Positions 1-64,000 of a stretch of 64,000 bases of DNA are shown piece by piece (within the stretch, counting starts at the first letter, position 1; the number at the start of each line of letters is the position of its first letter). Below the pieces are notes generated by a model, which did not search any database, was not told the DNA's origin, and saw only the letters and a list, made by a program, of their open reading frames with translations. The stretch is from Terriglobia bacterium (lineage in GTDB: Bacteria > Acidobacteriota > Terriglobia > Terriglobales > Acidobacteriaceae), in NCBI GenBank assembly GCA_021324365.1, contig JAJPJE010000049.1:1-64000 (forward strand), read 5' to 3'. Position numbers and translations under genes: made by a program.

Positions 1-12
1 ACCCGGCAGGTT

Positions 13-1182
13 CTATATGGCGTTCAATGCCTGATCGAGATCGGCGATGATGTCTTCCACATCCTCGATGCCGACCGAGATTCGGACCATCCCGTCTGTC
101 AGTCCAATCTCTTTGCGGCCTTTCTCTCCGATTGCAGCATGAGTCATGCTCGCCGGGTGTGAAATGAGCGTCTCCACACCGCCCAACGATTCCGCCAGCG
201 TGCATACCGCGCCCACACGCTTCAGCAATTTCTTCGCGTTCGCAAGCGATCCGGTTTCAAAGGTGATCATCGATCCGTAGCCGCCCATTTGTCGCTTTGC
301 CAGATCATATTGCGCATGATCAGGTAATCCGGGATAAAAAACGCGCTTCACTTTCCGATGTCCGGAAAGAAATTGTGCTACTTTCATGCCGTTGCGATTG
401 TGCTGCTCCATTCGCACCGCAAGCGTCTTTACTCCCCGCAGCACCAGCCAGCACTCGAACGGAGACATAATCGCGCCCGCTGTTTTTTGAATGAACGCCA
501 GTTTATCCGCCTGCTCTTTCGTGGAGCACACGATCACCCCTCCAAGGCCATCGCTGTGTCCGTTCAGAAACTTCGTCGTGGAATGCAGGACCATGTGCGC
601 GCCAAATTCCAATGGCCGCTGGAAATAAGGCGACATAAAAGTGTTATCGACGATCAATTCCACACCTTTGCGCCGGCAGATTTTCGCAATTGCCTCCAGG
701 TCGCTGATCGTCATGAGCGGATTCGTAGGCGTCTCGACGTAAACGTAACGCGTGTTCTTGCGAATTGCTTTCTCTACGAGTCCCGCATTGGAGGTATCCA
801 CATAACTGAACTCGAGGTCGTAGTTCACCAGGATCTGGTTGAACAGCCGCGGAACACCCCCGTACACGTTGTTGGTGCAGACCAGATGATCGCCACGCTT
901 CATCATGGTGCAAAGCGCAGTCACGGCGGCCATGCCGCTCGCGAAGACGCGCGACGTGATGCCGCCTTCCAGCGCTGCCAGACACTCCTGCAGACGGTCG
1001 CGTGTCGGATTCGTCACGCGCGCATACTCATACCCCTGGCGCGGCTTTCCGAGTTCGTCCTGCGCGTACGTCGAAGTTGGCACGATTGCCGGTCCCACCG
1101 CTCCCGTAAGAGAATCGGGCTCCGAGCCAACGTGGATTGCCGCTGTTGCGAAACCAATCTCCTGCTGCTTCTGCTTCGCCAT
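13..1182 (-). CDS. Cystathionine gamma-lyase/gamma-synthase family PLP enzyme
   Basis: A 389-residue fold-type I PLP enzyme of the Cys/Met metabolism family, at full family length. The pyridoxal lysine is in the HSTTKFLNGHSDG motif (about residue 205) and the cofactor-binding region YVETPTNPL lies upstream of it. The gene starts 41 bp after the cysteine synthase/CBS-like gene on the same strand. Together they look like a reverse transsulfuration pair in which this protein cleaves cystathionine to cysteine. Gamma-synthase (forward) or methionine gamma-lyase activity cannot be excluded from sequence alone. The family call is firm; the exact reaction is inferred from context. Confidence 0.9.
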   Translation of the reverse strand: MAKQKQQEIGFATAAIHVGSEPDSLTGAVGPAIVPTSTYAQDELGKPRQGYEYARVTNPTRDRLQECLAALEGGITSRVFASGMAAVTALCTMMKRGDHLVCTNNVYGGVPRLFNQILVNYDLEFSYVDTSNAGLVEKAIRKNTRYVYVETPTNPLMTISDLEAIAKICRRKGVELIVDNTFMSPYFQRPLEFGAHMVLHSTTKFLNGHSDGLGGVIVCSTKEQADKLAFIQKTAGAIMSPFECWLVLRGVKTLAVRMEQHNRNGMKVAQFLSGHRKVKRVFYPGLPDHAQYDLAKRQMGGYGSMITFETGSLANAKKLLKRVGAVCTLAESLGGVETLISHPASMTHAAIGEKGRKEIGLTDGMVRISVGIEDVEDIIADLDQALNAI

Positions 1183-1223
1183 GATTCCTTCCTATATTTT
1201 TATGAAAACTTCCGAAACGTGGA

Positions 1224-2177
1224 TCAGAACGGCTCGAAGATTCCCTTGGACAAATAGCGTTCAGCCGAATCAGGAACGATTGTCGCCACGCGCTTCCCAG
1301 CGCCCAGCTTTTTCGCCACCTGAAGCGCGGCGAATACATTCGCGCCACCGCTGGAGCCGGCAAGCACGCCTTCACGACGCGCCAATTCGCTCACCGTTTG
1401 AAAAGCGTCCCGATCACTTACTGCAATAATCTGGTCCGCCAACTTCCCGTCAAAGGTCTTAGGGATGAAACTCGCGCCGATGCCTTCAATGCGGTGATCG
1501 CCGGGTTTGCCTCCGCCAAGTACCGATCCCTCGGTTTCGACCGCTATCGCCAAGGCCCGAGGATTCTTTTCCTTCACGAAACGCGCGACTCCGGTGAACG
1601 TGCCTCCTGTGCCGGCCCCCACGACGACGGCATCCACCTCGCCACCCATTTGTTCGAACAGCTCTCGGCCGGTGGTCTCGTAGTGATAGTCAGGATTCGC
1701 GGGATTTTCGAATTGGAGTGGCAGAAAAGAAGCAGGAATCTTTGCGGCCAAGTCGCGTGCGCGGCGAATGGCACCTTCCATGCCCTCATCATCGGGCGTG
1801 CGGATCACCTCAGCCCCAAGCGCTTGCATCAGCATGACTTTTTCTTTAGAGAATTTCTGAGGAACGCAAAAAATCACTCGATAACCGCGGTTCACACCAA
1901 TCAACGCCAATCCAATGCCGGTATTCCCGGCTGTGGCCTCGATGAGGGTCGAACCGCGCCGGAGTTTGCCTTCCTTTTCGGCTCGCCGGATCATCCCGAT
2001 AGCAGCTCGGTCTTTGATGCTCCCACCAGGGTTCAGATATTCGAGCTTAGCGAAGATTTCGGCAGAACCTTCAGGAATGATCCTTCGCAGATGGAGGAGA
2101 GGTGTTTCGCCTACGAGTTCAGTGATGCTCTCTGCGACCCGCAGAGCAGTTATATCCGAAGTCGTCTTCATGGGCAC
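1224..2177 (-). CDS. Cysteine synthase / cystathionine beta-synthase-like PLP enzyme
   Basis: A 317-residue fold-type II PLP enzyme. The PLP lysine is in PGGSIKDRAA (about residue 54), the phosphate loop is GAGTGGTFTG and the substrate loop is ATAGNTGIG. It makes cysteine from O-acetylserine and sulfide or, given the adjacent gamma-lyase gene, cystathionine from serine and homocysteine. It has no C-terminal regulatory CBS domains. The start is GTG at 2177 or ATG at 2171; neither has a strong Shine-Dalgarno. It is the first gene of a two-gene unit with the downstream gamma-lyase. Confidence 0.9.
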   Translation of the reverse strand: MPMKTTSDITALRVAESITELVGETPLLHLRRIIPEGSAEIFAKLEYLNPGGSIKDRAAIGMIRRAEKEGKLRRGSTLIEATAGNTGIGLALIGVNRGYRVIFCVPQKFSKEKVMLMQALGAEVIRTPDDEGMEGAIRRARDLAAKIPASFLPLQFENPANPDYHYETTGRELFEQMGGEVDAVVVGAGTGGTFTGVARFVKEKNPRALAIAVETEGSVLGGGKPGDHRIEGIGASFIPKTFDGKLADQIIAVSDRDAFQTVSELARREGVLAGSSGGANVFAALQVAKKLGAGKRVATIVPDSAERYLSKGIFEPF

Positions 2178-2224
2178 AGATCAAGGGTAAGTTAGCGGTT
2201 CGCGAGCGTCAATCGCGACATAAA

Positions 2225-2257
2225 ACAGAAATGCCGGCCCATTACGAGCTGGCATTT
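2225..2257 (-). terminator. Rho-independent terminator of the VWFA pair
   Basis: Inverted repeat AAATGCCGGC / GCTGGCATTT (2229-2238 with 2248-2257, one G.T wobble) starting 22 bases past the stop codon of the minus-strand VWFA gene. Read on the minus strand it is followed by a T-rich tail. Confidence 0.75.
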
Positions 2258-2278
2258 GACGGGTGTTGGCTGTTTTCC

Positions 2279-3454
2279 CTATTGATTGCTAGCCTGCTCC
2301 TGGCCTGCGTAGTAGCCGCTTCTGGTGCGCACGAAGAGCTTGCCGTGATGTGGAGCTTTCGCCTCCACCTTCACTGTCCTATAGCCACCGGCGCTGCGCG
2401 GAGTAGTTGGTTTGTAGCCGATGGTGTACTGGTTACGGATGTCGTGCGCAACTTCGTTACTGATGGCGTCGACTTCCTTCAGATCCTTGGGAAAAAATCC
2501 GATCCCGCCGGTATCTTCTGCGATTTCTTCCAGCGCGCGACGAGCTCGTTTCGTATGCTCGTCTCCTAGTAAGCCGATCGTGTAGACCGTGGGACCGTTC
2601 TCCGCCTGCAGGAAGCGGATCGCACGCTCCAGGCTATTGCGGCTGGCATTGTCCTCGCCGTCGGTGACCACCAGCAGAACCTTCTTCTCGAGCCTGGAGT
2701 TCTTCTTCAGGTGATCGGCGGAGGCCATAATCGCGTCGTAAAGCGCCGTACCTCCACGCGATTCGATCTTCTCCAGGCCGTCCCTCAGTTTGGCGATGTT
2801 CGAGGTGAAATCCTGGTCCAGGTAGTACTCGTCATTGAAGTTGACAATAAACACCTGATCCTGCGGATTGCTCGCCTTGACCAGATTGATGGCAGCCTGA
2901 TTCACGGCCGGCCGCTTATCGCGCATGGATCCCGAATTGTCGATGACGATTCCCAGCGAAACGGGGACGTCTTCACGGCGAAAGGAACTGATCGTCTGGG
3001 GCTTCCCGTCCTCGAAAACCGAAAAGTCGTTCTTCGTCAGGTCAGTTACGAAGCGGTGCTTGTCATCCACAACTGTGGCATGCAGTTGTACTTCCTCCAC
3101 CTGCGCCTTAAAGACGTATACGCCATTGTCTTCGCGCTGCGGTGATTCGCCGCCATTGTTCGTTACCTGAACGGTATCTCCCTGCTGACTGGCAGAATCG
3201 GGCGCCTGTGCTGGAGTCGAGGCACTCTGTGAGGACACACTCGGTGGCGCTGCCGGTGCACTTTGACCGGCCGAAGTTGTGCTCTGAGATTGTGGCTGGC
3301 TGGGCGGGGTGGCCAGCACCTGGGCCGCCATGGCCGCTGAAACAATTACAACAGCAATTATGGACAGCCCGTGCGCGATCACCTGCTGCACATTCGGGAG
3401 CCCCGGCTTTACTTCATTGCGCAGGTGCATAATAGCCCGTTTTAGCATAAACAC
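2279..3454 (-). CDS. VWFA-related secreted protein (MIDAS intact)
   Basis: A 391-residue protein with an N-terminal hydrophobic segment (about residues 28-48) predicting export, a low-complexity Ser/Gln/Pro/Ala linker (about 50-95), then a VWFA-related domain of the kind expanded in Acidobacteriota (TIGR03436-like). The metal-ion-dependent adhesion site reads IVIDNSGSMRD, so DxSxS is intact, and VTDGEDN gives the later Asp. The C-terminus has the family's NQYTIGYKPT and VRTRSGYYA motifs. The first ATG at 3454 overlaps the upstream VWFA gene by 41 bp; the ATG at 3430 would shorten the overlap to 17 bp. The ligand is unknown. Confidence 0.88.
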   Translation of the reverse strand: MFMLKRAIMHLRNEVKPGLPNVQQVIAHGLSIIAVVIVSAAMAAQVLATPPSQPQSQSTTSAGQSAPAAPPSVSSQSASTPAQAPDSASQQGDTVQVTNNGGESPQREDNGVYVFKAQVEEVQLHATVVDDKHRFVTDLTKNDFSVFEDGKPQTISSFRREDVPVSLGIVIDNSGSMRDKRPAVNQAAINLVKASNPQDQVFIVNFNDEYYLDQDFTSNIAKLRDGLEKIESRGGTALYDAIMASADHLKKNSRLEKKVLLVVTDGEDNASRNSLERAIRFLQAENGPTVYTIGLLGDEHTKRARRALEEIAEDTGGIGFFPKDLKEVDAISNEVAHDIRNQYTIGYKPTTPRSAGGYRTVKVEAKAPHHGKLFVRTRSGYYAGQEQASNQ

Positions 3455-4571
3455 GCAGCGGAGGCAGACCCTTCGGAGGAATCAGCTTTACCTTGATTTT
3501 TCTCCATTTCCCGTCGCGTACTACTTTGTTTGGACGGTAGCCGAGCACATATTGGTTGCGCAGTTCGATTCCAATTTTTGTAGCCACATCGGCCAATTCA
3601 TTGGGGTTATCCACGGTAAATGTGCGGCCGCCCGTAACGTCTGTGATATCGGAGAGCATCATTGGCCCGTTCCGTTCCTCGTCCGTTCTGGGCGTGGAGT
3701 CAAACAACCCAATGGCGTAGATTTCTACATCCGCCTCTTTCACCAAGGATTTGATCTCACTCTCAGTATATCTGCTGTGGTTATCCCCTCCATCGGAGAT
3801 GATCAACAACGCCTTCTTCGCGTTGTGGGCTTTTTTCATCCGGTGGAGGCCCATGTAGATCGCGTCGAGCAAAGCGGTTCGTCCTTTGGGAGCTAGCAAT
3901 GGCAACTTCGCCTGGATGTCCTCAACTGACGAAGTGAAGTCCTCAACCAACTCAGGCTTCTCGTTGAATGTGATCATGAAAAATTCGTCCTGCGGGTTGG
4001 CCGTGCGGAAGAACTCAACCACTGCCTCGCGCGACTTTTCGATCTTGTTGCTCATGCTACCGCTCATGTCGAAAATCACACCAAGCGAAATTGGGGCATC
4101 CTCGCTGGAGAAGTGTTGCACTTCCTGCTTATCGTTTCCTTCGAACAATTCGAAATTGTTCTTCTCCAGTCCAGTGACAAGGCGGTTCATCGGATCCGTA
4201 ACGGTTACCGGTACCAGCACCAGGTTGACATCAACCTTCATCGGCTTGGTGTGTGTTTTCAGCGCGGGATCGATAAGATCCGCCGGCGGCTTCGGGTCCG
4301 GATCCTTGCGCGGCATGATGTGAACCTGATCGGCCGTGGATACGTCGGCAGCTACGTTTTTGTCCGCTGCTGGGGAACTTGTAATCTGCGCGCTTGCGGC
4401 GTCGTCAAAGACAACGCTGGCCGCGAACAGCAAGAAAATTGTGAGAAGGCTTCGTAGCGGTGATGGAGCTGATATGAGTGTCCGCAAGTTGTTTCTCCAC
4501 TCTGGTTGCAGGGTGCGCGGGAGAAGCTGGTAGCGGGATGACCCGCTGTGTTTCTTGGCCGTGCGGGCCAT
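3414..4571 (-). CDS. VWFA-related secreted protein (MIDAS intact)
   Basis: A 385-residue paralogue of the adjacent downstream VWFA protein. It has a basic N-terminus, a hydrophobic segment at about residues 37-57 (LRSLLTIFLLFAASVVF), a linker, then the VWFA-related domain with MIDAS VIFDMSGSMSNK and ISDGGDNHSRY. The C-terminal motifs NQYVLGYRPN and VYAKTGYYAPAQ match its neighbour, so the pair arose by tandem duplication. The two reading frames overlap, implying translational coupling. The domain class and surface location are well supported; the role is unknown. Confidence 0.88.
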   Translation of the reverse strand: MARTAKKHSGSSRYQLLPRTLQPEWRNNLRTLISAPSPLRSLLTIFLLFAASVVFDDAASAQITSSPAADKNVAADVSTADQVHIMPRKDPDPKPPADLIDPALKTHTKPMKVDVNLVLVPVTVTDPMNRLVTGLEKNNFELFEGNDKQEVQHFSSEDAPISLGVIFDMSGSMSNKIEKSREAVVEFFRTANPQDEFFMITFNEKPELVEDFTSSVEDIQAKLPLLAPKGRTALLDAIYMGLHRMKKAHNAKKALLIISDGGDNHSRYTESEIKSLVKEADVEIYAIGLFDSTPRTDEERNGPMMLSDITDVTGGRTFTVDNPNELADVATKIGIELRNQYVLGYRPNKVVRDGKWRKIKVKLIPPKGLPPLRVYAKTGYYAPAQ

Positions 4572-4747
4572 AATTTCCTCTATTGATGGTCGAATGGTAC
4601 CACAGCTTTGGCGGCTCGCTACATAGCTTCCTGGGCCGCCCCTAGGAGCCGTGAATACTGAAGTCCTAGATGAAGCTCGCTTCCCTTTTGGTTTTCTTTT
4701 CGTGACACGTCCGGCTTGCTACAATCCCCTTCTTACATAGAGTTCTT

Positions 4748-6079
4748 ATGGCCGATATAGCTCCGTTTCGCGCCCTCCGCTATGCTAAGGATCGGGTTTC
4801 ATTGGGTACGGTCGTCACCCAACCTTACGACAAGATTACCCCGAGCATGCAGGACGGTTACTATTCAGCCAGCCCCTATAACCTCGTCCGCATTATCCTG
4901 GGCAAATCCCAACCCGAAGATTCTGAAGGATCAAACAAATACACTCGTGCCGCAGACTATCTAAAAACCTGGTATCAAGATGGCGTTCTCGCTCACGACG
5001 ACCAAGCATGCCTCTATCGCTACTCGCAGAATTTCTGTGTGCCTGCTTCTGCTCTGGGACAAACCGGGAACAAACCCGTTCAACTGGAAAGAATCGGGTT
5101 TATTGCCGCAGGGCGGATTCACGACTACGCGGAGGGTGTCGTCCACAGGCATGAACAAACGCTTGCTAAGCCGAAAAGTGACCGTCTAAACCTGCTCCGC
5201 GCTACTCGCGCCCATTTCGGCCAGATCTTTATGCTGTACAGTGATCCGGAGAGATCCGTTGAAACCATATTGGATCCGTCCGGCACGCCTCCACAGGCCA
5301 GTGTGACTGACGAATACGGCGTGCTTCATCGACTCTGGCGTATTTCCGACACGGTGACGATTCGCTCAGTACAGCAAAAAATGGCGGATAAAAAGCTCAT
5401 CATCGCCGACGGACACCACCGCTACGAAACCGCTCTGAACTACCGCAACGAATGCCGCTCTGCCTCCGGCACGTCAGACCCGAATGCCCCATACGAGCGC
5501 GTCATGATGACGTTCGTGAATATGGACTCCCCTGGCTTGGTCATCTTACCCACCCACCGGGTCGTCTTCGGTCTGAAGAGCTTCGAGGTCCCATCGTTCT
5601 TACATGCTGCCGAGTCCTATTTCGACGTCATAACGCTGGAACCTTCAACGAGTCCGCAGGACGCGCTCGCACGCCTGCGCCGCGAGGGCGAGAGCGGTGT
5701 TTCCCTGCTCGTGGTGGCTGGCCGGTCGATGATTATCTTGAATGCGCGGCCTAAAGCCTCCGATTCGCTACTTCAACAGTACACGCCGGCGCAGCGCCAA
5801 CTGGATGTCGTGCAAGTGCACAAGGTTATCCTCGAAAAAGTCCTCGGGCTCTCTGAAGAGTCGATTCGTAATCAGGAAAACCTGAACTACATTCGCGAAG
5901 CCGAACACGCCGTGGCTCGCGTACGCAACGGCGAAGCTCAGATCGCTTTTCTCATGAACCCCTGCCGCATCGATCAGGTACGCGACATCGCCTTCGCCGG
6001 AGGCGTTTTGCCACAAAAATCGACCGACTTCTATCCTAAGCTCCTCAGCGGCCTGACGATTTACTCTCTCGATTCATAG
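4748..6079 (+). CDS. DUF1015 family protein
   Basis: A 443-residue protein with the family hallmark ADGHHRYETALNYRNE (about residues 219-234) and the N-terminal AKDRVSLGTVVTQPYDKIT region. Family members are cytoplasmic and widespread, often near amino-acid metabolism genes, but I know of no settled biochemical role. It is a single-gene unit: the upstream gene is divergent and a TACAAT -10-like hexamer lies at 4720-4725. Length and conserved motifs indicate an intact gene. Confidence 0.85.
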   Translation: MADIAPFRALRYAKDRVSLGTVVTQPYDKITPSMQDGYYSASPYNLVRIILGKSQPEDSEGSNKYTRAADYLKTWYQDGVLAHDDQACLYRYSQNFCVPASALGQTGNKPVQLERIGFIAAGRIHDYAEGVVHRHEQTLAKPKSDRLNLLRATRAHFGQIFMLYSDPERSVETILDPSGTPPQASVTDEYGVLHRLWRISDTVTIRSVQQKMADKKLIIADGHHRYETALNYRNECRSASGTSDPNAPYERVMMTFVNMDSPGLVILPTHRVVFGLKSFEVPSFLHAAESYFDVITLEPSTSPQDALARLRREGESGVSLLVVAGRSMIILNARPKASDSLLQQYTPAQRQLDVVQVHKVILEKVLGLSEESIRNQENLNYIREAEHAVARVRNGEAQIAFLMNPCRIDQVRDIAFAGGVLPQKSTDFYPKLLSGLTIYSLDS

Positions 6080-6230
6080 CCCCCGCGCCTTCGCTGTTGC
6101 GTGGGCCCCGGCCCGAGTGTCTAGTGAAGAGGCCTGCTGGCGTCCGGTGGCCACGTACCCTAATCACACAGGTTCTACCCTCACCTCAAAAGCAATGTTC
6201 CCCCGACCCTAATGACGTCATAATGGATCT

Positions 6231-7646
6231 TTGAAAACGGCTGTCCATTTCACGCGCGGATACGTCTTCTTACTCATCTTCTTCCTTGGCGGTTCCCTTG
6301 CACAGGAAAAGAAGCTGACCGTCTACTCTCCGCAGGGTTCCGCGGTCTACGCCGTTGTCGATCGAAATGGCACGGAATATCTCGCGCTGCAGGACATATT
6401 GAGCCAGTTCGGAAACGTGAGCACGAAGCAGTCCGGAAGCACGTTTTCCATCCGCTTCACAGGACGAAGTGGGCCGCCGATCGATGCGACTTTCGCTCAA
6501 AACAGGACCTCAGGTAGCATTGGCAAGCGCAGAGTCGAACTGCCTTCGCCTTTCCTCCTGTCTGGAGATCGGGGACTTGTACCAGTTGCTTCGTTACCGC
6601 AGTTGCTTCCCGGGTTTACGGGAACAACCGTGAGTCTGCACCAGTTGGCGAGGCGCTTGTTTGTGGCAAGTGCCTCTACGAATTACGGATTCGACTTGCA
6701 GAGAACCGCGCCGCCTCGTCTGGTCCTTCACTTCTCCACGCCGGTGAATCCTTCCGTAGCAACCGAGCCCGGGCGCCTGCGCATGACGTTCTCTCGCGAG
6801 CCTCTGATCGCGACTTCGAAGTCTACGAATCTCGGCGATAACACGTTTTCCACTCTTACCTATAACGAGTGGAACGGTACGGCCGAATTGTCGGTTTCCG
6901 CCAACGCCCCTCTACTCGCCAGCTTCGGCGACGGTGGTAAGACCATCACCATCACGGCCCAGGCGACTCCGCAGTCGCTTGCAGCCACTCCGAAACAAAA
7001 TCAGGTACCGGGAGCTTCGGCCACTCCGAACACGGCCGCTGTACCGCCTCTTCCCCAGCCTCCGCATTTCACGATCGTCCTCGATCCCGCGCACGGAGGA
7101 GAAGACCGTGGCGCGGCGTTAACGCCGACGCTCCCAGAAAAAGATGTAGTGCTGGCCTTTGCACGCCGGCTTAGAACCGCGCTGCAGAATCAGGGAATCG
7201 ATGTCATCCTTCTGCGCGATTCCGACGTCGCGCTCTCCGCCGATCAGCGCGCCATAGCGGCCAATGCTGCTCGTCCTGCATTGATTCTCTCCATCCACGC
7301 GACTTCCAGCGGATCGGGCGTCCATTTGTTCACGGCGATGCTTTCGCCTGCTCCCCGCACCGCATTTCTTCCCTGGGATACGGCGCAAGCCGCGTTCCTG
7401 AATGACAGTAGCGCGATTGCCGCAGCTGTGTCGAAGCAACTGAACAGCCGCGATATCGAGGATGAATCCTTGTCTGCCCCCTTACAACCTCTCAGCAGCT
7501 TCGCACGGCCCGCGATCGCAATTGAATTGACGCCGCTCAATGGCAAAGCCGATTCGCTCGGACTCCCGTCATACCAGCAGCCAATCATCACCTCCATCAC
7601 AGCCGCCATTACGGACATGCGCCCACTTCTGGAGCAATCACGGTGA
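6231..7646 (+). CDS. N-acetylmuramoyl-L-alanine amidase (AMIN + Amidase_3)
   Basis: A 471-residue exported cell-wall hydrolase with a TTG start followed by a signal peptide (VHFTRGYVFLLIFFLGGSLAQ). The N-terminal half has AMIN-like beta-rich character (about residues 150-240) and a Pro/Ala linker precedes the Amidase_3 domain (about 280-465). The zinc-site motifs are visible: LDPAHGGED (His), TLPEKDV (Glu), LSIHA (His), and the late AIAIELTPL Glu. It cleaves the amide between MurNAc and the stem peptide. Its stop overlaps the GTG start of the next gene, so the two are translationally coupled. Confidence 0.9.
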   Translation: MKTAVHFTRGYVFLLIFFLGGSLAQEKKLTVYSPQGSAVYAVVDRNGTEYLALQDILSQFGNVSTKQSGSTFSIRFTGRSGPPIDATFAQNRTSGSIGKRRVELPSPFLLSGDRGLVPVASLPQLLPGFTGTTVSLHQLARRLFVASASTNYGFDLQRTAPPRLVLHFSTPVNPSVATEPGRLRMTFSREPLIATSKSTNLGDNTFSTLTYNEWNGTAELSVSANAPLLASFGDGGKTITITAQATPQSLAATPKQNQVPGASATPNTAAVPPLPQPPHFTIVLDPAHGGEDRGAALTPTLPEKDVVLAFARRLRTALQNQGIDVILLRDSDVALSADQRAIAANAARPALILSIHATSSGSGVHLFTAMLSPAPRTAFLPWDTAQAAFLNDSSAIAAAVSKQLNSRDIEDESLSAPLQPLSSFARPAIAIELTPLNGKADSLGLPSYQQPIITSITAAITDMRPLLEQSR

Positions 7647-8233
7647 TTTCCAGGGCTCTCTTCATCACCATGTTGTTCCTGCTCATTGGGGTTGTCGCGC
7701 TCGGAATTTATGGCCTTCACCTGAAACATCAGATGGAGCTCAGTGCCGAACTCGCCCCAGAAGCAAAGCCTGTCGCGGCGCCTGTGAATGGCAGTACTGC
7801 GATCATTGCCCTTTTTGTCCCGGAGGATGGCAGTGGCGTCCTGGTTCGACGTGACGTCAGCGTGGAAGTTCCCTCGGGCCAGAGTGGTCGGGTTCGCGAA
7901 ATCCTTCGCGCCCTGGTCAGTACCTGCCAGGCCAAGAATTCGACCCATCCATTATCATCGGACGCCGACATCCGTGAGGTATTTCTGCCATCGCCGAATC
8001 TCGCCGTCATCAACACCAACGCAGCATTCGCAGACGGTCACCGTTCCGGCATTCTTGTGGAAGAACTCACTCTGGCCGCAATCGCGCGCACCCTTGCCGT
8101 GAACATGCCGGACATAAAACAATTCAAATTACTGATTGACGGCAAAGAGCGTGAGACACTAGCGGGACATGTGGATCTGCTCGAGATTTATCCGACCGAC
8201 CAGCAGACCTGGGCACAGTTGCTGCCACGATAG
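7643..8233 (+). CDS. GerMN domain protein, membrane-anchored
   Basis: A 196-residue protein with one N-terminal membrane segment (residues 5-25) and a GerMN domain (about 50-190), a module first described in Bacillus GerM and commonly found in exported envelope proteins. The GTG start overlaps the amidase stop by four bases, so it is the second gene of an amidase-GerMN operon. A role in the cell wall alongside the amidase is inferred from that coupling. Confidence 0.85.
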   Translation: MISRALFITMLFLLIGVVALGIYGLHLKHQMELSAELAPEAKPVAAPVNGSTAIIALFVPEDGSGVLVRRDVSVEVPSGQSGRVREILRALVSTCQAKNSTHPLSSDADIREVFLPSPNLAVINTNAAFADGHRSGILVEELTLAAIARTLAVNMPDIKQFKLLIDGKERETLAGHVDLLEIYPTDQQTWAQLLPR

Positions 8234-8238
8234 TCTGC

Positions 8239-8390
8239 CAGTTTTTCAGTCTCTCAGTCTTTCAGTGTTTCTGCCTTCCGCTTCGCAACTGAGCGACGGC
8301 TGTAGTCAAAATAGCGAAAACTGAACAGATCGACTGACCGACTACAGAACTGACGGACCGAAGAACTAACCGACTGATAGACTAAAAACC
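8239..8390. repeat. Inverted array of degenerate octamers upstream of rph
   Basis: Left array: four contiguous octamers CAGTTTTT, CAGTCTCT, CAGTCTTT, CAGTGTTT (8239-8270). Right array: seven contiguous octamers starting ACTGACCG (8333-8388), all of form ACYRNNNN, preceded by looser units from about 8320. The right units are the reverse-complement type of the left (CAGT versus ACTG). The array ends two to three bases before the rph start codon and leaves no visible Shine-Dalgarno. No reading frame is supported here. Confidence 0.8.
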
Positions 8391-8391
8391 A

Positions 8392-9129
8392 ATGTTCTAT
8401 CGATCCGACAATCGTGCGCCGGACCAGATGCGTCCGGTGAAGATAATCCCCAATTTCATTTCCACTGCCGAAGGCTCAGCCCTGATTGAGGTGGGCAACA
8501 CGCGTGTCATCTGCACAGCTTCCATCGACGAGGCCGTGCCGTCGTGGATGCGCAACTCCGGAAAAGGCTGGATCACCGGCGAGTACGGCATGCTTCCTCG
8601 TTCTACGCTGACCCGCACTCCTCGTGAAGCGAGCAAGGGAAAGCCCAGTGGACGCACGCAGGAGATTCAGCGACTCATCGGCCGTTCTCTTCGGGCAGTT
8701 GTCGATATGAAGCAACTCGGCGAGCGCACTGTCTGGATCGATTGTGACGTAATTCAAGCCGACGGTGGCACCCGCACCGCGTCGATCACCGGCTCTTTTG
8801 TTGCGTTAGGAATCGCGCTCTCACGACTGGTGGAAGCCGGTACTTTAACGGCTGTTCCGGTCCGTGATTTCGTTGCCGCCACCAGCGTTGGAATCGTCGA
8901 CGGCGAAATCTTGCTCGACCTCGCTTATGAAGAAGATTCTCGCGCGGAAGTCGACATGAACTTTGTCATGACAGGCGCAGGCAAGATGATCGAAGTGCAG
9001 GCAACCGCCGAACAGGTGCCGTTCGATGACACACAACTGCAGCGCATGATGGAGTTGGCTCGCAGAGGCGTGCAGGACCTGGTAAACCTGCAGCGAGAGT
9101 TACTGCCCGTGCTCGTGAATGCGAAATAG
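8392..9129 (+). CDS. rph: Ribonuclease PH
   Basis: A 245-residue phosphorolytic 3'-5' exoribonuclease that trims tRNA 3' ends using phosphate. Recognisable family motifs are RAPDQMRPV at the N-terminus, [16 protein letters not shown] (about residues 58-73), [19 protein letters not shown] (about 86-104), [18 protein letters not shown] and the C-terminal [14 protein letters not shown]. The length is typical. It follows the amidase-GerMN operon on the same strand after 158 bp occupied by an octamer array, which replaces the usual ribosome-binding region. Confidence 0.95.
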
Positions 9130-9201
9130 CGCTGGCACCCCGGCCGGCTGTTGTGAGAACGTTCTGCTCTCACAGCTGTCGGCGAGACGCCCATATCGAC
9201 A

Positions 9202-9280
9202 GCCGCCGAGACGGCGGCGCAACAAAGCAAAAGCCACGAACTCACGAGCAGCATCCGTGTAATCCGTGGCTTCCTTTGTT
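9202..9280. terminator. Double hairpin between convergent rph and fba
   Basis: Two stem-loops fill the convergent junction. The first is GCCGCCG-aga-CGGCGGC (9202-9218). The second pairs AAGCCACG (9231-9238) with CGTGGCTT (9265-9272) and, outside it, AACAAAG (9221-9227) with CTTTGTT (9274-9280). Both could stop transcription in either direction. Confidence 0.6.
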
Positions 9281-9287
9281 CTGGAAA

Positions 9288-10322
9288 CTAAACCAGTACG
9301 CCCTTTTCTGACTTCTTGTACTTTTTCGCCATCTCCTCGATCGGCACTGGTCTGTAATCCCCCGCATGTCCCGCTTGTCCGAACTGCGTCATACGGAGCG
9401 CGACCACCTTCTTCATCGCTTCGCGCGCTGGCTTCAGGTAGTCGCGAGGATCAAATTTCTCCGGCGTCTCCGTGAATACTTTGCGGATCGCCCCTGTGAT
9501 CGCCAGGCGATTATCGGTATCCACGTTGATCTTGCGCACACCGTTGCGGATGCCGAGTTGGATTTCTTCCACCGGAACACCCCAGGTCGGCTTCAACTTT
9601 CCGCCGTACTGGTTAATGATGTCCTGCAGATCTTTCGGCACGCTCGATGATCCGTGCATGACCAGGTGCGTGTTCGGCAGCTTCTTGTGGATCTTGATGA
9701 GGACGTCCATCTTCAACACAGATCCATCCGGCTTCTTCGAAAACTTGTACGCTCCATGGCTGGTTCCGATCGCAATCGCCAAGGCATCCACGCCGGTCTT
9801 TTCAACAAACTCAACTGCCTGGTCGGGATCGGTCACATGCTCAAGGCCACTGCCGCCTGCTCCATGTCCGTCTTCTATTCCTCCGAGCACCCCGATTTCC
9901 CCCTCAACGGTCACGCCTTTTGCGTGCGCCATCTCTACGACCTGGCGAGTCGTGTCGACGTTGTACTCGAAGCTCGAGGGCGTCTTGCCATCGGGCATAA
10001 GCGAGCCATCCATCATCACACTGGTGAATCCCAACTCGATGGCCGACTGGCAGGTTTCGACGCTATTGCCATGATCGAGGTGCATCACAAGCGGAATTTC
10101 CGGATAGAGTTCCGCTGCCGCCAGCATCAGGTGATACAGGAACTTGTCCTGCGAATAGCTGCGCGCACCGCGGCTCGCCTGGATGATCACCGGCGACTTG
10201 GTTTCACGCGCCGCTTCCATGATTGCCTGAATCTGCTCCATGTTGTTGACGTTGAACGCGCCTACTCCGTAGCCGCCTTTCGCCGCCTCATCCAGTAGTT
10301 GCCGCATCGACACTAAGGGCAT
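9288..10322 (-). CDS. fba: Class II fructose-bisphosphate aldolase
   Basis: A 344-residue metal-dependent aldolase interconverting fructose 1,6-bisphosphate with DHAP and glyceraldehyde 3-phosphate. It shows [12 protein letters not shown] at the N-terminus, the zinc-binding LDHGNS (His about 83), [14 protein letters not shown], the potassium/phosphate loop THGAYKF, and [10 protein letters not shown]. Length fits the family. A strong Shine-Dalgarno (AAGGAG) precedes the ATG at 10322. It is divergent from a LacD-type class I aldolase and convergent with rph. Confidence 0.93.
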
Positions 10323-10588
10323 GACGTATGTTCTCCTTTATTAAGTCCAAGGCTATAATCGCTACAGTAAAAATGTTACCCGAGTGGGGTCGGGATTGTT
10401 TGTGACGCACGATACAGACGTTTTCGGCCGCTGACCCGCCAGTCAGCCGTGCAGATCCAGCGTGGCTCCACTTTCTTGATCTGAAAATCCGGATCGAAAA
10501 CCTGCATTGTGTTTGGAGTCGCCTCCAATCGCAGTCGCAGTCCGGGCAGTACTTGGTTCCGGCAAACGAAAATTACGAGGAGCATTTC

Positions 10589-11584
10589 ATGAAGCTTACC
10601 CCTGGAAAACTGGCTGGTCTGAAGGCGGTTTCAAATTCGCGCGGTGTCATTGCCGCCGCCGCCATGGATCAGCGCGGCTCTTTGCAGAAGGCACTCGGCG
10701 CTCACGCCGGCGATAAAGAGCTGGAGACATTCAAGGTTTGTGTGACCGAAGTCCTGACCAAACATGCCAGCGCCATTCTTCTCGACCCAGAATGGGGACT
10801 GCCGGCAGCCCGCCGTCGCGCCAAAGGTTCCGGGTTGCTTCTCGCGTATGAGAAGACCGGCTATGACAAGACCGGGCCCGGCCGACTTGGCGACTTGCTC
10901 GATCACTGGTCCGTACAGCGCCTGAAAGAAGCCGGCGCCGATTGCATTAAGATCCTGCTCTACTACTCGCCACACGATCCGAAGAACATCAACGACATCA
11001 AGCACGCCTGGGTCGAACGCCTGGGAGACGAGTGCCGCGCCAACGACATTCCGTTCTTCCTCGAGTTCGTCGGCTACGAAGAAGGTGCGGACGAGAAAGG
11101 CCTCGAATATGCGAAGAAAAAGCCGGAAATCGTGAAGGCCTCGATGGCTGAATTCTCCAAACCGAAGTATGGAGTCGACGTGCTCAAAGTCGAAGTGCCG
11201 ATCAACATGAAGTATGTGGAAGGCACTAAGTCCTACAAGGGCCAGAAGGCGTACACCAAGAAGGAAGCGCAACAGTTCTTTCTCGAAGCCGCCACGGCCA
11301 CCCACAAGCCGTTTATTTACTTGTCCGCCGGCGTGAGTAACGAAGAGTTCACCGAGTCGCTCGAGCTAGCTGCTGAATCAGGCGTTAAATTCAACGGCGT
11401 GCTTTGCGGCCGTGCAACGTGGAAAGACGGCATCCCGATCTTCGCCGAAAAGGGCGAACAGGCTTTTCGCGACTGGCTCAACACCGAAGGCGTGAAGAAC
11501 ATCCAGAACGTGAATAAGTGTCTCGAAGCCGCCACTTCGTGGCACTCCATCTACGGCGTCCAGGAAGCTGTCGGCGCACGATAG
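10589..11584 (+). CDS. lacD: Tagatose-1,6-bisphosphate aldolase family (LacD)
   Basis: A 331-residue class I (Schiff-base) aldolase. The frame is open from 10553, but the ATG at 10589 follows a good ribosome site (CGAGGAG) and matches the family start MKLTPGKLAGLKAVSN. It shows IAAAAMDQRGSL near the N-terminus, ILLDPEWGL, and the probable Schiff-base lysine in VDVLKVEVPINMKY (about residue 207). LacD enzymes cleave tagatose 1,6-bisphosphate and often accept fructose 1,6-bisphosphate and other stereoisomers. No tagatose pathway genes are nearby, so the physiological substrate is uncertain. Confidence 0.88.
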   Translation: MKLTPGKLAGLKAVSNSRGVIAAAAMDQRGSLQKALGAHAGDKELETFKVCVTEVLTKHASAILLDPEWGLPAARRRAKGSGLLLAYEKTGYDKTGPGRLGDLLDHWSVQRLKEAGADCIKILLYYSPHDPKNINDIKHAWVERLGDECRANDIPFFLEFVGYEEGADEKGLEYAKKKPEIVKASMAEFSKPKYGVDVLKVEVPINMKYVEGTKSYKGQKAYTKKEAQQFFLEAATATHKPFIYLSAGVSNEEFTESLELAAESGVKFNGVLCGRATWKDGIPIFAEKGEQAFRDWLNTEGVKNIQNVNKCLEAATSWHSIYGVQEAVGAR

Positions 11585-11596
11585 TGAGTAGTGCTC

Positions 11597-11628
11597 CCGG
11601 TTAGCGGCCGATTTTGGCCGCTAACTGG
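11597..11628 (+). terminator. Strong hairpin after lacD
   Basis: Perfect 10-bp stem GTTAGCGGCC / GGCCGCTAAC (11600-11609 with 11616-11625), loop gatttt, extended by three further pairs including one wobble. It begins about 13 bases after the lacD stop. The following tail is only weakly T-rich. Confidence 0.6.
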
Positions 11629-11723
11629 ATTCATGTGAATGCCCGAAAATCCATCGGATCCGTGGCCGCTTCTGTTTCTCGTCGAAGTCGGCATGCCCGG
11701 GTTAGAATGGATGCGTCTTCGCC

Positions 11724-12977
11724 ATGTGTTCGCCTGTTCAGCGCACTGTTTTCCACCTCGACATGGACGCCTTTTTCGTATCGGTGGAAGAGCTGTTCGA
11801 CCCGTCCCTCAGAGGGAAAGCAGTGGTAGTGGGAGGCCGCCCGAATGAGCGCGGCGTCTGTGCAGCCGCTTCCTACGAAGCGCGGAAATTCGGCGTGCAT
11901 TCGGCTATGCCGCTGCGCACGGCGTACAAACTTTGTCCGCATGCGATCTTCGTCGATGGCCATCCAGAGCGCTATCGCGAATACTCGGGCAAGGTTTTCA
12001 AAATCCTGCGAAACTTCACGCCTCAAGTCGAAATGGCCTCTATCGATGAGGCCTACCTGGAAATGACCGGCACCGAACGACTGCACGGGCCACCTCTGCT
12101 GGCAGCGCACCACCTGAGTAGGGCCATCAAGTCCGGCACGCAATTGAACTGCTCCATCGGAATCGCCTCTTCGCGCCTGGTCGCAAAGGTAGCGTCCGAT
12201 CAGGCAAAACCGCATGGAATTCTCTGGGTGATGTCCGGGCAAGAATCCCGGTTTCTGGCGCCGCTCGAGGTCCGAAAGATTCCTGGCATCGGAAGAGTAA
12301 TGGAGGAGAACCTGCACGCACTCGGCATTCGCTACGTTGGCGATCTCGCAAGGCTGCAACCCGAATTTCTAGAGGAAAAATTCGGCCAGTGGGGACTGGC
12401 GATGGCCGGCAAGGCACAGGGTCTCGACGCGGGGGGATGGTTCGACGAAGCCATTGGCTCACACGAGGACCCGAAGTCGATCAGTCACGAGCACACATAT
12501 TCGGAAGACACAAAAGATGGTCAGCAGCTCGAGGCCACCCTCGCGCGCCTCTCCGAGATGGTGGGCCGACGGCTTCGAGAGCACCAGTTGCATGCGCAGA
12601 CCGTGCAACTGAAGCTGCGATATTCGGACTTCTCCACCATTACCCGCGCGCACACGCTACCCACGCGCACGCAGTTGGACAATGACATCTTCGAGCAGGT
12701 GCGCACGCTGTTTCGCAAGAACTGGGATTCGCACCGAACCGTACGCCTCCTGGGCGTGCACGTTTCTTCAATGGACGAAAACGAAGGCCAACTCGGTCTG
12801 CTCGACGACGAGAAACACCGCAAGTGGAAAGATGCTCTTACAACCGCTGATCGTCTCCGCGATAAGTTCGGTGAGAACGCCGTTTCACTCGCCAGCGGCA
12901 TGCGTGCCCGCTATCGCGAGCGCACGCATGAGAACCCCGCAAGCCTGCCAGGCAAAAGCAAGAAGACGGAGGATTGA
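11724..12977 (+). CDS. dinB: DNA polymerase IV (Y-family translesion polymerase)
   Basis: A 417-residue Y-family polymerase with all catalytic acids visible: FHLDMDAFFVSVEEL at the N-terminus and SIDEAYLEMTGTERL (Asp-Glu about residue 107). The VKVASDQAKPHG-type palm motif and the helix-hairpin-helix VRKIPGIGRVMEENL follow, then the little-finger domain. The C-terminal QLGLLDDE resembles a sliding-clamp binding motif. The length (longer than E. coli's 351) fits many non-enterobacterial DinB proteins. It is separate from the ImuB homologue at 50.6 kb, which lacks these catalytic residues. Confidence 0.93.
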   Translation: MCSPVQRTVFHLDMDAFFVSVEELFDPSLRGKAVVVGGRPNERGVCAAASYEARKFGVHSAMPLRTAYKLCPHAIFVDGHPERYREYSGKVFKILRNFTPQVEMASIDEAYLEMTGTERLHGPPLLAAHHLSRAIKSGTQLNCSIGIASSRLVAKVASDQAKPHGILWVMSGQESRFLAPLEVRKIPGIGRVMEENLHALGIRYVGDLARLQPEFLEEKFGQWGLAMAGKAQGLDAGGWFDEAIGSHEDPKSISHEHTYSEDTKDGQQLEATLARLSEMVGRRLREHQLHAQTVQLKLRYSDFSTITRAHTLPTRTQLDNDIFEQVRTLFRKNWDSHRTVRLLGVHVSSMDENEGQLGLLDDEKHRKWKDALTTADRLRDKFGENAVSLASGMRARYRERTHENPASLPGKSKKTED

Positions 12978-12981
12978 TTTG

Positions 12982-13100
12982 TAATTGGGTCAGTTGGCAA
13001 TTTGATAATTGAAAAATGCAAGGCTGAGGACCTGATCGGACTCAAAACTCGCTTTTTTCATAACCCAATTGGAAATCCCCCAATTACCCAATATTTTTAG
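12982..13100. repeat. Inverted array of degenerate octamers between dinB and the HdeD gene
   Basis: Left array of four contiguous octamers TAATTGGG, TCAGTTGG, CAATTTGA, TAATTGAA (12982-13013). On the right, CCCAAT recurs at 13064, 13079 and 13087, the last two eight bases apart. TAATTGGG (12982-12989) is exactly complementary to CCCAATTA (13079-13086). It occupies the convergent junction and runs into the last codons of the minus-strand gene. Confidence 0.65.
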
Positions 13101-13669
13101 GCTGCAACCGCAGTTCCGCCGGCAGATCTCGCGATCTTTCGTGCGCCCAGTGAAATCATCAGCCACTTGAAACCGCTCACCAGGAGGCTGATGCCAATGA
13201 TGGTTCCGATGGCCCAAGCCGAACTTGATGGCCAATGTGCCCAGATCAAACCGGCCAGCAGCAGCGTCACAACCCCGTCCACCAGCATCCATCCTGCTCC
13301 GCGTTGGTGCCGCACGCCGAGAAACGCCACGAAGTCGAAAATCGCTTCGACAAAGAAAAATGCGGCGAGCAGGAGCGTTAGCGTCGCAACTCCCAGCAGA
13401 GGATGGAACAACATATATCCGCCGCCGATGATGTAGACGAGCGATACGAGTACTTCCCAAAGCAGCGTGCCTGCTCCGCGGCTACTGACGGCCATCACAA
13501 GGTGAAAGGCTCCGCCGATAATCAGTAGCCAGGAAACCAAGGTAGTCACGGCAAGCGCCGCTACTAACGGAAGCGCCACGGCAATCAAGCCCAAACCAAT
13601 AAGAAGGATTGACCAGGCAATCGCCCAGCTAGAAGCTTTTTTCAGCACCAGATCGGGTCTGTCGTTCAT
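13097..13669 (-). CDS. HdeD/DUF308 family membrane protein
   Basis: A 190-residue polytopic membrane protein with about six hydrophobic segments in three hairpins. These include WSILLIGLGLIAVALPLVAAL, LVSWLLIIGGAFHLVMAV and GTIIGISLLVSGFKWLMISL, which match the HdeD acid-resistance/DUF308 pattern. The frame is open from 13753, but the ATG at 13669 follows a clear GGAGG site and removes a non-membrane extension. E. coli HdeD helps acid resistance; many homologues have unknown roles, and nothing nearby specifies one. Confidence 0.8.
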   Translation of the reverse strand: MNDRPDLVLKKASSWAIAWSILLIGLGLIAVALPLVAALAVTTLVSWLLIIGGAFHLVMAVSSRGAGTLLWEVLVSLVYIIGGGYMLFHPLLGVATLTLLLAAFFFVEAIFDFVAFLGVRHQRGAGWMLVDGVVTLLLAGLIWAHWPSSSAWAIGTIIGISLLVSGFKWLMISLGARKIARSAGGTAVAA

Positions 13670-13814
13670 ATTTCCTCCGTCGTGACCAGCACGAACAATT
13701 GGAGTCCCAAGGACTGATCGGGACGTTATATCGCACTTGGATCGCTGCGTCATCTGAGACCGCAGGCGCGCTTTACTCGCTGTTCACGTTCAGGCTAAAC
13801 CTCGCTTCGTGTCC

Positions 13815-15533
13815 TCAAGCAGCCTCATTCGGTTTGCATTGCCAGGGTTCTTGCAGGTTGAACGCAAAATCCGTTTCGTGAATGCCCATTCCATCAAAGC
13901 TGCTGGCGGGAAACATTACGCGCAATTTGACCGGAGCCTTCGTATCGCCGAATACGGCTTCCAACACGGACTGTCGCGCTTCAGCCGAACTGGTTCGCTG
14001 CGAGTTGGTGATGAATGCCTTGCGCAAGACGAGTAGCCACTTATACCACTGATACATCGCAAGCTGTCCGGAGTCGAGTTGCCACTCGAGCTTCGAGCTC
14101 TCGAAGGTGGCTGGATCCTGCGGATCGGGAATGTCCTCGAATCCGAATTGCCGAAACTCTTCGCGGCGTCCTTTGCGCACGGCCTGCCGCAGCACCGGAT
14201 CGCCGTAGTCAGTAAAGAATTGGAAACGGTTCCGCTGGTCGTGCTCTTGCCCCATGAAGATCAGCGGAGTATGTGGCGCAAGCAACAATACCGCTGCCGC
14301 GAGCTTTCGCGCTTGTACCGGCGTAAGTTCCGTGAGCCGCTCGCCCCAGGCGCGATTGCCCACCTGATCGTGGTTCTCAATGCAGATCACGTGCGCAAAA
14401 AGGGGAATTCCGGACGAACTGGTACCGCGCGGTGCGCCCCAGAATTCAAAATGCTCTCCTTGGAATACGAATCCCTCGTTCAGAGCTCTCGCTAACTGTT
14501 CCAGGCGTCCAAAATCCTGGTAGTAACCGCGGTTTTCGCCCGTTAGCAGACGATAAAGGGAGTGATGGAAGTCGTCGCTCCAGACGCCATCGATGCCCCA
14601 GCCGCCTTGCTCTACCGGCGCCAGAATTTTTCCGATATTGCGGTCGTCTTCGGCGATGACACTAATTACGCGTCCGTGCTGCGCGCCAAACTGCTTCACT
14701 GTCCGCGCGATTTCCGCAACAATGTGCTCGCGAGAGTCATCCTTGATCTGTTGGACGGCGTCCAGCCGCAAGCCATCGATGTGGTATTCCCGGATCCAAT
14801 AGAGCGCATTCTCCACGAAGTAGTCGCGAACAGGACGCGAATTCTCGTCATCAAAATTCACCGCATCTCCCCACGGCGTGGCGTGATGATGCGTGAAGTA
14901 CGGACCGAACTGCGACAAGTAGTTCCCTTCCGCTCCGAGGTGGTTGTACACGACATCGAGAATGACAGCGAGGCCCTGCGCGTGAGCAGCATTCACCAAC
15001 CGCTGCAACCCTTCTGGTCCACCGTAGCCCGCGAAAACCGCATAGGGTGACACTCCGTCGTATCCCCAATTCCAGCGGCCTGGAAAGGCAGCGACAGGCA
15101 TGAGTTCAATAACGGTTACACCCATCTCCTTCAGATAGGGCAGCTTGCTTACAACGCCGTCGAACGTACCTTCTGCAGTAAAAGTGCCGACGTGCAGCTC
15201 GTAGATTACGTATTCGGAATATGGGATACCGCGCCAGTTCTGGTCAGTCCAGGCAAAGGCATGGGAGTCGAGAATCTCTGTCCGGCCGTGGACACCTTCA
15301 GGAAGGTACCGGGATACGGGGTCGGGCAGCGGCTTGGATCCATCCACAATGTAGCTGTAACGGTCACCTGCCTTCGCCGACGCCTCGGCGTGAAAGACCC
15401 TGTCGCGCGTGCGAGCCATCTTGATGTCACTTTCGCCGCCGCTCGAACTCAGACGAAGAACAACTTTCTTTGCGGTGGGTGCCCAGACAGAAAAGCCGAC
15501 CCGGTCACCGCCTAACAGCTGTGCCCCGAGCAT
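13815..15533 (-). CDS. treZ: Malto-oligosyltrehalose trehalohydrolase
   Basis: A 572-residue GH13 enzyme releasing trehalose from malto-oligosyltrehalose. An N-terminal carbohydrate-binding fold (FSVWAPTAKKVVLRL) precedes the catalytic barrel with ILDVVYNHLG, the nucleophile region DGLRLDAVQQI, the general-acid region VIAEDDRN and IENHDQVGNRAWG. ATG codons lie at 15539 and 15533; the second has the better spacing from AGGAG. The usual partner TreY is not in the window, so trehalose synthesis by this route would depend on genes elsewhere. Confidence 0.9.
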   Translation of the reverse strand: MLGAQLLGGDRVGFSVWAPTAKKVVLRLSSSGGESDIKMARTRDRVFHAEASAKAGDRYSYIVDGSKPLPDPVSRYLPEGVHGRTEILDSHAFAWTDQNWRGIPYSEYVIYELHVGTFTAEGTFDGVVSKLPYLKEMGVTVIELMPVAAFPGRWNWGYDGVSPYAVFAGYGGPEGLQRLVNAAHAQGLAVILDVVYNHLGAEGNYLSQFGPYFTHHHATPWGDAVNFDDENSRPVRDYFVENALYWIREYHIDGLRLDAVQQIKDDSREHIVAEIARTVKQFGAQHGRVISVIAEDDRNIGKILAPVEQGGWGIDGVWSDDFHHSLYRLLTGENRGYYQDFGRLEQLARALNEGFVFQGEHFEFWGAPRGTSSSGIPLFAHVICIENHDQVGNRAWGERLTELTPVQARKLAAAVLLLAPHTPLIFMGQEHDQRNRFQFFTDYGDPVLRQAVRKGRREEFRQFGFEDIPDPQDPATFESSKLEWQLDSGQLAMYQWYKWLLVLRKAFITNSQRTSSAEARQSVLEAVFGDTKAPVKLRVMFPASSFDGMGIHETDFAFNLQEPWQCKPNEAA

Positions 15534-15629
15534 CGCCATCTCCTACGTAATGTGCCGAGGTTTAATTGCTGCACAATGTCGGCAGCGTAACGACAACAGC
15601 ATTAATCCGCAACCGCTTCTTTGACAACC

Positions 15630-15695
15630 TTCGGATATTTGGATCCGAAACGACGAACGCAGCCGGATACTTGGATGCCAAACGACGAACGCAGC
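15630..15695. repeat. 32-bp tandem duplication with internal palindrome
   Basis: Two 31-base copies (15633-15663 and 15665-15695) match at 28 of 31 positions with period 32. The first copy overlaps a palindrome TTCGGAT-N6-ATCCGAA (15630-15649) that is degraded in the second. They lie 80-145 bases upstream of the short-chain dehydrogenase start and could be operator copies. Confidence 0.7.
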
Positions 15696-15774
15696 GTTGG
15701 AAAAAGCTCGCAGGGCCGCCTATGGTGGACATCCCTTCGAAATGGAGGTCCATCCACCCAACGGGAGAAAATCC

Positions 15775-16782
15775 ATGCAGGAATTGGCAGGCAAGGTCGT
15801 CGTCATTACAGGCGCGTCCAGCGGATTTGGACGCGGAGCTGCTATGAAGTTTGCGGGTGCCGGCGCGAATGTGGTCGCCGCCTCTCGCCGGAAACGCGTG
15901 CTGAAAGAATTGGAGAGGCAATGCAAGGACTTGGAGGGGAGGATCGTTGTTGTAGAAACCGACGTCAGCCAACAGAAAGATGTGGAGAAGCTATGTTCGA
16001 AAGCGCTCAGCGAATTCGGGCGAATTGACATCTGGATCAACAATGCTGGCGTTGGCACAGTCGGCCACTTCGAAGAGGTTCCGCTACAGGAACATGAGCA
16101 GGTCATCCGAACGAATCTGCTGGGAACTGTTTACGGATCCTACTTCGCACTACGGGAATTCCGGCAACGCGGAAAAGGAATTCTCATCAACATGTCATCG
16201 TTTGCAGGAAAGATTGGATCGCCTTACCTCAGCTCCTACTCGGCCTCGAAATTCGGCGTGCGCGGACTCGACATGGCGCTTCGCCAGGAACTCGAGCAAA
16301 ACGACGAAGTCGGCATTCACGTCTGTACGGTAATGCCGGCATCATTCGATACTCCATTTTTTGAGCACTCAGGCAGTCACCTCGGGAAGGAGGTTCAGCC
16401 AATCCCCCCGGTTTACGATCCACAGAAGGTGATCAATACGATTTTCGAACTGGCGCAGGATCCGCGGGACGAAGTTGCTGTCGGAACCATGGGGAAGGTC
16501 GGAAGCGCACAGTACCGGCTTGCGCCAAAGCTGACGGAAAAAATTATGGGCAAAAACACGCATCGGTCACAAATGAAGGCCGCATCGGCCCGCAACAGCT
16601 CTGGCAGCGTGTTTGAACCCATGTCGTCGGGAACCGATGTGTACGGCGGCTGGCGCGAATCGAATGGCGTTGCAAAGACAGCAGCCAAAGTTCTCGGCAT
16701 TGCTGCGCCGGCGGCGCTGGCCGTGGTCCTCCTCGCGCGCAAGAGATGGCAGGACGATCGTGAGTTGAGCCGGGTAGCGTAA
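15775..16782 (+). CDS. Short-chain dehydrogenase/reductase with C-terminal membrane tail
   Basis: A 335-residue SDR oxidoreductase. The Rossmann motif ITGASSGFGRGAA is near the N-terminus, with NNAG and the catalytic YSASKFG (Tyr/Lys) following. The C-terminal extension ends in a hydrophobic stretch (VLGIAAPAALAVVLLARKRW) that would act as a membrane anchor. The ATG at 15775 is chosen over an open frame from 15697 because GGGAGAAA precedes it and the product then begins where SDRs normally do. The substrate is unknown. Confidence 0.88.
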   Translation: MQELAGKVVVITGASSGFGRGAAMKFAGAGANVVAASRRKRVLKELERQCKDLEGRIVVVETDVSQQKDVEKLCSKALSEFGRIDIWINNAGVGTVGHFEEVPLQEHEQVIRTNLLGTVYGSYFALREFRQRGKGILINMSSFAGKIGSPYLSSYSASKFGVRGLDMALRQELEQNDEVGIHVCTVMPASFDTPFFEHSGSHLGKEVQPIPPVYDPQKVINTIFELAQDPRDEVAVGTMGKVGSAQYRLAPKLTEKIMGKNTHRSQMKAASARNSSGSVFEPMSSGTDVYGGWRESNGVAKTAAKVLGIAAPAALAVVLLARKRWQDDRELSRVA

Positions 16783-16811
16783 TCGAGTCGAGCGTCCGCA
16801 CTAGCTCTTTT

Positions 16812-16843
16812 CCCACCCGTCGTCCAAAAAAGGCGCGGGTGGG
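16812..16843 (+). terminator. Hairpin after the SDR gene
   Basis: CCCACCCG (16812-16819) pairs with CGGGTGGG (16836-16843) around a 16-base A-rich loop, 30 bases past the SDR stop. The T-tract is poor, so termination strength is uncertain. Confidence 0.4.
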
Positions 16844-16942
16844 GAACATAAAAACTAAGAGGTAATCGCCAGTTTTCATTCTAGCCACCAAGGCGCGACC
16901 GTTCTCTCCCGTGCGGTCTTTCGCGTACAATGCCTATCTCAG

Positions 16943-17857
16943 GTGATCGTTATGTTTGACCTTCATGGCTGCGGCACAGCCCTTGTAACTCCCTTCAAAG
17001 CGGACGGCAGCATCGACGAACGTGCTTTCCGTTCCCTCGTCGAATGGCAGATTGAGTCGGGAATCGATTTCCTGGTCCCCTGCGGAACTACGGGCGAGAC
17101 ACCCACGCTGAGCCATGACGAGTGGCTGCGAGTGATCGACATCGCCATCGAAGTCGGTCGTGGGCGCGTTCCGATCGTGGCCGGCGCGACTTCCAATTCA
17201 ACGCGCGAAGCGGTTCAGAAGGCGCGCGAAGTAGCTTCAAGACGTGGTGTCGACGCGATACTGACTGCAACGCCTTACTACAACAAGCCTACGCAGGAAG
17301 GTCAATACCAACACTTCAAAGCCATTGCTGAAGCAGTAGATAAGCCGCTCGTGCTCTACAACGTGCCGGGTCGCACAGGTGCGAATCTCGAGCCCGCCAC
17401 TCTGGGCCGGCTCGCGCAGATTCGGAACATCATCGCTGTTAAGGAGGCAAGCGGGAATCTCGCACAAGTCACGGAGATCTTCCAATACGTGCCGGAGAAC
17501 TTCATTGTCCTCTCTGGCGACGACGCTCTGACGCTCCCGATCATCGCCGTAGGAGGCCGTGGGCTGATTTCGGTGGCATCCAACGAAATTCCCCGTGAGA
17601 TGTCCGAGATGATCGCCGCCGCCTTGAATAACGACTGGACGAAAGCGCGGCAAATGAACAACCAGTATCTGCCGCTGATGCAGGCGAACTTCATCGAGTC
17701 GAGTCCGCTCCCAGTGAAAGCTGCGCTGGCAATGATGGGCCGCATCGACGAGAACTATCGTCTCCCGCTATTGCCGATGAAGAAGGAAACGAGAGCGAAG
17801 CTGGAGAAGATCGTTTCGAGCCTTGGGTTGATCGTGCCTCAGAGCGCCGCAGTGTGA
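16943..17857 (+). CDS. dapA: 4-hydroxy-tetrahydrodipicolinate synthase
   Basis: A 304-residue class I aldolase-fold enzyme condensing pyruvate with aspartate semialdehyde in the diaminopimelate/lysine pathway. Visible motifs are PCGTTGETPTLSHDEW (about residues 44-59), TPYYNKPTQEG with the catalytic Tyr, LYNVPGRTG, and AVKEASGN with the Schiff-base lysine (about 165). GTG at 16943 gives the longest product; the ATG at 16952 is an alternative start. A TACAAT -10-like hexamer lies at 16926-16931. DapD, a later pathway step, is encoded 4 kb downstream but not in the same operon. Confidence 0.94.
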   Translation: MIVMFDLHGCGTALVTPFKADGSIDERAFRSLVEWQIESGIDFLVPCGTTGETPTLSHDEWLRVIDIAIEVGRGRVPIVAGATSNSTREAVQKAREVASRRGVDAILTATPYYNKPTQEGQYQHFKAIAEAVDKPLVLYNVPGRTGANLEPATLGRLAQIRNIIAVKEASGNLAQVTEIFQYVPENFIVLSGDDALTLPIIAVGGRGLISVASNEIPREMSEMIAAALNNDWTKARQMNNQYLPLMQANFIESSPLPVKAALAMMGRIDENYRLPLLPMKKETRAKLEKIVSSLGLIVPQSAAV

Positions 17858-18032
17858 CGAGTTTTCAAATCCGGCTCCTACCCCGAATAAGGGCGAAGGG
17901 CTTCGCTGCTGAGGCTGCGGGCATTTAATCCCATCCTCGTCTGATCGCATGCTCGTCGGGCTGATCACAAATTGTTAACTCCTATTTGCACCCCGACGGA
18001 GGGGCGTCTAAACTGGCCTTCGGGGGGGATGC

Positions 18033-19781
18033 TTGTTGTCGCGATACTCCTTTCTGCTCTGGCCGTTACTTTTAGGTGCCGCTCTTCAGGTCCACGCTGC
18101 CAAAAAACCCAAGCCGGAGCCTGCGCCGAGCTTCGAGTCCAACGTTCGTGTGGTTCTGCTGGATGTCGTCGTTAACGATTCGAAAGGAAATCCGGTGACC
18201 GGTCTGAAGCAGGATGATTTCCGCATCTTCGAAGACGGAAAACCGCAGAAGATCGCCTCCTTCCAGGAGCACAAAGGGGCACCGGTGGTGAAAGACAAGG
18301 TACCGCCCCTTCCGAAAAACACGTACACAAACTATCCCGCGATCAAAGCCGCCGACTCCATCAATGTAATTCTGATGGATTCACTGAATACGCCGATCCT
18401 GGATCAGGATTACGCTCACCAGCAGGTCATCAAGTACCTTAAGACAATTCCGCCGGGAGCACGAGTTGCCATCTTCACTTTGTCATCGCGATTGAAAATG
18501 ATTCAGGACTTCACCACAGATTCCAGCAAGCTTCTTGCAGTGCTGAACGGCATGGGAACTCCGCAACACTCGTCGCTCATGCAATCTGACGACGAACTGC
18601 AATCGAATCAGGATATGGTCGGAAATGTCACTCCGATCGGAAACGAGATGGCGGACATGTCTGTGGACCCGACAGGCTTGATCTCAGAAGAGAGCGTCGG
18701 ACTGGACGTGGACAGAGTCAATATCACCCTGACGGCTTTTCAGCAGCTCGCGAATTATCTTGCGGGCTTCCCTGGACGCAAGAACCTGATGTGGGTCTCT
18801 GGTTCTTTTCCCATCATCCTGTTCCCCGATGCAAACTTGCCGACTCCCTCACGGGGTCAGCATGCGTTCATGAATGATCTGCAAAGAACTGCGGATTTGT
18901 GCACGGCCGCGCAAATTGCCATCTATCCGATCGCCGCCGAGGGTCTGATCGTCGACCCCTACCTTTCTGCCAATGCCAATGCCGTTCCCACCACTCAGCC
19001 CGGATTCATGACATCCGCCAATCCAGTTCAATTCTCTACTGCGCTGTTCGCACGGCAGCACTCAATGGAGTTGCTTGCCAAGGACACCGGCGGGCAGGCT
19101 TTTTACAACACGAATGGCCTCAAGGATGTTCTTCAGCATGTCACCAACGAGGGCATGCACTATTACACCCTGACCTACACGCCCACGAACACCAAGGCGG
19201 ACAATCACTATCGCCGAACGCGGGTTGAGTTGGCAGATGAAGACTACAAGCTGTACTACCGCCGGGACTATTACGCGACCGACCAACGCATTGGCTCGGG
19301 ATTCGCAACTACACGTGATCCGCTTTTCCCGCTAATGAATCCCGGCCTGCCGGATATGGCAGACCTGGTTTACAACTTGAGCGTCAATCCCTCGAATGCA
19401 AAGCCGTCGACGCGATCGGGGCAAATGCTTACGGATTTCAAAGGACCCGTGGCGCATTACGCTCTGGATTTTGCCGTCTCGCTCTATCAGGTGAAAGTAG
19501 ACCGTTTAGCCAATGGCGACCGCCGCGCGCAACTGGAGGTTCGAGCCATTGCCTACGATGATGCCGACAAGCCACTTTCGATAACAGGCGAGCGTGGTTT
19601 CGTAACTTTGACGCCACCTGCCCTGAAAGACGCGCTGAAGTTCGGTATTCACCTGCACGAGGAAATCGATGTACCCGCCAACGCGCATATTCATCTACGC
19701 ACAGGAGTTTTCGATCTGAACTCAGGCCGTGCAGGGACACTAGGCATTCGGCTACTGACTGAAACCGCTAACTCAAAGTGA
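18033..19781 (+). CDS. VWFA-related secreted protein lacking a canonical MIDAS
   Basis: A 582-residue protein with a TTG start and signal peptide (RYSFLLWPLLLGAALQVHA). The VWFA-related domain begins like the two at 2-4.6 kb (VVLLDVVVNDSKGNPVTGLKQDDFRIFEDGKPQKI), but the metal site reads VILMDSLNTPI instead of DxSxS. The 360-residue remainder includes the GMHYYTLTYTP and VELADEDYKLYYRRDYYA motifs of this family and a C-terminal beta-rich region. It is probably a surface or periplasmic protein; its ligand is unknown. It is monocistronic. Confidence 0.85.
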   Translation: MLSRYSFLLWPLLLGAALQVHAAKKPKPEPAPSFESNVRVVLLDVVVNDSKGNPVTGLKQDDFRIFEDGKPQKIASFQEHKGAPVVKDKVPPLPKNTYTNYPAIKAADSINVILMDSLNTPILDQDYAHQQVIKYLKTIPPGARVAIFTLSSRLKMIQDFTTDSSKLLAVLNGMGTPQHSSLMQSDDELQSNQDMVGNVTPIGNEMADMSVDPTGLISEESVGLDVDRVNITLTAFQQLANYLAGFPGRKNLMWVSGSFPIILFPDANLPTPSRGQHAFMNDLQRTADLCTAAQIAIYPIAAEGLIVDPYLSANANAVPTTQPGFMTSANPVQFSTALFARQHSMELLAKDTGGQAFYNTNGLKDVLQHVTNEGMHYYTLTYTPTNTKADNHYRRTRVELADEDYKLYYRRDYYATDQRIGSGFATTRDPLFPLMNPGLPDMADLVYNLSVNPSNAKPSTRSGQMLTDFKGPVAHYALDFAVSLYQVKVDRLANGDRRAQLEVRAIAYDDADKPLSITGERGFVTLTPPALKDALKFGIHLHEEIDVPANAHIHLRTGVFDLNSGRAGTLGIRLLTETANSK

Positions 19782-19782
19782 C

Positions 19783-20874
19783 CTACGCTGCCCTGACAAC
19801 TTCAGATGGGTGTGTGCTGCTGATTACGCGCTCGTAGAGTTCTTCGTATTCATCGGCCATGCGCTCGACTGAGTAGTTTGCCTCGACATGAGCACGGCAG
19901 GCATGGGGATTGATTTCTCTGGTCTGCCAAACTGCATTCGCCATTTCATCGACATCGTCGACAATGAATCCGGTCTCGCCATCGATGACCACCTCGGGAA
20001 TCGCACCCCGACGGAAGCCAATCGCCGGAGTACCACACGCCATCGCTTCCATGGCGACCAGCGAACTGGTTTCATCGACGAGGCTTGAGATCAGCACTGC
20101 ACGCGCTTCGCTCAACAACCTGCGCTTGAGACGCATGTTGGGTGTCTCGATAAAGCAAACTCTTGGATCATCACCGCCCAGGTACGGGCGAATCTCTCGC
20201 AGGTAGTACTCCTCGTGATAGCTGAATGGATAAACCTGGCCTGCAAGGATAAGCGGCAGTCCTGTTTGCCGGGCGACTTCGATTGCTAGATGCGGGCCTT
20301 TTTCTTCGCAGATGCGGCCCATCCAGAGCAGAAATCCCTGCTTCTCCTCGATGAAAGGAAACTGCGAAACCGCAACGCCGTTCCGCACCACGCTTGCCAC
20401 ACTCGGCAGATCGGCAAAGCTCCGGCTCTGAGTTACTGACACGCAGTTAAAGTACAGATTTGGCGGGACCGACTCAAACGCACTCGCGGGATAGAAACTT
20501 CGCGGCAGGTGAAGCGTCGCCAGCACCGGCACATCGAGGTAACGGGCAGACTGCCAGAAATGCCCGCTCTTGTCGTGGACCAAGTCGAACTCACCTCGTG
20601 CTTTGCCGTGCCGCAACAGCATCAGCAGTTGCCGCTGGTGTTCGGCATTGCGTTCCTTGAAACCGTCGATGTCCAGCACTTCCGGTCCGGTGGAGTACAA
20701 CTCTCCGTAGGCTTTCGATCCGCTGCACGCAGCTATTACGGTGCGGTGCCCGCGCCAGGCCATTTCCCTTTCGAGGGCTGCCAGCATCTGCTCGGCTCCG
20801 CCACAACTCTCCTCGCTTAACGGCAGTAATGGATATGCCACATACATCACAGTCCGACGCTTCTGCATGCTCAA
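19783..20874 (-). CDS. Glycosyltransferase family 4
   Basis: A 363-residue GT-B glycosyltransferase. The N-terminal acceptor domain has YPLLPLSEESCGGAEQ; the C-terminal donor domain has FLLWMGRICEEKGPHLAIEV and the nucleotide-sugar motif EAMACGTPAIGFRRGAIPEVV (about residues 280-300). It lies 21 bp downstream of a PIG-L deacetylase gene on the same strand, so they form an operon. GT4 plus PIG-L deacetylase is the enzyme pairing used to build GlcN-type thiols and deacetylated glycolipids, but the N-terminal region is unlike BshA, so the product is not predicted. Confidence 0.88.
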   Translation of the reverse strand: MSMQKRRTVMYVAYPLLPLSEESCGGAEQMLAALEREMAWRGHRTVIAACSGSKAYGELYSTGPEVLDIDGFKERNAEHQRQLLMLLRHGKARGEFDLVHDKSGHFWQSARYLDVPVLATLHLPRSFYPASAFESVPPNLYFNCVSVTQSRSFADLPSVASVVRNGVAVSQFPFIEEKQGFLLWMGRICEEKGPHLAIEVARQTGLPLILAGQVYPFSYHEEYYLREIRPYLGGDDPRVCFIETPNMRLKRRLLSEARAVLISSLVDETSSLVAMEAMACGTPAIGFRRGAIPEVVIDGETGFIVDDVDEMANAVWQTREINPHACRAHVEANYSVERMADEYEELYERVISSTHPSEVVRAA

Positions 20875-20895
20875 TTGACCCCCGTCAATTTGATT

Positions 20896-21678
20896 TCATC
20901 CAACCTGCCTTGCTTCTTTTCCCAGCGACTGCCCGAACGCCGTGAATGCAGCGCACAGGTCCTCGCCGGTCATGCGCCAGCCCCAGACCTCGTAATTCAG
21001 TTTCCCGGGATGGGGTGGGCGCGAAAAGTCGTACTTCACCATTGGACGGAAGACTTCGGTTTCCGGAGTAAACTGCTTCAATGTCTCGTATTGCGATCTA
21101 TATGCCGCTATCATGGCGCGTTTCAACAGCAACTCATCCCCGCCACACAATGCGCGTACTTCTTCGCCTGAATTGCGCAGAAATTTCTGGTATTCAAGAA
21201 CCGTCCCGCGTCGGTGATACAGGGGAAGCTCCCATATCGGGATTCGTGCCTGGGACGAAAGCATGCTCCCCAGGAAAGCACAGCAATCGTGGTCCGGATG
21301 GCCCCCCTCATAGGTGGAACACAGGAGCACTTCCGGACGCACTTGCACGATTAATTCCGAAACCGCGGAATACGCAAGGTCGAGGTTCAGATACAACTCC
21401 TGATCTGGAATGGTTCCTTGTGCGGTGTGCAGAAAGAAGAGTTCGGTCACTCCGATTCGATACAGCGCGTTGCGCGCTTCCTCGGCGCGGAGTTCCGCAT
21501 AACTTTCACGCGAGCCGTAGGCTGACCAGAAATAAGGATCGCGCGGAGCCCCATCCGTAAGGAAAACGACAACTGGCTCTCGCATACGCTGCAGCAGCGC
21601 TCCGCACCCGATCGTCTCATCGTCGGGGTGCGACACAATTAACATCGTCCGCCCCAGCAGTCGTTCGAGCGAACCCAT
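20896..21678 (-). CDS. PIG-L family deacetylase
   Basis: A 260-residue LmbE/PIG-L-fold zinc hydrolase that removes acetyl groups from N-acetylglucosaminyl-type substrates. The metal and catalytic motifs are IVSHPDDETIGCG near the N-terminus and YEGGHPDHDCCAF in the middle. It has no signal peptide, so it acts in the cytoplasm. It is the first gene of a two-gene unit with the downstream GT4 glycosyltransferase. Confidence 0.9.
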   Translation of the reverse strand: MGSLERLLGRTMLIVSHPDDETIGCGALLQRMREPVVVFLTDGAPRDPYFWSAYGSRESYAELRAEEARNALYRIGVTELFFLHTAQGTIPDQELYLNLDLAYSAVSELIVQVRPEVLLCSTYEGGHPDHDCCAFLGSMLSSQARIPIWELPLYHRRGTVLEYQKFLRNSGEEVRALCGGDELLLKRAMIAAYRSQYETLKQFTPETEVFRPMVKYDFSRPPHPGKLNYEVWGWRMTGEDLCAAFTAFGQSLGKEARQVG

Positions 21679-21767
21679 GTTTTTGTCAGATGCACATACC
21701 GCGTTGCACGTACGAAGAAATTACCGAGATAGTCGATAACTGAAGGCAGACGGTATACTGCAAAGGC

Positions 21768-22604
21768 ATGCATCCTCTGCAGGCTGGTATTGAACGACTT
21801 TACGCATTGGGTCCCGAGGCGAAGAATGTGTCGGGCGCTCGCGCGGTTTTTGTCGACTTTCGCGAAGCGTTGAGTCGCGGCGAAATCCGCGCTGCTGAAA
21901 AACTCAACGGCAAGTGGCAAGTGAATGTCTGGGTTAAGCAGGGCATTCTGCTGGGGTTTCGTATCGGAGAGTTGACGGAAAGTGGCTGCGAAGACTTGTC
22001 CTTCGTGGACAAAGATACGTTTCCCGTCCGCGAATTCTGTATCGAGGACCGTGTTCGCATCGTTCCCGGAGGCTCTTCCGTTCGGAGTGGCGCTTTCGTT
22101 GCGGCATCAGTCGTGTGCATGCCACCTATGTATATCAACACGGGCGCGTATGTCGACGAAGGCACCCTCGTTGACTCGCATGCCCTGGTCGGGTCCTGCG
22201 CGCAAATAGGCAAGAATGTGCATATCAGCGCGGCTGCCCAAATTGGTGGCGTGCTGGAGCCGGTCAATGCGTCGCCGGTAATTATTGAGGATGACGTCCT
22301 GGTTGGCGGCAACTGCGGCGTGTATGAAGGCACCCAGGTGCGCGCACGGGCCGTTCTGGGCGCCGGTACCGTGCTAACCCGATCTACTCCCCTGTTTGAT
22401 ACCGTCAAAGGTGGCATTTATCGAGCGGATGGTCCGGAAGGCTGTCTTATAGTCCCCGAGGGAGCCGTTGTGGTACCCGGCTCGCGTGCCATCACTAAAG
22501 GCAAGGCGCAGGACTGGGGCTTGTCCGTCTACGCGCCTATCATCGTAAAATACCGCGACGAGAAGACCGACCGCGGCGTGGAATTGGAAGACCTCCTGCG
22601 GTAG
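21768..22604 (+). CDS. dapD: 2,3,4,5-tetrahydropyridine-2,6-dicarboxylate N-succinyltransferase
   Basis: A 278-residue left-handed beta-helix acyltransferase. The N-terminal helical domain contains [20 protein letters not shown], followed by hexapeptide repeats (about residues 100-225) with the diagnostic [23 protein letters not shown]-type stretch. It transfers succinyl from succinyl-CoA to tetrahydrodipicolinate in the DAP/lysine pathway, downstream of DapA. It is a monocistronic unit divergent from the PIG-L/GT pair. Confidence 0.93.
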
Positions 22605-22650
22605 GACATCAAATTCCGTTTGCAGCGCACGGACAGTGCCGCAACCGCGT

Positions 22651-22690
22651 AAAAATCACCTAATCACCCACTTATCAATAACAAAAAACC
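22651..22690. repeat. Short degenerate octamer array upstream of the symporter gene
   Basis: Contiguous octamers AAATCACC, TAATCACC, CACTTATC, AATAACAA (22653-22684) in the dapD-symporter gap. No inverted partner array is visible. Confidence 0.4.
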
Positions 22691-22729
22691 TATTCTTCTG
22701 GTTGTCACCTGCTGTACAACTTCCTTTTC

Positions 22730-24112
22730 ATGCGCACCCGGCTCTTCTACCTGACCGTTGCACTCTTCGCGTTCGCCGCCATCGCGTCCATGGTCGTTCA
22801 CTGGGGTGCCACGATACCTGTTCGGGCCATCACAGCCCTCCGCTGGGCGGGATTGGCGACCTTCTTTGGCTACGCGGTGCTTCGCCGATCCCTCACAGCG
22901 TGGATTGTACTTGGGATGTTTCTGGGAGGCGAAATTGGTTTCGACTTCCCGGCGTTCGCATCGAGCCTGCACGTCCTGACGCAGATTTTCCTGTTGCTGA
23001 TCAAGTGCATCATCGCCCCGCTGCTGTTTGGGACACTGGTGAGCGGCATCGCGGGACATAGCGACTTGAAAGCTGTCGGTCGGATGGGCGTGAAGGCAAT
23101 CATCTACTTTGAGGTTGTCACCACCCTGGCGCTGATCATCGGCCTGGCCGCAATCAACATCAGTAAAGCGGGGGTCGGCGTCCAGCTTCCGGTCGCCAAT
23201 TCCGCCCAGTCGCTACCCGTGGCAAAGCCAACGCCTGGAGAACTTGTCCTTCATGCCTTTCCCGAAAACATAGCGAAAGCTGTGGCAGATGGGCAGGTGC
23301 TGCAAGTCGTGATTTTCAGCATTCTGTTCGGGACTGCGTTGGCAATGGTTCGCGAAGAGCGTCGCCGCCCGATGTTGGCGTTGGCGGAAAGCCTCAGTGA
23401 GGTGATGTTCAAATTCACTAATATCGTGATGCTGTTTGCGCCATTTGGCGTAGGCGCTGCTGTGGCTTACACGGTCGGGCATGTGGGGCCTTCGGTTTTG
23501 CTGAATTTGACGAAGCTGCTGGTGACACTTTATGTGGCCCTGGTCGTTTTCGTAATCGGCGTGTTGCTGCCGATTGCGCTAATCGCCGGTGTGCCATTGA
23601 AGCAGTTTTTGCGTGCTATTGCCGAACCTGCGTCGATCGCGTTTGGGACCAGCAGCTCCGAAGCCGCGTTGCCACTGGCGATGGAAGCGATGGAACGTCT
23701 CGGTGCCGCTCGACAGGTGGTGGCTTTCGTCATGCCGCTCGGCTACAGCTTTAACCTGGACGGGTCCAGTCTTTACCTTTCGCTCGCCGCCATTTTCGTC
23801 GCTCAGGTCGCTGGAATCCATCTCTCGCTCGGGCAGCAGGTGGCGTTGCTCCTTACGTTAATGCTTGCAAGCAAGGGAGTCGCCGGGGTCTCCCGCGCCG
23901 CCATCGTGATCCTTCTGGGAACCGTTGGATCTTTCGGTTTACCCGCTGAGCCGGTCTTCATTTTGCTGGGCATCGATCAATTGATGGATATGGCCCGAAC
24001 GACGGTCAATGTCATTGGGAATTGCCTGGGTACGGTGGTGATCGCCCGGTGGGAAGGCGAGTTCAGGCCAACCCGGGACACAGTCGCAAGCGAACGGGTG
24101 GGCGCTTCATGA
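22730..24112 (+). CDS. Dicarboxylate/amino acid:cation symporter (DAACS family)
   Basis: A 460-residue polytopic transporter of the GltP/DctA family. It has eight or more membrane segments plus the re-entrant hairpin signatures: the serine-rich FGTSSSEAALPLAM (about residue 305), MPLGYSFNLDGSSLYLSLAAIFVAQ with the NLDGS motif, and the late GVAGVSRAAIVILLGT and MARTTVNVIGN motifs with substrate and cation ligands. It couples uptake of C4-dicarboxylates or acidic amino acids to Na+ or H+. It is monocistronic and convergent with the UdgX gene. Confidence 0.92.
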   Translation: MRTRLFYLTVALFAFAAIASMVVHWGATIPVRAITALRWAGLATFFGYAVLRRSLTAWIVLGMFLGGEIGFDFPAFASSLHVLTQIFLLLIKCIIAPLLFGTLVSGIAGHSDLKAVGRMGVKAIIYFEVVTTLALIIGLAAINISKAGVGVQLPVANSAQSLPVAKPTPGELVLHAFPENIAKAVADGQVLQVVIFSILFGTALAMVREERRRPMLALAESLSEVMFKFTNIVMLFAPFGVGAAVAYTVGHVGPSVLLNLTKLLVTLYVALVVFVIGVLLPIALIAGVPLKQFLRAIAEPASIAFGTSSSEAALPLAMEAMERLGAARQVVAFVMPLGYSFNLDGSSLYLSLAAIFVAQVAGIHLSLGQQVALLLTLMLASKGVAGVSRAAIVILLGTVGSFGLPAEPVFILLGIDQLMDMARTTVNVIGNCLGTVVIARWEGEFRPTRDTVASERVGAS

Positions 24113-24144
24113 TCATATTCTGAGTCTGTCTGGCCCGAATTCTG

Positions 24145-24798
24145 CTACGCCGCCAGTAGCCCCTTTTCCTGCAGCAGTCTGGCAATCTTTCGCATGTCTT
24201 CGATGAAGTCAGCCATGGCCCTGTGCCGGGCGTTTTCGTCGGGCACGCGAAGAATGGATGACGGGTGCACAGTGGCGACGACATACGGACACTGCGTAAA
24301 CGGAATCACTTCCCCTCGACGTTTGGTCACCCTAAACTTCGGACCCAGTAGCGACTGCGCCGCTGTCGATCCCAGGCAGACAACGACCTCCGGCTTAGTA
24401 ATGGCAATTTCGGCGTCGAGCCATGGCCGGCAGGCTGTGATCTCCGGTTGACGTGGTTTCTTGTGAATGCGCCGTTTGCCGCGCGGCTCCCATTTGAAGT
24501 GCTTCACCGCATTGGTCACGTAGACATCGTTGCGGTCGATTCCGGCGGCCTCAAGCGCTTTGTCGAGAACCCGTCCGGCGGGACCGACGAACGGATGCCC
24601 CTGCAGGTCTTCCTGGTCGCCCGGTTGTTCGCCGACAAACATGACTTTCGCATGTCGGCTGCCTTCTCCGAAAACAGTTTGCGTCGCACGCTTCCAGAGG
24701 TCGCAGGCCTTGCATTCGGAAGCGGCCTCGCGCAAAGTGGCGAGCGTCGGATGCGAGGGGATTAAGGGTGCGGCAGTTTGGGGCGGTGACTTGGGCAT
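24145..24798 (-). CDS. udgX: UdgX-type uracil-DNA glycosylase
   Basis: A 217-residue Fe-S uracil-DNA glycosylase. The 4Fe-4S cysteines fit C29, C32, C123 and C141. Motif A reads GEQPGDQED (56-64) and motif B is HPSSILR (178-184). The insertion KRRIH (108-112) is the UdgX hallmark: in the Mycobacterium smegmatis protein the histidine of this loop attacks the abasic sugar and leaves the enzyme covalently bound to DNA. H112 is in the same position here. Family 4 UDGs lack this loop, so the UdgX call is specific. A 59-residue gene lies 51 bp upstream on the same strand. Confidence 0.92.
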
Positions 24799-24849
24799 CT
24801 TCGACTCGATGCCGCGGAAGGTTTGAGCGTTGTCACAGGATTGGCACAG

Positions 24850-25029
24850 CTACTTCTCGCGCACCAGCTCAATCGTATGCAGGTGGATCACATTGCCGTC
24901 TTCGGGACTCATCTCGGCAACAATCTTATAGGTATCGCGTTTCGCCTCCCAGCCCTGGCGTTCCAGATCCAAAACCTTGGCGTGAAAGATTTCCGCGTCC
25001 CATTCGCGAACTATTTTGAGTTCCGCCAC
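24850..25029 (-). CDS. Small 59-residue hypothetical protein
   Basis: A short frame from GTG at 25029 to TAG at 24850. The product begins MAELKIVREWDAEIFHAKV and ends HLHTIELVREK. It is rich in charged residues, with predicted strand-helix-strand alternation and no membrane segment. It lies 51 bp upstream of udgX on the same strand, so the two may be cotranscribed. Codon use looks coding (GC-rich third positions and no rare runs). I do not recognise the family; the function is unknown. Confidence 0.6.
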   Translation of the reverse strand: MAELKIVREWDAEIFHAKVLDLERQGWEAKRDTYKIVAEMSPEDGNVIHLHTIELVREK

Positions 25030-25120
25030 TGCAAAGCCTGCTTTCTCTGATGGAATTGGAAGGTTAGATCAAGGCCGGGCGGGATTCAAGTCTGGTTAGT
25101 CAAAGCGCCTGCGGCGGGAA

Positions 25121-25149
25121 AGAGCCCCGAGCGTGAGGCCCGGGGCCTT
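25121..25149 (-). terminator. Terminator after the Cys-rich gene
   Basis: GCCCCG (25124-25129) pairs with CGGGGC (25141-25146). On the minus strand the stem lies 13-35 bases past the stop codon and is followed by TCTTTCCC. Confidence 0.5.
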
Positions 25150-25158
25150 AATTGAGCA

Positions 25159-25551
25159 CTACGCAGTCTTCTTCACCCGCGAGCAGCTATTGCCACCATA
25201 GCAACCGCCCTTTTCGGCGGTAGCTTTCATCTTGGCGCAGCAGTCGCTTTTGCAGTTTCCCGACTTGCAGCAGCAATCCATTTTCGCTGTAGACCGGTCC
25301 GCGCTAGCAGCCGGCGTAGCTGTGTTGTCGGCCTTCATACCCTGGCAGCACTGCTTGCAGGCGGCTTCGCCTTTGCAGCATGCCATGTCCTTGCCGCAAG
25401 ATTTTTTGCCTGAGCAACACTTCATCTTTTTTCCATTGCAGCAAGTTTGCGCTTTCGGGGCAGCCGTGTCAGATACAGGAGTGAATTTCTGATGTTGAGC
25501 AGCGAGGGAGAGCGAGAAAAGCAAAACGACAAGAAGAGATTTGAATTTCAT
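25159..25551 (-). CDS. Exported Cys-rich metallothionein-like protein
   Basis: A 130-residue product. The frame is open to 26061, but the ATG at 25551 has a clear ribosome site (AAGGTGATCTT) and starts a signal peptide (MKFKSLLVVLLFSLSLAAQ). The mature part has 18 cysteines, many as CC or CCC pairs, in a Lys/Gly-rich background (KCCSGKKSCGKDMACC, MDCCCKSGNCKSDCC). This composition suggests soft-metal or Fe-S/thiolate binding outside the cytoplasm. It lies 86 bp downstream of another exported Cys-rich protein, probably in the same operon behind a Crp/Fnr-type site at 26048, and next to NO reductase. I know of no named family; function is inferred from composition only. Confidence 0.75.
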   Translation of the reverse strand: MKFKSLLVVLLFSLSLAAQHQKFTPVSDTAAPKAQTCCNGKKMKCCSGKKSCGKDMACCKGEAACKQCCQGMKADNTATPAASADRSTAKMDCCCKSGNCKSDCCAKMKATAEKGGCYGGNSCSRVKKTA

Positions 25552-25637
25552 AAGATCACCTTTCAGTTTTCCGGCAAGCACGCTAGTGCTCGGGTTTGTT
25601 TTCAATTTGCGTTTGAGGTCGGAAAAGAAGGTAATAT

Positions 25638-26006
25638 CTAGGTTCGAAAATCTTCCTTTTGCGAGAGCACCGGCGGGATGCCATTGTCGTTGATGGGAAG
25701 AGTGGTGATCCGGACCAGAACAGGTACCGGATACGCGTAGGCAACCGCATTTACCGGCAGGGAGAGCTGATTGCTTTCCGGAAGTTGCAACACGACCCGG
25801 TTGTCTGTTCCGGATGACACCTTGCAGCAAGGCATATTGCCGTCGGGACAACAGTCGTGCGCAGCCGTGTTTGACACGTCCGCAGAACCCATTTGGTGCC
25901 CACACGCCATCTTCGAGAACATCAGCATTTCGCACGAGAGCGGCAGGCTGGCAATCATCGGCAGCGCCAGGAGAGCGGCGACGAGTTTTGTGCGAACAGA
26001 GGACAT
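25638..26006 (-). CDS. Small exported Cys/Met/His-rich protein
   Basis: A 122-residue protein with an N-terminal signal-like segment (TKLVAALLALPMIASLPLSC), then a metal-ligand-rich stretch CEMLMFSKMACGHQM and HDCCPDGNMPCC (six cysteines in about 45 residues), then a C-terminal part without cysteines. The start ATG at 26006 lies only 48 bases from the centre of a Crp/Fnr-type palindrome. The gene probably forms an operon with the downstream Cys-rich gene. Copper, iron or NO-related binding is possible from ligands and context; the family is not recognised. Confidence 0.65.
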   Translation of the reverse strand: MSSVRTKLVAALLALPMIASLPLSCEMLMFSKMACGHQMGSADVSNTAAHDCCPDGNMPCCKVSSGTDNRVVLQLPESNQLSLPVNAVAYAYPVPVLVRITTLPINDNGIPPVLSQKEDFRT

Positions 26007-26047
26007 CAGTGTAAAGGCAGTATGGAACGGGCATGTCGCAGTGGGCT

Positions 26048-26061
26048 GTGATGTGTATCAC
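26048..26061 (-). promoter_or_regulatory. Crp/Fnr-type box 1 (Cys-rich operon)
   Basis: Perfect palindrome GTGAT-gtgt-ATCAC centred 48 bases upstream of the 122-residue gene. A CATACT -10-like hexamer (rc of 26019-26024) is centred 33 bases downstream. Confidence 0.6.
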
Positions 26062-26080
26062 CGAGTGAGGGTGAGAGAAG

Positions 26081-26103
26081 AAAGGGCCGCACGCGGCGGC
26101 CCA
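26081..26103 (-). terminator. Rho-independent terminator after norZ
   Basis: GGGCCGC (26084-26090) pairs with GCGGCCC (26096-26102), loop five. On the minus strand it is followed by TTTCTTCTCT, about 95 bases past the norZ stop. Confidence 0.65.
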
Positions 26104-26198
26104 AGTTCAGGAGGATAAACCACTTCAGGGTTCGTGCCGGCTAAACCCTCCTTTGACCGCAAACCAACGGCAAAGAAGGGCATGCAAGACGCTCTATA

Positions 26199-28496
26199 TC
26201 AATCGCCCATCTGGCGGGCTGGTTGCCTACGGACCTCCCATTCGATTTCCGAAACTGGCTCCTTTCGATCGTACGAGTGCCCCGTGACCAGTCCGAGCAC
26301 GAACCAGCCCAGCACCAGCGCACCGGCAGCAAATACCGTGTCGCCGATCATGCGCATCCAGCGCAGGGTGTTCATGGGACCATGATGCAGAAATTCCGCC
26401 GAGCGCGCATACCAGGTTCCGTACTCGACGGACGCCCAAGCCTGCATCAGGCCGATCGGCAGCAGGCTTAGCAATACCATCAGGAGAAGCCCGCCGTTGA
26501 TCGCCCAGAAGGCAAATGCCAGCGGCTTATCTTTCCAGGCCGTGCCCGGCTTAAGCGCGCGCAAGCAGAACAGCATTAGGCCCAGTCCGAGCATACCGTA
26601 CACCCCAAATAGCGCGGTGTGACCGTGAACCGGAGTCGTGTTCAGTCCCTGCATGTAATAAAGCGCAACCGGCGGATTGATGAAGAAGCCGAACAGTCCC
26701 GCGCCCACGAAATTCCAGAACGCCACTGCAACAAAGAAGTAGATAGGCCACTTGTATGCCTTGATCCATGCCGCCTTCTCGTTGCCGCGAGCCAGACGGA
26801 TGTTCTCCCATGCTTCGAATCCGATTAACACGAGAGGAACAACTTCCAACGCGCTGAACACAGCTCCCAGCGCAAGCACCGAGTTGGGTGTCCCGGTGAA
26901 ATAGAGGTGATGGAAGGTTCCGATGATGCCTCCCGACAGGAACACCACCGTAGAGAACAAGACGGCACGGGTTGCGGTGCGGATGCCTAGCAGCCGCATG
27001 CGCGTGAAGAGGAATGCAATGACGACTGTAGCGAAGACTTCAAAGAAACCTTCTACCCACAGGTGGACCACCCACCAGCGCCAGTACTCGGCGGTGATGA
27101 GAGGGCTGCGTTGGCCGTACATAAGTCCGGCACCATAAAACAGCGGAATAGCGATGGCTGAGACGAGGAACAGCATGAGCAATGGCCGGCTCTCGTCACG
27201 CTTTGCCAGTGCAGGACGCAGGCCGCGCCACATCAGCCACAGCCAGAACAATAGTCCGACAAACAGCAAAATCTGCCAGAAGCGGCCAAGGTCGACGTAT
27301 TCATAACCCTGCGTGCCGAACCAGAACCAGAGATTCCCTAGCTTCTGCTCGATGCTCAGCCACTCTCCGGCAAGCGATCCGACGACAACAAGAATCAACG
27401 CCGCGAATAGTGCATTCACGCCGATCCGCTGGCCCTTTGGTTCCCGATCGCTGACCGCGGGCGCGATGTACAGTCCGGTTGCTAGCCACGATGTGGCAAT
27501 CCAGAAGATACCGATCTGCAGGTGCCATGTACGCGCCACCGAGTACGGCAGCCACTTCGCGAGTGGGATTCCGTAAAATCCATTCCCTTCCACGCCGTAA
27601 TGAGCAGCGATCGCTCCAAGCGCAACCTGCAGCACCCACAACGCAGCCACGACAAAGAAAAACTTCACAGTCGCTTTCTGTGATAGAGTCGGCCGCAGCC
27701 CAAGCAGAGGATCGCGCTCGGGGATGTCCTCGTGCTCGACGGGAGCGACCTTCTGCTGAGATCCGAAATACCAGGCCATTCCCCCGACCCCGGCTAACAG
27801 CAATACGAAGCTGATGACGCTCCACACAACCGCGGCCCCGGTCGGGCGATTGCCGACCAGTTCCTCATGTGGCCAGTTTTGCGTGTAGGTAACAGTTTGC
27901 CCCGGACGATTCGTGCTTGCCACCCACGACGTCCACCAGAAGAACGCCGTCATTTCGCGCGCTTTAGTGGGATCAGTCAGAGCGCCCTTCTGGATCGCAT
28001 ACTCGGACCGGCCATTACCAAATACGTCGCTGTAATACCCTACAAGTTTTTCGAATGCCTCGGCGCGGACTGGATCGACGACGATGCGGCCAGTTGCCGC
28101 GTCATACGTGTTCTGTCGCATCATTTCTTCTAAACGAGCTTGCAATCCGGCCCGGTTTTCAGCGCTTAATGCCTCGTAGTTTGCCGCTCCCTTCGCCTGC
28201 GCCCAACGATCGAGGATGTATGTCGCTTCGCGATGAAGGTAATCGGCCGTCCAGTCCGGAGCGACGTAAGCGCCGTGCCCCCAAATGGTTCCGACTTCCT
28301 GTCCACCAATTGACTGCCAAACGCCCTGGCCGAGATGAATGGACTCGCCATCCATCACTACCCTGCCGTCTGTTGTAACCACTTGCGATGGAGTTGGAGG
28401 TCCATTCTCTATTGCGTGATATCCCACTCCCCCGAGCACGCTGAACGAGACTACGAGTACCACGATCAGCGCGATCCACAGCTTTCTATATTCCAT
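26199..28496 (-). CDS. norZ: Quinol-dependent nitric oxide reductase (qNor)
   Basis: A 765-residue single-subunit NO reductase of the haem-copper superfamily that reduces 2 NO to N2O with electrons from quinol in the inner membrane. An N-terminal membrane helix and extended periplasmic domain (with WQSIGGQEVGTIWGHGAYVAPDWTADYLHREA-type sequence) precede the 12-helix NorB core containing WRWWVVHLWVEGFFEVFATV, GTFHHLYF and HTALFGVYGMLG. Absence of a separate NorC and presence of the N-terminal extension distinguish it from cNor. It starts 30 bp after the ric gene, so the two form an operon. Confidence 0.93.
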   Translation of the reverse strand: MEYRKLWIALIVVLVVSFSVLGGVGYHAIENGPPTPSQVVTTDGRVVMDGESIHLGQGVWQSIGGQEVGTIWGHGAYVAPDWTADYLHREATYILDRWAQAKGAANYEALSAENRAGLQARLEEMMRQNTYDAATGRIVVDPVRAEAFEKLVGYYSDVFGNGRSEYAIQKGALTDPTKAREMTAFFWWTSWVASTNRPGQTVTYTQNWPHEELVGNRPTGAAVVWSVISFVLLLAGVGGMAWYFGSQQKVAPVEHEDIPERDPLLGLRPTLSQKATVKFFFVVAALWVLQVALGAIAAHYGVEGNGFYGIPLAKWLPYSVARTWHLQIGIFWIATSWLATGLYIAPAVSDREPKGQRIGVNALFAALILVVVGSLAGEWLSIEQKLGNLWFWFGTQGYEYVDLGRFWQILLFVGLLFWLWLMWRGLRPALAKRDESRPLLMLFLVSAIAIPLFYGAGLMYGQRSPLITAEYWRWWVVHLWVEGFFEVFATVVIAFLFTRMRLLGIRTATRAVLFSTVVFLSGGIIGTFHHLYFTGTPNSVLALGAVFSALEVVPLVLIGFEAWENIRLARGNEKAAWIKAYKWPIYFFVAVAFWNFVGAGLFGFFINPPVALYYMQGLNTTPVHGHTALFGVYGMLGLGLMLFCLRALKPGTAWKDKPLAFAFWAINGGLLLMVLLSLLPIGLMQAWASVEYGTWYARSAEFLHHGPMNTLRWMRMIGDTVFAAGALVLGWFVLGLVTGHSYDRKEPVSEIEWEVRRQPARQMGD

Positions 28497-28526
28497 TTGT
28501 ATTTCTCCGGATGAAGGTTGTGTTAG

Positions 28527-29258
28527 CTAAACCGCAGGGCCCGAGTTCTCCAGCTCAATTGCTTTCGGAAACAGAATGTTGTTCTCCAGGTGAATGTGTT
28601 GATGAAGGTCAGTCTCGAACGCGCGAAGGGCGAGATAACACGTCTGGAACGTCGCGCACGCATCGGCAGGTGGGTTGTAGTTGTTGCTGTTCTCACGCAG
28701 AGAGCGCAGTGCCTCGCCGGCTGACGCGTGTTCCAGTTCCATCATGTGGACGGGATTCTGCACCGTACCAAACATCGGCCGCGGCTTGGGAGATCCCGCC
28801 AGCACCGCTCTTCCAAGCAGCACGATGTAGGGGAAGAGAATGTTTTCTTCTTTCATCAGGTGCGACGTGAGTTCTTCGCTCAGTCCCGCGAAGGTCTCCT
28901 GGATTCGAATAACCTCAGGATGATTGCCGCCATGCTTGGCGGCTACCTTCGCCAGCAACTGCTGGATGCGTACGGTCTCCTGACGCACATATAGGTGATG
29001 CGTCGCCTTGATGTGGTCAACAAGCTTGGCAAGCTCGCTGCTCGACCAGTCGTGTGCGCCCGCCTGGCGATCCTCTTCTGCAGTTGCTTCGGTGGAGATG
29101 GCGTCTAGAACTTCGTCGATCGCCAGACCTTTATCGGCACACGCCGCGCTGAGAGAATTACTGCCGCCGCAGCAATAATCAATGCCAAACTTCTCGAAAA
29201 CCCTGGTTGCCTGCGGGATCTCGATCGCAAGCTCGCGAACTGTCTTTTCTGTGTTCAT
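28527..29258 (-). CDS. ric: Iron-sulfur cluster repair di-iron protein (Ric/YtfE/ScdA)
   Basis: A 243-residue cytoplasmic protein. The N-terminal DUF542 module has FEKFGIDYCCGG (residues 22-33). A hemerythrin-like four-helix domain follows, with iron-ligand motifs DHIKATHHLY, HLMKEENILFP, ELEHASAGE and HQHIHLENNILFP. The family repairs Fe-S clusters damaged by NO and oxidants and can handle NO at its di-iron site. It is cotranscribed with norZ, preceded by a Crp/Fnr-type box and a second palindrome. Confidence 0.93.
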   Translation of the reverse strand: MNTEKTVRELAIEIPQATRVFEKFGIDYCCGGSNSLSAACADKGLAIDEVLDAISTEATAEEDRQAGAHDWSSSELAKLVDHIKATHHLYVRQETVRIQQLLAKVAAKHGGNHPEVIRIQETFAGLSEELTSHLMKEENILFPYIVLLGRAVLAGSPKPRPMFGTVQNPVHMMELEHASAGEALRSLRENSNNYNPPADACATFQTCYLALRAFETDLHQHIHLENNILFPKAIELENSGPAV

Positions 29259-29278
29259 ACCCGTGACTCCTCCATGAC

Positions 29279-29295
29279 GCTCACGTTACGTGAGC
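29279..29295. promoter_or_regulatory. 17-bp palindrome between Crp/Fnr box and ric
   Basis: GCTCACGT-t-ACGTGAGC, eight-base arms around one central base, 20 bases from the ric start codon. It covers the predicted -10 and start of transcription. It could be a repressor operator or a leader hairpin. Confidence 0.5.
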
Positions 29296-29310
29296 CATCT
29301 GGCCGTGCCG

Positions 29311-29324
29311 ATGACTTTTGTCAC
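29311..29324 (-). promoter_or_regulatory. Crp/Fnr-type box 2 (ric-norZ)
   Basis: On the minus strand GTGAC-aaaa-GTCAT, centred 59.5 bases from the ric start. TAACGT (rc of 29283-29288) is centred 32 bases downstream, where a class II activator promoter would have its -10. Confidence 0.65.
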
Positions 29325-29350
29325 GAAGATGGGATTAAAGGGGCGTCAGC

Positions 29351-30055
29351 CTACTGTGCGCCGTCGAGTTCCGATCGCAACGACTGAGAGTCGAGGATAC
29401 GGACGATCTTGCCGTCCATTTCGATCAGCCCCTCGGCTTGCAGGCGGCTGAGGTTACGCGAAACGAGTTCTCGTACCGTTCCGATGTGAGCGGCCAGTTC
29501 CTGATTGCTGGCGGGCAACACAAGTTCCGGAAGCGCGTTCTTGTCTTTGGAGTCGTGCGCATGGCGCAATAAGTAAGCGATCAAGCGGGATCGCACAGTT
29601 GTAAACGACAGTTCTTCAATGATCCCGACCAGACGCCGCAAGCGTGCGCCCACAACCTTTAAGACCTTCAGAGCTACCTTGGGATGAACCAGACAGAGCG
29701 CGTGGAAATCCTGTTTGCTGATGAAGAGGAGCCGACAGGAGTCGACGGCGGCGGTGGATGCCGGATAGTTGCCGCCATCAAATACCGGCAATTCTGCGAT
29801 AGAACTGCCCGGACCGTCGATGGAAAGCACCTGTTCCCGGCCGGAAGGCGAACTCTTAAAGATCCTCAAGCGCCCGGTCTCGATCACGAAAAGCCCGGCG
29901 CACGGCTCGCCTTCAGAAAAGATCAACTCTCCCGGCTGGAACTCGCGAGCCACGGCGCGCTCCGCCAGGAATTGCAACTCTGCCGGGGTCAACTCGGCAA
30001 AAATGGGAACACGCTTCAGTATTTCCAGCTGACTCGCTGGTGTTTCGCTGCGCAT
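29351..30055 (-). CDS. Crp/Fnr family transcriptional regulator
   Basis: A 234-residue regulator with an N-terminal cyclic-nucleotide-binding-like sensor domain (about residues 15-125), dimer helix (about 126-160) and C-terminal winged helix. The recognition helix TVRELVSR (193-200) combines CRP-like Arg195/Glu196/Arg200 with FNR-like Ser199. It has no N-terminal four-Cys cluster, so it is not an FNR-type Fe-S sensor; its three cysteines (52, 107, 121) are scattered. It lies 46 bp after ywiC in the same orientation and probably shares its promoter. NO or redox sensing is inferred from the ric-norZ neighbourhood. Confidence 0.9.
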   Translation of the reverse strand: MRSETPASQLEILKRVPIFAELTPAELQFLAERAVAREFQPGELIFSEGEPCAGLFVIETGRLRIFKSSPSGREQVLSIDGPGSSIAELPVFDGGNYPASTAAVDSCRLLFISKQDFHALCLVHPKVALKVLKVVGARLRRLVGIIEELSFTTVRSRLIAYLLRHAHDSKDKNALPELVLPASNQELAAHIGTVRELVSRNLSRLQAEGLIEMDGKIVRILDSQSLRSELDGAQ

Positions 30056-30101
30056 GCCGGTTATTGTAACCGCGAGCTGACTTTCTCACCGCGGTTGGGC
30101 G

Positions 30102-30956
30102 TTAGTGATTCCAGTAAGCAGCGCTCAGCAGTACGGCGAATACGACTGCGTTCGCCAACTCAGTCCATCCTAACCGATGAATGTTCAGCGGCCCCGGCCG
30201 CCTTACGAACAATGCGAAACCACGAATCAGGAGCGGCGCGAAGGCAACCATCGCAAACCACGGCAGGAATCCGCAGTAGCAGCCTGCTGCGAGCAGTGCG
30301 AGCAGAAAAACTTGCCCAAACAGCAGCGCATCACCTTTGTAAAGGACTTGGAACAACTCAGTTTCTCGAGACGTGTGGATTCGCGTCTGGACGTAATGCA
30401 CCTGATTGGCCGCGAAGGCAAAATTCAGCAGCCAGATGGAAATCGCGACCGCTTCCCAGCGTCCATTTGCGACAATAAATGCTGCTGCTGAGGTCGACGT
30501 CAATCCGATTGTGCCGATGAGCTGCGCCGGCATGCGGCCCTTCCGCCCGAGCCGCTTTACGAGCGCTTGAACTCCAAACGCGGCCACTGCTAGACATCCA
30601 ATCGGAAGCAGCGGCAGATTGCGTCCATTCCAGAAGACGCCGACCAGGCAGAGCACGGCAATGCTGCCTAAAGCGAGGACCGCAATGAGCAGATCTTGTC
30701 TCTCCTGCGTGGTGCGCGCTTTCATAACTGTCGTTCCGAGGAGCGCCTCGACTGGAGTTCTCATCCAGAACAAGGCAACGGCAGCGAGTGTCAACGACAA
30801 AAAGGGCGCCAAGTTGTCCGCCGAACGCAGACCGACGGCTCCGCCAATAGCAAGCGGCACCAGAAGCATTCCCCAGGCACCGTGTTCACGGGGAACAACC
30901 AATGATCGCAGCCTTGCGCGTTCTGCTGTTCGCAGATTGCTCACCATCTCAGCCAT
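30102..30956 (-). CDS. YwiC-like membrane protein
   Basis: A 284-residue protein with about eight membrane segments and the family N-terminal motif VVPREHGAWGMLLVPLAIG. The function is unknown. In Bacillus subtilis ywiC lies beside fnr in the nitrate-respiration region. Here it precedes a Crp/Fnr regulator gene by 46 bp and is itself preceded by a Crp/Fnr-type box, so the association with anaerobic nitrogen-oxide respiration recurs. Confidence 0.85.
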   Translation of the reverse strand: MAEMVSNLRTAERARLRSLVVPREHGAWGMLLVPLAIGGAVGLRSADNLAPFLSLTLAAVALFWMRTPVEALLGTTVMKARTTQERQDLLIAVLALGSIAVLCLVGVFWNGRNLPLLPIGCLAVAAFGVQALVKRLGRKGRMPAQLIGTIGLTSTSAAAFIVANGRWEAVAISIWLLNFAFAANQVHYVQTRIHTSRETELFQVLYKGDALLFGQVFLLALLAAGCYCGFLPWFAMVAFAPLLIRGFALFVRRPGPLNIHRLGWTELANAVVFAVLLSAAYWNH

Positions 30957-31008
30957 ACGATCCTCCTGATTTCAAGTCCTACGCTAATGCAGGATTGATC
31001 CCTGAACG

Positions 31009-31022
31009 ATGACCTTTGTCAC
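31009..31022 (-). promoter_or_regulatory. Crp/Fnr-type box 3 (ywiC-crp)
   Basis: On the minus strand GTGAC-aaag-GTCAT, centred 59.5 bases from the ywiC start, the same distance as box 2 to ric. TAGCGT (rc of 30981-30986) is centred 32 bases downstream, as in box 2. Confidence 0.65.
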
Positions 31023-31073
31023 ACTGAATCCGCCGGTTCAGAACGCACGGCGGAACGTCGAGGAGGATCGTTG

Positions 31074-32291
31074 CTAAACCTTGGCTACTACCTTCGGCTC
31101 ATAAACGCAGAACGGTTCTTCCGACATCATGTTTCCTGTTGCAGCGTAGGCACGTGCGCGGCATCCCATGCATACGTTGCGGAACTCGCAGCAGCCGCAC
31201 TTCCCCTCCAGGGGATCGTGCCGCAGTTGCCCAAATGCTGGCGAGTTCGTCCAAATATCTGCGAAGGAAAGTTTTCGTAGATCTCCCGCGAGAACCGGCA
31301 GATATCCGCAAGGGTAGATTTCACCTTCGTGCGAGATGAAGCAAACACCTGTTCCCGCCAAACAGCCCTTCGTCATGGCATTCATGCCGTCAGGATGTCC
31401 GCCGGGATGACCTGCGGGGTGGCCGGTGTGGTTGCCCTTTGGCTTGAAGATGATTGCGTCTGACCCGGGCATAGCCATGTCGGTGGGGCCAATGGCGGGA
31501 CCATGCGTAATAGCGCGATAGTCGCCACCGGCCGTGGCTGCCGCTTCTTTGCGCTCTTGCGCGCGACGCTGCCGTACGACGCGGAAATAGTGCGGCGCAC
31601 AAGTGGCCTTCAATTCAATGTCGCCATCTTTCGAACGATCGTAAAACCAATTGAGCATGCGCTCGTATTCGTCCGGGGGAACCATCTGCTCGTTTGCGAT
31701 ATCGACTCCGCACCCGACTGGCACCAGCAGAAAAGTGTGCAGGGCGTCCGCACCCAGCGATCGCGCCAGTTCCAGGATCGCCGGCAACTGATGGGCGTTG
31801 TGACGTGCAATCGTGGTATTGATCTGCACTGACATGCCCAGCTCCTGCAGATTTCGCATACCGTAAATTGCGGCTTCGAATGCGCCCGGAATTCCGCGGA
31901 AAGTGTCATGCGTAAGGGCATCGGCGCCATCCAGGCTGATGGAAACTCGTTTCACTCCGGATTCGACAATCTTCTTTGCAACCGGTTTCGTGACCTGTGT
32001 GCCGTTTGTCGCCAGTGCCACGCGCAAACCGCGCTGGGTCGCAAAGTTTGCGAGATCGAAGATGTCGTGGCGGTACAAAGGCTCGCCACCGCTAAGCACA
32101 AGGATGGGGTTTCCGAAGTCGGCGATCTGCTTGATGATATCGAGCGCGCGCCCGGTGGGAAGATCGGTGGGAGAACTCAACTCGGTCGCGGTTGCGCGGC
32201 AATGAATGCATCGCAAGTTGCAGCCCTTGGTTACCTCCCAGAAAATGAGCCTCGGTTTGAATTCCTGCACTGGATGAGAGTTGGGTTCCAT
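31074..32291 (-). CDS. Radical SAM/SPASM protein, AhbD/NirJ-like
   Basis: A 405-residue radical SAM enzyme. The 4Fe-4S SAM-cluster motif is CNLRCIHC in FWEVTKGCNLRCIHCRATA, followed by VLSGGEPLYR and SISLDGADALTHDTFRG. The C-terminal SPASM region holds CLAGTGVCFIS, YPCGY and CGCCEFRNVCMGCRARAY. The closest recalled relatives are AhbD (haem synthase of the sirohaem route) and NirJ (haem d1). A His/Gly/Pro repeat (31384-31442) is inserted before the SPASM domain. The frame is open from 32354; the ATG at 32291 has GGAGG at proper spacing. Context suggests tetrapyrrole chemistry for respiration, but the substrate is not shown. Confidence 0.85.
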   Translation of the reverse strand: MEPNSHPVQEFKPRLIFWEVTKGCNLRCIHCRATATELSSPTDLPTGRALDIIKQIADFGNPILVLSGGEPLYRHDIFDLANFATQRGLRVALATNGTQVTKPVAKKIVESGVKRVSISLDGADALTHDTFRGIPGAFEAAIYGMRNLQELGMSVQINTTIARHNAHQLPAILELARSLGADALHTFLLVPVGCGVDIANEQMVPPDEYERMLNWFYDRSKDGDIELKATCAPHYFRVVRQRRAQERKEAAATAGGDYRAITHGPAIGPTDMAMPGSDAIIFKPKGNHTGHPAGHPGGHPDGMNAMTKGCLAGTGVCFISHEGEIYPCGYLPVLAGDLRKLSFADIWTNSPAFGQLRHDPLEGKCGCCEFRNVCMGCRARAYAATGNMMSEEPFCVYEPKVVAKV

Positions 32292-32365
32292 CCTCATTCC
32301 TCCGGTTCGCCCCCTTGGGGCATTCCGCCTGTGCCTAAGACTAGAAAAGCGCAACCCGAGCGGCT

Positions 32366-32379
32366 GTGATGCAGATCAC
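32366..32379 (-). promoter_or_regulatory. Crp/Fnr-type box 4 (radical SAM gene)
   Basis: Perfect palindrome GTGAT-gcag-ATCAC centred 81.5 bases upstream of the radical SAM start at 32291. Confidence 0.6.
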
Positions 32380-32446
32380 CTCCACTTATGAGATCGCTCA
32401 CCAGGGCATGTGCCTGACGGGGATCAATATAGGCGACCAATGAAAA

Positions 32447-32470
32447 AGGGGCGGGATCTTGCCCGCCCCT
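32447..32470 (-). terminator. Rho-independent terminator of the seven-haem cytochrome gene
   Basis: Perfect nine-base stem AGGGGCGGG / CCCGCCCCT with a six-base loop, followed on the minus strand by TTTTTCATT, 20 bases past the stop codon. Confidence 0.85.
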
Positions 32471-32489
32471 GGCAAGTTACCCGAGAAGC

Positions 32490-34016
32490 TTACGGTCCTA
32501 CGCCTCCGGTGTGACAGTCCGCGCAGTTCACCGCCGTCAGGTCGCCAATGTCGACAGGATGCTGGAAACTCACGCCTTGCGCTGTCTGCATAAGCGGCTT
32601 TCCGCTCTCCACCTGTGACTGCACAGTGTGGCAGGTATCGCAATCCTTCTTCAGCACTTTTCCGTCAGCGCTGACGTGATTGCCATCGTGGCAACGGAAA
32701 CATCCGGGGAAATAGAAGTGGCCGATATTGTTGGGATGGACACGCCAGTCCACTTTCATTTCTGGGAAAATGCTGTTCTGGAAAATACGTTGTACTTCAG
32801 CAACTGCCTGCCTGATCTGCGGCTGTTTCGACGAATACACGTCAGGATACTTACTTTGGTAGAACGCGTTCAGGTCCTTATCGATTGCCTTCACGGCCTC
32901 GTCGGTGGTTTTGTAATCTGCCGAAAGCACGGTAACCGCCTGCTGCTTGATGAAGGGCAGTGTCGGATCGATACGCGTCGCCAGCAGTGCCTCGTCCACC
33001 GATGCATCCGGAGCCTTATAGATGTGCGTTGGCCGGTTGTGGCAGTCAATACAATCCATGCGGCGCTTCGCATCCTTCTGTACCTGCTCCGCCGTGAGGG
33101 CATCTTTCACCTGGTACACCGTGATGTGTCCCCGCGAATCTTCCGATTGCACCCACGGGATCACTTGTCGTTGCTGATCGGTGGCAATGTAGGTGATCTT
33201 ATTGGCAATATTCATGTGCCAGTGAATTCCAGAAGGAAGTCCGGTGTTGGGATCGCCGCCACCAGTCTTTACCAGCATGCGGATCTGTCGTGGGGTGTTC
33301 TTCTCATCCGTGCCGAAATGTGTGAACACGCGCAATTGATCGCCGTGGAATTTGTTTGGCCAATGACACTGTTCGCAAGTTTCAGGAGCTGGGCGCAAGT
33401 TGGCTACCGGCGTCGGAATCGGCTTAGGATACTTGTGGAAGATAACCGAATAAACCTGGTAGGCGCCCGAGAGCTTCGACTTTACGTACCAGCCCGCTCC
33501 GGCTCCCACGTGACAGTCTACGCAAGCAACGCGTGCATGCGGTGACTGCAAGTATGCGGTGTACTCCGGCTTCATCACCGTATGGCAGAGCTGCCCGCAA
33601 AACTGAACTGAGTCGGTGAATTCATATGCCCGGTAGCTGCCCGCTGCGCTTAACGCTACAAAAACGATAATGAAGGCGGAAACCGAGGCGACAGTGCGCC
33701 GTTGCCTGGTATCGTTCAAATCGATGCGGGGAAACCGGGGGACCTGCGAAGGCGCTTGCGTGTGCCGCCGGTGTCGCTCGATCAGCATGCCGACAGGAAT
33801 TAAGATCAAGCCAAAGACCATGATTCCCGGCATGATCATGTAGCCGAAGATGCCGATATACGGGTTCGGCCGCGTCGACAGGTAATCGATGAACACCAGG
33901 AAAGCAATATTGGCGGCGCCGACGACGGCAATGACGGCGCCCACCAGGCTGATGAGATTACGAATCAGCCCGGGAATTTTCTCCTCGCCTGATTCTCCAT
34001 TTTGCTCGACAGTCAT
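32490..34016 (-). CDS. Seven-haem NapC/NirT-type membrane cytochrome c
   Basis: A 508-residue protein with three membrane segments (about residues 20-46, 53-80, 108-128), then a periplasmic multihaem domain. The first haem motif is CGQLCH (CX3CH, residue 140 onward), followed by HTVMKPEY as in NapC/NrfH-type quinol oxidases. Six CX2CH sites follow: CVDCH, CEQCH, CIDCH, CFRCH, CDTCH, CADCH. It probably takes electrons from quinol to a periplasmic acceptor or acts as a reductase itself. The ATG at 34016 is chosen because GAGGAGGAG lies just upstream; an open frame extends to 34046. A Crp/Fnr-type box lies upstream. Confidence 0.88.
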   Translation of the reverse strand: MTVEQNGESGEEKIPGLIRNLISLVGAVIAVVGAANIAFLVFIDYLSTRPNPYIGIFGYMIMPGIMVFGLILIPVGMLIERHRRHTQAPSQVPRFPRIDLNDTRQRRTVASVSAFIIVFVALSAAGSYRAYEFTDSVQFCGQLCHTVMKPEYTAYLQSPHARVACVDCHVGAGAGWYVKSKLSGAYQVYSVIFHKYPKPIPTPVANLRPAPETCEQCHWPNKFHGDQLRVFTHFGTDEKNTPRQIRMLVKTGGGDPNTGLPSGIHWHMNIANKITYIATDQQRQVIPWVQSEDSRGHITVYQVKDALTAEQVQKDAKRRMDCIDCHNRPTHIYKAPDASVDEALLATRIDPTLPFIKQQAVTVLSADYKTTDEAVKAIDKDLNAFYQSKYPDVYSSKQPQIRQAVAEVQRIFQNSIFPEMKVDWRVHPNNIGHFYFPGCFRCHDGNHVSADGKVLKKDCDTCHTVQSQVESGKPLMQTAQGVSFQHPVDIGDLTAVNCADCHTGGVGP

Positions 34017-34145
34017 TCGCGATGTTCTCCTCCTCGCGATGAACAACTTTCAGGGCTCACTTGAACTCGGCTGCAGGGATTTTAATCCAACGCCGTGTGA
34101 TTCTTAACCCATTAGGAAAGTAGCACGATCACCGCACTAGACCAC

Positions 34146-34159
34146 GTGATGGCGATCAC
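34146..34159. promoter_or_regulatory. Crp/Fnr-type box 5 (seven-haem cytochrome / methyltransferase gap)
   Basis: Perfect palindrome GTGAT-ggcg-ATCAC in a divergent gap. TACTTT (rc of 34117-34122) is centred 33 bases away towards the cytochrome gene, whose start is 136 bases from the box. The divergent methyltransferase starts 92 bases away on the other side. Confidence 0.55.
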
Positions 34160-34244
34160 AGGCCAGTTGTGTTTCTGAGCAGCCGCTTTTCCTCCCAACC
34201 CTCTTCGCCAGGTTTACATCTTTGCAAACGGTCTCCCGGGAAAA

Positions 34245-34988
34245 ATGAGTCTTGCTTCGACACTTCGACCCGAGTCTTATGAGGAGTTTGCTTTTCTTTA
34301 CAGCCGCACCATGGCCGAGGATTTCTGCCGGCGAGCTTTCCCTCTCTACCGAGAACTACTGCATACGGATTTGCAACCGTGCTGCCGTATGCTGGACATC
34401 TGCTGTGGAAGTGGACAACTGGCAAGAGAATTCACTGCCTTCGGACACCGCGTTACCGGGTTCGATTCATCCCGCGAAATGATTCGCTTGGCGAGATCGG
34501 CTGCGCCGAGCGCTTCCTTTTTCGTCGGTGACGCGCGCAACTTTCATTTGACGCACAAGTTTTCGGCGGCGCTGTCGTCCTTCAACAGTCTCGCACATGC
34601 GACGCAAGTTGAAGATCTACTGAAAATCTTTGCCTGCACTCGTCAGGCTCTCGCGCCCGGGGCAGCATTCGTTTTCGACGTGTCGATGGAGGAAGCTTAC
34701 CGCTCGCGCTGGCACGGAACATTCTCACTGGCGGTTGAGGAATTCACATTTACCGTCGAACCGAGCTTCGATTCGCAAACCCGCATAGCGTGTAACAAGA
34801 TTCGGGTTTTCAACCGGAAAGCTGCCGGTTACGAGAACTGCTTCAGTATTTATCAGCGGTGTCATACAGAAAATGATCTGCGTGAAATGCTGCAGTTGGC
34901 ACGATTTCGCGAGGTCGAATCGTGGGAGGCGGAAGATCAACTCGGAATGGCAGACGAACGCGGACGCCGTTTCTTTCGCTGTCGTTGA
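34245..34988 (+). CDS. Class I SAM-dependent methyltransferase
   Basis: A 247-residue Rossmann methyltransferase with motif I MLDICCGSGQLAREF (about residues 50-64), the acidic end of beta-2 in VTGFDSSREM and the post-motif FFVGDARNFHL. It belongs to the broad Methyltransf_25 type; the methyl acceptor is unknown. It is transcribed divergently from the seven-haem cytochrome gene and shares an intergenic region containing a Crp/Fnr-type box. Confidence 0.82.
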   Translation: MSLASTLRPESYEEFAFLYSRTMAEDFCRRAFPLYRELLHTDLQPCCRMLDICCGSGQLAREFTAFGHRVTGFDSSREMIRLARSAAPSASFFVGDARNFHLTHKFSAALSSFNSLAHATQVEDLLKIFACTRQALAPGAAFVFDVSMEEAYRSRWHGTFSLAVEEFTFTVEPSFDSQTRIACNKIRVFNRKAAGYENCFSIYQRCHTENDLREMLQLARFREVESWEAEDQLGMADERGRRFFRCR

Positions 34989-35044
34989 ACGCGCATCTGC
35001 TCTGGTAATCCCGTTCGGAATCGTCAACTTGCAACTTCATCCCG

Positions 35045-35070
35045 TACAATCTCGCTGAATTCATTCAGCG
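35045..35070 (+). promoter_or_regulatory. Promoter -10 and operator-like palindrome of the DoxX gene
   Basis: TACAAT (35045-35050) is a good -10. Immediately downstream lies the palindrome CGCTGAAT-tc-ATTCAGCG (35053-35070), covering the expected transcription start and abutting the GGAGGA ribosome site. This is a typical repressor-operator position. Confidence 0.5.
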
Positions 35071-35083
35071 GAGGATCTTTTAC

Positions 35084-35488
35084 TTGAATCTGAGCTTTCT
35101 TGACCGCGTTCAGCCTTTGGCCTTTTTCATCTTGCGCTTCGTGCTCGGAATCATCATGCTGGTCCACGGCTATCACAAGGTATTCGGTGGGCTGCACCAT
35201 CACGCTCAATTCGTTGCCAGCATGGGAATGCCGGCGTGGCTTGGCTACGTCTCCGCATTCACGGAGTTCCTGGGCGGCATTGCGCTGATTGCAGGCGTTC
35301 TGACCCGGTTCGCAGCATTTGCGGTTTGTATCGACATGTGCGTCGCGATAGCAAAAGTTCACTGGTCGCACGGGTTAACCGGGCAGGGCGGATACGAGTT
35401 TCCCTTATCCCTCGCGGCAATTTCGTTTGCTCTGATCTTTACCGGCGCTGGCCCGATCTCGGTCGATTGGCTGATGGGAAGGAAATAA
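35084..35488 (+). CDS. DoxX family membrane protein
   Basis: A 134-residue, four-helix membrane protein with a TTG start eight bases after GGAGGA. DoxX motifs are visible: LRFVLGIIMLVHGYHKVFGG, FTEFLGGIALIAGVLTRFAA and GGYEFPLSLAAISFALIFTGAG. DoxX relatives serve in quinone-linked or redox processes in some bacteria, but most are uncharacterised. The gene is monocistronic and convergent with the E1 gene. Confidence 0.88.
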   Translation: MNLSFLDRVQPLAFFILRFVLGIIMLVHGYHKVFGGLHHHAQFVASMGMPAWLGYVSAFTEFLGGIALIAGVLTRFAAFAVCIDMCVAIAKVHWSHGLTGQGGYEFPLSLAAISFALIFTGAGPISVDWLMGRK

Positions 35489-35490
35489 AC

Positions 35491-35510
35491 GCGGACAGGG
35501 GGCTGTCCGC
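35491..35510. terminator. Hairpin between convergent DoxX and E1 genes
   Basis: Perfect stem GCGGACAG-gggg-CTGTCCGC in the 32-base gap between the two stop codons. It probably works in both directions, though T-tracts are weak. Confidence 0.5.
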
Positions 35511-35520
35511 GCCACTCAAC

Positions 35521-37722
35521 CTAGTATTCCGCGAGCTGCTTCATGGCGCGATATAGATCTTCGGGCTGGGGCAGGATCGCGTCTTCCAATACAGGCGCGT
35601 ATGCCACGAAAACGTCTTTTGCTGCGACCCGCTTGACCGGAGCATCCAGCGCGTCGAAGAGTTCGTCGGCGATGCGGGCGGCGATTTCGGCGCCGTACCC
35701 CCAGCTCATCATATCTTCGTGAGCCACTATCACGCGGTTAGTCTTGCGAATAGACGTGGCTATCGCATCCCAGTCGTACGGGTTCAATGTTCGAAGGTCG
35801 ATTAGTTCAACCTTCAAACCCGTTTCGCGCTCAAGCCGCTGGGCGGCCTGCAAACTTCGGGGGACGACCGCACCGTAGGTCACCAGGGTCAGATCGGACC
35901 CTTCCTGCACGATTCGCGCCTTTCCGAACGGAACCATGTAGTCAGGGCCGGGATATGGGGCGCGCCCATAGGTTTCACGGTACAGGCGCTTGTGCTCGAG
36001 GAAGAGCACCGGATCATCGCATCGGATAGCGGTGCGCAGCAAACCATTCGCGTCCAAAGCATTCGACGGGAATACAACGCGGGTCCCCGGCGTGTGGGTA
36101 AAGATGCTTTCGCCAGACTGCGAGTGATAGATCGATCCGCCCGTCAGGTAGCCGCCAATCGCCACGCGAATCACCATCGGGCAGGAGAACGCGTTGTTTG
36201 AGCGCCAGCGAATAATCGGCATCTCGTCGCGCATTTGCATCATGGCAGGCCAGATGTAATCGAAGAACTGGACTTCGACGACGGGTTTCAGACCGCGTGT
36301 GCCCATACCAATTGCATGGCCGACGATGCTGGCCTCAGCCAGCGGAGCATTAAAAACGCGATCTCCGCCGAATTCGCATTGCAGACCGCCGGTCAGCTTG
36401 AAGACGCCGCCTTTGCCTTTTACAAGCTTCTTTTCGAGATATTCTTCGCGGCTGCAGTCCGCCACGTCTTCGCCGAATATCACGATCCTTTCGTCGCGCT
36501 TCATCTCATCACGCAGGCATGCGTTGATGAGGTCGGCCATGGTCTTCTCGCCGCCCAACTTGCCGCGCTCCGGCTTGCCAAACTTCGGCTGTGTTTCGAA
36601 AACGGAAGAGGTTGGATCGACGACATCCGAGTAGACGTACTTCATGACGCTGTCTACCGGAGGTGCTGGTGCGGCAAGTGCGCGGTCTGCGGCTTCTTGA
36701 ACTTCGTGCTCGATTTCCTTCTCGATCCGGTTGATCGCTTCCTCATCCACGATGCCTTCCCGGAGAAGGAACATCTGGAAGCGCGGAATCGGATCGCGCT
36801 GCATTTCTGCCTTGCGTTCCTCTTCCGAGCGATAGAGCTTCTCGTCATCAGAAAGCGAATGCGAATAAGGACGAATCACATGGCCGTGCACAAATGCAGG
36901 GCCATGACCTGCGCGCACGTATTCGACAGCTTCCTTTAGGGCAGCATAACTGGCTAGAACATCGCAGCCGTCGACCTCAGCAAAATGAAAATTGGGGAAG
37001 TTCGCCACCAGCCGCGAGATATTTCCACCCGGCGTCTGGACCTCAACCGGGACCGAAATGGCGTACTCGTTATCTTCACAAACAAAGAGCACTGGCAACT
37101 TCTTTGCCGACGCCGCGCTCATCGATTCCCAGAACTCGCCTTCGCTAGTCGCGCCATCGCCGGTCGACACATAGGTAATTTCGTCGCCGTGGAAGACAAC
37201 ATCCTTGAATTCGCTGTAGTCGCCCTCGCGCTTCTGCGCCGCTTGCGGACGACGTGCGAAATACCTGCCTGCCTCGGCACAGCCGATAGCCTGCACGAAC
37301 TGAGTTCCCGTCGGCGAAGACTGGGTAACGATGTTCAGCTTCCTGCTTCCCCAGTGTGACGGCATCTGTCGGGCGCCGGAATTTGGATCCGGAGCCGCAC
37401 CCACTGCGCTCATCAACATATCTTCCGGGGTCATGCCCAGGGCCAGGCAGAGGGTGCGATCGCGATAGTAGGGGTAAAACCAGTCGTAGCCGGGTTTTAG
37501 CAGAATTCCAGCGGCAACCAGCAAGGCCTCGTGCCCGGCGCCGGAAATCTGGAAGAAGACGCGTTGTTGCCGCTTTAGCAGGATTTCCCGGTCATCGATA
37601 CACCGGGAAAGGTACATCAGGCGATAGATATGAATGAGTTGTTCCGGCGTGAGTCCCTCGTAGGTCTTTGCCGGCAGGTCTGCCACTGCGGCCGCCTTAG
37701 GCCGTGTCTTCATCGTCGCCAT
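35521..37722 (-). CDS. Fused alpha-beta E1 component of a 2-oxo acid dehydrogenase
   Basis: A 733-residue thiamine-diphosphate enzyme. The N-terminal alpha part (about residues 1-365) has [17 protein letters not shown] and the ThDP/Mg motif [31 protein letters not shown]. The C-terminal beta part (about 385-733) has [49 protein letters not shown] and [13 protein letters not shown]. The order and motifs match branched-chain or pyruvate E1 enzymes of the two-subunit type, fused here into one chain. E2 and E3 genes are not in the window. The start ATG has AAGGGAG upstream. Confidence 0.9.
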
Positions 37723-37930
37723 CAGAACTCCCTTTCATATCGACCTACGAAACCGCGCAACGAACTACGCCTAACGTATTCGCTGCGGATGGCTGGCAAG
37801 GGACTTCGCTATCTCGCTGCTTGTCTAGGGCATACCCCTTGCTCGTAGATTGTAACCGACCTCACCAAATGCCTGTCCAGCATTCCGACGCAAGGGTGCT
37901 TACCGCGGTTTACCCGGTAAAATAGAGCTA

Positions 37931-38653
37931 ATGATCCGTACGAACCGCCCCATTCCAGTCGACAAGATCCGTCTTCTGATTTTCGATCTCGACGGCACCC
38001 TGATCGACTCCCGCCTGGACCTGACCAACTCCATTAATGCCATGCTCCGGCACTTCCACCGGCCTGGGTTGCCGGAGGAAGTGATCTCGACCTACATTGG
38101 CGATGGCGCTCCTATGCTGGTTCGGCGCGCACTGGGAGATCCTGACGACCAGGCATTCTTCAATGAAGCCCTGCTCTATTTCCTGGCGTATTACCGTGAA
38201 CACAAGCTGGACAACACCTACGTGTATCCGGGAATTCACGAGTCCCTCTCGGCTATCCGGAACTCGCGGAATGGCAGTCCGATGCAGATGGCGGTTCTCA
38301 CGAACAAGCCGGTGGTGCCGTCCAAGGCGATAGTTGAAGGCTTGGACCTGAATCCATTCTTCTTCCAGGTATATGGGGGCAACAGCTTTGAAACGAAGAA
38401 ACCGGATCCGCTTGGGGCGCGTACCCTGTTGCACGAGGCTGGTGTGAATCCGGAGCAGGCGGTGATGATCGGGGATTCGGCTAACGATGTCCTGACGGGT
38501 CGCAACAGCGGCATGTGGACCGTAGGCCTGACCTACGGTCTGGCACCGCACTCGCTTCAGGAGGCACCTCCTGACGTTCTGATCGACCATCCACAGGAGT
38601 TGCAGGAGTTGTTTGTGCCGGTTGCATCGAATCAGCCGCCTTGTTCGGCATGA
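37931..38653 (+). CDS. gph: HAD-family phosphoglycolate phosphatase-like hydrolase
   Basis: A 240-residue HAD phosphatase with the nucleophile motif LLIFDLDGTLIDSRLDLT, motif II VLTNKP, motif III lysine in FETKKPDP and motif IV MIGDSANDV. The pattern with a helical cap is typical of Gph, which hydrolyses 2-phosphoglycolate; substrate specificity is not provable from sequence. TAAAAT at 37918-37923 lies so close to the ATG that the transcript may be nearly leaderless. Confidence 0.88.
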   Translation: MIRTNRPIPVDKIRLLIFDLDGTLIDSRLDLTNSINAMLRHFHRPGLPEEVISTYIGDGAPMLVRRALGDPDDQAFFNEALLYFLAYYREHKLDNTYVYPGIHESLSAIRNSRNGSPMQMAVLTNKPVVPSKAIVEGLDLNPFFFQVYGGNSFETKKPDPLGARTLLHEAGVNPEQAVMIGDSANDVLTGRNSGMWTVGLTYGLAPHSLQEAPPDVLIDHPQELQELFVPVASNQPPCSA

Positions 38654-38659
38654 AACAGA

Positions 38660-38690
38660 AAACCCCAGCGCCTTTCAGCAGCTGGGGCTC
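38660..38690. terminator. Bidirectional terminator between gph and the HD-GYP gene
   Basis: CCCCAGC (38663-38669) pairs with GCTGGGG (38681-38687). The minus strand tail is TTTTCTGTTT and the plus strand tail is CTCTTACTT. Confidence 0.7.
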
Positions 38691-38712
38691 TTACTTCGGC
38701 CTGTTCAACTGG

Positions 38713-39756
38713 TTAGATTACGACTTCCGGGATCTCCATCTCGCGCCGCTGGAAGGCGCTGGCAAACGCATTCACGACGCGGGGATCAAAATCGCTTCCG
38801 GCGCCCTTGACGATGATTTCCTTCGCATCGAAAGGCGACATGGCTTTGCGATAAGGACGATCACTGGTCAGCGAATCGTACACATCGGCAACAGTTAAGA
38901 TACGCGCTTCCAGTGGAATCTCCTCGCCCACCCTGGGGGTATATCCACTGCCGTCGAACTTGTCATGATGCGCGAGGATGATTGGCAGTACTCGGCGCAG
39001 TGACCCACCAACCGGAGAAAGCATCGCTACTCCTGTGCTGACGTGTTGCTGCATTTGCTCGAATTCCGCCTTGGTCAGGCGAGCGGCCTTGTAGAGAATC
39101 TCGCGGCTCACATCCAGCTTGCCGATATCATGCAACAAGGCGGCAGCGCAAATGTCTTCGATCGTTTCCGAGTTCATGCCCATCTCGCGGGCAATGCGGC
39201 AGGCGTAGACGGAAACACGATACGAGTGGTTCTGCGTGTATTTATCCTTCGAGATGAATTGCTGCAGGATCATCAGGATGCCGTTATAGGTTTCCCGCAG
39301 CTCGGCCATGTGCTTCTGCTTGTGCTCGTAGAGCGTGCCCATGGTGTAAGCGGTGATCACCAGAATTCCGCCCCATACGGTCACATCGAACCAGCGATCC
39401 TCGACGGGCAGTTGAGTGGGCAACTGGCGGCCCATCATATGTGGGTTGTAGTACATCACCAGGCCGACCAGAAAGATGCTTCCGAACGCGGTTAGAACCG
39501 CGTGGCGCCGCCCAAAGTAATACGCTGACAGCAGCGTCGGGAAGGTGTACAGGCCCAACACCATCTTTTGCGAATCGATTGCAAAGTTCAGAATCGCAGC
39601 GATCCCAAACATCGTCAGCAAGAGCCACAGTTCACGATTGGCATCCATCAACTGCTTGAGGCCGGCGCTCTTGATTTTCGCCAGCAATGAAAGACCGGGT
39701 GCAGTATCAGCGTTTTCGACTTTCATGCCGCCGTGAGGAATTACGCTCGAAGACAT
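38713..39756 (-). CDS. Membrane-anchored HD-GYP domain protein
   Basis: About 347 residues from the ATG at 39756; the frame is open to 39831 and an ATG at 39726 is also possible. The N-terminal part has four hydrophobic segments forming a membrane sensor (LWLLLTMFGIAAILNFAI, LGLYTFPTLLSAYYFG, VLTAFGSIFLVGLVMYY and a further helix). The cytoplasmic part is an HD-GYP phosphodiesterase domain with AALLHDIGKLD and ILAHHDKFDGSGYTPRVGEEIP. The signature GYP is GYT here. Such domains hydrolyse cyclic di-GMP. Confidence 0.85.
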   Translation of the reverse strand: MSSSVIPHGGMKVENADTAPGLSLLAKIKSAGLKQLMDANRELWLLLTMFGIAAILNFAIDSQKMVLGLYTFPTLLSAYYFGRRHAVLTAFGSIFLVGLVMYYNPHMMGRQLPTQLPVEDRWFDVTVWGGILVITAYTMGTLYEHKQKHMAELRETYNGILMILQQFISKDKYTQNHSYRVSVYACRIAREMGMNSETIEDICAAALLHDIGKLDVSREILYKAARLTKAEFEQMQQHVSTGVAMLSPVGGSLRRVLPIILAHHDKFDGSGYTPRVGEEIPLEARILTVADVYDSLTSDRPYRKAMSPFDAKEIIVKGAGSDFDPRVVNAFASAFQRREMEIPEVVI

Positions 39757-39891
39757 AGCCGTTGTCCAGAATCTGCAATGGGCGCACTTGGCCCGCTCGG
39801 GAGACTGTATTCCGGATGGAGCAGTCAACAACAGGTTACGAAGGTACTTTAGGGAAGGCTGTGCCCTGTCCCAGGGTCATTTGAACAAATA

Positions 39892-39909
39892 GGCGCTGGA
39901 AACAGCGCC
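39892..39909 (-). terminator. GNRA-type hairpin after xerC
   Basis: GGCGCTG-gaaa-CAGCGCC, followed on the minus strand by TATTTGTTC, just past the xerC stop at 39919. Confidence 0.6.
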
Positions 39910-39918
39910 CTCGGCGGG

Positions 39919-40869
39919 CTATTTCGCCCGTGGATGGGTTTTATCGTAGACCTCTACGACGTGCCTCATCGAGAGTTGCGTATACCGTTGGGTCGTCGAA
40001 AGCCGCTCATGGCCAAGCATTTCCTGAATCGCGCGCAGATCGGCCCCCTCTTCCAGCAGATGGGTGCCAAATGCATGGCGGAAGGTATGGGGATGAACAT
40101 CGGGTGACAGCCCTTTAGACACGGCGATTTGCTTTACGATTCGGCCCACGCTGCGGGTCGTAAGGCGCTGGCCTCGTAAGTTGATGATGAGCGCTGGGCT
40201 GGAACACTTCCTCCCGGCCAGCAGCTCTTTGCGTTTTGGAAGATACCGGCTAATGGCTTCGGCGGCAGCATCACCGAGGGGAACCATCCTCTCCTTCTTG
40301 CCTTTCCCGCGAACCAGTATGGTTTCATTCGACCAGTGAATGTCGTCGACGTTGATCCCGATGAGCTCTGAATTGCGCACGCCGCATCCGTATAACAGCT
40401 CCAAAATCATCGTGTCGCGCTCGGGAAACGCGGCGTTGTCTGCCAGATCGCCATCAAGCACGTTGTTCACTTCTTCGATTGTGGGCACGCGCGGTAGTTT
40501 TTTGGGGAGTTTCGGGGCGGAGACCAGTGCCGCAGGATTGTGCCTCACCTTGCCTTCGTGCGATAGCCATTTGTACAGCGAACGCACCGCAGCCAGATGC
40601 CGTGCGACCGAGGTCTTTCCCAGGCCCCGATCGTATAAATGCGAGAGGAATCCGCGGATGCGTACATGATCGAGTTGATCGGGACGATCAATTGGGCCGA
40701 TGTAGTGGACGAACTCGGCAAGATCTTTTCCGTAGGCAAGCGTGGTGTTCGGAGAAGCATTTCGTTGCCGCAAGCTATCAAGGAAGTGCGTTACGGCTTT
40801 TTGCATGGGACCGGGTTTCCTATGCGCCATTCGAGCTGTATCGCCCTTTCGGGTCTCATGGATTTTCAT
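39919..40869 (-). CDS. xerC: Tyrosine recombinase XerC-like
   Basis: A 316-residue site-specific recombinase. The SAM-like N-terminal domain is followed by the catalytic domain with all six residues: Arg in CGVRNSELIG, Lys in VRGKGKKERMVPL, HTFRH, LGHE and the nucleophile Tyr in TTQRYTQLSMRH. It is encoded 46 bp after a second Xer recombinase, so the two chromosome-dimer-resolution partners are adjacent. Later in-frame ATGs at 40830 and 40806 exist; no ribosome site clearly decides. No dif-like site was recognised nearby. Confidence 0.88.
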   Translation of the reverse strand: MKIHETRKGDTARMAHRKPGPMQKAVTHFLDSLRQRNASPNTTLAYGKDLAEFVHYIGPIDRPDQLDHVRIRGFLSHLYDRGLGKTSVARHLAAVRSLYKWLSHEGKVRHNPAALVSAPKLPKKLPRVPTIEEVNNVLDGDLADNAAFPERDTMILELLYGCGVRNSELIGINVDDIHWSNETILVRGKGKKERMVPLGDAAAEAISRYLPKRKELLAGRKCSSPALIINLRGQRLTTRSVGRIVKQIAVSKGLSPDVHPHTFRHAFGTHLLEEGADLRAIQEMLGHERLSTTQRYTQLSMRHVVEVYDKTHPRAK

Positions 40870-40907
40870 TTCAGGTTACCTACCGCTTGCACGATGAGCT
40901 TTCGACG

Positions 40908-40935
40908 ACTAACCACTACCCACTAACCACTTTTT
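40908..40935. repeat. Heptamer array in the xerD-xerC gap
   Basis: Contiguous heptamers ACTAACC, ACTACCC, ACTAACC, ACTTTTT (40908-40935) spanning the end of xerD and the spacer before xerC. Confidence 0.45.
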
Positions 40936-41842
40936 TTCCCCGCGGATGGAACTTCTTATGTACTCCCTTCAAACGATCCAGAGCCAGATGCGTATAGACC
41001 TGGGTCGTCGAGATGTCGGCATGGCCGAGGATTGTCTGGACCGTCCTGAGATCGGCGCCATTTTCCACCATGTGCGTAGCGCAACTGTGGCGCAACATAT
41101 GCGGGCTGGCGTGCCTGGCTGTTCCCTGCGCCGCCCCCTGAACGACCTGCCAGACGCGCTGTCGAGACAGGCGTTTGGCGCCACGTGCTATGAAGAGTTG
41201 CGCGACATTCATATTTCCCGCAAGTACCGGGCGCCACTCCTTCAAGTACCGGGTCAGCGCCTTCTGCGCCGGAATACCCAGTGGTACCACGCGGTCCTTG
41301 TCTGCTTTGCCACGCACTACGGCGTAGCCCAATTCAAGTTTCAGATCTTCGATATTGACATTCACTATTTCCGAGACACGCAGGCCGCCCGCGTACATCA
41401 TCTCCAGCATCGCCCGATCTCGTGCGGCAATTCCAAGAGCGATCTTTTGTTCCGCCACGGGGCGCTCCACCCGCACCACGTGCTCAGCTTCGGAACGCGA
41501 CAGGGCCTTCGGTAGTACCTTCCACTGCTTTGGAGTGTCGACATTCAGGGTTGGATCTTCCTTGATGTGGCGGTCCAGCAGCAGGTACCTATAAAAATGC
41601 CGCAGTGCCGAGAGTTTGCGAGCCACCGACCGCCCATCGACTTCGTTCGAGAGCAGCGAGTCCAGAAACTTTTTCACATCTTCGCGCCGGACGTGCAACA
41701 GATCCCGTTTCGCTAGAAAGCCCCCAAACTGGCGCAGGTCGCGCAGGTAGGCTTCCACGCTCAATTTCGCGAGCCCCTTTTCGACTTTGAGATAGTCGAC
41801 AAAGGACACGAGCAGCCGCTCGTTTTGCTCTGCAATGCTCAC
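40916..41842 (-). CDS. xerD: Tyrosine recombinase XerD-like
   Basis: A 308-residue recombinase with GTG start. The catalytic residues are visible: Arg in GGLRVSEIV, Lys in VRGKADKDRVVPLG, HMLRH, LGHA and Tyr in TTQVYTHLALDR. It is the upstream partner of the xerC-like gene. XerC/XerD heterotetramers resolve chromosome dimers at dif. The assignment of C versus D between the two genes is by general resemblance and could be reversed. Confidence 0.88.
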   Translation of the reverse strand: MSIAEQNERLLVSFVDYLKVEKGLAKLSVEAYLRDLRQFGGFLAKRDLLHVRREDVKKFLDSLLSNEVDGRSVARKLSALRHFYRYLLLDRHIKEDPTLNVDTPKQWKVLPKALSRSEAEHVVRVERPVAEQKIALGIAARDRAMLEMMYAGGLRVSEIVNVNIEDLKLELGYAVVRGKADKDRVVPLGIPAQKALTRYLKEWRPVLAGNMNVAQLFIARGAKRLSRQRVWQVVQGAAQGTARHASPHMLRHSCATHMVENGADLRTVQTILGHADISTTQVYTHLALDRLKGVHKKFHPRGKKVVSG

Positions 41843-41942
41843 CCTGTGAGGATAAGCGCGTTATCGGACCTTGAGATTATCCAGACGGGTGCGGGGCGGC
41901 CTCAGATAGCTCGCGACCACACCCGTGTTCGATTGGATTCAC

Positions 41943-42269
41943 CTATGCCGCGGCGGCCCGCCCTGCCGAAATATTGTGAACGGTCGAATTGTCCACTTCC
42001 AAGGTACTGACGGAAGCCTCGCCGTTCATCATCGGCATCAGTTTCGTAGCTACTTCTTTGAACAGGCCTCCGTCGTAGCGCTCCACATCGGCTCGAGTCT
42101 GCCAAAGCGTCATGCAGACGTAGTGTCCATCGGCGGCATCAACTGATTCGATTGCGTCTACAAAGCCAGGCTGTTGTTTGATTTGCGGCAGCAGCTCTGA
42201 GCTCACGATTTCGCGAAACTCGCGCACATGGCCTGGCTGAATCTTGCAGTCAATGATTCGGGATAGCAT
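41943..42269 (-). CDS. Antibiotic biosynthesis monooxygenase (ABM) domain protein
   Basis: A 108-residue single-domain protein of the dimeric alpha-beta-barrel ABM family. The pattern is IIDCKIQPGHVREFREIVSSELLPQIKQQPGFVDAIES, followed by YVCMTLWQTRADVERYDGG. Family members include cofactor-free monooxygenases and haem-degrading enzymes, but many are uncharacterised. A good ribosome site (AAGGGGGA) precedes the ATG. Confidence 0.8.
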   Translation of the reverse strand: MLSRIIDCKIQPGHVREFREIVSSELLPQIKQQPGFVDAIESVDAADGHYVCMTLWQTRADVERYDGGLFKEVATKLMPMMNGEASVSTLEVDNSTVHNISAGRAAAA

Positions 42270-42362
42270 GGTCGTCCCCCTTCCAGGAGATAGTCGGAAA
42301 CGGGCCCTTGGGAGAGGGATATTAGCGCAAAAACTCGGCCACGTCGAACGACCTTTCTTCGT

Positions 42363-43109
42363 TCAATCAAGTCTTACCGCGTCCAACACTTCTTTGGCCC
42401 AGACCGCACTCTTCGGATCTTCTTCATGCTTGAAGAACGCAAAGACTTCCCTGTCAGCACCCAGTTCGCGCAGATGCGCGGCAATTTTTCTTCGTTCTTC
42501 AGGTGAATATTCCGGCTTGCGAAAGCGGAAGTAGATGAAGTCGGCGGTCATCACTTCCGGCGTTTGCAGTTCCTCGTTTTCCGCAATACAGAGTGCCGCA
42601 TTGCGTTCCCGCAACGCTGCGTAGACTTCTTCGTTCAACCAGGAACTATGGCGAAACTCAAACGCGCAACGCACCGCGCGGGGCCAGATCATCAGAAACT
42701 CGCGAAGCAACCCGAGGTCTCCCTTCAGATTTGGCGGCAATTGAATTAGCACAGGACCGAGGCGCTTTGCCGTAAACAGAGGCTCGATTGAACTGGCGAA
42801 GAACTTCACCGACTCTTCCGCATTTTTCAGCCGTTTGAAATGGGTAATCTGCTGGTGCGCTTTCACCGCGAACAGGAAATGGTCAGGGGTCTGCTGCATC
42901 CAGTCACCTACGGTTTTCGCCTTCAGCATCTGCCGGAACGAGAAATTTACTTCCACACTGTTGAAGACACCCGCATAGTAGGGCAAGAACTTCTTCTGCG
43001 GGACTTCCTTGGGATAAAAATCAGGCTTCCAGCTAGGATATCCCCAGCCTGACGTGCCTACGTGAACTCGTGGCGCCGTGGTTGCCTTCGAACCTGCTTC
43101 CAGTGCCAT
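42363..43109 (-). CDS. DUF72 family protein
   Basis: A 248-residue TIM-barrel-like DUF72 protein. Family hallmarks are VHVGTSGWGYPSWKPDFYP at the N-terminus, YAGVFNSVEVNFSFRQM, FLFAVKAHQQITH and CAFEFRHSSWLNEEV. The function is unknown. It begins three bases after the stop of the LigD polymerase gene on the same strand, so it is probably cotranscribed with it. Confidence 0.88.
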   Translation of the reverse strand: MALEAGSKATTAPRVHVGTSGWGYPSWKPDFYPKEVPQKKFLPYYAGVFNSVEVNFSFRQMLKAKTVGDWMQQTPDHFLFAVKAHQQITHFKRLKNAEESVKFFASSIEPLFTAKRLGPVLIQLPPNLKGDLGLLREFLMIWPRAVRCAFEFRHSSWLNEEVYAALRERNAALCIAENEELQTPEVMTADFIYFRFRKPEYSPEERRKIAAHLRELGADREVFAFFKHEEDPKSAVWAKEVLDAVRLD

Positions 43110-43112
43110 ACG

Positions 43113-44153
43113 CTATGTCGACTTCTTCCGTGAGACGGCCTTTTTACGGGTCCTTTCCCTGGTTCGAGCTTTCGTTTTCGCCCGAGTCGCCACGGTAGTG
43201 GTCTTTACGGTATCCAGAGACTCCACCGCTTTCTCCAGTTCGGACATATCCGGCAGCTTCTGCTTCTGGTCCAATACCCGCTCAAATAGATCTCCTTTCT
43301 TCTCGACGCGCTGCAGCACGGCTGCCGAATCGAATACCAGGAGATTGGGATCTTGCTTCTTCAAGCAGTCCTCAACTTCCTCCCACCTCACCGGCGTGGA
43401 AGCTGTCGGTCGATCCTTCGCGCGAAGCGAATAGACGCAGACCGTGGTCTTGTATTGATCGTTCTGGCTCCAGTCGACAAAGACCTTATTCGTACGCAGC
43501 ACCTTCTTCATGTCCGAAACGACCTTTTCGGGATAGCGCCGCTCCAACAGCCGCGCGATTTCCTTGGCAAACGGCTTGGTTTCGTCATAAGTAACGGGCG
43601 TATGCAGCGGCACATACACCTGCAATCCCTTGGAACCCGATGTCTTCGCATAGGCCTCAAGTCCCATTGACTGAAATAGCCTGCGAACCCACAGTCCTAC
43701 CTGACAGCACTGCACGATATCGGCCGGAGGTCCAGGATCCAGATCGAATACCAGGAAGGTCGGTTGCTCAATCTTCTTCCCAAGAGATAGTGAGGTGTGT
43801 AGCTCGATGTCGGCAAGGTTTGCAGCCCATACGAGCGTGGGCAGATCAGCGATTACGCAATACTGCATCCAGCGGTTGTTACCGTCGCTCCAGATAGGCA
43901 CTGTTGTGACCCAGTCCGGCCGGTGCGTTGGGCAGTTTTTCTCGTAGAAGAACTCGCCTCCCACTCCTTCCGGATAGCGTTTCATGGTCAGCGGCCGACC
44001 CTTCAGGTGCGGCAGCAGAACCGGGGCAATCCGGACGTAGTAGTCGATCAGTTGGGCCTTTGTGAAACCAGCCGCCGGATACAACACTTTATCCAGGTTG
44101 GAGAGTTTGAGTTCCCGCCCCTCGATTTCAATGATGGTTGTCTGTTTGGCCAC
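43113..44153 (-). CDS. ligD: Stand-alone LigD polymerase domain (NHEJ primase-polymerase)
   Basis: About 346 residues comprising only the archaeo-eukaryotic primase-like polymerase domain of bacterial LigD: SNLDKVLYPAAGFTKAQLIDYY at the N-terminus, the catalytic FDLDPGPPADIVQ (DxD), YAKTSGSKGLQVYVPL and DWSQNDQYKTTVCVYSLRA. A Lys/Arg-rich tail (about the last 30 residues) may bind DNA. The ligase and 3'-phosphoesterase domains are absent. The frame is open from a TTG at 44174, but GTG at 44153 follows GGAGG. No Ku gene is in the window. Confidence 0.88.
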   Translation of the reverse strand: MAKQTTIIEIEGRELKLSNLDKVLYPAAGFTKAQLIDYYVRIAPVLLPHLKGRPLTMKRYPEGVGGEFFYEKNCPTHRPDWVTTVPIWSDGNNRWMQYCVIADLPTLVWAANLADIELHTSLSLGKKIEQPTFLVFDLDPGPPADIVQCCQVGLWVRRLFQSMGLEAYAKTSGSKGLQVYVPLHTPVTYDETKPFAKEIARLLERRYPEKVVSDMKKVLRTNKVFVDWSQNDQYKTTVCVYSLRAKDRPTASTPVRWEEVEDCLKKQDPNLLVFDSAAVLQRVEKKGDLFERVLDQKQKLPDMSELEKAVESLDTVKTTTVATRAKTKARTRERTRKKAVSRKKST

Positions 44154-44314
44154 TACCGGAACCTGCCTCCGCAATCGTTTGGATGCCTAGCAGCAAAGCT
44201 GCAATCCCGGATCTATCGTGTGCGCATCGGGTTCAACCGATCCGTCGCCGCGTCAGTGTACTTCTCAAAAGATGCCGCAACAACCGTCACCAACAACTTG
44301 CCATCCAAGCGTGG

Positions 44315-45157
44315 GTGCATGGCAACCTCAATAGCGGGAATCTGAACGGGGAGAAGCAGCTACCGGTCAGCTCTTCCAATCCGCCCCAGTTCGATCCCGA
44401 TCAGCAGGCACTGTTCCGGGAAGTTCTGCAGTTGCTCACGGAAGAAAACATTCCGTTCGTAGTCTCAGGCGCCTTTGCGTTGCAAGCACATACGGGCATC
44501 TGCCGTGACACCAAGGATTTGGATCTCTTCATGCCGACGAAAGATGCGCAGCGAGCCTTGCACGTACTGACCGACCATGGATACCGTTGCGAAGTCACGG
44601 ACCCGGTCTGGCTGGCAAAAGCCCAGCGCGGCGATTTCTTCGTCGATCTGATCACGGGAATGAGCAACGGGGTGGTCTCCGTCGACAGCACATGGATCGA
44701 ACGTGGCACTCCAGCAAACGTCTTCGGCGTCCCTGTGCGCATTCTCGCGCCCGAGGAACTAATTCTCTCGAAGATTTTTGTCACCCGTCGCGAGCGCTTC
44801 GACGGCGCCGACATCGCCCATGTAATCTACGGTACTCACGGAAATCTCGACTGGAACTGGCTGTTGGAATCGGTCGGCGAACACTGGGAAGTTCTTTACT
44901 GGATGCTGGTGCTGTTTCATTACGCCTATCCCGCGCACGCCGACTATGTGCCCCGGCGTATCTGGGACGACCTGATCTCCCGCTTTCAGTCCGCGGTTCA
45001 CAATCCGAACGGGAACACCGGATTTCGAGGCAGCCTCATCGATCCGCTCATGTTCGCTATCGATGTTGACGAATGGGGGATGCGCGATTTGAATGAGGAA
45101 TATCGCCTGAGCCGTCAACCCAAGCTGACGGAAGCTCGCCAGGAACCTGCCGCATGA
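44315..45157 (+). CDS. Nucleotidyltransferase-fold protein
   Basis: About 280 residues from a GTG at 44315. The frame is open from 44138 but that would overlap ligD, and the true start is uncertain. The nucleotidyltransferase signature is FVVSGAFALQAHTGICRDTKDLDLFMP, with paired acidic residues in DLDLF. RILAPEELILSKIFVTRRERFDGADIAHVIYG follows, typical of AbiEii/DUF6036-type nucleotidyltransferases. Its stop overlaps the ATG of a metallophosphoesterase gene (ATGA), so the two are translationally coupled. The substrate is unknown. Confidence 0.75.
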   Translation: MHGNLNSGNLNGEKQLPVSSSNPPQFDPDQQALFREVLQLLTEENIPFVVSGAFALQAHTGICRDTKDLDLFMPTKDAQRALHVLTDHGYRCEVTDPVWLAKAQRGDFFVDLITGMSNGVVSVDSTWIERGTPANVFGVPVRILAPEELILSKIFVTRRERFDGADIAHVIYGTHGNLDWNWLLESVGEHWEVLYWMLVLFHYAYPAHADYVPRRIWDDLISRFQSAVHNPNGNTGFRGSLIDPLMFAIDVDEWGMRDLNEEYRLSRQPKLTEARQEPAA

Positions 45158-45861
45158 AGATCGCTGCGGTTGCCGACATTCACTTTTCCCCGCCCTCGTA
45201 CGATCGCATTCGCACCTTGATGGAACGCGCCCGGGACGAGGCTGATCTCATGATCCTGGCCGGAGATCTCACGAACTATGGGCGCGCGCAGGAGATGGAA
45301 TCGCTGCTGAATGCTTTGGTGCGCCTGCGCATTCCCATTGTTGCTGTGCTCGGAAATCACGATTACGAAAGCGGGCAGGAAGCCGAACTTATGCGGATGA
45401 TGACCGCCGAAGGAATCAAGGTTCTCGATGGGACTGCCTACGAGCGCGACGGCGTTGGTTTCGCTGGAACCAAGGGGTTTATCGGCGGATTTGGCCGCGG
45501 AGTGCTGACGGCCTTCGGTGAGCCCCAAATCAAGTTCATCGTCCAGGCAGCGGTCGATGAAGCGTTAAAACTGGAGCGAGCTCTGGCACAGATTCGTACG
45601 GAGAAACGCATTGTCGTTCTGCATTACGCGCCGATTGGGGGGACTGTCGCGGGAGAGGCGCCCGAGATCTTCCCCTACCTCGGCACCTCGCGCCTCTCTG
45701 AAGTAGTCGACCGCCATGGCGCCAACTTCATCGTGCACGGTCATGCCCACCATGGCACGCGAGAGGGTAAGACGGTAGGCGGCATTCCCGTGTACAACGT
45801 TGCACTTCATCTGCTGCAATCCCAAGATCCACCACGTGCATACCGAATTTTTGACGTCTGA
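45154..45861 (+). CDS. Metallophosphoesterase
   Basis: A 235-residue calcineurin-like phosphoesterase with all metal motifs: AVADIHFSPP (DxH), LILAGDLTNYG, VLGNHDYESG, and VHGHAHHGT. It has no signal peptide and is therefore cytoplasmic. It is translationally coupled to the upstream nucleotidyltransferase-fold gene. The substrate (nucleotide, phosphoprotein or nucleic acid end) is not predictable; coupling suggests that it may reverse the partner's modification. Confidence 0.85.
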   Translation: MKIAAVADIHFSPPSYDRIRTLMERARDEADLMILAGDLTNYGRAQEMESLLNALVRLRIPIVAVLGNHDYESGQEAELMRMMTAEGIKVLDGTAYERDGVGFAGTKGFIGGFGRGVLTAFGEPQIKFIVQAAVDEALKLERALAQIRTEKRIVVLHYAPIGGTVAGEAPEIFPYLGTSRLSEVVDRHGANFIVHGHAHHGTREGKTVGGIPVYNVALHLLQSQDPPRAYRIFDV

Positions 45862-45875
45862 ACGTTTGAAGGCCA

Positions 45876-45903
45876 ACTGCGGTGGTTTATAATGTAGTTA
45901 ACA
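45876..45903 (+). promoter_or_regulatory. Sigma-70-like promoter of the receiver gene
   Basis: TTGAAG (45876-45881), 16-base spacer, TATAAT (45898-45903), 18 bases upstream of the TTG start at 45922. Confidence 0.6.
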
Positions 45904-45921
45904 GCAACTTAGGATAGGTTT

Positions 45922-46317
45922 TTGACTAACTCCGGCCAATCAATTCTCCTCGTCGTCGACGATTCTACCCTTCTCCGGCTGCGTTCCATGATCCTGCAGA
46001 TGCACGGCTTGAGCGTAACTACGGCCAGTTCTGCGGAAGAAGCACTCAGCCTTTGCGATGGAGAGATTTACGACCTGGTGGTGATCGATCTCAGCGAAGG
46101 CATCGACGCCAGCACACAACTGTGCGAGGAACTCAAAGCAAAGCATAGACAAGAAGCGGTCGCGCTCATGGCTCCGGCTTATGCTTACGTTGGGTCCGAT
46201 TGCCCCGACGAGGTTATTCCCAAAGACCAGGGACCAGCCAAGCTGGTCCGCGAAATTCGCGACCTTCTCGATCGTGTATCTGACAAAACCGGGGATTCCG
46301 ACAACTCCTCCGTTTGA
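45922..46317 (+). CDS. Single-domain response regulator
   Basis: A 131-residue receiver-only protein. The acidic pocket is VVDD (D13, D14), the phospho-acceptor is D56 in LVVIDLSEG, and the conserved lysine is K101 in VIPKDQG. The position normally occupied by Thr/Ser at the end of beta-4 reads ALMAP, so signalling output may be altered. A TTG start follows AGGATAGG. No output domain or histidine kinase is adjacent. Confidence 0.8.
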   Translation: MTNSGQSILLVVDDSTLLRLRSMILQMHGLSVTTASSAEEALSLCDGEIYDLVVIDLSEGIDASTQLCEELKAKHRQEAVALMAPAYAYVGSDCPDEVIPKDQGPAKLVREIRDLLDRVSDKTGDSDNSSV

Positions 46318-46376
46318 CAAACTTCCTTTTCGGGCCGTACTTTCGATTTCTGTGCTTTTCACGGTGCGGAGGTCGC

Positions 46377-47915
46377 ATGAGGAAGTTCGGCAAGTTTCTC
46401 TCCCTCGCAATTCTCTTCTTGGTAGTTCCCTTATTCGCCCAGGATCTTGCCTCGTTTGAGAAACGTACTGAAGTCCGAAAGCTACCGAATGGCTTGACCG
46501 TGATTCTCTGCCAGCGGCATGAGGCGCCGGTGTTCTCTTTCTACACGCTGGTCGATGCCGGCTCCGTGCAGGACCCTAAGGGAGAAACCGGCCTGGCGCA
46601 CATGTTCGAACACATGGCCTTTAAGGGCACGCCGACAATTGGAACCAAGGATTACGCCGCCGAGAAAATCGTGCTTGCGAAAATCGAGGAGGTCTACGCT
46701 GAGTATATTCGCGAGCGCGACAGGATGGTCAATCGCGATCCGAAGAAAATCGCCGAACTCGAAAAGCAGTGGAAAGATCTCGTCAATGAGGCAGATACAT
46801 ACGTAGTTCGCAACCAATTCGGCGAGATCGTAGAAGAAAACGGCGGGGTTGGCATGAACGCGGGTACCGAAGAAGACGATACCGTGTACTTCTACTCCAT
46901 GCCCGTCAATCGTCTGGAACTGTGGGCGTACCTGGAATCCTCGCGTTTTGCCGATCCGGTGATGCGCGAGTTTTACAAGGAACGCGACGTAGTCTACGAG
47001 GAACGCCGCATGCGCATCGATAGTGATCCCACCGGGCGTCTGGTGGAGCAGTTCGTGGGTACCGCTTTCCAGGCGAGCCCATACCGAAATCCCGGGATTG
47101 GCTGGCCGGCGGACCTGCGCACATTCTCGGCCACCGATGCTATTAATTTCTTTCATAAGTACTACACGCCTTCCAATATGTATATCGCGGTGGTAGGCGA
47201 TCTCTACCCGGACCAGTTCTGGCCAGTGGTGGAAAAATACTTTGGCCAGATTCCCAGCCATCCCAAACCGGACGAGCGCATTACCCAGGAACCTCCACAG
47301 AATTCCGAGCGTAGTGTAGCGCTGCAAGAGACCGCGCAACCTTTGTATGTTGAGGGTTATCACCGCCCCAGCTACTTGAGCCCGGATGATGCGGTATATG
47401 ACGCGATCACCGATCTGATGTCCAACGGACGCACGTCGCGACTTTACCGATCGCTGGTCAGGGACAAACGAATTGCCGCTATAGCCGCCGGGTTCAGCGG
47501 CCTTCCCGGGCAGAAATATCCGCACTTGTTTGCTTTCTACGCTGTGCCCTTGCCCGGCCACACCAACAACGAGATGCGAGATGCCATTCACGCCGAAATC
47601 GAGCGCCTGAAAAAAGAAGATGTGAGCGACGAGGAGTTGCAGATGTTCAAGACGCGCGCCCGCGCTTCGATCATTCGCGGCCTGGGAAACAATCCTGGCC
47701 TCGCCACTTCACTCGCAATCATGCAGGCTCGTTATGGTGATTGGCGTGAATTGTTCCGCCAGCTCGATCGCATCGACAAGGTCACCAAGGCCGACATCCG
47801 CCGCGTCGCGAATGAAACCTTTGTCGAATCGAATCGCACGGTCGGCATCATTGAAACTGCGCAGATACCGCGGGGTGCGCAGGCCGGTCCCGGGCAACAA
47901 CCACCTGCGCAGTAG
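46377..47915 (+). CDS. M16 family zinc metallopeptidase (catalytic subunit)
   Basis: A 512-residue exported peptidase. The ATG at 46377 has GCGGAGG upstream and begins a signal peptide (MRKFGKFLSLAILFLVVPLFAQ). The inverted zinc motif HMFEH is intact in TGLAHMFEHMAFKGTP, and the downstream glutamate region is NAGTEEDDTVYFYSMP. The C-terminal M16 half contains SNGRTSRLYRSLVRDKR. It is followed 51 bp later by a second M16 protein lacking the zinc motif, the usual pairing of active and partner subunits. Confidence 0.92.
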   Translation: MRKFGKFLSLAILFLVVPLFAQDLASFEKRTEVRKLPNGLTVILCQRHEAPVFSFYTLVDAGSVQDPKGETGLAHMFEHMAFKGTPTIGTKDYAAEKIVLAKIEEVYAEYIRERDRMVNRDPKKIAELEKQWKDLVNEADTYVVRNQFGEIVEENGGVGMNAGTEEDDTVYFYSMPVNRLELWAYLESSRFADPVMREFYKERDVVYEERRMRIDSDPTGRLVEQFVGTAFQASPYRNPGIGWPADLRTFSATDAINFFHKYYTPSNMYIAVVGDLYPDQFWPVVEKYFGQIPSHPKPDERITQEPPQNSERSVALQETAQPLYVEGYHRPSYLSPDDAVYDAITDLMSNGRTSRLYRSLVRDKRIAAIAAGFSGLPGQKYPHLFAFYAVPLPGHTNNEMRDAIHAEIERLKKEDVSDEELQMFKTRARASIIRGLGNNPGLATSLAIMQARYGDWRELFRQLDRIDKVTKADIRRVANETFVESNRTVGIIETAQIPRGAQAGPGQQPPAQ

Positions 47916-47966
47916 TAGACACTTGAACATTTTTTAAAGAAGCTCGAGTCCAACAGGACGGCTGAA

Positions 47967-49508
47967 ATGATGAAGAGAACGATTCTAGGTGCGTTGATCG
48001 CTTACGCTTCCATCTCCGTGGCTGCTGCCCAGACTGCGCCAGCGCGCCAGATTCCACCGCCAACGTCGGTTCCGCAGGCCAGGAATGAGGCTCCGCAACA
48101 GCAGGCACAACAGAATGCCGAGCTGAGCCAGATCAAAATTCCCAAGCTGCCTCCCTTTACGCCGCAGGAACCGCAACGCATTCAACTGGCGAATGGCATG
48201 GTCATTTTTTTGCAGGTAGATCACGAACTGCCCCTGGTTGGCGGAACCATGCGCGTTCGTGGCGGCGCAACCAGCGAGCCTGCCGACAAAACCGGGCTCA
48301 TCTCCATCTATGGTGACGTCTGGCGCACTGGCGGCACAAAAACAAAGACGGGCGACCAGATGGATGACTTCCTGGAAGCTCGCGCAGCCAAAATCGAAAG
48401 CAATGATGGCGACGACTCCACCTCTCTTTCATTCGATTGCTTGAAGGGGGACTTCGAAGACGTTTTCAACCTTTTCCTTGATGTTCTGCACAATCCGGAA
48501 TTCCGCGAGGACAAGATCGGGCTGGCAAAGCGACAGATGTATACCGTTATCGCCCGGCGGAATGATGACGTCGAATCCATCGTTGGCCGCGAAGCCATAC
48601 GCCTTGCCTATGGTCCGGGCAATCCGTACAGCCGCATTCCTGAATATGCCACCGTCAATCGAGTGACTCGCGAGGACATGATCCAGTGGCATGCCACTCA
48701 TGTGCAGCCGCAGAACATTATTTTTGGGATTTACGGCGACTTCGACCCGAAGGCAATGGAAGCTCGTCTTCGCAAGGCGTTCGATTCATGGCCCAAAGGC
48801 AAGCCGGTTACGGAACCGGTCATGACCTTTACGACGGCCCTGCCCGGCATCTACTTTGTATCGAAAGATGATGTAAATCAAAGCTCGATCCAGATGGTGT
48901 CGCTTGGCATCAAGCGCAGCAATCCTGACTATTATGCGGTGGAAGTCATGAACCAGATTCTCGGCGGGGGCTTCGCTTCCCGCCTGTTCGAGACGATCCG
49001 CTCGAAGTTGGGCCTGGCTTATTCCGTGGGTGGCGGCGTAGGCACGGCATGGGATCGGCCCGGCATCTCGCGTTTCGCCATGGCGACTAAGAGCGCCACT
49101 ACGGGCGAATCGGTAAAAGCGATGAAGTCGGAACTGAACCGCATGCTTACCGATCCGCCAAACGCGGAGGAGATGCGCCGCTCAAAAGATGCCATCCTTA
49201 ACTCCTTCATCTTCAATTTTGACGACAAAGAAAAAGTTCTGGCCGAGCGCATGCGTTACGAGTTCTACGGATACCCGCCGGATTTCCTGGAGCGATATCG
49301 TGCTGGGATCGAGAAGGTCACTGTAGAGGATGTCAATCGTGTGGCGCACAAGTACCTTCATCCGGATCAGTTGCCCACCCTGGTGGTGGGCAATCCGGGA
49401 GAACTGGGAAATCAGCTAACAGCACTCGGGCCGGTGAAGACGCTGGACATCAGCATTCCTCCGCCGCCGGGACAACCGACGAAAACTGGTGCCGCGCCGG
49501 GACGGTAA
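47967..49508 (+). CDS. M16 family peptidase homologue without zinc motif
   Basis: A 513-residue exported protein with signal peptide (TILGALIAYASISVAAAQ) and a Gln/Pro/Ala linker. Where its neighbour has HxxEH this protein reads KTGLISIYGDVWRTGG, so it cannot bind the catalytic zinc. The C-terminal half keeps LGGGFASRLFETIRSKLGLAYSVGGG, the substrate-binding arginine/tyrosine region of M16 partner subunits. It probably forms a heterodimer with the upstream peptidase. Confidence 0.9.
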   Translation: MMKRTILGALIAYASISVAAAQTAPARQIPPPTSVPQARNEAPQQQAQQNAELSQIKIPKLPPFTPQEPQRIQLANGMVIFLQVDHELPLVGGTMRVRGGATSEPADKTGLISIYGDVWRTGGTKTKTGDQMDDFLEARAAKIESNDGDDSTSLSFDCLKGDFEDVFNLFLDVLHNPEFREDKIGLAKRQMYTVIARRNDDVESIVGREAIRLAYGPGNPYSRIPEYATVNRVTREDMIQWHATHVQPQNIIFGIYGDFDPKAMEARLRKAFDSWPKGKPVTEPVMTFTTALPGIYFVSKDDVNQSSIQMVSLGIKRSNPDYYAVEVMNQILGGGFASRLFETIRSKLGLAYSVGGGVGTAWDRPGISRFAMATKSATTGESVKAMKSELNRMLTDPPNAEEMRRSKDAILNSFIFNFDDKEKVLAERMRYEFYGYPPDFLERYRAGIEKVTVEDVNRVAHKYLHPDQLPTLVVGNPGELGNQLTALGPVKTLDISIPPPPGQPTKTGAAPGR

Positions 49509-49599
49509 TGCGAGTCTCAGCTTTTCGATGCATCCACGCGAAAAAGCGGTGTGGGCCGAGTGCGGGCTAAAAGCCGCATCAATTCTGATTTCCAATAGC

Positions 49600-49628
49600 T
49601 TGACAACCGTCCGGCGGCGCGCCAGAAT
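49600..49628 (+). promoter_or_regulatory. Promoter of the imuA-imuB-dnaE2 cassette
   Basis: TTGACA (49600-49605), a 17-base spacer, then CAGAAT (49623-49628), about 80 bases before the imuA start. Confidence 0.55.
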
Positions 49629-49652
49629 CTTATCTCGATAGCGAATAAAAAG

Positions 49653-49666
49653 CGAAAGTAGCTTCG
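49653..49666. promoter_or_regulatory. Candidate SOS (LexA-like) box
   Basis: CGAA-AGTAGC-TTCG is a 14-bp partial palindrome with the spacing of the Gram-positive LexA box CGAAC-N4-GTTCG, matching 8 of its 10 defined positions. It lies just downstream of the imuA promoter. Whether the local LexA reads this sequence is not known. Confidence 0.4.
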
Positions 49667-49708
49667 ACTGCTTTTCTCGCTAACCCACTTCCACCACGCA
49701 GGATCTCT

Positions 49709-50539
49709 ATGTCTTCCGCCGCCGCTCGCGTTATTAATTTCCCCCGTGCCCAGGCCATACTGGCCAACCCGGAATTAGGAGTACGGCGGGCCTCCACGAT
49801 TGAACGGCCTTTGCCCGACATGGTTCCTTCTGGAGTCCCTGCCATCGATGCACTCACTGGTGGACTGCCGCGTGGCGCCCTCACCGAGATCGTTGGTCCA
49901 ACTTCTTCCGGGCGGACCAGCCTTTTGCTTTCCGTGCTCGCACAGGCTACTGCCCGTCAAGAAGCCTGTGCGCTAGTCGATGCTGCCGATGCCTTCGCTC
50001 CCGAATCGGCGGTTGTGGCTGGTGTGGATCTGAAGCGTGTGTTGTGGGTGCGGTGCTGTCTTCCGAATTCTCCTTTCCCGTCTTTGGAAAGGGCCGGAAT
50101 GGAAAACTGTGGCAAGAAGAAAGCCAAGCTCGATCCCGGCGCGCACGTTGAGCAGGCTCTCAAGACCGCCGACCTTCTGCTGCAAAGCGGCGGTTTCGGA
50201 GTTGTCGCACTCGATCTCAGCGATGTTCCTCCGGTGATTGCCCGTCGCGTGCCTCTCACTTCATGGTTTCGCTTTCGCCGCGCTGTCGAGAACACGCCCA
50301 CAGTCCTGCTGGCATTGGAGCAGCAAGCTTATGCGAAAGCAGCCGCGTCTCTCGTGCTCGGCCTCGCGCGACGCGACTGTCGTTGGCAAGCTGTGTCTCA
50401 GCAGTCTGCCCCGACGCACACACGCGTGCTGGAAGAAATGGAAATCAATGCCGAGGTCCTGCGCTCGCAATTTGCGCTGAAGAAACGTCCCGCATCTGCG
50501 CATTACGCACTGCCGTCGGCATGGTCGATCCGAGGCTAA
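49709..50539 (+). CDS. imuA: ImuA-like RecA-fold mutasome accessory protein
   Basis: A 276-residue RecA-like protein. The Walker A position reads GPTSSGRTS (residues 63-71), with Arg69 in place of the usual lysine, so ATP use may be weak or absent. GVVALDLSDVPP resembles Walker B. It heads a tight three-gene cassette with ImuB and DnaE2, the damage-inducible translesion mutasome. AGGATCTCT precedes the ATG. The gap to imuB is 15 bp. Confidence 0.87.
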   Translation: MSSAAARVINFPRAQAILANPELGVRRASTIERPLPDMVPSGVPAIDALTGGLPRGALTEIVGPTSSGRTSLLLSVLAQATARQEACALVDAADAFAPESAVVAGVDLKRVLWVRCCLPNSPFPSLERAGMENCGKKKAKLDPGAHVEQALKTADLLLQSGGFGVVALDLSDVPPVIARRVPLTSWFRFRRAVENTPTVLLALEQQAYAKAAASLVLGLARRDCRWQAVSQQSAPTHTRVLEEMEINAEVLRSQFALKKRPASAHYALPSAWSIRG

Positions 50540-50554
50540 TCAGGAGCTGCTTTC

Positions 50555-52060
50555 ATGTTTGCGTGCTTATTCGTGCCCGATTTTCCTGTGGAAGCATTGC
50601 TCTGCCTGGAACCGGAGTTGCGCACGAAATCAGTCGCTGTTCTCGAGGGCAAGCCGCCTCTTTCGCGCATCATTGCCATGAACGATGCTGCACGCAAGGC
50701 CGCGCTCGAAATGAGCATGACGCGCATGCAGGCGCAATTGCGCGCGCCCGAAGCTGTGTTGCGCATGCGATCTCCCGAACAGGAAGCTAGCGCGCATGCT
50801 TCGCTGCTCGACTGTGGCCATGCGTTCTCTCCGCGCGTGGAAGATACGGCACTCGACCATATTGTCATCGATGTCTCGGGTCTCGATCGCCTACGTGGAA
50901 ATCTGTCGCAGGTCGCCGATCAGATTTTTCAGCGCGTCTCCAGTTTCGGCCTTCATGCCAACCTCGCGTTTGCCTCGAATGCCGATGCTGCCGTGCATGC
51001 CGCACGTGGCTTCAACGGGATAACAATCATCCCCGCAGGCAGGGAGGCGGAATATCTCGCCCAGCTGCCGGTCGATAATCTTTTCCCGTCTCCAGAAATG
51101 TTAGAGACCTTCGATCGCTGGGGCGTGCGCACGTTTAAGAATTTGGCGGTTCTGCCGGAGATCTCGCTATCACAGCGGCTCGGACAGGAAGGATTGCAGT
51201 TGCAGCGACTCGCCCGTGGAGCGTTCGCCCGGACGCTGGTTCCCGCCGAAGCCCCGCTTACTTTCCAGGAGACGATGGAACTCGAATATCCCATCGACTT
51301 GCTCGAGCCACTGGCGTTTATACTTTCGCGCCTGCTGGAACATATCTGCTTGCGGCTGCAAGCACGTGCCCTGGCCACGAATGCACTGCACCTCTGCCTG
51401 CAATTAGAAGATGCGGAACAAGGCACCGGCATCTTCGAACGCGACCTTCAACTGCCCGTGCCCATGCTGAATGCAAAGCTGTTTCTGCAACTGTTGCATT
51501 TGGATCTGAAAGTTCACCCGCCTTCTGCACCCATCGTAAAAGTTCGACTTAGCGCCGATCCCGTCCGGCCGCGCTTTGCGCAAGGTGGACTCTTTATACC
51601 TATATCACCCGAAGCCGAGCGGTTGGAGCTTACGCTCGCGCGCAGCCAAGGCATCGTGGGCGAAGAGCGCGTCGGTACCGCAACAGTTTTGGACACCCAC
51701 CGGCCCGATCCGTTTCGCATGGAGCGTTTCGAAGTTACCGCTCCCACGCAGAAGGTATCGGCGGGATTTGCACGTGCCGCCCAGGTTGCACAGCGAATTT
51801 TTCGTCCACCGATTTCGGTTGGTGTTCAAATGAGCAACAACTGTCCGGCGCGCCTGCTGTGTTCTGTACCGAATCAGCCGCAGGGTGATGTTCTTGCCTG
51901 TAGCGGACCATGGCGTACATCGGGCGAGTGGTGGAGCGATCAGGCATGGCAACACGAAGAGTGGGATGTGGCAGTACGCGAAAAAGAAAACATTGCGCTC
52001 TACCGCATTTATCGCGATCTGGCGGATGGACGCTGGTTCCTGGCCGCGAGCTACGACTGA
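50555..52060 (+). CDS. imuB: ImuB, catalytically degenerate Y-family polymerase homologue
   Basis: A 501-residue Y-family polymerase relative. The first catalytic Asp is lost (ACLFVPDFPVEAL replaces the HLDMDAFF pattern of DinB), and the DE pair reads IVIDVSGLDRL. Such proteins act as scaffolds linking the DnaE2 polymerase, ImuA and the sliding clamp. The C-terminal half after residue 340 is specific to ImuB. The stop codon is directly followed by the dnaE2 reading frame, so translation is coupled. Confidence 0.9.
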   Translation: MFACLFVPDFPVEALLCLEPELRTKSVAVLEGKPPLSRIIAMNDAARKAALEMSMTRMQAQLRAPEAVLRMRSPEQEASAHASLLDCGHAFSPRVEDTALDHIVIDVSGLDRLRGNLSQVADQIFQRVSSFGLHANLAFASNADAAVHAARGFNGITIIPAGREAEYLAQLPVDNLFPSPEMLETFDRWGVRTFKNLAVLPEISLSQRLGQEGLQLQRLARGAFARTLVPAEAPLTFQETMELEYPIDLLEPLAFILSRLLEHICLRLQARALATNALHLCLQLEDAEQGTGIFERDLQLPVPMLNAKLFLQLLHLDLKVHPPSAPIVKVRLSADPVRPRFAQGGLFIPISPEAERLELTLARSQGIVGEERVGTATVLDTHRPDPFRMERFEVTAPTQKVSAGFARAAQVAQRIFRPPISVGVQMSNNCPARLLCSVPNQPQGDVLACSGPWRTSGEWWSDQAWQHEEWDVAVREKENIALYRIYRDLADGRWFLAASYD

Positions 52061-52069
52061 GTGCTCACT

Positions 52070-55000
52070 ATGACCTACGTCGAGCTACATGCGCGTTCAG
52101 CATTCAGCTTTCTTGAAGGCACTTCCCTGCCCGAAGAAATGTCAGTCGCTTGTGCCGCGCTCGAAATGCCGGCGATGGCGCTCATCGATTGTAACGGCGT
52201 GTATGGTGCTCCGCGATTTCATCTTGCCGCACAAAAAACCTGCATCAAGCCGCACTTCGGCGCCGATGTGATCTGCGAGACGGAACTCGGCCCGGTGCGC
52301 ATTCCTCTGCTGGTTGAAAATCCCACCGGATATCAAAACTTATGTCGCCTGATCAGCCGCATGAAATTGCGCGTTCCGCGCAAGAGCGAAGGCACTACAA
52401 CCTTCGACGAACTCGCACAATTCGCAGCCGGATTAGTTTGTCTGACCGGGGAAGATCAGGGTCCGCTGACTGCCGCACTGAACAATGGCGGCATTCCTGA
52501 AGCCAAACGTGCTCTTGAGCGACTGGCATTCATCTTCGGCCGCAACAATCTTTTCGTAGAACTGCAACGGCATCATCGACGCGACCAGGAAACGCGCAAT
52601 CAGGCTGCGGTTGCGCTCGCGCGCTCGCTCTCTCTTCCTCTGCTCGCGACAAATGGAGTGCGTTACGTCCAACCGGCTGCGCGCCAGGTGCTCGATGTGT
52701 TCACATGCCTGCGCAACCATCGCACGCTCACGACTGCAGGCCAAATGCTCTCGCGTAATAACGAATGCTGTTTAAAGTCCGGTACAGAAATGGCTCGGCT
52801 ATTCGCTGATCTGCCCGATGCGATTGCGAATACCGCCGAACTTTCCAATCGCCTTGTCTTCAGGCTCACCGAACTGGGCTATCAGTTTCCGCAATATCCG
52901 GTGCCGGAAGGCGATGACATGAATTCATTTCTCCGCAAACGCACCGTGGAAGGCGAGGTGGAACGCTACGGTGGCCGAGATTCAGCGTTTCGTGGACGCG
53001 CACATCGTCAGATCGAACGTGAACTAAAACTAATTGAGCACCTGAAGCTGGCGGGATACTTCCTTATCGTTTGGGACATCGTTCGCTTCTGCCGCCAGCA
53101 AGGTATTCTCGTGCAAGGTCGAGGATCGGCTGCTAACAGCGCAGTCTGTTATTCACTGGGCATTACCGCGGTCGATCCCATAGGGATGGAATTGCTGTTC
53201 GAGCGTTTCCTTTCTGAGGAACGGGGCGAATGGCCCGACATCGATCTCGACCTGCCCAGCGGCGATCAGCGCGAGCGTGCGATTCAGTATGTTTATGAGC
53301 GCTATGGAAAACTTGGCGCCGCCATGACGGCAAATGTCATTACTTATCGCGGACGTTCGGCCGCCCGTGAAGTTGGCAAAGTGCTCGGCTTCGATTCTGA
53401 AACGCTCAACCGCCTTGCGCCGCTGGTAAGTTCCTGGGAATACAAGGACGAATCAGACACGATGGAGCGCCACTTCAACGATGCCGGTTGTGACACCTCG
53501 CATCCACGCATTCGCAAATTTCTGCAGCTTTGCATGGCATTGCAGGATTTGCCCCGCCATCTTGGCCAACACTCCGGCGGGATGGTCGTCTGCCAGGGTC
53601 AACTCGATTCCGTAGTTCCCCTCGAACCCGCAACTATGCCGAATCGGGTCGTCGTGCAATGGGACAAAGAAGATTGCGCGGATATGGGAATCGTGAAAGT
53701 CGATCTGCTCGGGTTAGGGATGATGGCAGTATTGGAAGACACTATCTCTCTTATCCACGATCATCACCGTGAAAACGTGAATCTGGCACAGATTCCCGCC
53801 GATGATCCGAAGGTCTACGCCACTTTGCAGAAAGCCGATACGATCGGCATGTTCCAGATCGAAAGTCGCGCGCAGATGTCGTGCCTGCCACGCCTGCGTC
53901 CCGAGCGGTTCTACGATCTTGTCGTGCAGGTCGCCATCATTCGTCCCGGACCGATCGTGGGCCAGATGGTCAATCCATTTCTGGAGCGCCGGTTGGGCCG
54001 GGAAGAAGTCACGTATCCTCATCCTTCCTTAGAGCCCGTGCTGAAGCGCACCCTCGGTGTACCGCTGTTCCAGGAACAACTTCTGCGTATTGCCATGATC
54101 GCCGCTAATTTCAGCGGCGGGGAAGCCGAGGAACTCCGTCGCGCGATGGGTTTCAAGCGTTCGGAAAAGCGCATGCGTGAAATCGAGAAGAAGCTACGGC
54201 GCGGCATGCAGGAAAACGGCATTTCACAGGAAGCACAGGAGCAGATCATTCTCTCCATCACTTCCTTTGCCCTGTATGGATTTCCTGAATCCCATGCGGC
54301 CAGTTTTGCCCTGCTCGCCTATGCGAGTGCATGGCTGAAGGTGCATTACCTGGCGGCATTCACGGCGTCGCTGCTGAACAATCAGCCGATGGGTTTCTAT
54401 CATCCGGCAACGATCGTAAAAGACTCACAGCGCCACGGATTGAAAGTTCGCCCCATTGACGTGCTGCACTCCGATTGGAAATGCACTTTGGAACCTTATA
54501 ACGGCCAGTTTGCCTTGCGTCTCGGCCTGCGCTATGCACGTGGTATGCGGCAGGAGGCTGCCGAAGCTCTTGTTGCCGCTCGACGCATGCGGCTGTTCGG
54601 ATCCATCGACGAACTTGCCTTTAGGGTTCCTGAGCTGCACAAATCCGAATTGGTTACACTCGGCCAGATTGGCGCTCTGAACGCTCTGGGTGGTGCCACT
54701 GTCCATCGTCGGGATGCTCTGTGGCAAGTCGAGCGAGCTGTTCGCGGCTCGGGACCCTTGCTGCGCGAGGTTGCCGATGCGCAGGACGCCTCACCTTTGG
54801 CCCGAATGACTGCCGAAGAATGCCTGGTAGCAGATTTTTCCGGTACCGGGATGACGGTCGGGCCTCATCCCATGCGCTACCATCGCGAGCAGATGAACAA
54901 TATGGGAGTTGTCCCGGCGAATCAACTTGCCAATCTTCCCCATGGAAAATTGGTACGTACGGCCGGATCAGTTATCGTGCGCCAGCGCCCTGGCACGGCC

Positions 55001-55222
55001 AAGGGTTTCGTTTTTCTCAGCATCGAAGATGAAACCGGCGTTTCTAACGCTATCATTCATCCCGATCTCTACCAGAAGAACCGGATAGCCCTGGTTTCCG
55101 AACGTTTCCTTATGATCGAAGGCATACTGCAAACCTTAGATAACGTGATTTCGGTGAAGGCGAACCGCATAATCCCTCTACATATCACTCGGGCAGAAAC
55201 CACGTCGCATGACTTTCATTAA
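52070..55222 (+). CDS. dnaE2: Error-prone DNA polymerase III alpha subunit DnaE2 (ImuC)
   Basis: A C-family polymerase of 1050 residues. The N-terminal PHP domain begins TYVELHARSAFSFLEGTSLPEE. The palm holds VQGRGSAANSAVCYSLGIT and the catalytic WPDIDLDLPSGDQRE. The thumb/fingers and helix-hairpin-helix follow, then a C-terminal OB fold (GKLVRTAGSVIVRQRPGTAKGFVFLSIEDETG). It performs mutagenic translesion synthesis with ImuA and ImuB. GTG at 52061 directly follows the imuB stop, but the ATG at 52070 matches the family start. Confidence 0.93.
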   Translation: MTYVELHARSAFSFLEGTSLPEEMSVACAALEMPAMALIDCNGVYGAPRFHLAAQKTCIKPHFGADVICETELGPVRIPLLVENPTGYQNLCRLISRMKLRVPRKSEGTTTFDELAQFAAGLVCLTGEDQGPLTAALNNGGIPEAKRALERLAFIFGRNNLFVELQRHHRRDQETRNQAAVALARSLSLPLLATNGVRYVQPAARQVLDVFTCLRNHRTLTTAGQMLSRNNECCLKSGTEMARLFADLPDAIANTAELSNRLVFRLTELGYQFPQYPVPEGDDMNSFLRKRTVEGEVERYGGRDSAFRGRAHRQIERELKLIEHLKLAGYFLIVWDIVRFCRQQGILVQGRGSAANSAVCYSLGITAVDPIGMELLFERFLSEERGEWPDIDLDLPSGDQRERAIQYVYERYGKLGAAMTANVITYRGRSAAREVGKVLGFDSETLNRLAPLVSSWEYKDESDTMERHFNDAGCDTSHPRIRKFLQLCMALQDLPRHLGQHSGGMVVCQGQLDSVVPLEPATMPNRVVVQWDKEDCADMGIVKVDLLGLGMMAVLEDTISLIHDHHRENVNLAQIPADDPKVYATLQKADTIGMFQIESRAQMSCLPRLRPERFYDLVVQVAIIRPGPIVGQMVNPFLERRLGREEVTYPHPSLEPVLKRTLGVPLFQEQLLRIAMIAANFSGGEAEELRRAMGFKRSEKRMREIEKKLRRGMQENGISQEAQEQIILSITSFALYGFPESHAASFALLAYASAWLKVHYLAAFTASLLNNQPMGFYHPATIVKDSQRHGLKVRPIDVLHSDWKCTLEPYNGQFALRLGLRYARGMRQEAAEALVAARRMRLFGSIDELAFRVPELHKSELVTLGQIGALNALGGATVHRRDALWQVERAVRGSGPLLREVADAQDASPLARMTAEECLVADFSGTGMTVGPHPMRYHREQMNNMGVVPANQLANLPHGKLVRTAGSVIVRQRPGTAKGFVFLSIEDETGVSNAIIHPDLYQKNRIALVSERFLMIEGILQTLDNVISVKANRIIPLHITRAETTSHDFH

Positions 55223-55353
55223 CCTGAATTCCGTTATTTCAGCCCCTGTTGACCTCTTTCCAACTACGGTACGTCTCCTCCCGACCCGACAAAATGAGAA
55301 TGAAGCACCTGATCCTCTATTTGCATCCATATCAGAACGGAGATTTTTGTCTC

Positions 55354-56976
55354 ATGAGACTTAACCGGGGTCTTGGGCTTCGTTTACTTCTGGTTCTTTT
55401 AGTTTTTGATGCTTTGGGCGTCCTTCTAGGACAGCGAATGGATTCTGGCACCTTGAATACCGGGACTCTGAACAGTCCATTGGACAACGACACGCAGGCG
55501 CGCGATTCTCTGCGGAACTTCACGCAGGCTTATCACATCGTGGAGGACAACTACGCCGAGACCGTCGACCCCAGTAAGGCAATTTTCGAGGGAGCTATCC
55601 CCGGAATGCTGCGGGTTCTGGACCCGCACTCCACATTCTTCGATCCCAAAGCATATGCTCAACTCCAGGAAGAACAGAGTGGCAAATACTACGGCATCGG
55701 CATGAGCATCGGCGCTCGCGCCAATAAAATTGTAGTTATTGCCCCATTTGCTGGCACTCCTGCCTACAAAGCGGGAATTCGCCCCGGAGATGTAATCGCA
55801 GCCGTGGACGGCAAGCCCACAGACAACATGACCACCGACGAAGTCGCTGACCTGGTACGTGGTCCGAAAGGCACGAATGTCCAGATCACGATTCTTCGGG
55901 AAGGAATTTCCCAGCCTGTTCACCTTACCGTGATGCGTGCTGAGATCCCGCGCAATAGTGTGGATGTTCATTTCATGCTGAAGCCGGGGATCGGCTACGT
56001 GCACCTGGCCATGTTCGATGAAACAACCGACAGCGAACTTGAGAAAGCTTTGGACGGCTTCGGGAATTTACAAGGGCTGGTTCTCGACCTTCGTCAGGAT
56101 CCAGGCGGTCTGCTGAACCAAGCTGTCGCCGTAGCCAGCGAATTCCTGCCAAAGGGCGACGTGGTCGTTTCGCAGCACGGGCGTTCCTCGCCAGAGCGTG
56201 TCTATCGCGTGGCACAAGGAAATGGCGGCAAAGATTATCCCATTGTTGTCCTTGTGGATCGTGGAACCGCCTCCGCCGCAGAGATCGTTACCGGCGCCAT
56301 TCAGGATCACGACCGGGGAATCGTTGTCGGTCAGAATACATTTGGCAAGGGTCTGGTCCAGACCGTGTTTCCACTCTCCGACAGCACCGGACTGGCACTT
56401 ACCACGGCAAAGTACTACACACCCAGCGGCCGCTTGATTCAGCGAAATTATGAAGGCGTATCGCTTTATGATTATTACTATAACGTCAATAACAACGCTG
56501 CTAACAATGCCGCACGTGAGGTAAAGAAAACGGATACTGGGCGCTTGGTTTACGGCGGCGACGGCATCACTCCGGATTTTCAAATTCCGGAGCCCAAGGC
56601 TAACGCATTCCAGCAGGATCTAACTTTCCATTACATCTTCTTCGACTTTGCGCAGCAATACCTGTCCCAGCACAAGATCACGCCGAGTTGGAATGTTGAC
56701 GATCAGACATTGCAGGACTTCCGCAATTTCCTGCATTCGAAGAACATCACCTATTCGGAGTCGGATTTCGCGGCTAATCTCGATTGGGTGAAGTCCCACA
56801 TCAAGGCCGAAGTGTTCACAAATTCGTTCGGACTGGAGCAAGGACAGGCAGCCAGTGCTGCCGACGATCCCGAAGTTCTCAAGGCAGTTGAGTATCTGCC
56901 TCAAGCCAAGAACCTCGAGGAAACGGCGGAACGGATAATGCTCGAACGCAATCGCTCCGCCGCCCTGCACAAGTGA
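55354..56976 (+). CDS. S41 family C-terminal processing peptidase
   Basis: A 540-residue CtpA/Prc-type serine peptidase. The frame is open from 55249, but the ATG at 55354 follows GGAGA and begins a membrane/signal segment (LGLRLLLVLLVFDALGVLLGQ). A PDZ domain (GIRPGDVIAAVDGKPTDNMTTDEV) precedes the catalytic core with the Ser in VDRGTASAAEIVTGAIQD and the Lys in GQNTFGKGLVQTVFPL, a Ser-Lys dyad. It acts in the periplasm or at the membrane. It is monocistronic. Confidence 0.9.
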   Translation: MRLNRGLGLRLLLVLLVFDALGVLLGQRMDSGTLNTGTLNSPLDNDTQARDSLRNFTQAYHIVEDNYAETVDPSKAIFEGAIPGMLRVLDPHSTFFDPKAYAQLQEEQSGKYYGIGMSIGARANKIVVIAPFAGTPAYKAGIRPGDVIAAVDGKPTDNMTTDEVADLVRGPKGTNVQITILREGISQPVHLTVMRAEIPRNSVDVHFMLKPGIGYVHLAMFDETTDSELEKALDGFGNLQGLVLDLRQDPGGLLNQAVAVASEFLPKGDVVVSQHGRSSPERVYRVAQGNGGKDYPIVVLVDRGTASAAEIVTGAIQDHDRGIVVGQNTFGKGLVQTVFPLSDSTGLALTTAKYYTPSGRLIQRNYEGVSLYDYYYNVNNNAANNAAREVKKTDTGRLVYGGDGITPDFQIPEPKANAFQQDLTFHYIFFDFAQQYLSQHKITPSWNVDDQTLQDFRNFLHSKNITYSESDFAANLDWVKSHIKAEVFTNSFGLEQGQAASAADDPEVLKAVEYLPQAKNLEETAERIMLERNRSAALHK

Positions 56977-57281
56977 GAATGCGCGGCCCGTCCTCGAACC
57001 GTATTTGATTCCAGTTCAGCTTGAAACCCATGTGTCGGGCTACGCCGCAGGGAGCGAGACGGCGCGTTCACTGACCAGAGATCCCTCCCCGGCATTACGT
57101 CACAGTTAACTATGACCTACATCACTGCCGAAATGTTCATCTCCATTCAATCTTCACGCCAATAGCGCAGATCGTACGTTCGTTCTACGGACGCGCGCAG
57201 CGCCTCGGACAGGGGTGTTTTCGCAGTACCTTCGGCCCCGCAACATCGATCCTGACACGACCTCTGGAAAAGGAGTACTTG
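56977..57281. other. 305-bp intergenic region before the bc-complex operon
   Basis: No reading frame is supported. It contains the Crp/Fnr-type box at 57112-57125 and a TTCAAT -10-like hexamer at 57146-57151. Nothing else was recognised. Confidence 0.5.
57112..57125 (+). promoter_or_regulatory. Crp/Fnr-type box 6 (bc-complex operon)
   Basis: ATGAC-ctac-ATCAC, the same pattern as the NO-island boxes, 157 bases upstream of the cytochrome c gene. TTCAAT at 57146-57151 is centred 30 bases downstream. Confidence 0.5.
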
Positions 57282-57857
57282 ATGTTCAGAAGAGTCGACT
57301 TCATCGGAATATTGGCGGCCCTGCTGGCTATCTCTGGCCTGGCTTGCTTCCTCACCACGAACACTCTGCTTCCCACCTGGCTCGCTTATCTTGGCGGCCC
57401 GGTACTGTGGTTCATCGGTACGGTTATCGCGATCATATGGATGGTCTGCCGCTTCTTCCCTACGCCCGCTACAAGGTCCAATGAAGCCCCGACATCGCGT
57501 CCCGGAAGTGGCGACGTGGCAAAAACCGTACGCTCCAGTTTGCTGATTCTCAGCAGCTTCCTTCCTATGCTCATTCTTGTTCCCGCGCAGGCTGCTGATG
57601 CTGCGCCTGGCAACGACGTATTCAAGTCGAAGTGTGCGATGTGCCACGGTCAGGACTGCGCCGGAAAAACCGTTATGGGGCAGAAGTTCAACATCCCGGA
57701 TCTCCATTCTGCTGATGTGCAGAAGAAGTCTGCGTCCGAACTTGCCGCCATCGTCACGAAAGGTAAGAACAAGATGCCTGCTTACGAAGGCAAGTTGACG
57801 CCGGAGCAGATTTCGCAGGTCTCAGCATTTATTAAGTCGCTCCGGGCCCAACACTAA
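57282..57857 (+). CDS. Membrane-anchored mono-haem cytochrome c
   Basis: A 191-residue protein. Two N-terminal membrane segments (about residues 6-26 and 30-53) are followed by a linker, a third hydrophobic segment that itself looks like a signal peptide (SSLLILSSFLPMLILVPAQA, about 86-105), and a class I cytochrome c domain with CAMCH and a probable Met ligand in NKMPAYEG. AGGAG sits six bases before the ATG at 57282; TTG at 57279 is less likely. It is the first gene of the bc-complex operon. An in-frame GTG at 57516 could give a separate soluble cytochrome. Confidence 0.87.
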   Translation: MFRRVDFIGILAALLAISGLACFLTTNTLLPTWLAYLGGPVLWFIGTVIAIIWMVCRFFPTPATRSNEAPTSRPGSGDVAKTVRSSLLILSSFLPMLILVPAQAADAAPGNDVFKSKCAMCHGQDCAGKTVMGQKFNIPDLHSADVQKKSASELAAIVTKGKNKMPAYEGKLTPEQISQVSAFIKSLRAQH

Positions 57858-57871
57858 GCTCCAGAGGATCT

Positions 57872-58360
57872 ATGCCGGCTAAAGAAGGATTCGCACCGTA
57901 CCCAACACAAACTGCTCACCCGGATCACTCAACGCGGCGCCGTTTCTTGCAGGTTCTGCTCGGCGGTGGCGTATTGGCGTCGCTGGCGTCCTTTCTCTAT
58001 CCGGTGATCCGATACATCATTCCGCCTGCGACGACCGATCTCGGTGTAGACTCGGTGCTCGCTGGCACTGTCGCCGAACTGAAGCCGAACTCTTACAAGA
58101 TCTTTCGCTTCGGAAGCCGTCCCGGCCTGCTCGTGCTCACGGCCAATGGCGAATACAAAGCGATGTCGGCGACCTGCACGCATTTGAGCTGCACGGTGCA
58201 GTATCGTCCCGATCTTCGCCAGATCTGGTGCGCGTGTCACAACGGCAAATATGACCTAAACGGGCGCAACGTTTCCGGACCTCCGCCGCGTCCTCTGGAA
58301 GCCTACGAAGTTCACGTCCGCGGACAGGAAATCTACGTCAGCCGAAAGCAGGGGGCATGA
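57872..58360 (+). CDS. Rieske iron-sulfur protein
   Basis: A 162-residue subunit of a quinol:cytochrome c oxidoreductase. A twin-arginine signal [13 protein letters not shown] leads into the membrane anchor, and the 2Fe-2S ligands lie in [10 protein letters not shown] and [10 protein letters not shown]. It passes electrons from quinol to a c-type haem. It lies 14 bp after the cytochrome c gene and one base before the cytochrome b start. Confidence 0.93.
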
Positions 58361-58361
58361 G

Positions 58362-59444
58362 ATGACACCTGTCGCGCACGTGCAGAAATGGCTCGACGAA
58401 CGCTTTGGCTGGGAAGAACTCCTCGCACCGCTCCGCCACAAGGTGGTACCACAACATCGGTTGTCATACTGGTACTTCCTCGGCGGCATGACACTTTTCC
58501 TCTTCGGCGTCCAGGTCATCACCGGAATTCTCCTGCTCCTTTATTACCGTCCGAGCGCGAGCGAAGCCTTCGAGAGCGTGCAGTACATCACCACGCAAGT
58601 GCAGTTCGGCTGGCTCATCCGATCGGTGCATTCGTGGTCAGCCAACCTGATGATCCTGATGGCGTTCGCGCACATGTTCAGCGTCCTGTTCCTGAGGTCC
58701 TATCGGAAGCCGCGCGAACTCACCTGGGTGACGGGAATGGTCTTGTTGTTCCTTGCGCTTGGGTTTGGATTTAGCGGGTATCTGCTCCCCTGGAATACCT
58801 TGTCTTTCTTCGCAACCAAGGTGGGCACGGAAGTTGCTGGGCAAGTTCCTGTCGTGGGCCGATGGATCATGATCTTCCTTCGTGGCAGCGAGGATGTCAC
58901 CGGTGCAACCCTCACTCGCTTCTTTGGGTTCCATGTCGCCGTCCTCCCCGGCCTCATCACCGTATTCCTCGGCCTACACGTTGCACTCATCCAGCGGTTT
59001 GGGATGAGTGCGCCGCCTTCGGTTGAAGCGCAGTGGCAGCAGAATCCGGCCAGCAAAAAGGAGGTGCGCTTCTTCCCGAATTTCCTGCTTCGCGAGTTGA
59101 TGGCCTGGTACATCGCGCTCGGACTTCTCGGCGCCCTCGCCGCGCTCTCGCCGTGGGGGATCGGAGCGAAAGCCGACCCGTTTGCGCCCGCCCCGGCCGG
59201 CATCAAGCCGGAGTGGTACTTCCTGGCGCAATTCCAGACGCTGAAACTAATTCCCTCGAAAATTCTAGGCCTCGACGGCGAAGTGCTCGGCGTTCTCGCC
59301 TTCGGCTTCGCCGGAGCCATATGGCTGCTGTTGCCGTTTCTTGAGCCGAAAGGCAAGAACGGTGCGCGGCTTGTAACTGGACTGGGCATCTTCGCCCTCG
59401 CCTACATGGTTGCGCTCACCATCTACGGACACCTGGCCAAGTGA
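58362..59444 (+). CDS. Cytochrome b subunit of a bc-type complex
   Basis: A 360-residue polytopic membrane protein joining the b6-like and subunit-IV-like parts. Haem-ligand histidines are spaced H-X13-H in helix B ([15 protein letters not shown]) and H-X14-H in helix D ([16 protein letters not shown]), the latter as in b6f-type proteins. The quinol-site motif PEWY is in [12 protein letters not shown]. It is an operon member between the Rieske gene and a nine-haem cytochrome gene. Confidence 0.93.
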
Positions 59445-59455
59445 GGAACAACAGC

Positions 59456-60718
59456 ATGAAACGACACATCGCAAAACTGCTTCTGGTGCTGCTGATCATC
59501 CTCGGCTTCGGCGCCGTACGAGCCATCGCTGAAGAAGCCGCCAACGTTTGCATCGACTGCCACTCGAATCTCGATGCGCCGCTCAAAGTGACGGGCGAGG
59601 AATTCGGCGCCAGCATTCACGCTCAAAAAGGATTGACCTGCACGGCTTGCCATGGCGGCAACGCGACTGACGCCGAGCTTGCCATGAGCCCGAAAGCAGG
59701 ATTCAAAGGCAAACCGTCTCGCCAACAGATTCCCGAACTCTGCGGCAAGTGCCACTCCGACGCGGCATACGTGCGTCAGTACAATCCCTCGTTGCGTACC
59801 GATCAGCTCAGCCAATACCACACCAGTATTCACGGCAAGCGGCTGGCCATAGGCGACACCAAGGTCGCAGTCTGCACCGATTGCCATGGCATTCACGATA
59901 TCCGCCCCCCGTCTGACACGCGCTCTAGCGTGCATCCGCTGAATGTTGCCAACACGTGCAAACGCTGCCATGCCGACGCAGACTACATGAAAAGCTATGG
60001 CATCAAGACCGACCAATTTGCCGGATATTCCGAGAGCGTTCACCACGCGGCAATGGTCGAGCGCGGAGATCTAAGCGCGCCGACTTGCACGACCTGCCAC
60101 GGCAATCATGGCGCAGCTCCTCCCGGAGTCGCGAGCGTGGCAAATGTCTGCTCAACCTGTCACGTGTTTCAGGCTCAGCTCTTTGATGAGAGCCCTCACA
60201 AAGCAGCGTTTGCAAACATGGGCTTTCCCGGATGCGTTACCTGCCACAGCAATCACCGCATCAAGCCGCCCTCCGACTCGATGCTCGCCGGCAAAGATGC
60301 CGTCTGCACCAACTGTCACACCGAAGGCGATGCCGGTTCCACCACTGCGCAGAACTTCTATTCCGGCATTCTGAACCTGCAGGCGTCCATTACGCGCTCA
60401 GAAGGTATTCTGAACCGCGCCGCGGATGAGGGAGTGGAGGTCGGACAGGCACAATTGGAACTGACACAGGCCCGCGATGCGCTGACCAAGGCGCGCGTGA
60501 CCATCCACAGCCTGCAACCAGAGAAGGTGAAAGCCGATCTCGACGCCGGAACGAAAGTGACGGACAAAACCTATGCCGCGGGAACAAAAGCGATGCAGGA
60601 AAGCCGCTTCCGCCGCGTTGGACTGCTGGTCTCCCTCGGCGCAATTCTGTTTACGGTGGTGGCGCTTGGCCTTTACATTCGCGAACGTGAGAAAAACGGC
60701 GGCAACTCTACGCATTGA
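59456..60718 (+). CDS. Nine-haem cytochrome c with C-terminal membrane anchor
   Basis: About 420 residues with a signal peptide (KLLLVLLIILGFGAVRAIAEE) and nine CX2CH motifs in order: CIDCH, CTACH, CGKCH, CTDCH, CKRCH, CTTCH, CSTCH, CVTCH, CTNCH. A helical region follows, then a membrane segment (VGLLVSLGAILFTVVALGLYI) near the C-terminus. The ATG at 59456 has GAGGAACA upstream; a GTG at 59441 overlaps the cytochrome b stop. It probably replaces or extends cytochrome c1 in this bc complex, passing electrons to periplasmic acceptors. Similar to cytochrome c3/NrfB-like families. Confidence 0.9.
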   Translation: MKRHIAKLLLVLLIILGFGAVRAIAEEAANVCIDCHSNLDAPLKVTGEEFGASIHAQKGLTCTACHGGNATDAELAMSPKAGFKGKPSRQQIPELCGKCHSDAAYVRQYNPSLRTDQLSQYHTSIHGKRLAIGDTKVAVCTDCHGIHDIRPPSDTRSSVHPLNVANTCKRCHADADYMKSYGIKTDQFAGYSESVHHAAMVERGDLSAPTCTTCHGNHGAAPPGVASVANVCSTCHVFQAQLFDESPHKAAFANMGFPGCVTCHSNHRIKPPSDSMLAGKDAVCTNCHTEGDAGSTTAQNFYSGILNLQASITRSEGILNRAADEGVEVGQAQLELTQARDALTKARVTIHSLQPEKVKADLDAGTKVTDKTYAAGTKAMQESRFRRVGLLVSLGAILFTVVALGLYIREREKNGGNSTH

Positions 60719-60826
60719 CGGTGAAACATACTTCAGATCTGGGGTCGAAGGCGACGCTTGAGTGTCGGCGCGCCACAGCCCGGCACCAACGACACGCACA
60801 ACCTCCTTTGTCTCTTGAGAACAGAT

Positions 60827-61543
60827 TCAGTACTGGCACACAATTCTGTAAATCGTTGCGTTATAGGCGGGTAAGAACTGTGGAACGATCGTGCATGGCG
60901 TCCCACTTGAGGGAGGCGATGTGATAACCAGCGACGCGTCCCACGACCCGAGTGTCGGATTAAAGAGAACGCTGCTGTACGGAATGTTTGGATACTGCCC
61001 AAAGAATGGGTCCAGTACTGTAACCGTCCCTGCGTTCACGTCATAACCGCTGATCACGACGAAGTGCCCGGAGAAGCCTCCCAGCGATAAGTGTGCTATG
61101 ACCGGAGTTCCCTGACCGACGTACTGCTGGACTTGTTGTAGCGAGAGCGCAGAATAAATAACCTGGCTGTTTATGAAGAAGATCTGCGACAACATTTGCT
61201 GGATTTCAAAAATCGTCCCCTCTTGAACGCATTCCCCCGTGAGGCAACAAAGACCCGGGCCGCCGTTTCTGATGTCGAACTCTGTAAGCACTTCACAATC
61301 TGTGACATTTGGCAGGTTTTTCATGTAGGCAGCAGCCATCGCCGTCGAAGCCGCCCAACACCACACTTGTGTCTGCTGCGGGATGTACGGAACCATTAAT
61401 TGACGGAACGCCGCAATCGTAGGAGCGGGCGCAGGATTTGAAGGAGTTGAAGGTGCAGGTTGTGGCGTCGGGTTTCCGCAGCCAGCCAGTAAGGAGAACG
61501 CCGCCAGTAGAGCGGCAATGAACAAAGAAGGTCTGGTCGTCAC
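60827..61543 (-). CDS. Papain-like cysteine protease lipoprotein
   Basis: About 238 residues from a GTG at 61543; the frame is open to 61585. The start gives a normal lipoprotein signal ending LLAGC (lipobox Cys about residue 22), then a Pro/Ser/Ala linker. The C39/C70-like peptidase domain has the catalytic Cys in QTQVWCWAASTAMAAAYM and the His in GFSGHFVVISGYDVNAG, with an Asp following in VTVLDPF. It is probably tethered to a membrane and faces the periplasm. The substrate is unknown; it is monocistronic. Confidence 0.8.
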   Translation of the reverse strand: MTTRPSLFIAALLAAFSLLAGCGNPTPQPAPSTPSNPAPAPTIAAFRQLMVPYIPQQTQVWCWAASTAMAAAYMKNLPNVTDCEVLTEFDIRNGGPGLCCLTGECVQEGTIFEIQQMLSQIFFINSQVIYSALSLQQVQQYVGQGTPVIAHLSLGGFSGHFVVISGYDVNAGTVTVLDPFFGQYPNIPYSSVLFNPTLGSWDASLVITSPPSSGTPCTIVPQFLPAYNATIYRIVCQY

Positions 61544-61585
61544 TAGAGAACTTCGCCCCCACGAAGGTGCCCTCAGTACGAGCAC

Positions 61586-61982
61586 TCTATACCCGAGCGG
61601 AGGTTTAAAAACAAAATGAACTTTTCTGTTCCAAATTCGTAAAACAATACAACGGCTCGTTCGTCCGCCAGCAAAGACACCGCTGAATTGATCTGGGGTG
61701 GATTGAACCTAAGCCACGTAGCTGTAAGAAGTCACGCTTTTTAACGTCCTCAAGGGGTGGCGGAACGAAGCGAATGGCACTCAAAGCTTCAGTCGATAAG
61801 CCGAAGAGAACTCGAAAGGCGGCACAAAGTCCTCCTACTGGCCCCTCGGGTCTTTGTGAGAGTTTCATCATCAATGATCATGGTTCCCAGAAATCGAGGT
61901 TAGCCGCTAAAATGAGACTTGGGGTTTCCGTCCCGCCTCTTACCAGTTCAACTCTGTCAAACTGCAAGTTAAAAGTAAAAAA
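61586..61982. other. Intergenic region without a supported gene
   Basis: About 400 bases between the protease lipoprotein and the efflux adaptor. Short frames on both strands have no ribosome site or recognisable product. A tRNA T-arm-like string on the minus strand near 61700 is not accompanied by the rest of a tRNA. The 40 bases before 61983 are A-rich. Confidence 0.5.
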
Positions 61983-63239
61983 ATGACCTCGACTCCTTTC
62001 AAACCCGACTTGGATTCCCTCCGAATTACATCGGAGAAGCGAAAATCCCGGCGCTCAGGAAAGCGCTGGATCTGGGTTGTCGTTGCTATCTTGCTAACAG
62101 CGTTAGTAACCGTTGCGGCGTGGGGATATCTTAACCAGAAAGCAGAAGTTGAGGTCGTCACGGCGGCCAAGCCTTCGACCGCCCCTGCCGGGGTTCTTAA
62201 TGCCAGCGGCTACATCACCCCGCGACGCCGCGCTACCATCGCCGCGAAGATTACTGGCCGCGTCACTGGCGTGTTTTTTGACGAAGGTACTCGTGTCAGC
62301 GAGGGCCAGTTGTTGGCGACGCTCGATGACTCCGACGCGCGCCGTGCACTCGATGCTGCCAAAGCGGATCGCGATACCTCGGTCGCCGCGATAGCCGATT
62401 ACCAGGTCCAACTCAAAAATGCGGAAATCGAACTCCATCGCGCTCAGGAACTGCGTAATGCCGGGGTCGATTCCCAGCAAGTTCTTGATTCGGCCCGGAT
62501 GACCGCCGACAGCTTGCGTGCCAAGATCGCCCTGGCCAAGCAGCAGGTGGTCGCAGCCGATGCCCGGATTGAAGAAGAACAGCAGGCAGTGATGAATTGC
62601 CGTATCACGGCTCCGTTCGCTGGTATCGCAGTGTCCAAAGATGCCCAAATCGGCGAAATGGTTTCTCCCGTTTCGGCCGGAGGCGGCTTCACGCGCACTG
62701 GTATTGCCACGCTGGTAGATCTGCATTCGAACGAAATTGAAGTCGACGTGAGCGAGTCCTACATTGCCAGGGTTAGTCCTAATCAGCCTGTGAATGCCGT
62801 TCTTGATGCCTACCCGGACTGGGTCATTCCTGCGAAAGTGCGAACTGTGATTCCTACAGCCGATCGTCAGAAAGCCACGGTCAAGGTGCGCATCTCCTTT
62901 ACTGAGCCCGATCATGTCCATCTTTTTGATCCGGCGCGCGATCCGCGGATTCTGCCCGACATGGGGGTAAAAGTTACCTTCCTTGAGACCGCTAATAAAC
63001 AGAAGCAAGAGAAACTGCATGCAGTAGCAACAGTTCCTCAGAGTGCGGTGCATGGCTCCAACGATTCAAAGTTCGTCTTTGCCGTAAAAGATGGCGTGCT
63101 GGAGCGGCGTGCGGTTACTGTTGGCGACGCGCGCGGTTCCGACGTCGACATACTCGCGGGCATTCAGCCTGATACGGCTGTGGTGGTAAAAGGTCCTGAC
63201 ACTCTTCACGACGGTCAGGCAGTTCGAGTCAAGCAATAG
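61983..63239 (+). CDS. Efflux periplasmic adaptor subunit (MacA/HlyD type)
   Basis: A 418-residue membrane-fusion protein. One N-terminal membrane helix (IWVVVAILLTALVTVAAWGYL, about 30-50) is followed by the split biotinyl-lipoyl-like domain (SGYITPRRRATIAAKITGRVTGVFFDEGTRVSEGQLLATLDD), an alpha-helical hairpin (about 120-205), the second lipoyl half (CRITAPFAGIAVSKDAQIGEMV) and beta-barrel/membrane-proximal domains. It bridges an inner-membrane transporter to an outer-membrane channel. It is followed by an ABC ATPase and a permease start, so it belongs to a MacAB-like efflux system. Confidence 0.9.
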   Translation: MTSTPFKPDLDSLRITSEKRKSRRSGKRWIWVVVAILLTALVTVAAWGYLNQKAEVEVVTAAKPSTAPAGVLNASGYITPRRRATIAAKITGRVTGVFFDEGTRVSEGQLLATLDDSDARRALDAAKADRDTSVAAIADYQVQLKNAEIELHRAQELRNAGVDSQQVLDSARMTADSLRAKIALAKQQVVAADARIEEEQQAVMNCRITAPFAGIAVSKDAQIGEMVSPVSAGGGFTRTGIATLVDLHSNEIEVDVSESYIARVSPNQPVNAVLDAYPDWVIPAKVRTVIPTADRQKATVKVRISFTEPDHVHLFDPARDPRILPDMGVKVTFLETANKQKQEKLHAVATVPQSAVHGSNDSKFVFAVKDGVLERRAVTVGDARGSDVDILAGIQPDTAVVVKGPDTLHDGQAVRVKQ

Positions 63240-63247
63240 GAGCATCC

Positions 63248-63985
63248 ATGGTCAAAGTAGACGGCAGTGGCAAGTCGAGCCTTATCCAGGTACGCGATCT
63301 CGATAAAACGTATCGCCGGGCAGAAGAAGACATTGAGGTGCTCCATGGACTGAATCTCGATGTTGATAAGGGCGAATTCGTCGCTTTTATGGGTCCCAGC
63401 GGCTCCGGAAAAACCACTCTGCTGAATCTGCTCGGCGGCCTTGACGTTCCCACCCGCGGCAGTATCACAGTGGCCGGCGACGAGATCACGCATATGTCCG
63501 GCGGAAAATTGACGGAGTGGCGCGCGCGTCACGTCGGGTTCATATTTCAGATCTACAATCTGATTCCCGTTCTCAACGCCTTCAAGAACGTCGAGCTTCC
63601 GCTGTTGCTTACGAATTTATCGAAGGCAGAGCGGCGCCAGCACGTTGAGACTGCACTTGCGGTAGTTGGTCTTGCCGACCGCATGAACCATTTTCCACGC
63701 CAGCTCTCCGGAGGACAGGAGCAACGTGTGGCAATCGCGCGTGCCATCGTTGCCGACCCGACCTTTCTGTTGTGCGACGAGCCCACTGGCGATCTTGACC
63801 GCAAGCGGGCCGACGAGATCATGAACCTCATGGAAGAGCTTGTGTCCAAATACCATAAGACCATCCTCATGGTTACTCATGATCCCTTGGTCGCCTCACG
63901 CGCTCACACCACTCTTCATCTCGATAAGGGTTATCTCGTAGAAGGGCAGAAAAATCCGCAGACTACGGTAGCGGGAGGCATGTGA
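63248..63985 (+). CDS. ABC transporter ATP-binding protein (MacB/LolD type)
   Basis: A 245-residue ABC ATPase: Walker [11 protein letters not shown]-loop [22 protein letters not shown], signature [15 protein letters not shown], Walker [13 protein letters not shown] and H-loop MVTHDP. The sequence around the Q-loop is typical of the LolD/MacB subgroup. It powers the adjoining permease and is 8 bp downstream of the adaptor gene. Its stop overlaps the next ATG (TGATG). Confidence 0.92.
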
Positions 63986-64000
63986 TGAAATTCGGAAGCC
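63985..64000 (+). CDS. Start of a downstream gene, probably the ABC permease (partial)
   Basis: Only the first five codons (MKFGS) are present before the window ends. The ATG overlaps the ATPase stop codon by one base. Position after adaptor and ATPase suggests a MacB-type permease, but the sequence itself cannot confirm this. Confidence 0.5.

Follow-up and report, generated by a model that had tools for sequence, protein, structure and literature searches.

In the 23S rRNA intervening sequence (IVS) of Coxiella burnetii, tandem GACAGAT heptamers lie directly 5′ of an S23 ORF, and the sequence is excised by RNase III (PMC4990558). IVSs of this kind are stem-forming insertions with an optional S23 ORF and degenerate tandem heptamers at the ORF edge, in which they resemble the rph-type elements described here, and they are considered selfish or formerly mobile (PMC4990558). 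Intergenic heptamer repeats near gene ends, GGGAATC and GGGGA(T/C)T, are described in Xanthomonas and Nostoc (PMC4692102). The Xanthomonas heptamers share with the present elements their frequent occurrence as inverted pairs (70 and 75 cases); the repeats of both genera differ, however, in having a uniform G-rich unit that was read as G-quadruplex-forming, and four-helix or S23 proteins are not mentioned in that paper (PMC4692102). Direct repeats of TAACTGA in marine Beggiatoaceae were proposed as a translational regulator; they are similar to the present elements in their period of 7, their ACTGA core and their intergenic position directly before start codons, including in ribosomal protein operons, but consist mostly of one identical unit in one orientation, with only one inverted case (PMC4679880). 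MITEs, REP/BIME and other intergenic palindromes are likewise small, intergenic, inverted, dispersed and ORF-less. The copies of a MITE or REP resemble one another, whereas the elements described here share a unit motif and a period only, and the protein associated with them is an S23/four-helix-bundle protein, not a known transposase or RAYT. We know of no function for the S23/IVS proteins, themselves long known, and of no cause for the bacterial heptamer repeats, which have been described separately in several phyla.

The window analysed here, a stretch of 64,000 nt from a soil bacterium of the Terriglobia (Acidobacteriota), contains two inverted octamer arrays in the gap upstream of rph. 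The element that they delimit sits between protein genes and not within a 23S rRNA gene; 23S rRNA IVSs lie inside that gene, whereas the dozens of elements of the present class, with their many motifs, are found in gaps between protein-coding genes. The rph element is further unlike the Coxiella IVS in having octamer units and no ORF, and RNase III excision, known for the IVS, would be only a possibility for the rph element. We propose, with a probability of about three in four, that the rph arrays are the arms of an ORF-less (non-autonomous, MITE-like) member of an IVS-related class of S23 elements.

Inverted octamer arrays in the rph gap

The features of the region are as follows.

7643..8233, + strand: upstream gene with a GerMN (Germane, PF10646) domain, whose TAG stop directly adjoins the element
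8234..8391, + strand: whole intergenic element, arms and core, 158 bp from the stop of the GerMN-domain gene to the rph start
8239..8270, − strand: left array, octamers CAGTTTTT CAGTCTCT CAGTCTTT CAGTGTTT, which are ACTGANNG units on the − strand
8239, 8247, 8255, 8263: unit starts of the left array, each CAGT
8271..8332, no strand: core, 62 bp, without an S23-type ORF; a weaker unit forms its 3′ end
8325..8332: this weaker, eighth right-hand unit, ACAGATCG, which precedes the right array
8333..8388, + strand: right array, seven octamers, consensus ACTGANNG
8378..8383, + strand: TAGACT, a −10-like hexamer 8 nt 5′ of the rph ATG and within the last array units, putative from comparison with relatives
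8392..9129, + strand: rph, RNase PH, with matches to PF01138 and PF03725

The seven units of the right array (ACTGACCG ACTACAGA ACTGACGG ACCGAAGA ACTAACCG ACTGATAG ACTAAAAA) are contiguous and are followed directly by CCA and the rph ATG. The left (CAGT) and right (ACTG) arrays are one motif on opposite strands, ACTGANNG running outward from the core, and the left array fits the genome-wide pattern ACTGANNGACTGANNGACTGA with 0 mismatches. Both were detected by TRF, at periods 8 and 16, and when the 64 kb were scanned in 48-base windows they gave the top two period-8 scores (30/48 and 27/48, against about 12 expected). A preliminary description of this DNA had reported four CAGT octamers on the left and seven ACT or ACC octamers on the right in inverted orientation, and these were confirmed at the positions given above; the flanked core, put at 60 bases, measures 62 bp and includes the weaker unit at its end. 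Its view that degenerate units in strict period do not reflect simple recent slippage is also supported, the same motif being present inverted in both arms. A simple sequence repeat, with direct repeats only and a private motif, is ruled out by the inverted partner array and by the dispersal of a common motif.

The rph gap was predicted to fold as a single terminally closed stem (−43.7 kcal/mol, z −2.9), with 1 of 200 shuffles as good. An effect on message structure, as earlier suggested, thus stands to the extent that this predicted stem could structure the message; the companion suggestion of an effect on translation is unsupported. Rfam covariance models gave no match at E ≤ 1 in 7900-8700, and promoter and terminator scans found nothing specific. 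No similar copy of the gap was found elsewhere in the genome; since it matches only itself, a MITE or REP with homologous copies is ruled out for this locus.

The rph upstream regions were compared across relatives. Close rph relatives (68-80% protein identity) are mostly array-free, and in those with the same gene upstream, about 70 bp without an array separate it from rph; period-7 arrays lie directly before rph in four other relatives (L242, L251, L254 and L263), with a different motif in each. Most array-free relatives lack an obvious Shine-Dalgarno (SD) sequence and carry TANAAT 6-10 nt 5′ of the rph ATG, and this box, seen in most Terriglobia relatives among the upstream regions L072-L077 and L241-L262, suggests that rph transcripts are leaderless in this group. 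Because most array-free relatives are without an SD too, its absence at rph is not caused by the array, and the claim that the right array replaces any SD was not upheld. The TAGACT of the window occupies the position of the relatives' TANAAT box; if this putative promoter is used, the right array would be mostly upstream of the message and not in its leader.

It is accordingly improbable that the right array is a putative translation-factor site in a 5′ leader that controls rph translation, given that array-free relatives look leaderless and that similar arrays lie equally 3′ of stop codons and in convergent gaps, with no start codon near. Such a role would agree with the end of the array 3 nt before the rph start codon and with the Beggiatoaceae TAACTGA repeats, which are located equivalently relative to start codons and seem to take the place of SDs there (PMC4679880).

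Period-7 and period-8 arrays in three genomes

Arrays were surveyed in 1.16 Mb of the window's own genome and in two relatives, G018 and G037, by self-match in local windows with a threshold of 20/32. Global intergenic autocorrelation had shown no clear period-8 signal, being too diluted, and local windows were needed. At each of the two periods, 8 and 7, intergenic sequence of the own genome held 17 places (shuffle means 0.6 and 0.5, respectively), densities that are upper estimates because the sampled contigs were partly chosen for holding the motif. The period-8 signal therefore exceeds that of shuffled intergenic sequence, the control named in the preliminary description; periods 9, 10 and 13 were at background. 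G018 had 43 and 16 such intergenic places at periods 7 and 8, and G037 had 14 and 12. In all three genomes the intergenic excess over shuffles was clear at 7- and 8-base periods and at twice these lengths, while some other periods, mostly 6, 9 and 12, were modestly above shuffles in G018 and G037.

Three-unit ACTGANNG chains with ≤3 mismatches occurred 58 times in the genome, compared with 9 for a reversed control. GTAATTG octamers and GCTGANN heptamers behave like this motif, and the three lists, merged by hand, give about 52 distinct places. Many array motifs were found when places were read individually, among them GAACTGA, AATTCGGC, TTTCACG, AACTGTA and GTAATTGG. The arrays are commonly inverted pairs whose outer ends lie near a stop codon on one side and a start or stop codon on the other, and they avoid short divergent gaps (5/97 vs 94/536 for gaps of 45-200 bp, p 0.0012). 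An account of the rph arrays as a local regulator, as first offered, misses this dispersal: they are one of dozens of elements, in a class that is linked to S23/four-helix-bundle genes. For annotators, such repeats in Acidobacteriota are probably the ends of elements and not leaders or regulators of each adjoining gene.

Several individual places were recorded. At window positions 12978-13096 lies a second ORF-less element, with GTAATTGG-type octamers following one stop codon and their inverse, the CAATTACC type, ahead of the stop codon of the convergent neighbour. A short intergenic period-7 array (ACTAACC) at 40905-40935 is single, without an obvious inverted partner. Contig C58 (L035, 6565-17792) carries about seven array elements with different motifs between consecutive genes of what appears by eye to be a ribosomal protein operon. 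The same small unannotated protein (..RYALRFLWNATKGHRLAPWRSPYLRWRIETYCG..) is encoded at L027 (about 1200-1500) and at L235:5200-5480, in two genomes, with arrays of different motifs just upstream, and had no Pfam match; the same holds for a small gene next to arrays in C122 and G018.

S23 ORFs between inverted arrays

The lead to S23 proteins came when one array gap of G037 was set beside the corresponding regions of its genus-mates. The G037 gap (L217:5702-5868, 167 bp) has ACTGA octamer arms; the same gap in G048 is ≤33 bp and array-free, and the orthologous gap of G049 holds a different element, with heptamer arms around a PF05635 ORF. PF05635/TIGR02436 is the 23S rRNA intervening-sequence (S23, four-helix bundle) protein. 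At a further G037 site (L217:9522-9954) an S23 ORF has ACTGA octamer arms, while in G049 the neighbouring genes overlap there as TAATG, an empty site, and the G046 junction begins with an array of another motif.

A search for the family found nearly all intact S23 ORFs in five S23-bearing genomes between inverted arrays. Among 39 distinct S23/four-helix-bundle ORFs from 61 relatives, taken mostly best-scoring locus first and about one per genome, 34 passed a both-sides array score whose thresholds were fixed after the data had been seen and which was applied to home-made gene models (27 at period 7 and 7 at period 8). Both-sides scores averaged 32.5 for period 7 and about 20-22 for control periods, and ordinary genes in three array-rich samples passed the same score in 39/906, 42/324 and 78/297 cases.

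Within one element the left arm corresponds to the reverse complement of the right, with no such agreement in direct orientation, and when arms were compared across all elements the own partner ranked first for 15 of 26 elements with heptamers and for 7 of 7 with octamers. The arms do not form a palindrome over their whole length: apart from the motif itself, the order of variable units in one arm shows no complementarity to that in the other (mean z 0.10), so conservation concerns the unit and no long exact palindrome. Arms are mostly of 4 or 5 units. The unit motif differs between elements, and its similarity rises weakly with S23 protein identity (Mantel r 0.27, p 0.0016); AGTTCTC units, for instance, are common to three related S23 proteins and GTTTC units to another clade. 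Period 7 or 8 was rejected as a marker of S23 clades, being at most weakly clustered (5 changes vs 6.5 shuffled).

Full members of the class are thus an S23/four-helix-bundle ORF between two inverted arrays, mostly of 4-5 degenerate 7- or 8-base units, and in short members the ORF is missing and the inverted arrays enclose only a core. Both kinds are intergenic, often reaching exactly from stop codon to start codon, and related species differ in having or lacking an element at a site. Periodicity, an inverted matching motif, dispersal, association with S23 in several phyla, and filled and empty orthologous sites were all observed directly.

Two other origins of the arrays were weighed against these data. 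As selected host elements, the arrays would be intergenic stems (3′-end protectors, attenuators, terminators or RNase III sites) made of units for a host protein, and S23 ORFs would merely tend to fall into such gaps. The avoidance of divergent gaps, the placement between stop and start codons, the closed stems (z −2.9 and −6.8) and the recurrence of arrays with differing motifs upstream of rph in five relatives would all fit; even so we consider this origin unlikely, in view of a unit motif that is element-specific and follows the S23 protein, of orthologous gaps that are mostly empty in relatives, and of S23 ORFs that are bracketed far more often than other genes. That the arrays are a mutational by-product, duplicated by slippage in steps of preferably 7-8 bp and then decaying, with neither function nor mobility, is very improbable. 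Slippage does not give rise to a second, inverted array built of that unit, and one motif at dozens of unrelated places and the association of arrays with one protein family argue against it also, although degenerate units, the long near-perfect arrays of some genomes (e.g. a Pseudanabaena plasmid) and the variation of IVS array length among Coxiella strains (PMC4990558) are what slippage would leave.

For membership of the rph arrays in the S23 class, the closest counterpart is an element of G037 (L316) in which ACTGANNN octamer arms like those of the rph gap surround a PF05635 ORF. In the window's own genome, which is 95% complete, the search returned no S23 ORF armed with ACTGANNG octamers. 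ORF-less arrays of G037 resemble that genome's own S23 arms, and this is clear there only; the corresponding match was weak in the own genome (p 0.076) and not detectable in G018 (p 0.28). Because 8234-8391 contains no S23/four-helix-bundle ORF, the rph gap can be an ORF-less member only. Counting against the class reading are the absence from that gap of an S23 remnant, its lack of a similar copy and the weak own-genome motif match, together with 5 of the 39 Terriglobia S23 ORFs that are without arrays and two of eight plasmid cases with arrays on the same strand.

Distribution and proposed movement of S23 elements

S23/four-helix-bundle proteins are related to Avd of diversity-generating retroelements. 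The relative with a solved structure is 2GSC (XCC0516), which has been reported as a toroidal homopentamer (PMC4990558). It is possible, though we hold it only tentatively, that a pentameric S23 protein binds the 4-5 units of each arm; that each subunit may take one unit of 7-8 nt is an attractive putative reading. The elements probably move, and the bound arrays could mark both ends of an element for insertion, at the DNA or the RNA level, so that binding of both arms would serve movement or maintenance and ORF-less copies would be served in trans. Transcribed arms would pair into a stem, possibly cut by RNase III as in rRNA IVSs; on this proposal, processing of the stem would explain why insertion between the genes of an operon is tolerated. 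No target-site duplication has been established for the elements.

Beyond Terriglobia, 12 of 20 scored S23 ORFs passed the same score (Nitrospirota, Desulfobacterota, Proteobacteria and others), in a sample made up of genomes reached through other rph loci. Five of eight plasmid records, from Azospirillum, Geminocystis, Nostoc, Trichormus and Picosynechococcus, had inverted matching arrays around S23 ORFs. The arrays of the Pseudanabaena and Gemmatirosa records were same-strand and not inverted, and the Calothrix record had a downstream array only.

These findings point to a widespread, largely overlooked class of probably mobile elements. A broader and more doubtful proposal is that S23/four-helix-bundle proteins are the putative mobility factors of tiny elements found across phyla, with inverted arrays of 4-5 units (7 or 8 nt) as ends and one unit per pentamer subunit, and that such elements and their ORF-less derivatives might explain the Xanthomonas, Nostoc and Beggiatoaceae heptamers as well as the rRNA IVSs. 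The link between S23 proteins and arrays would then give S23/IVS proteins and bacterial heptamer repeats a common explanation, based on element-specific matching inverted arrays, on 4-5 units facing a pentameric protein, and on filled and empty sites. IVS/S23 elements themselves are already known; it is the link across phyla between the S23 ORF and degenerate 7/8-mer arms that deserves follow-up. In the open-access literature searched, no earlier account was found of array-flanked S23 ORFs located elsewhere than in rRNA.

Two array-armed S23/four-helix-bundle genes on cyanobacterial plasmids lie among CRISPR genes, one between cas10 and a cmr3-family gene (L390, NZ_CP016476.1) and the other between cas6 and cas4 (L383, NZ_CP112875.1).
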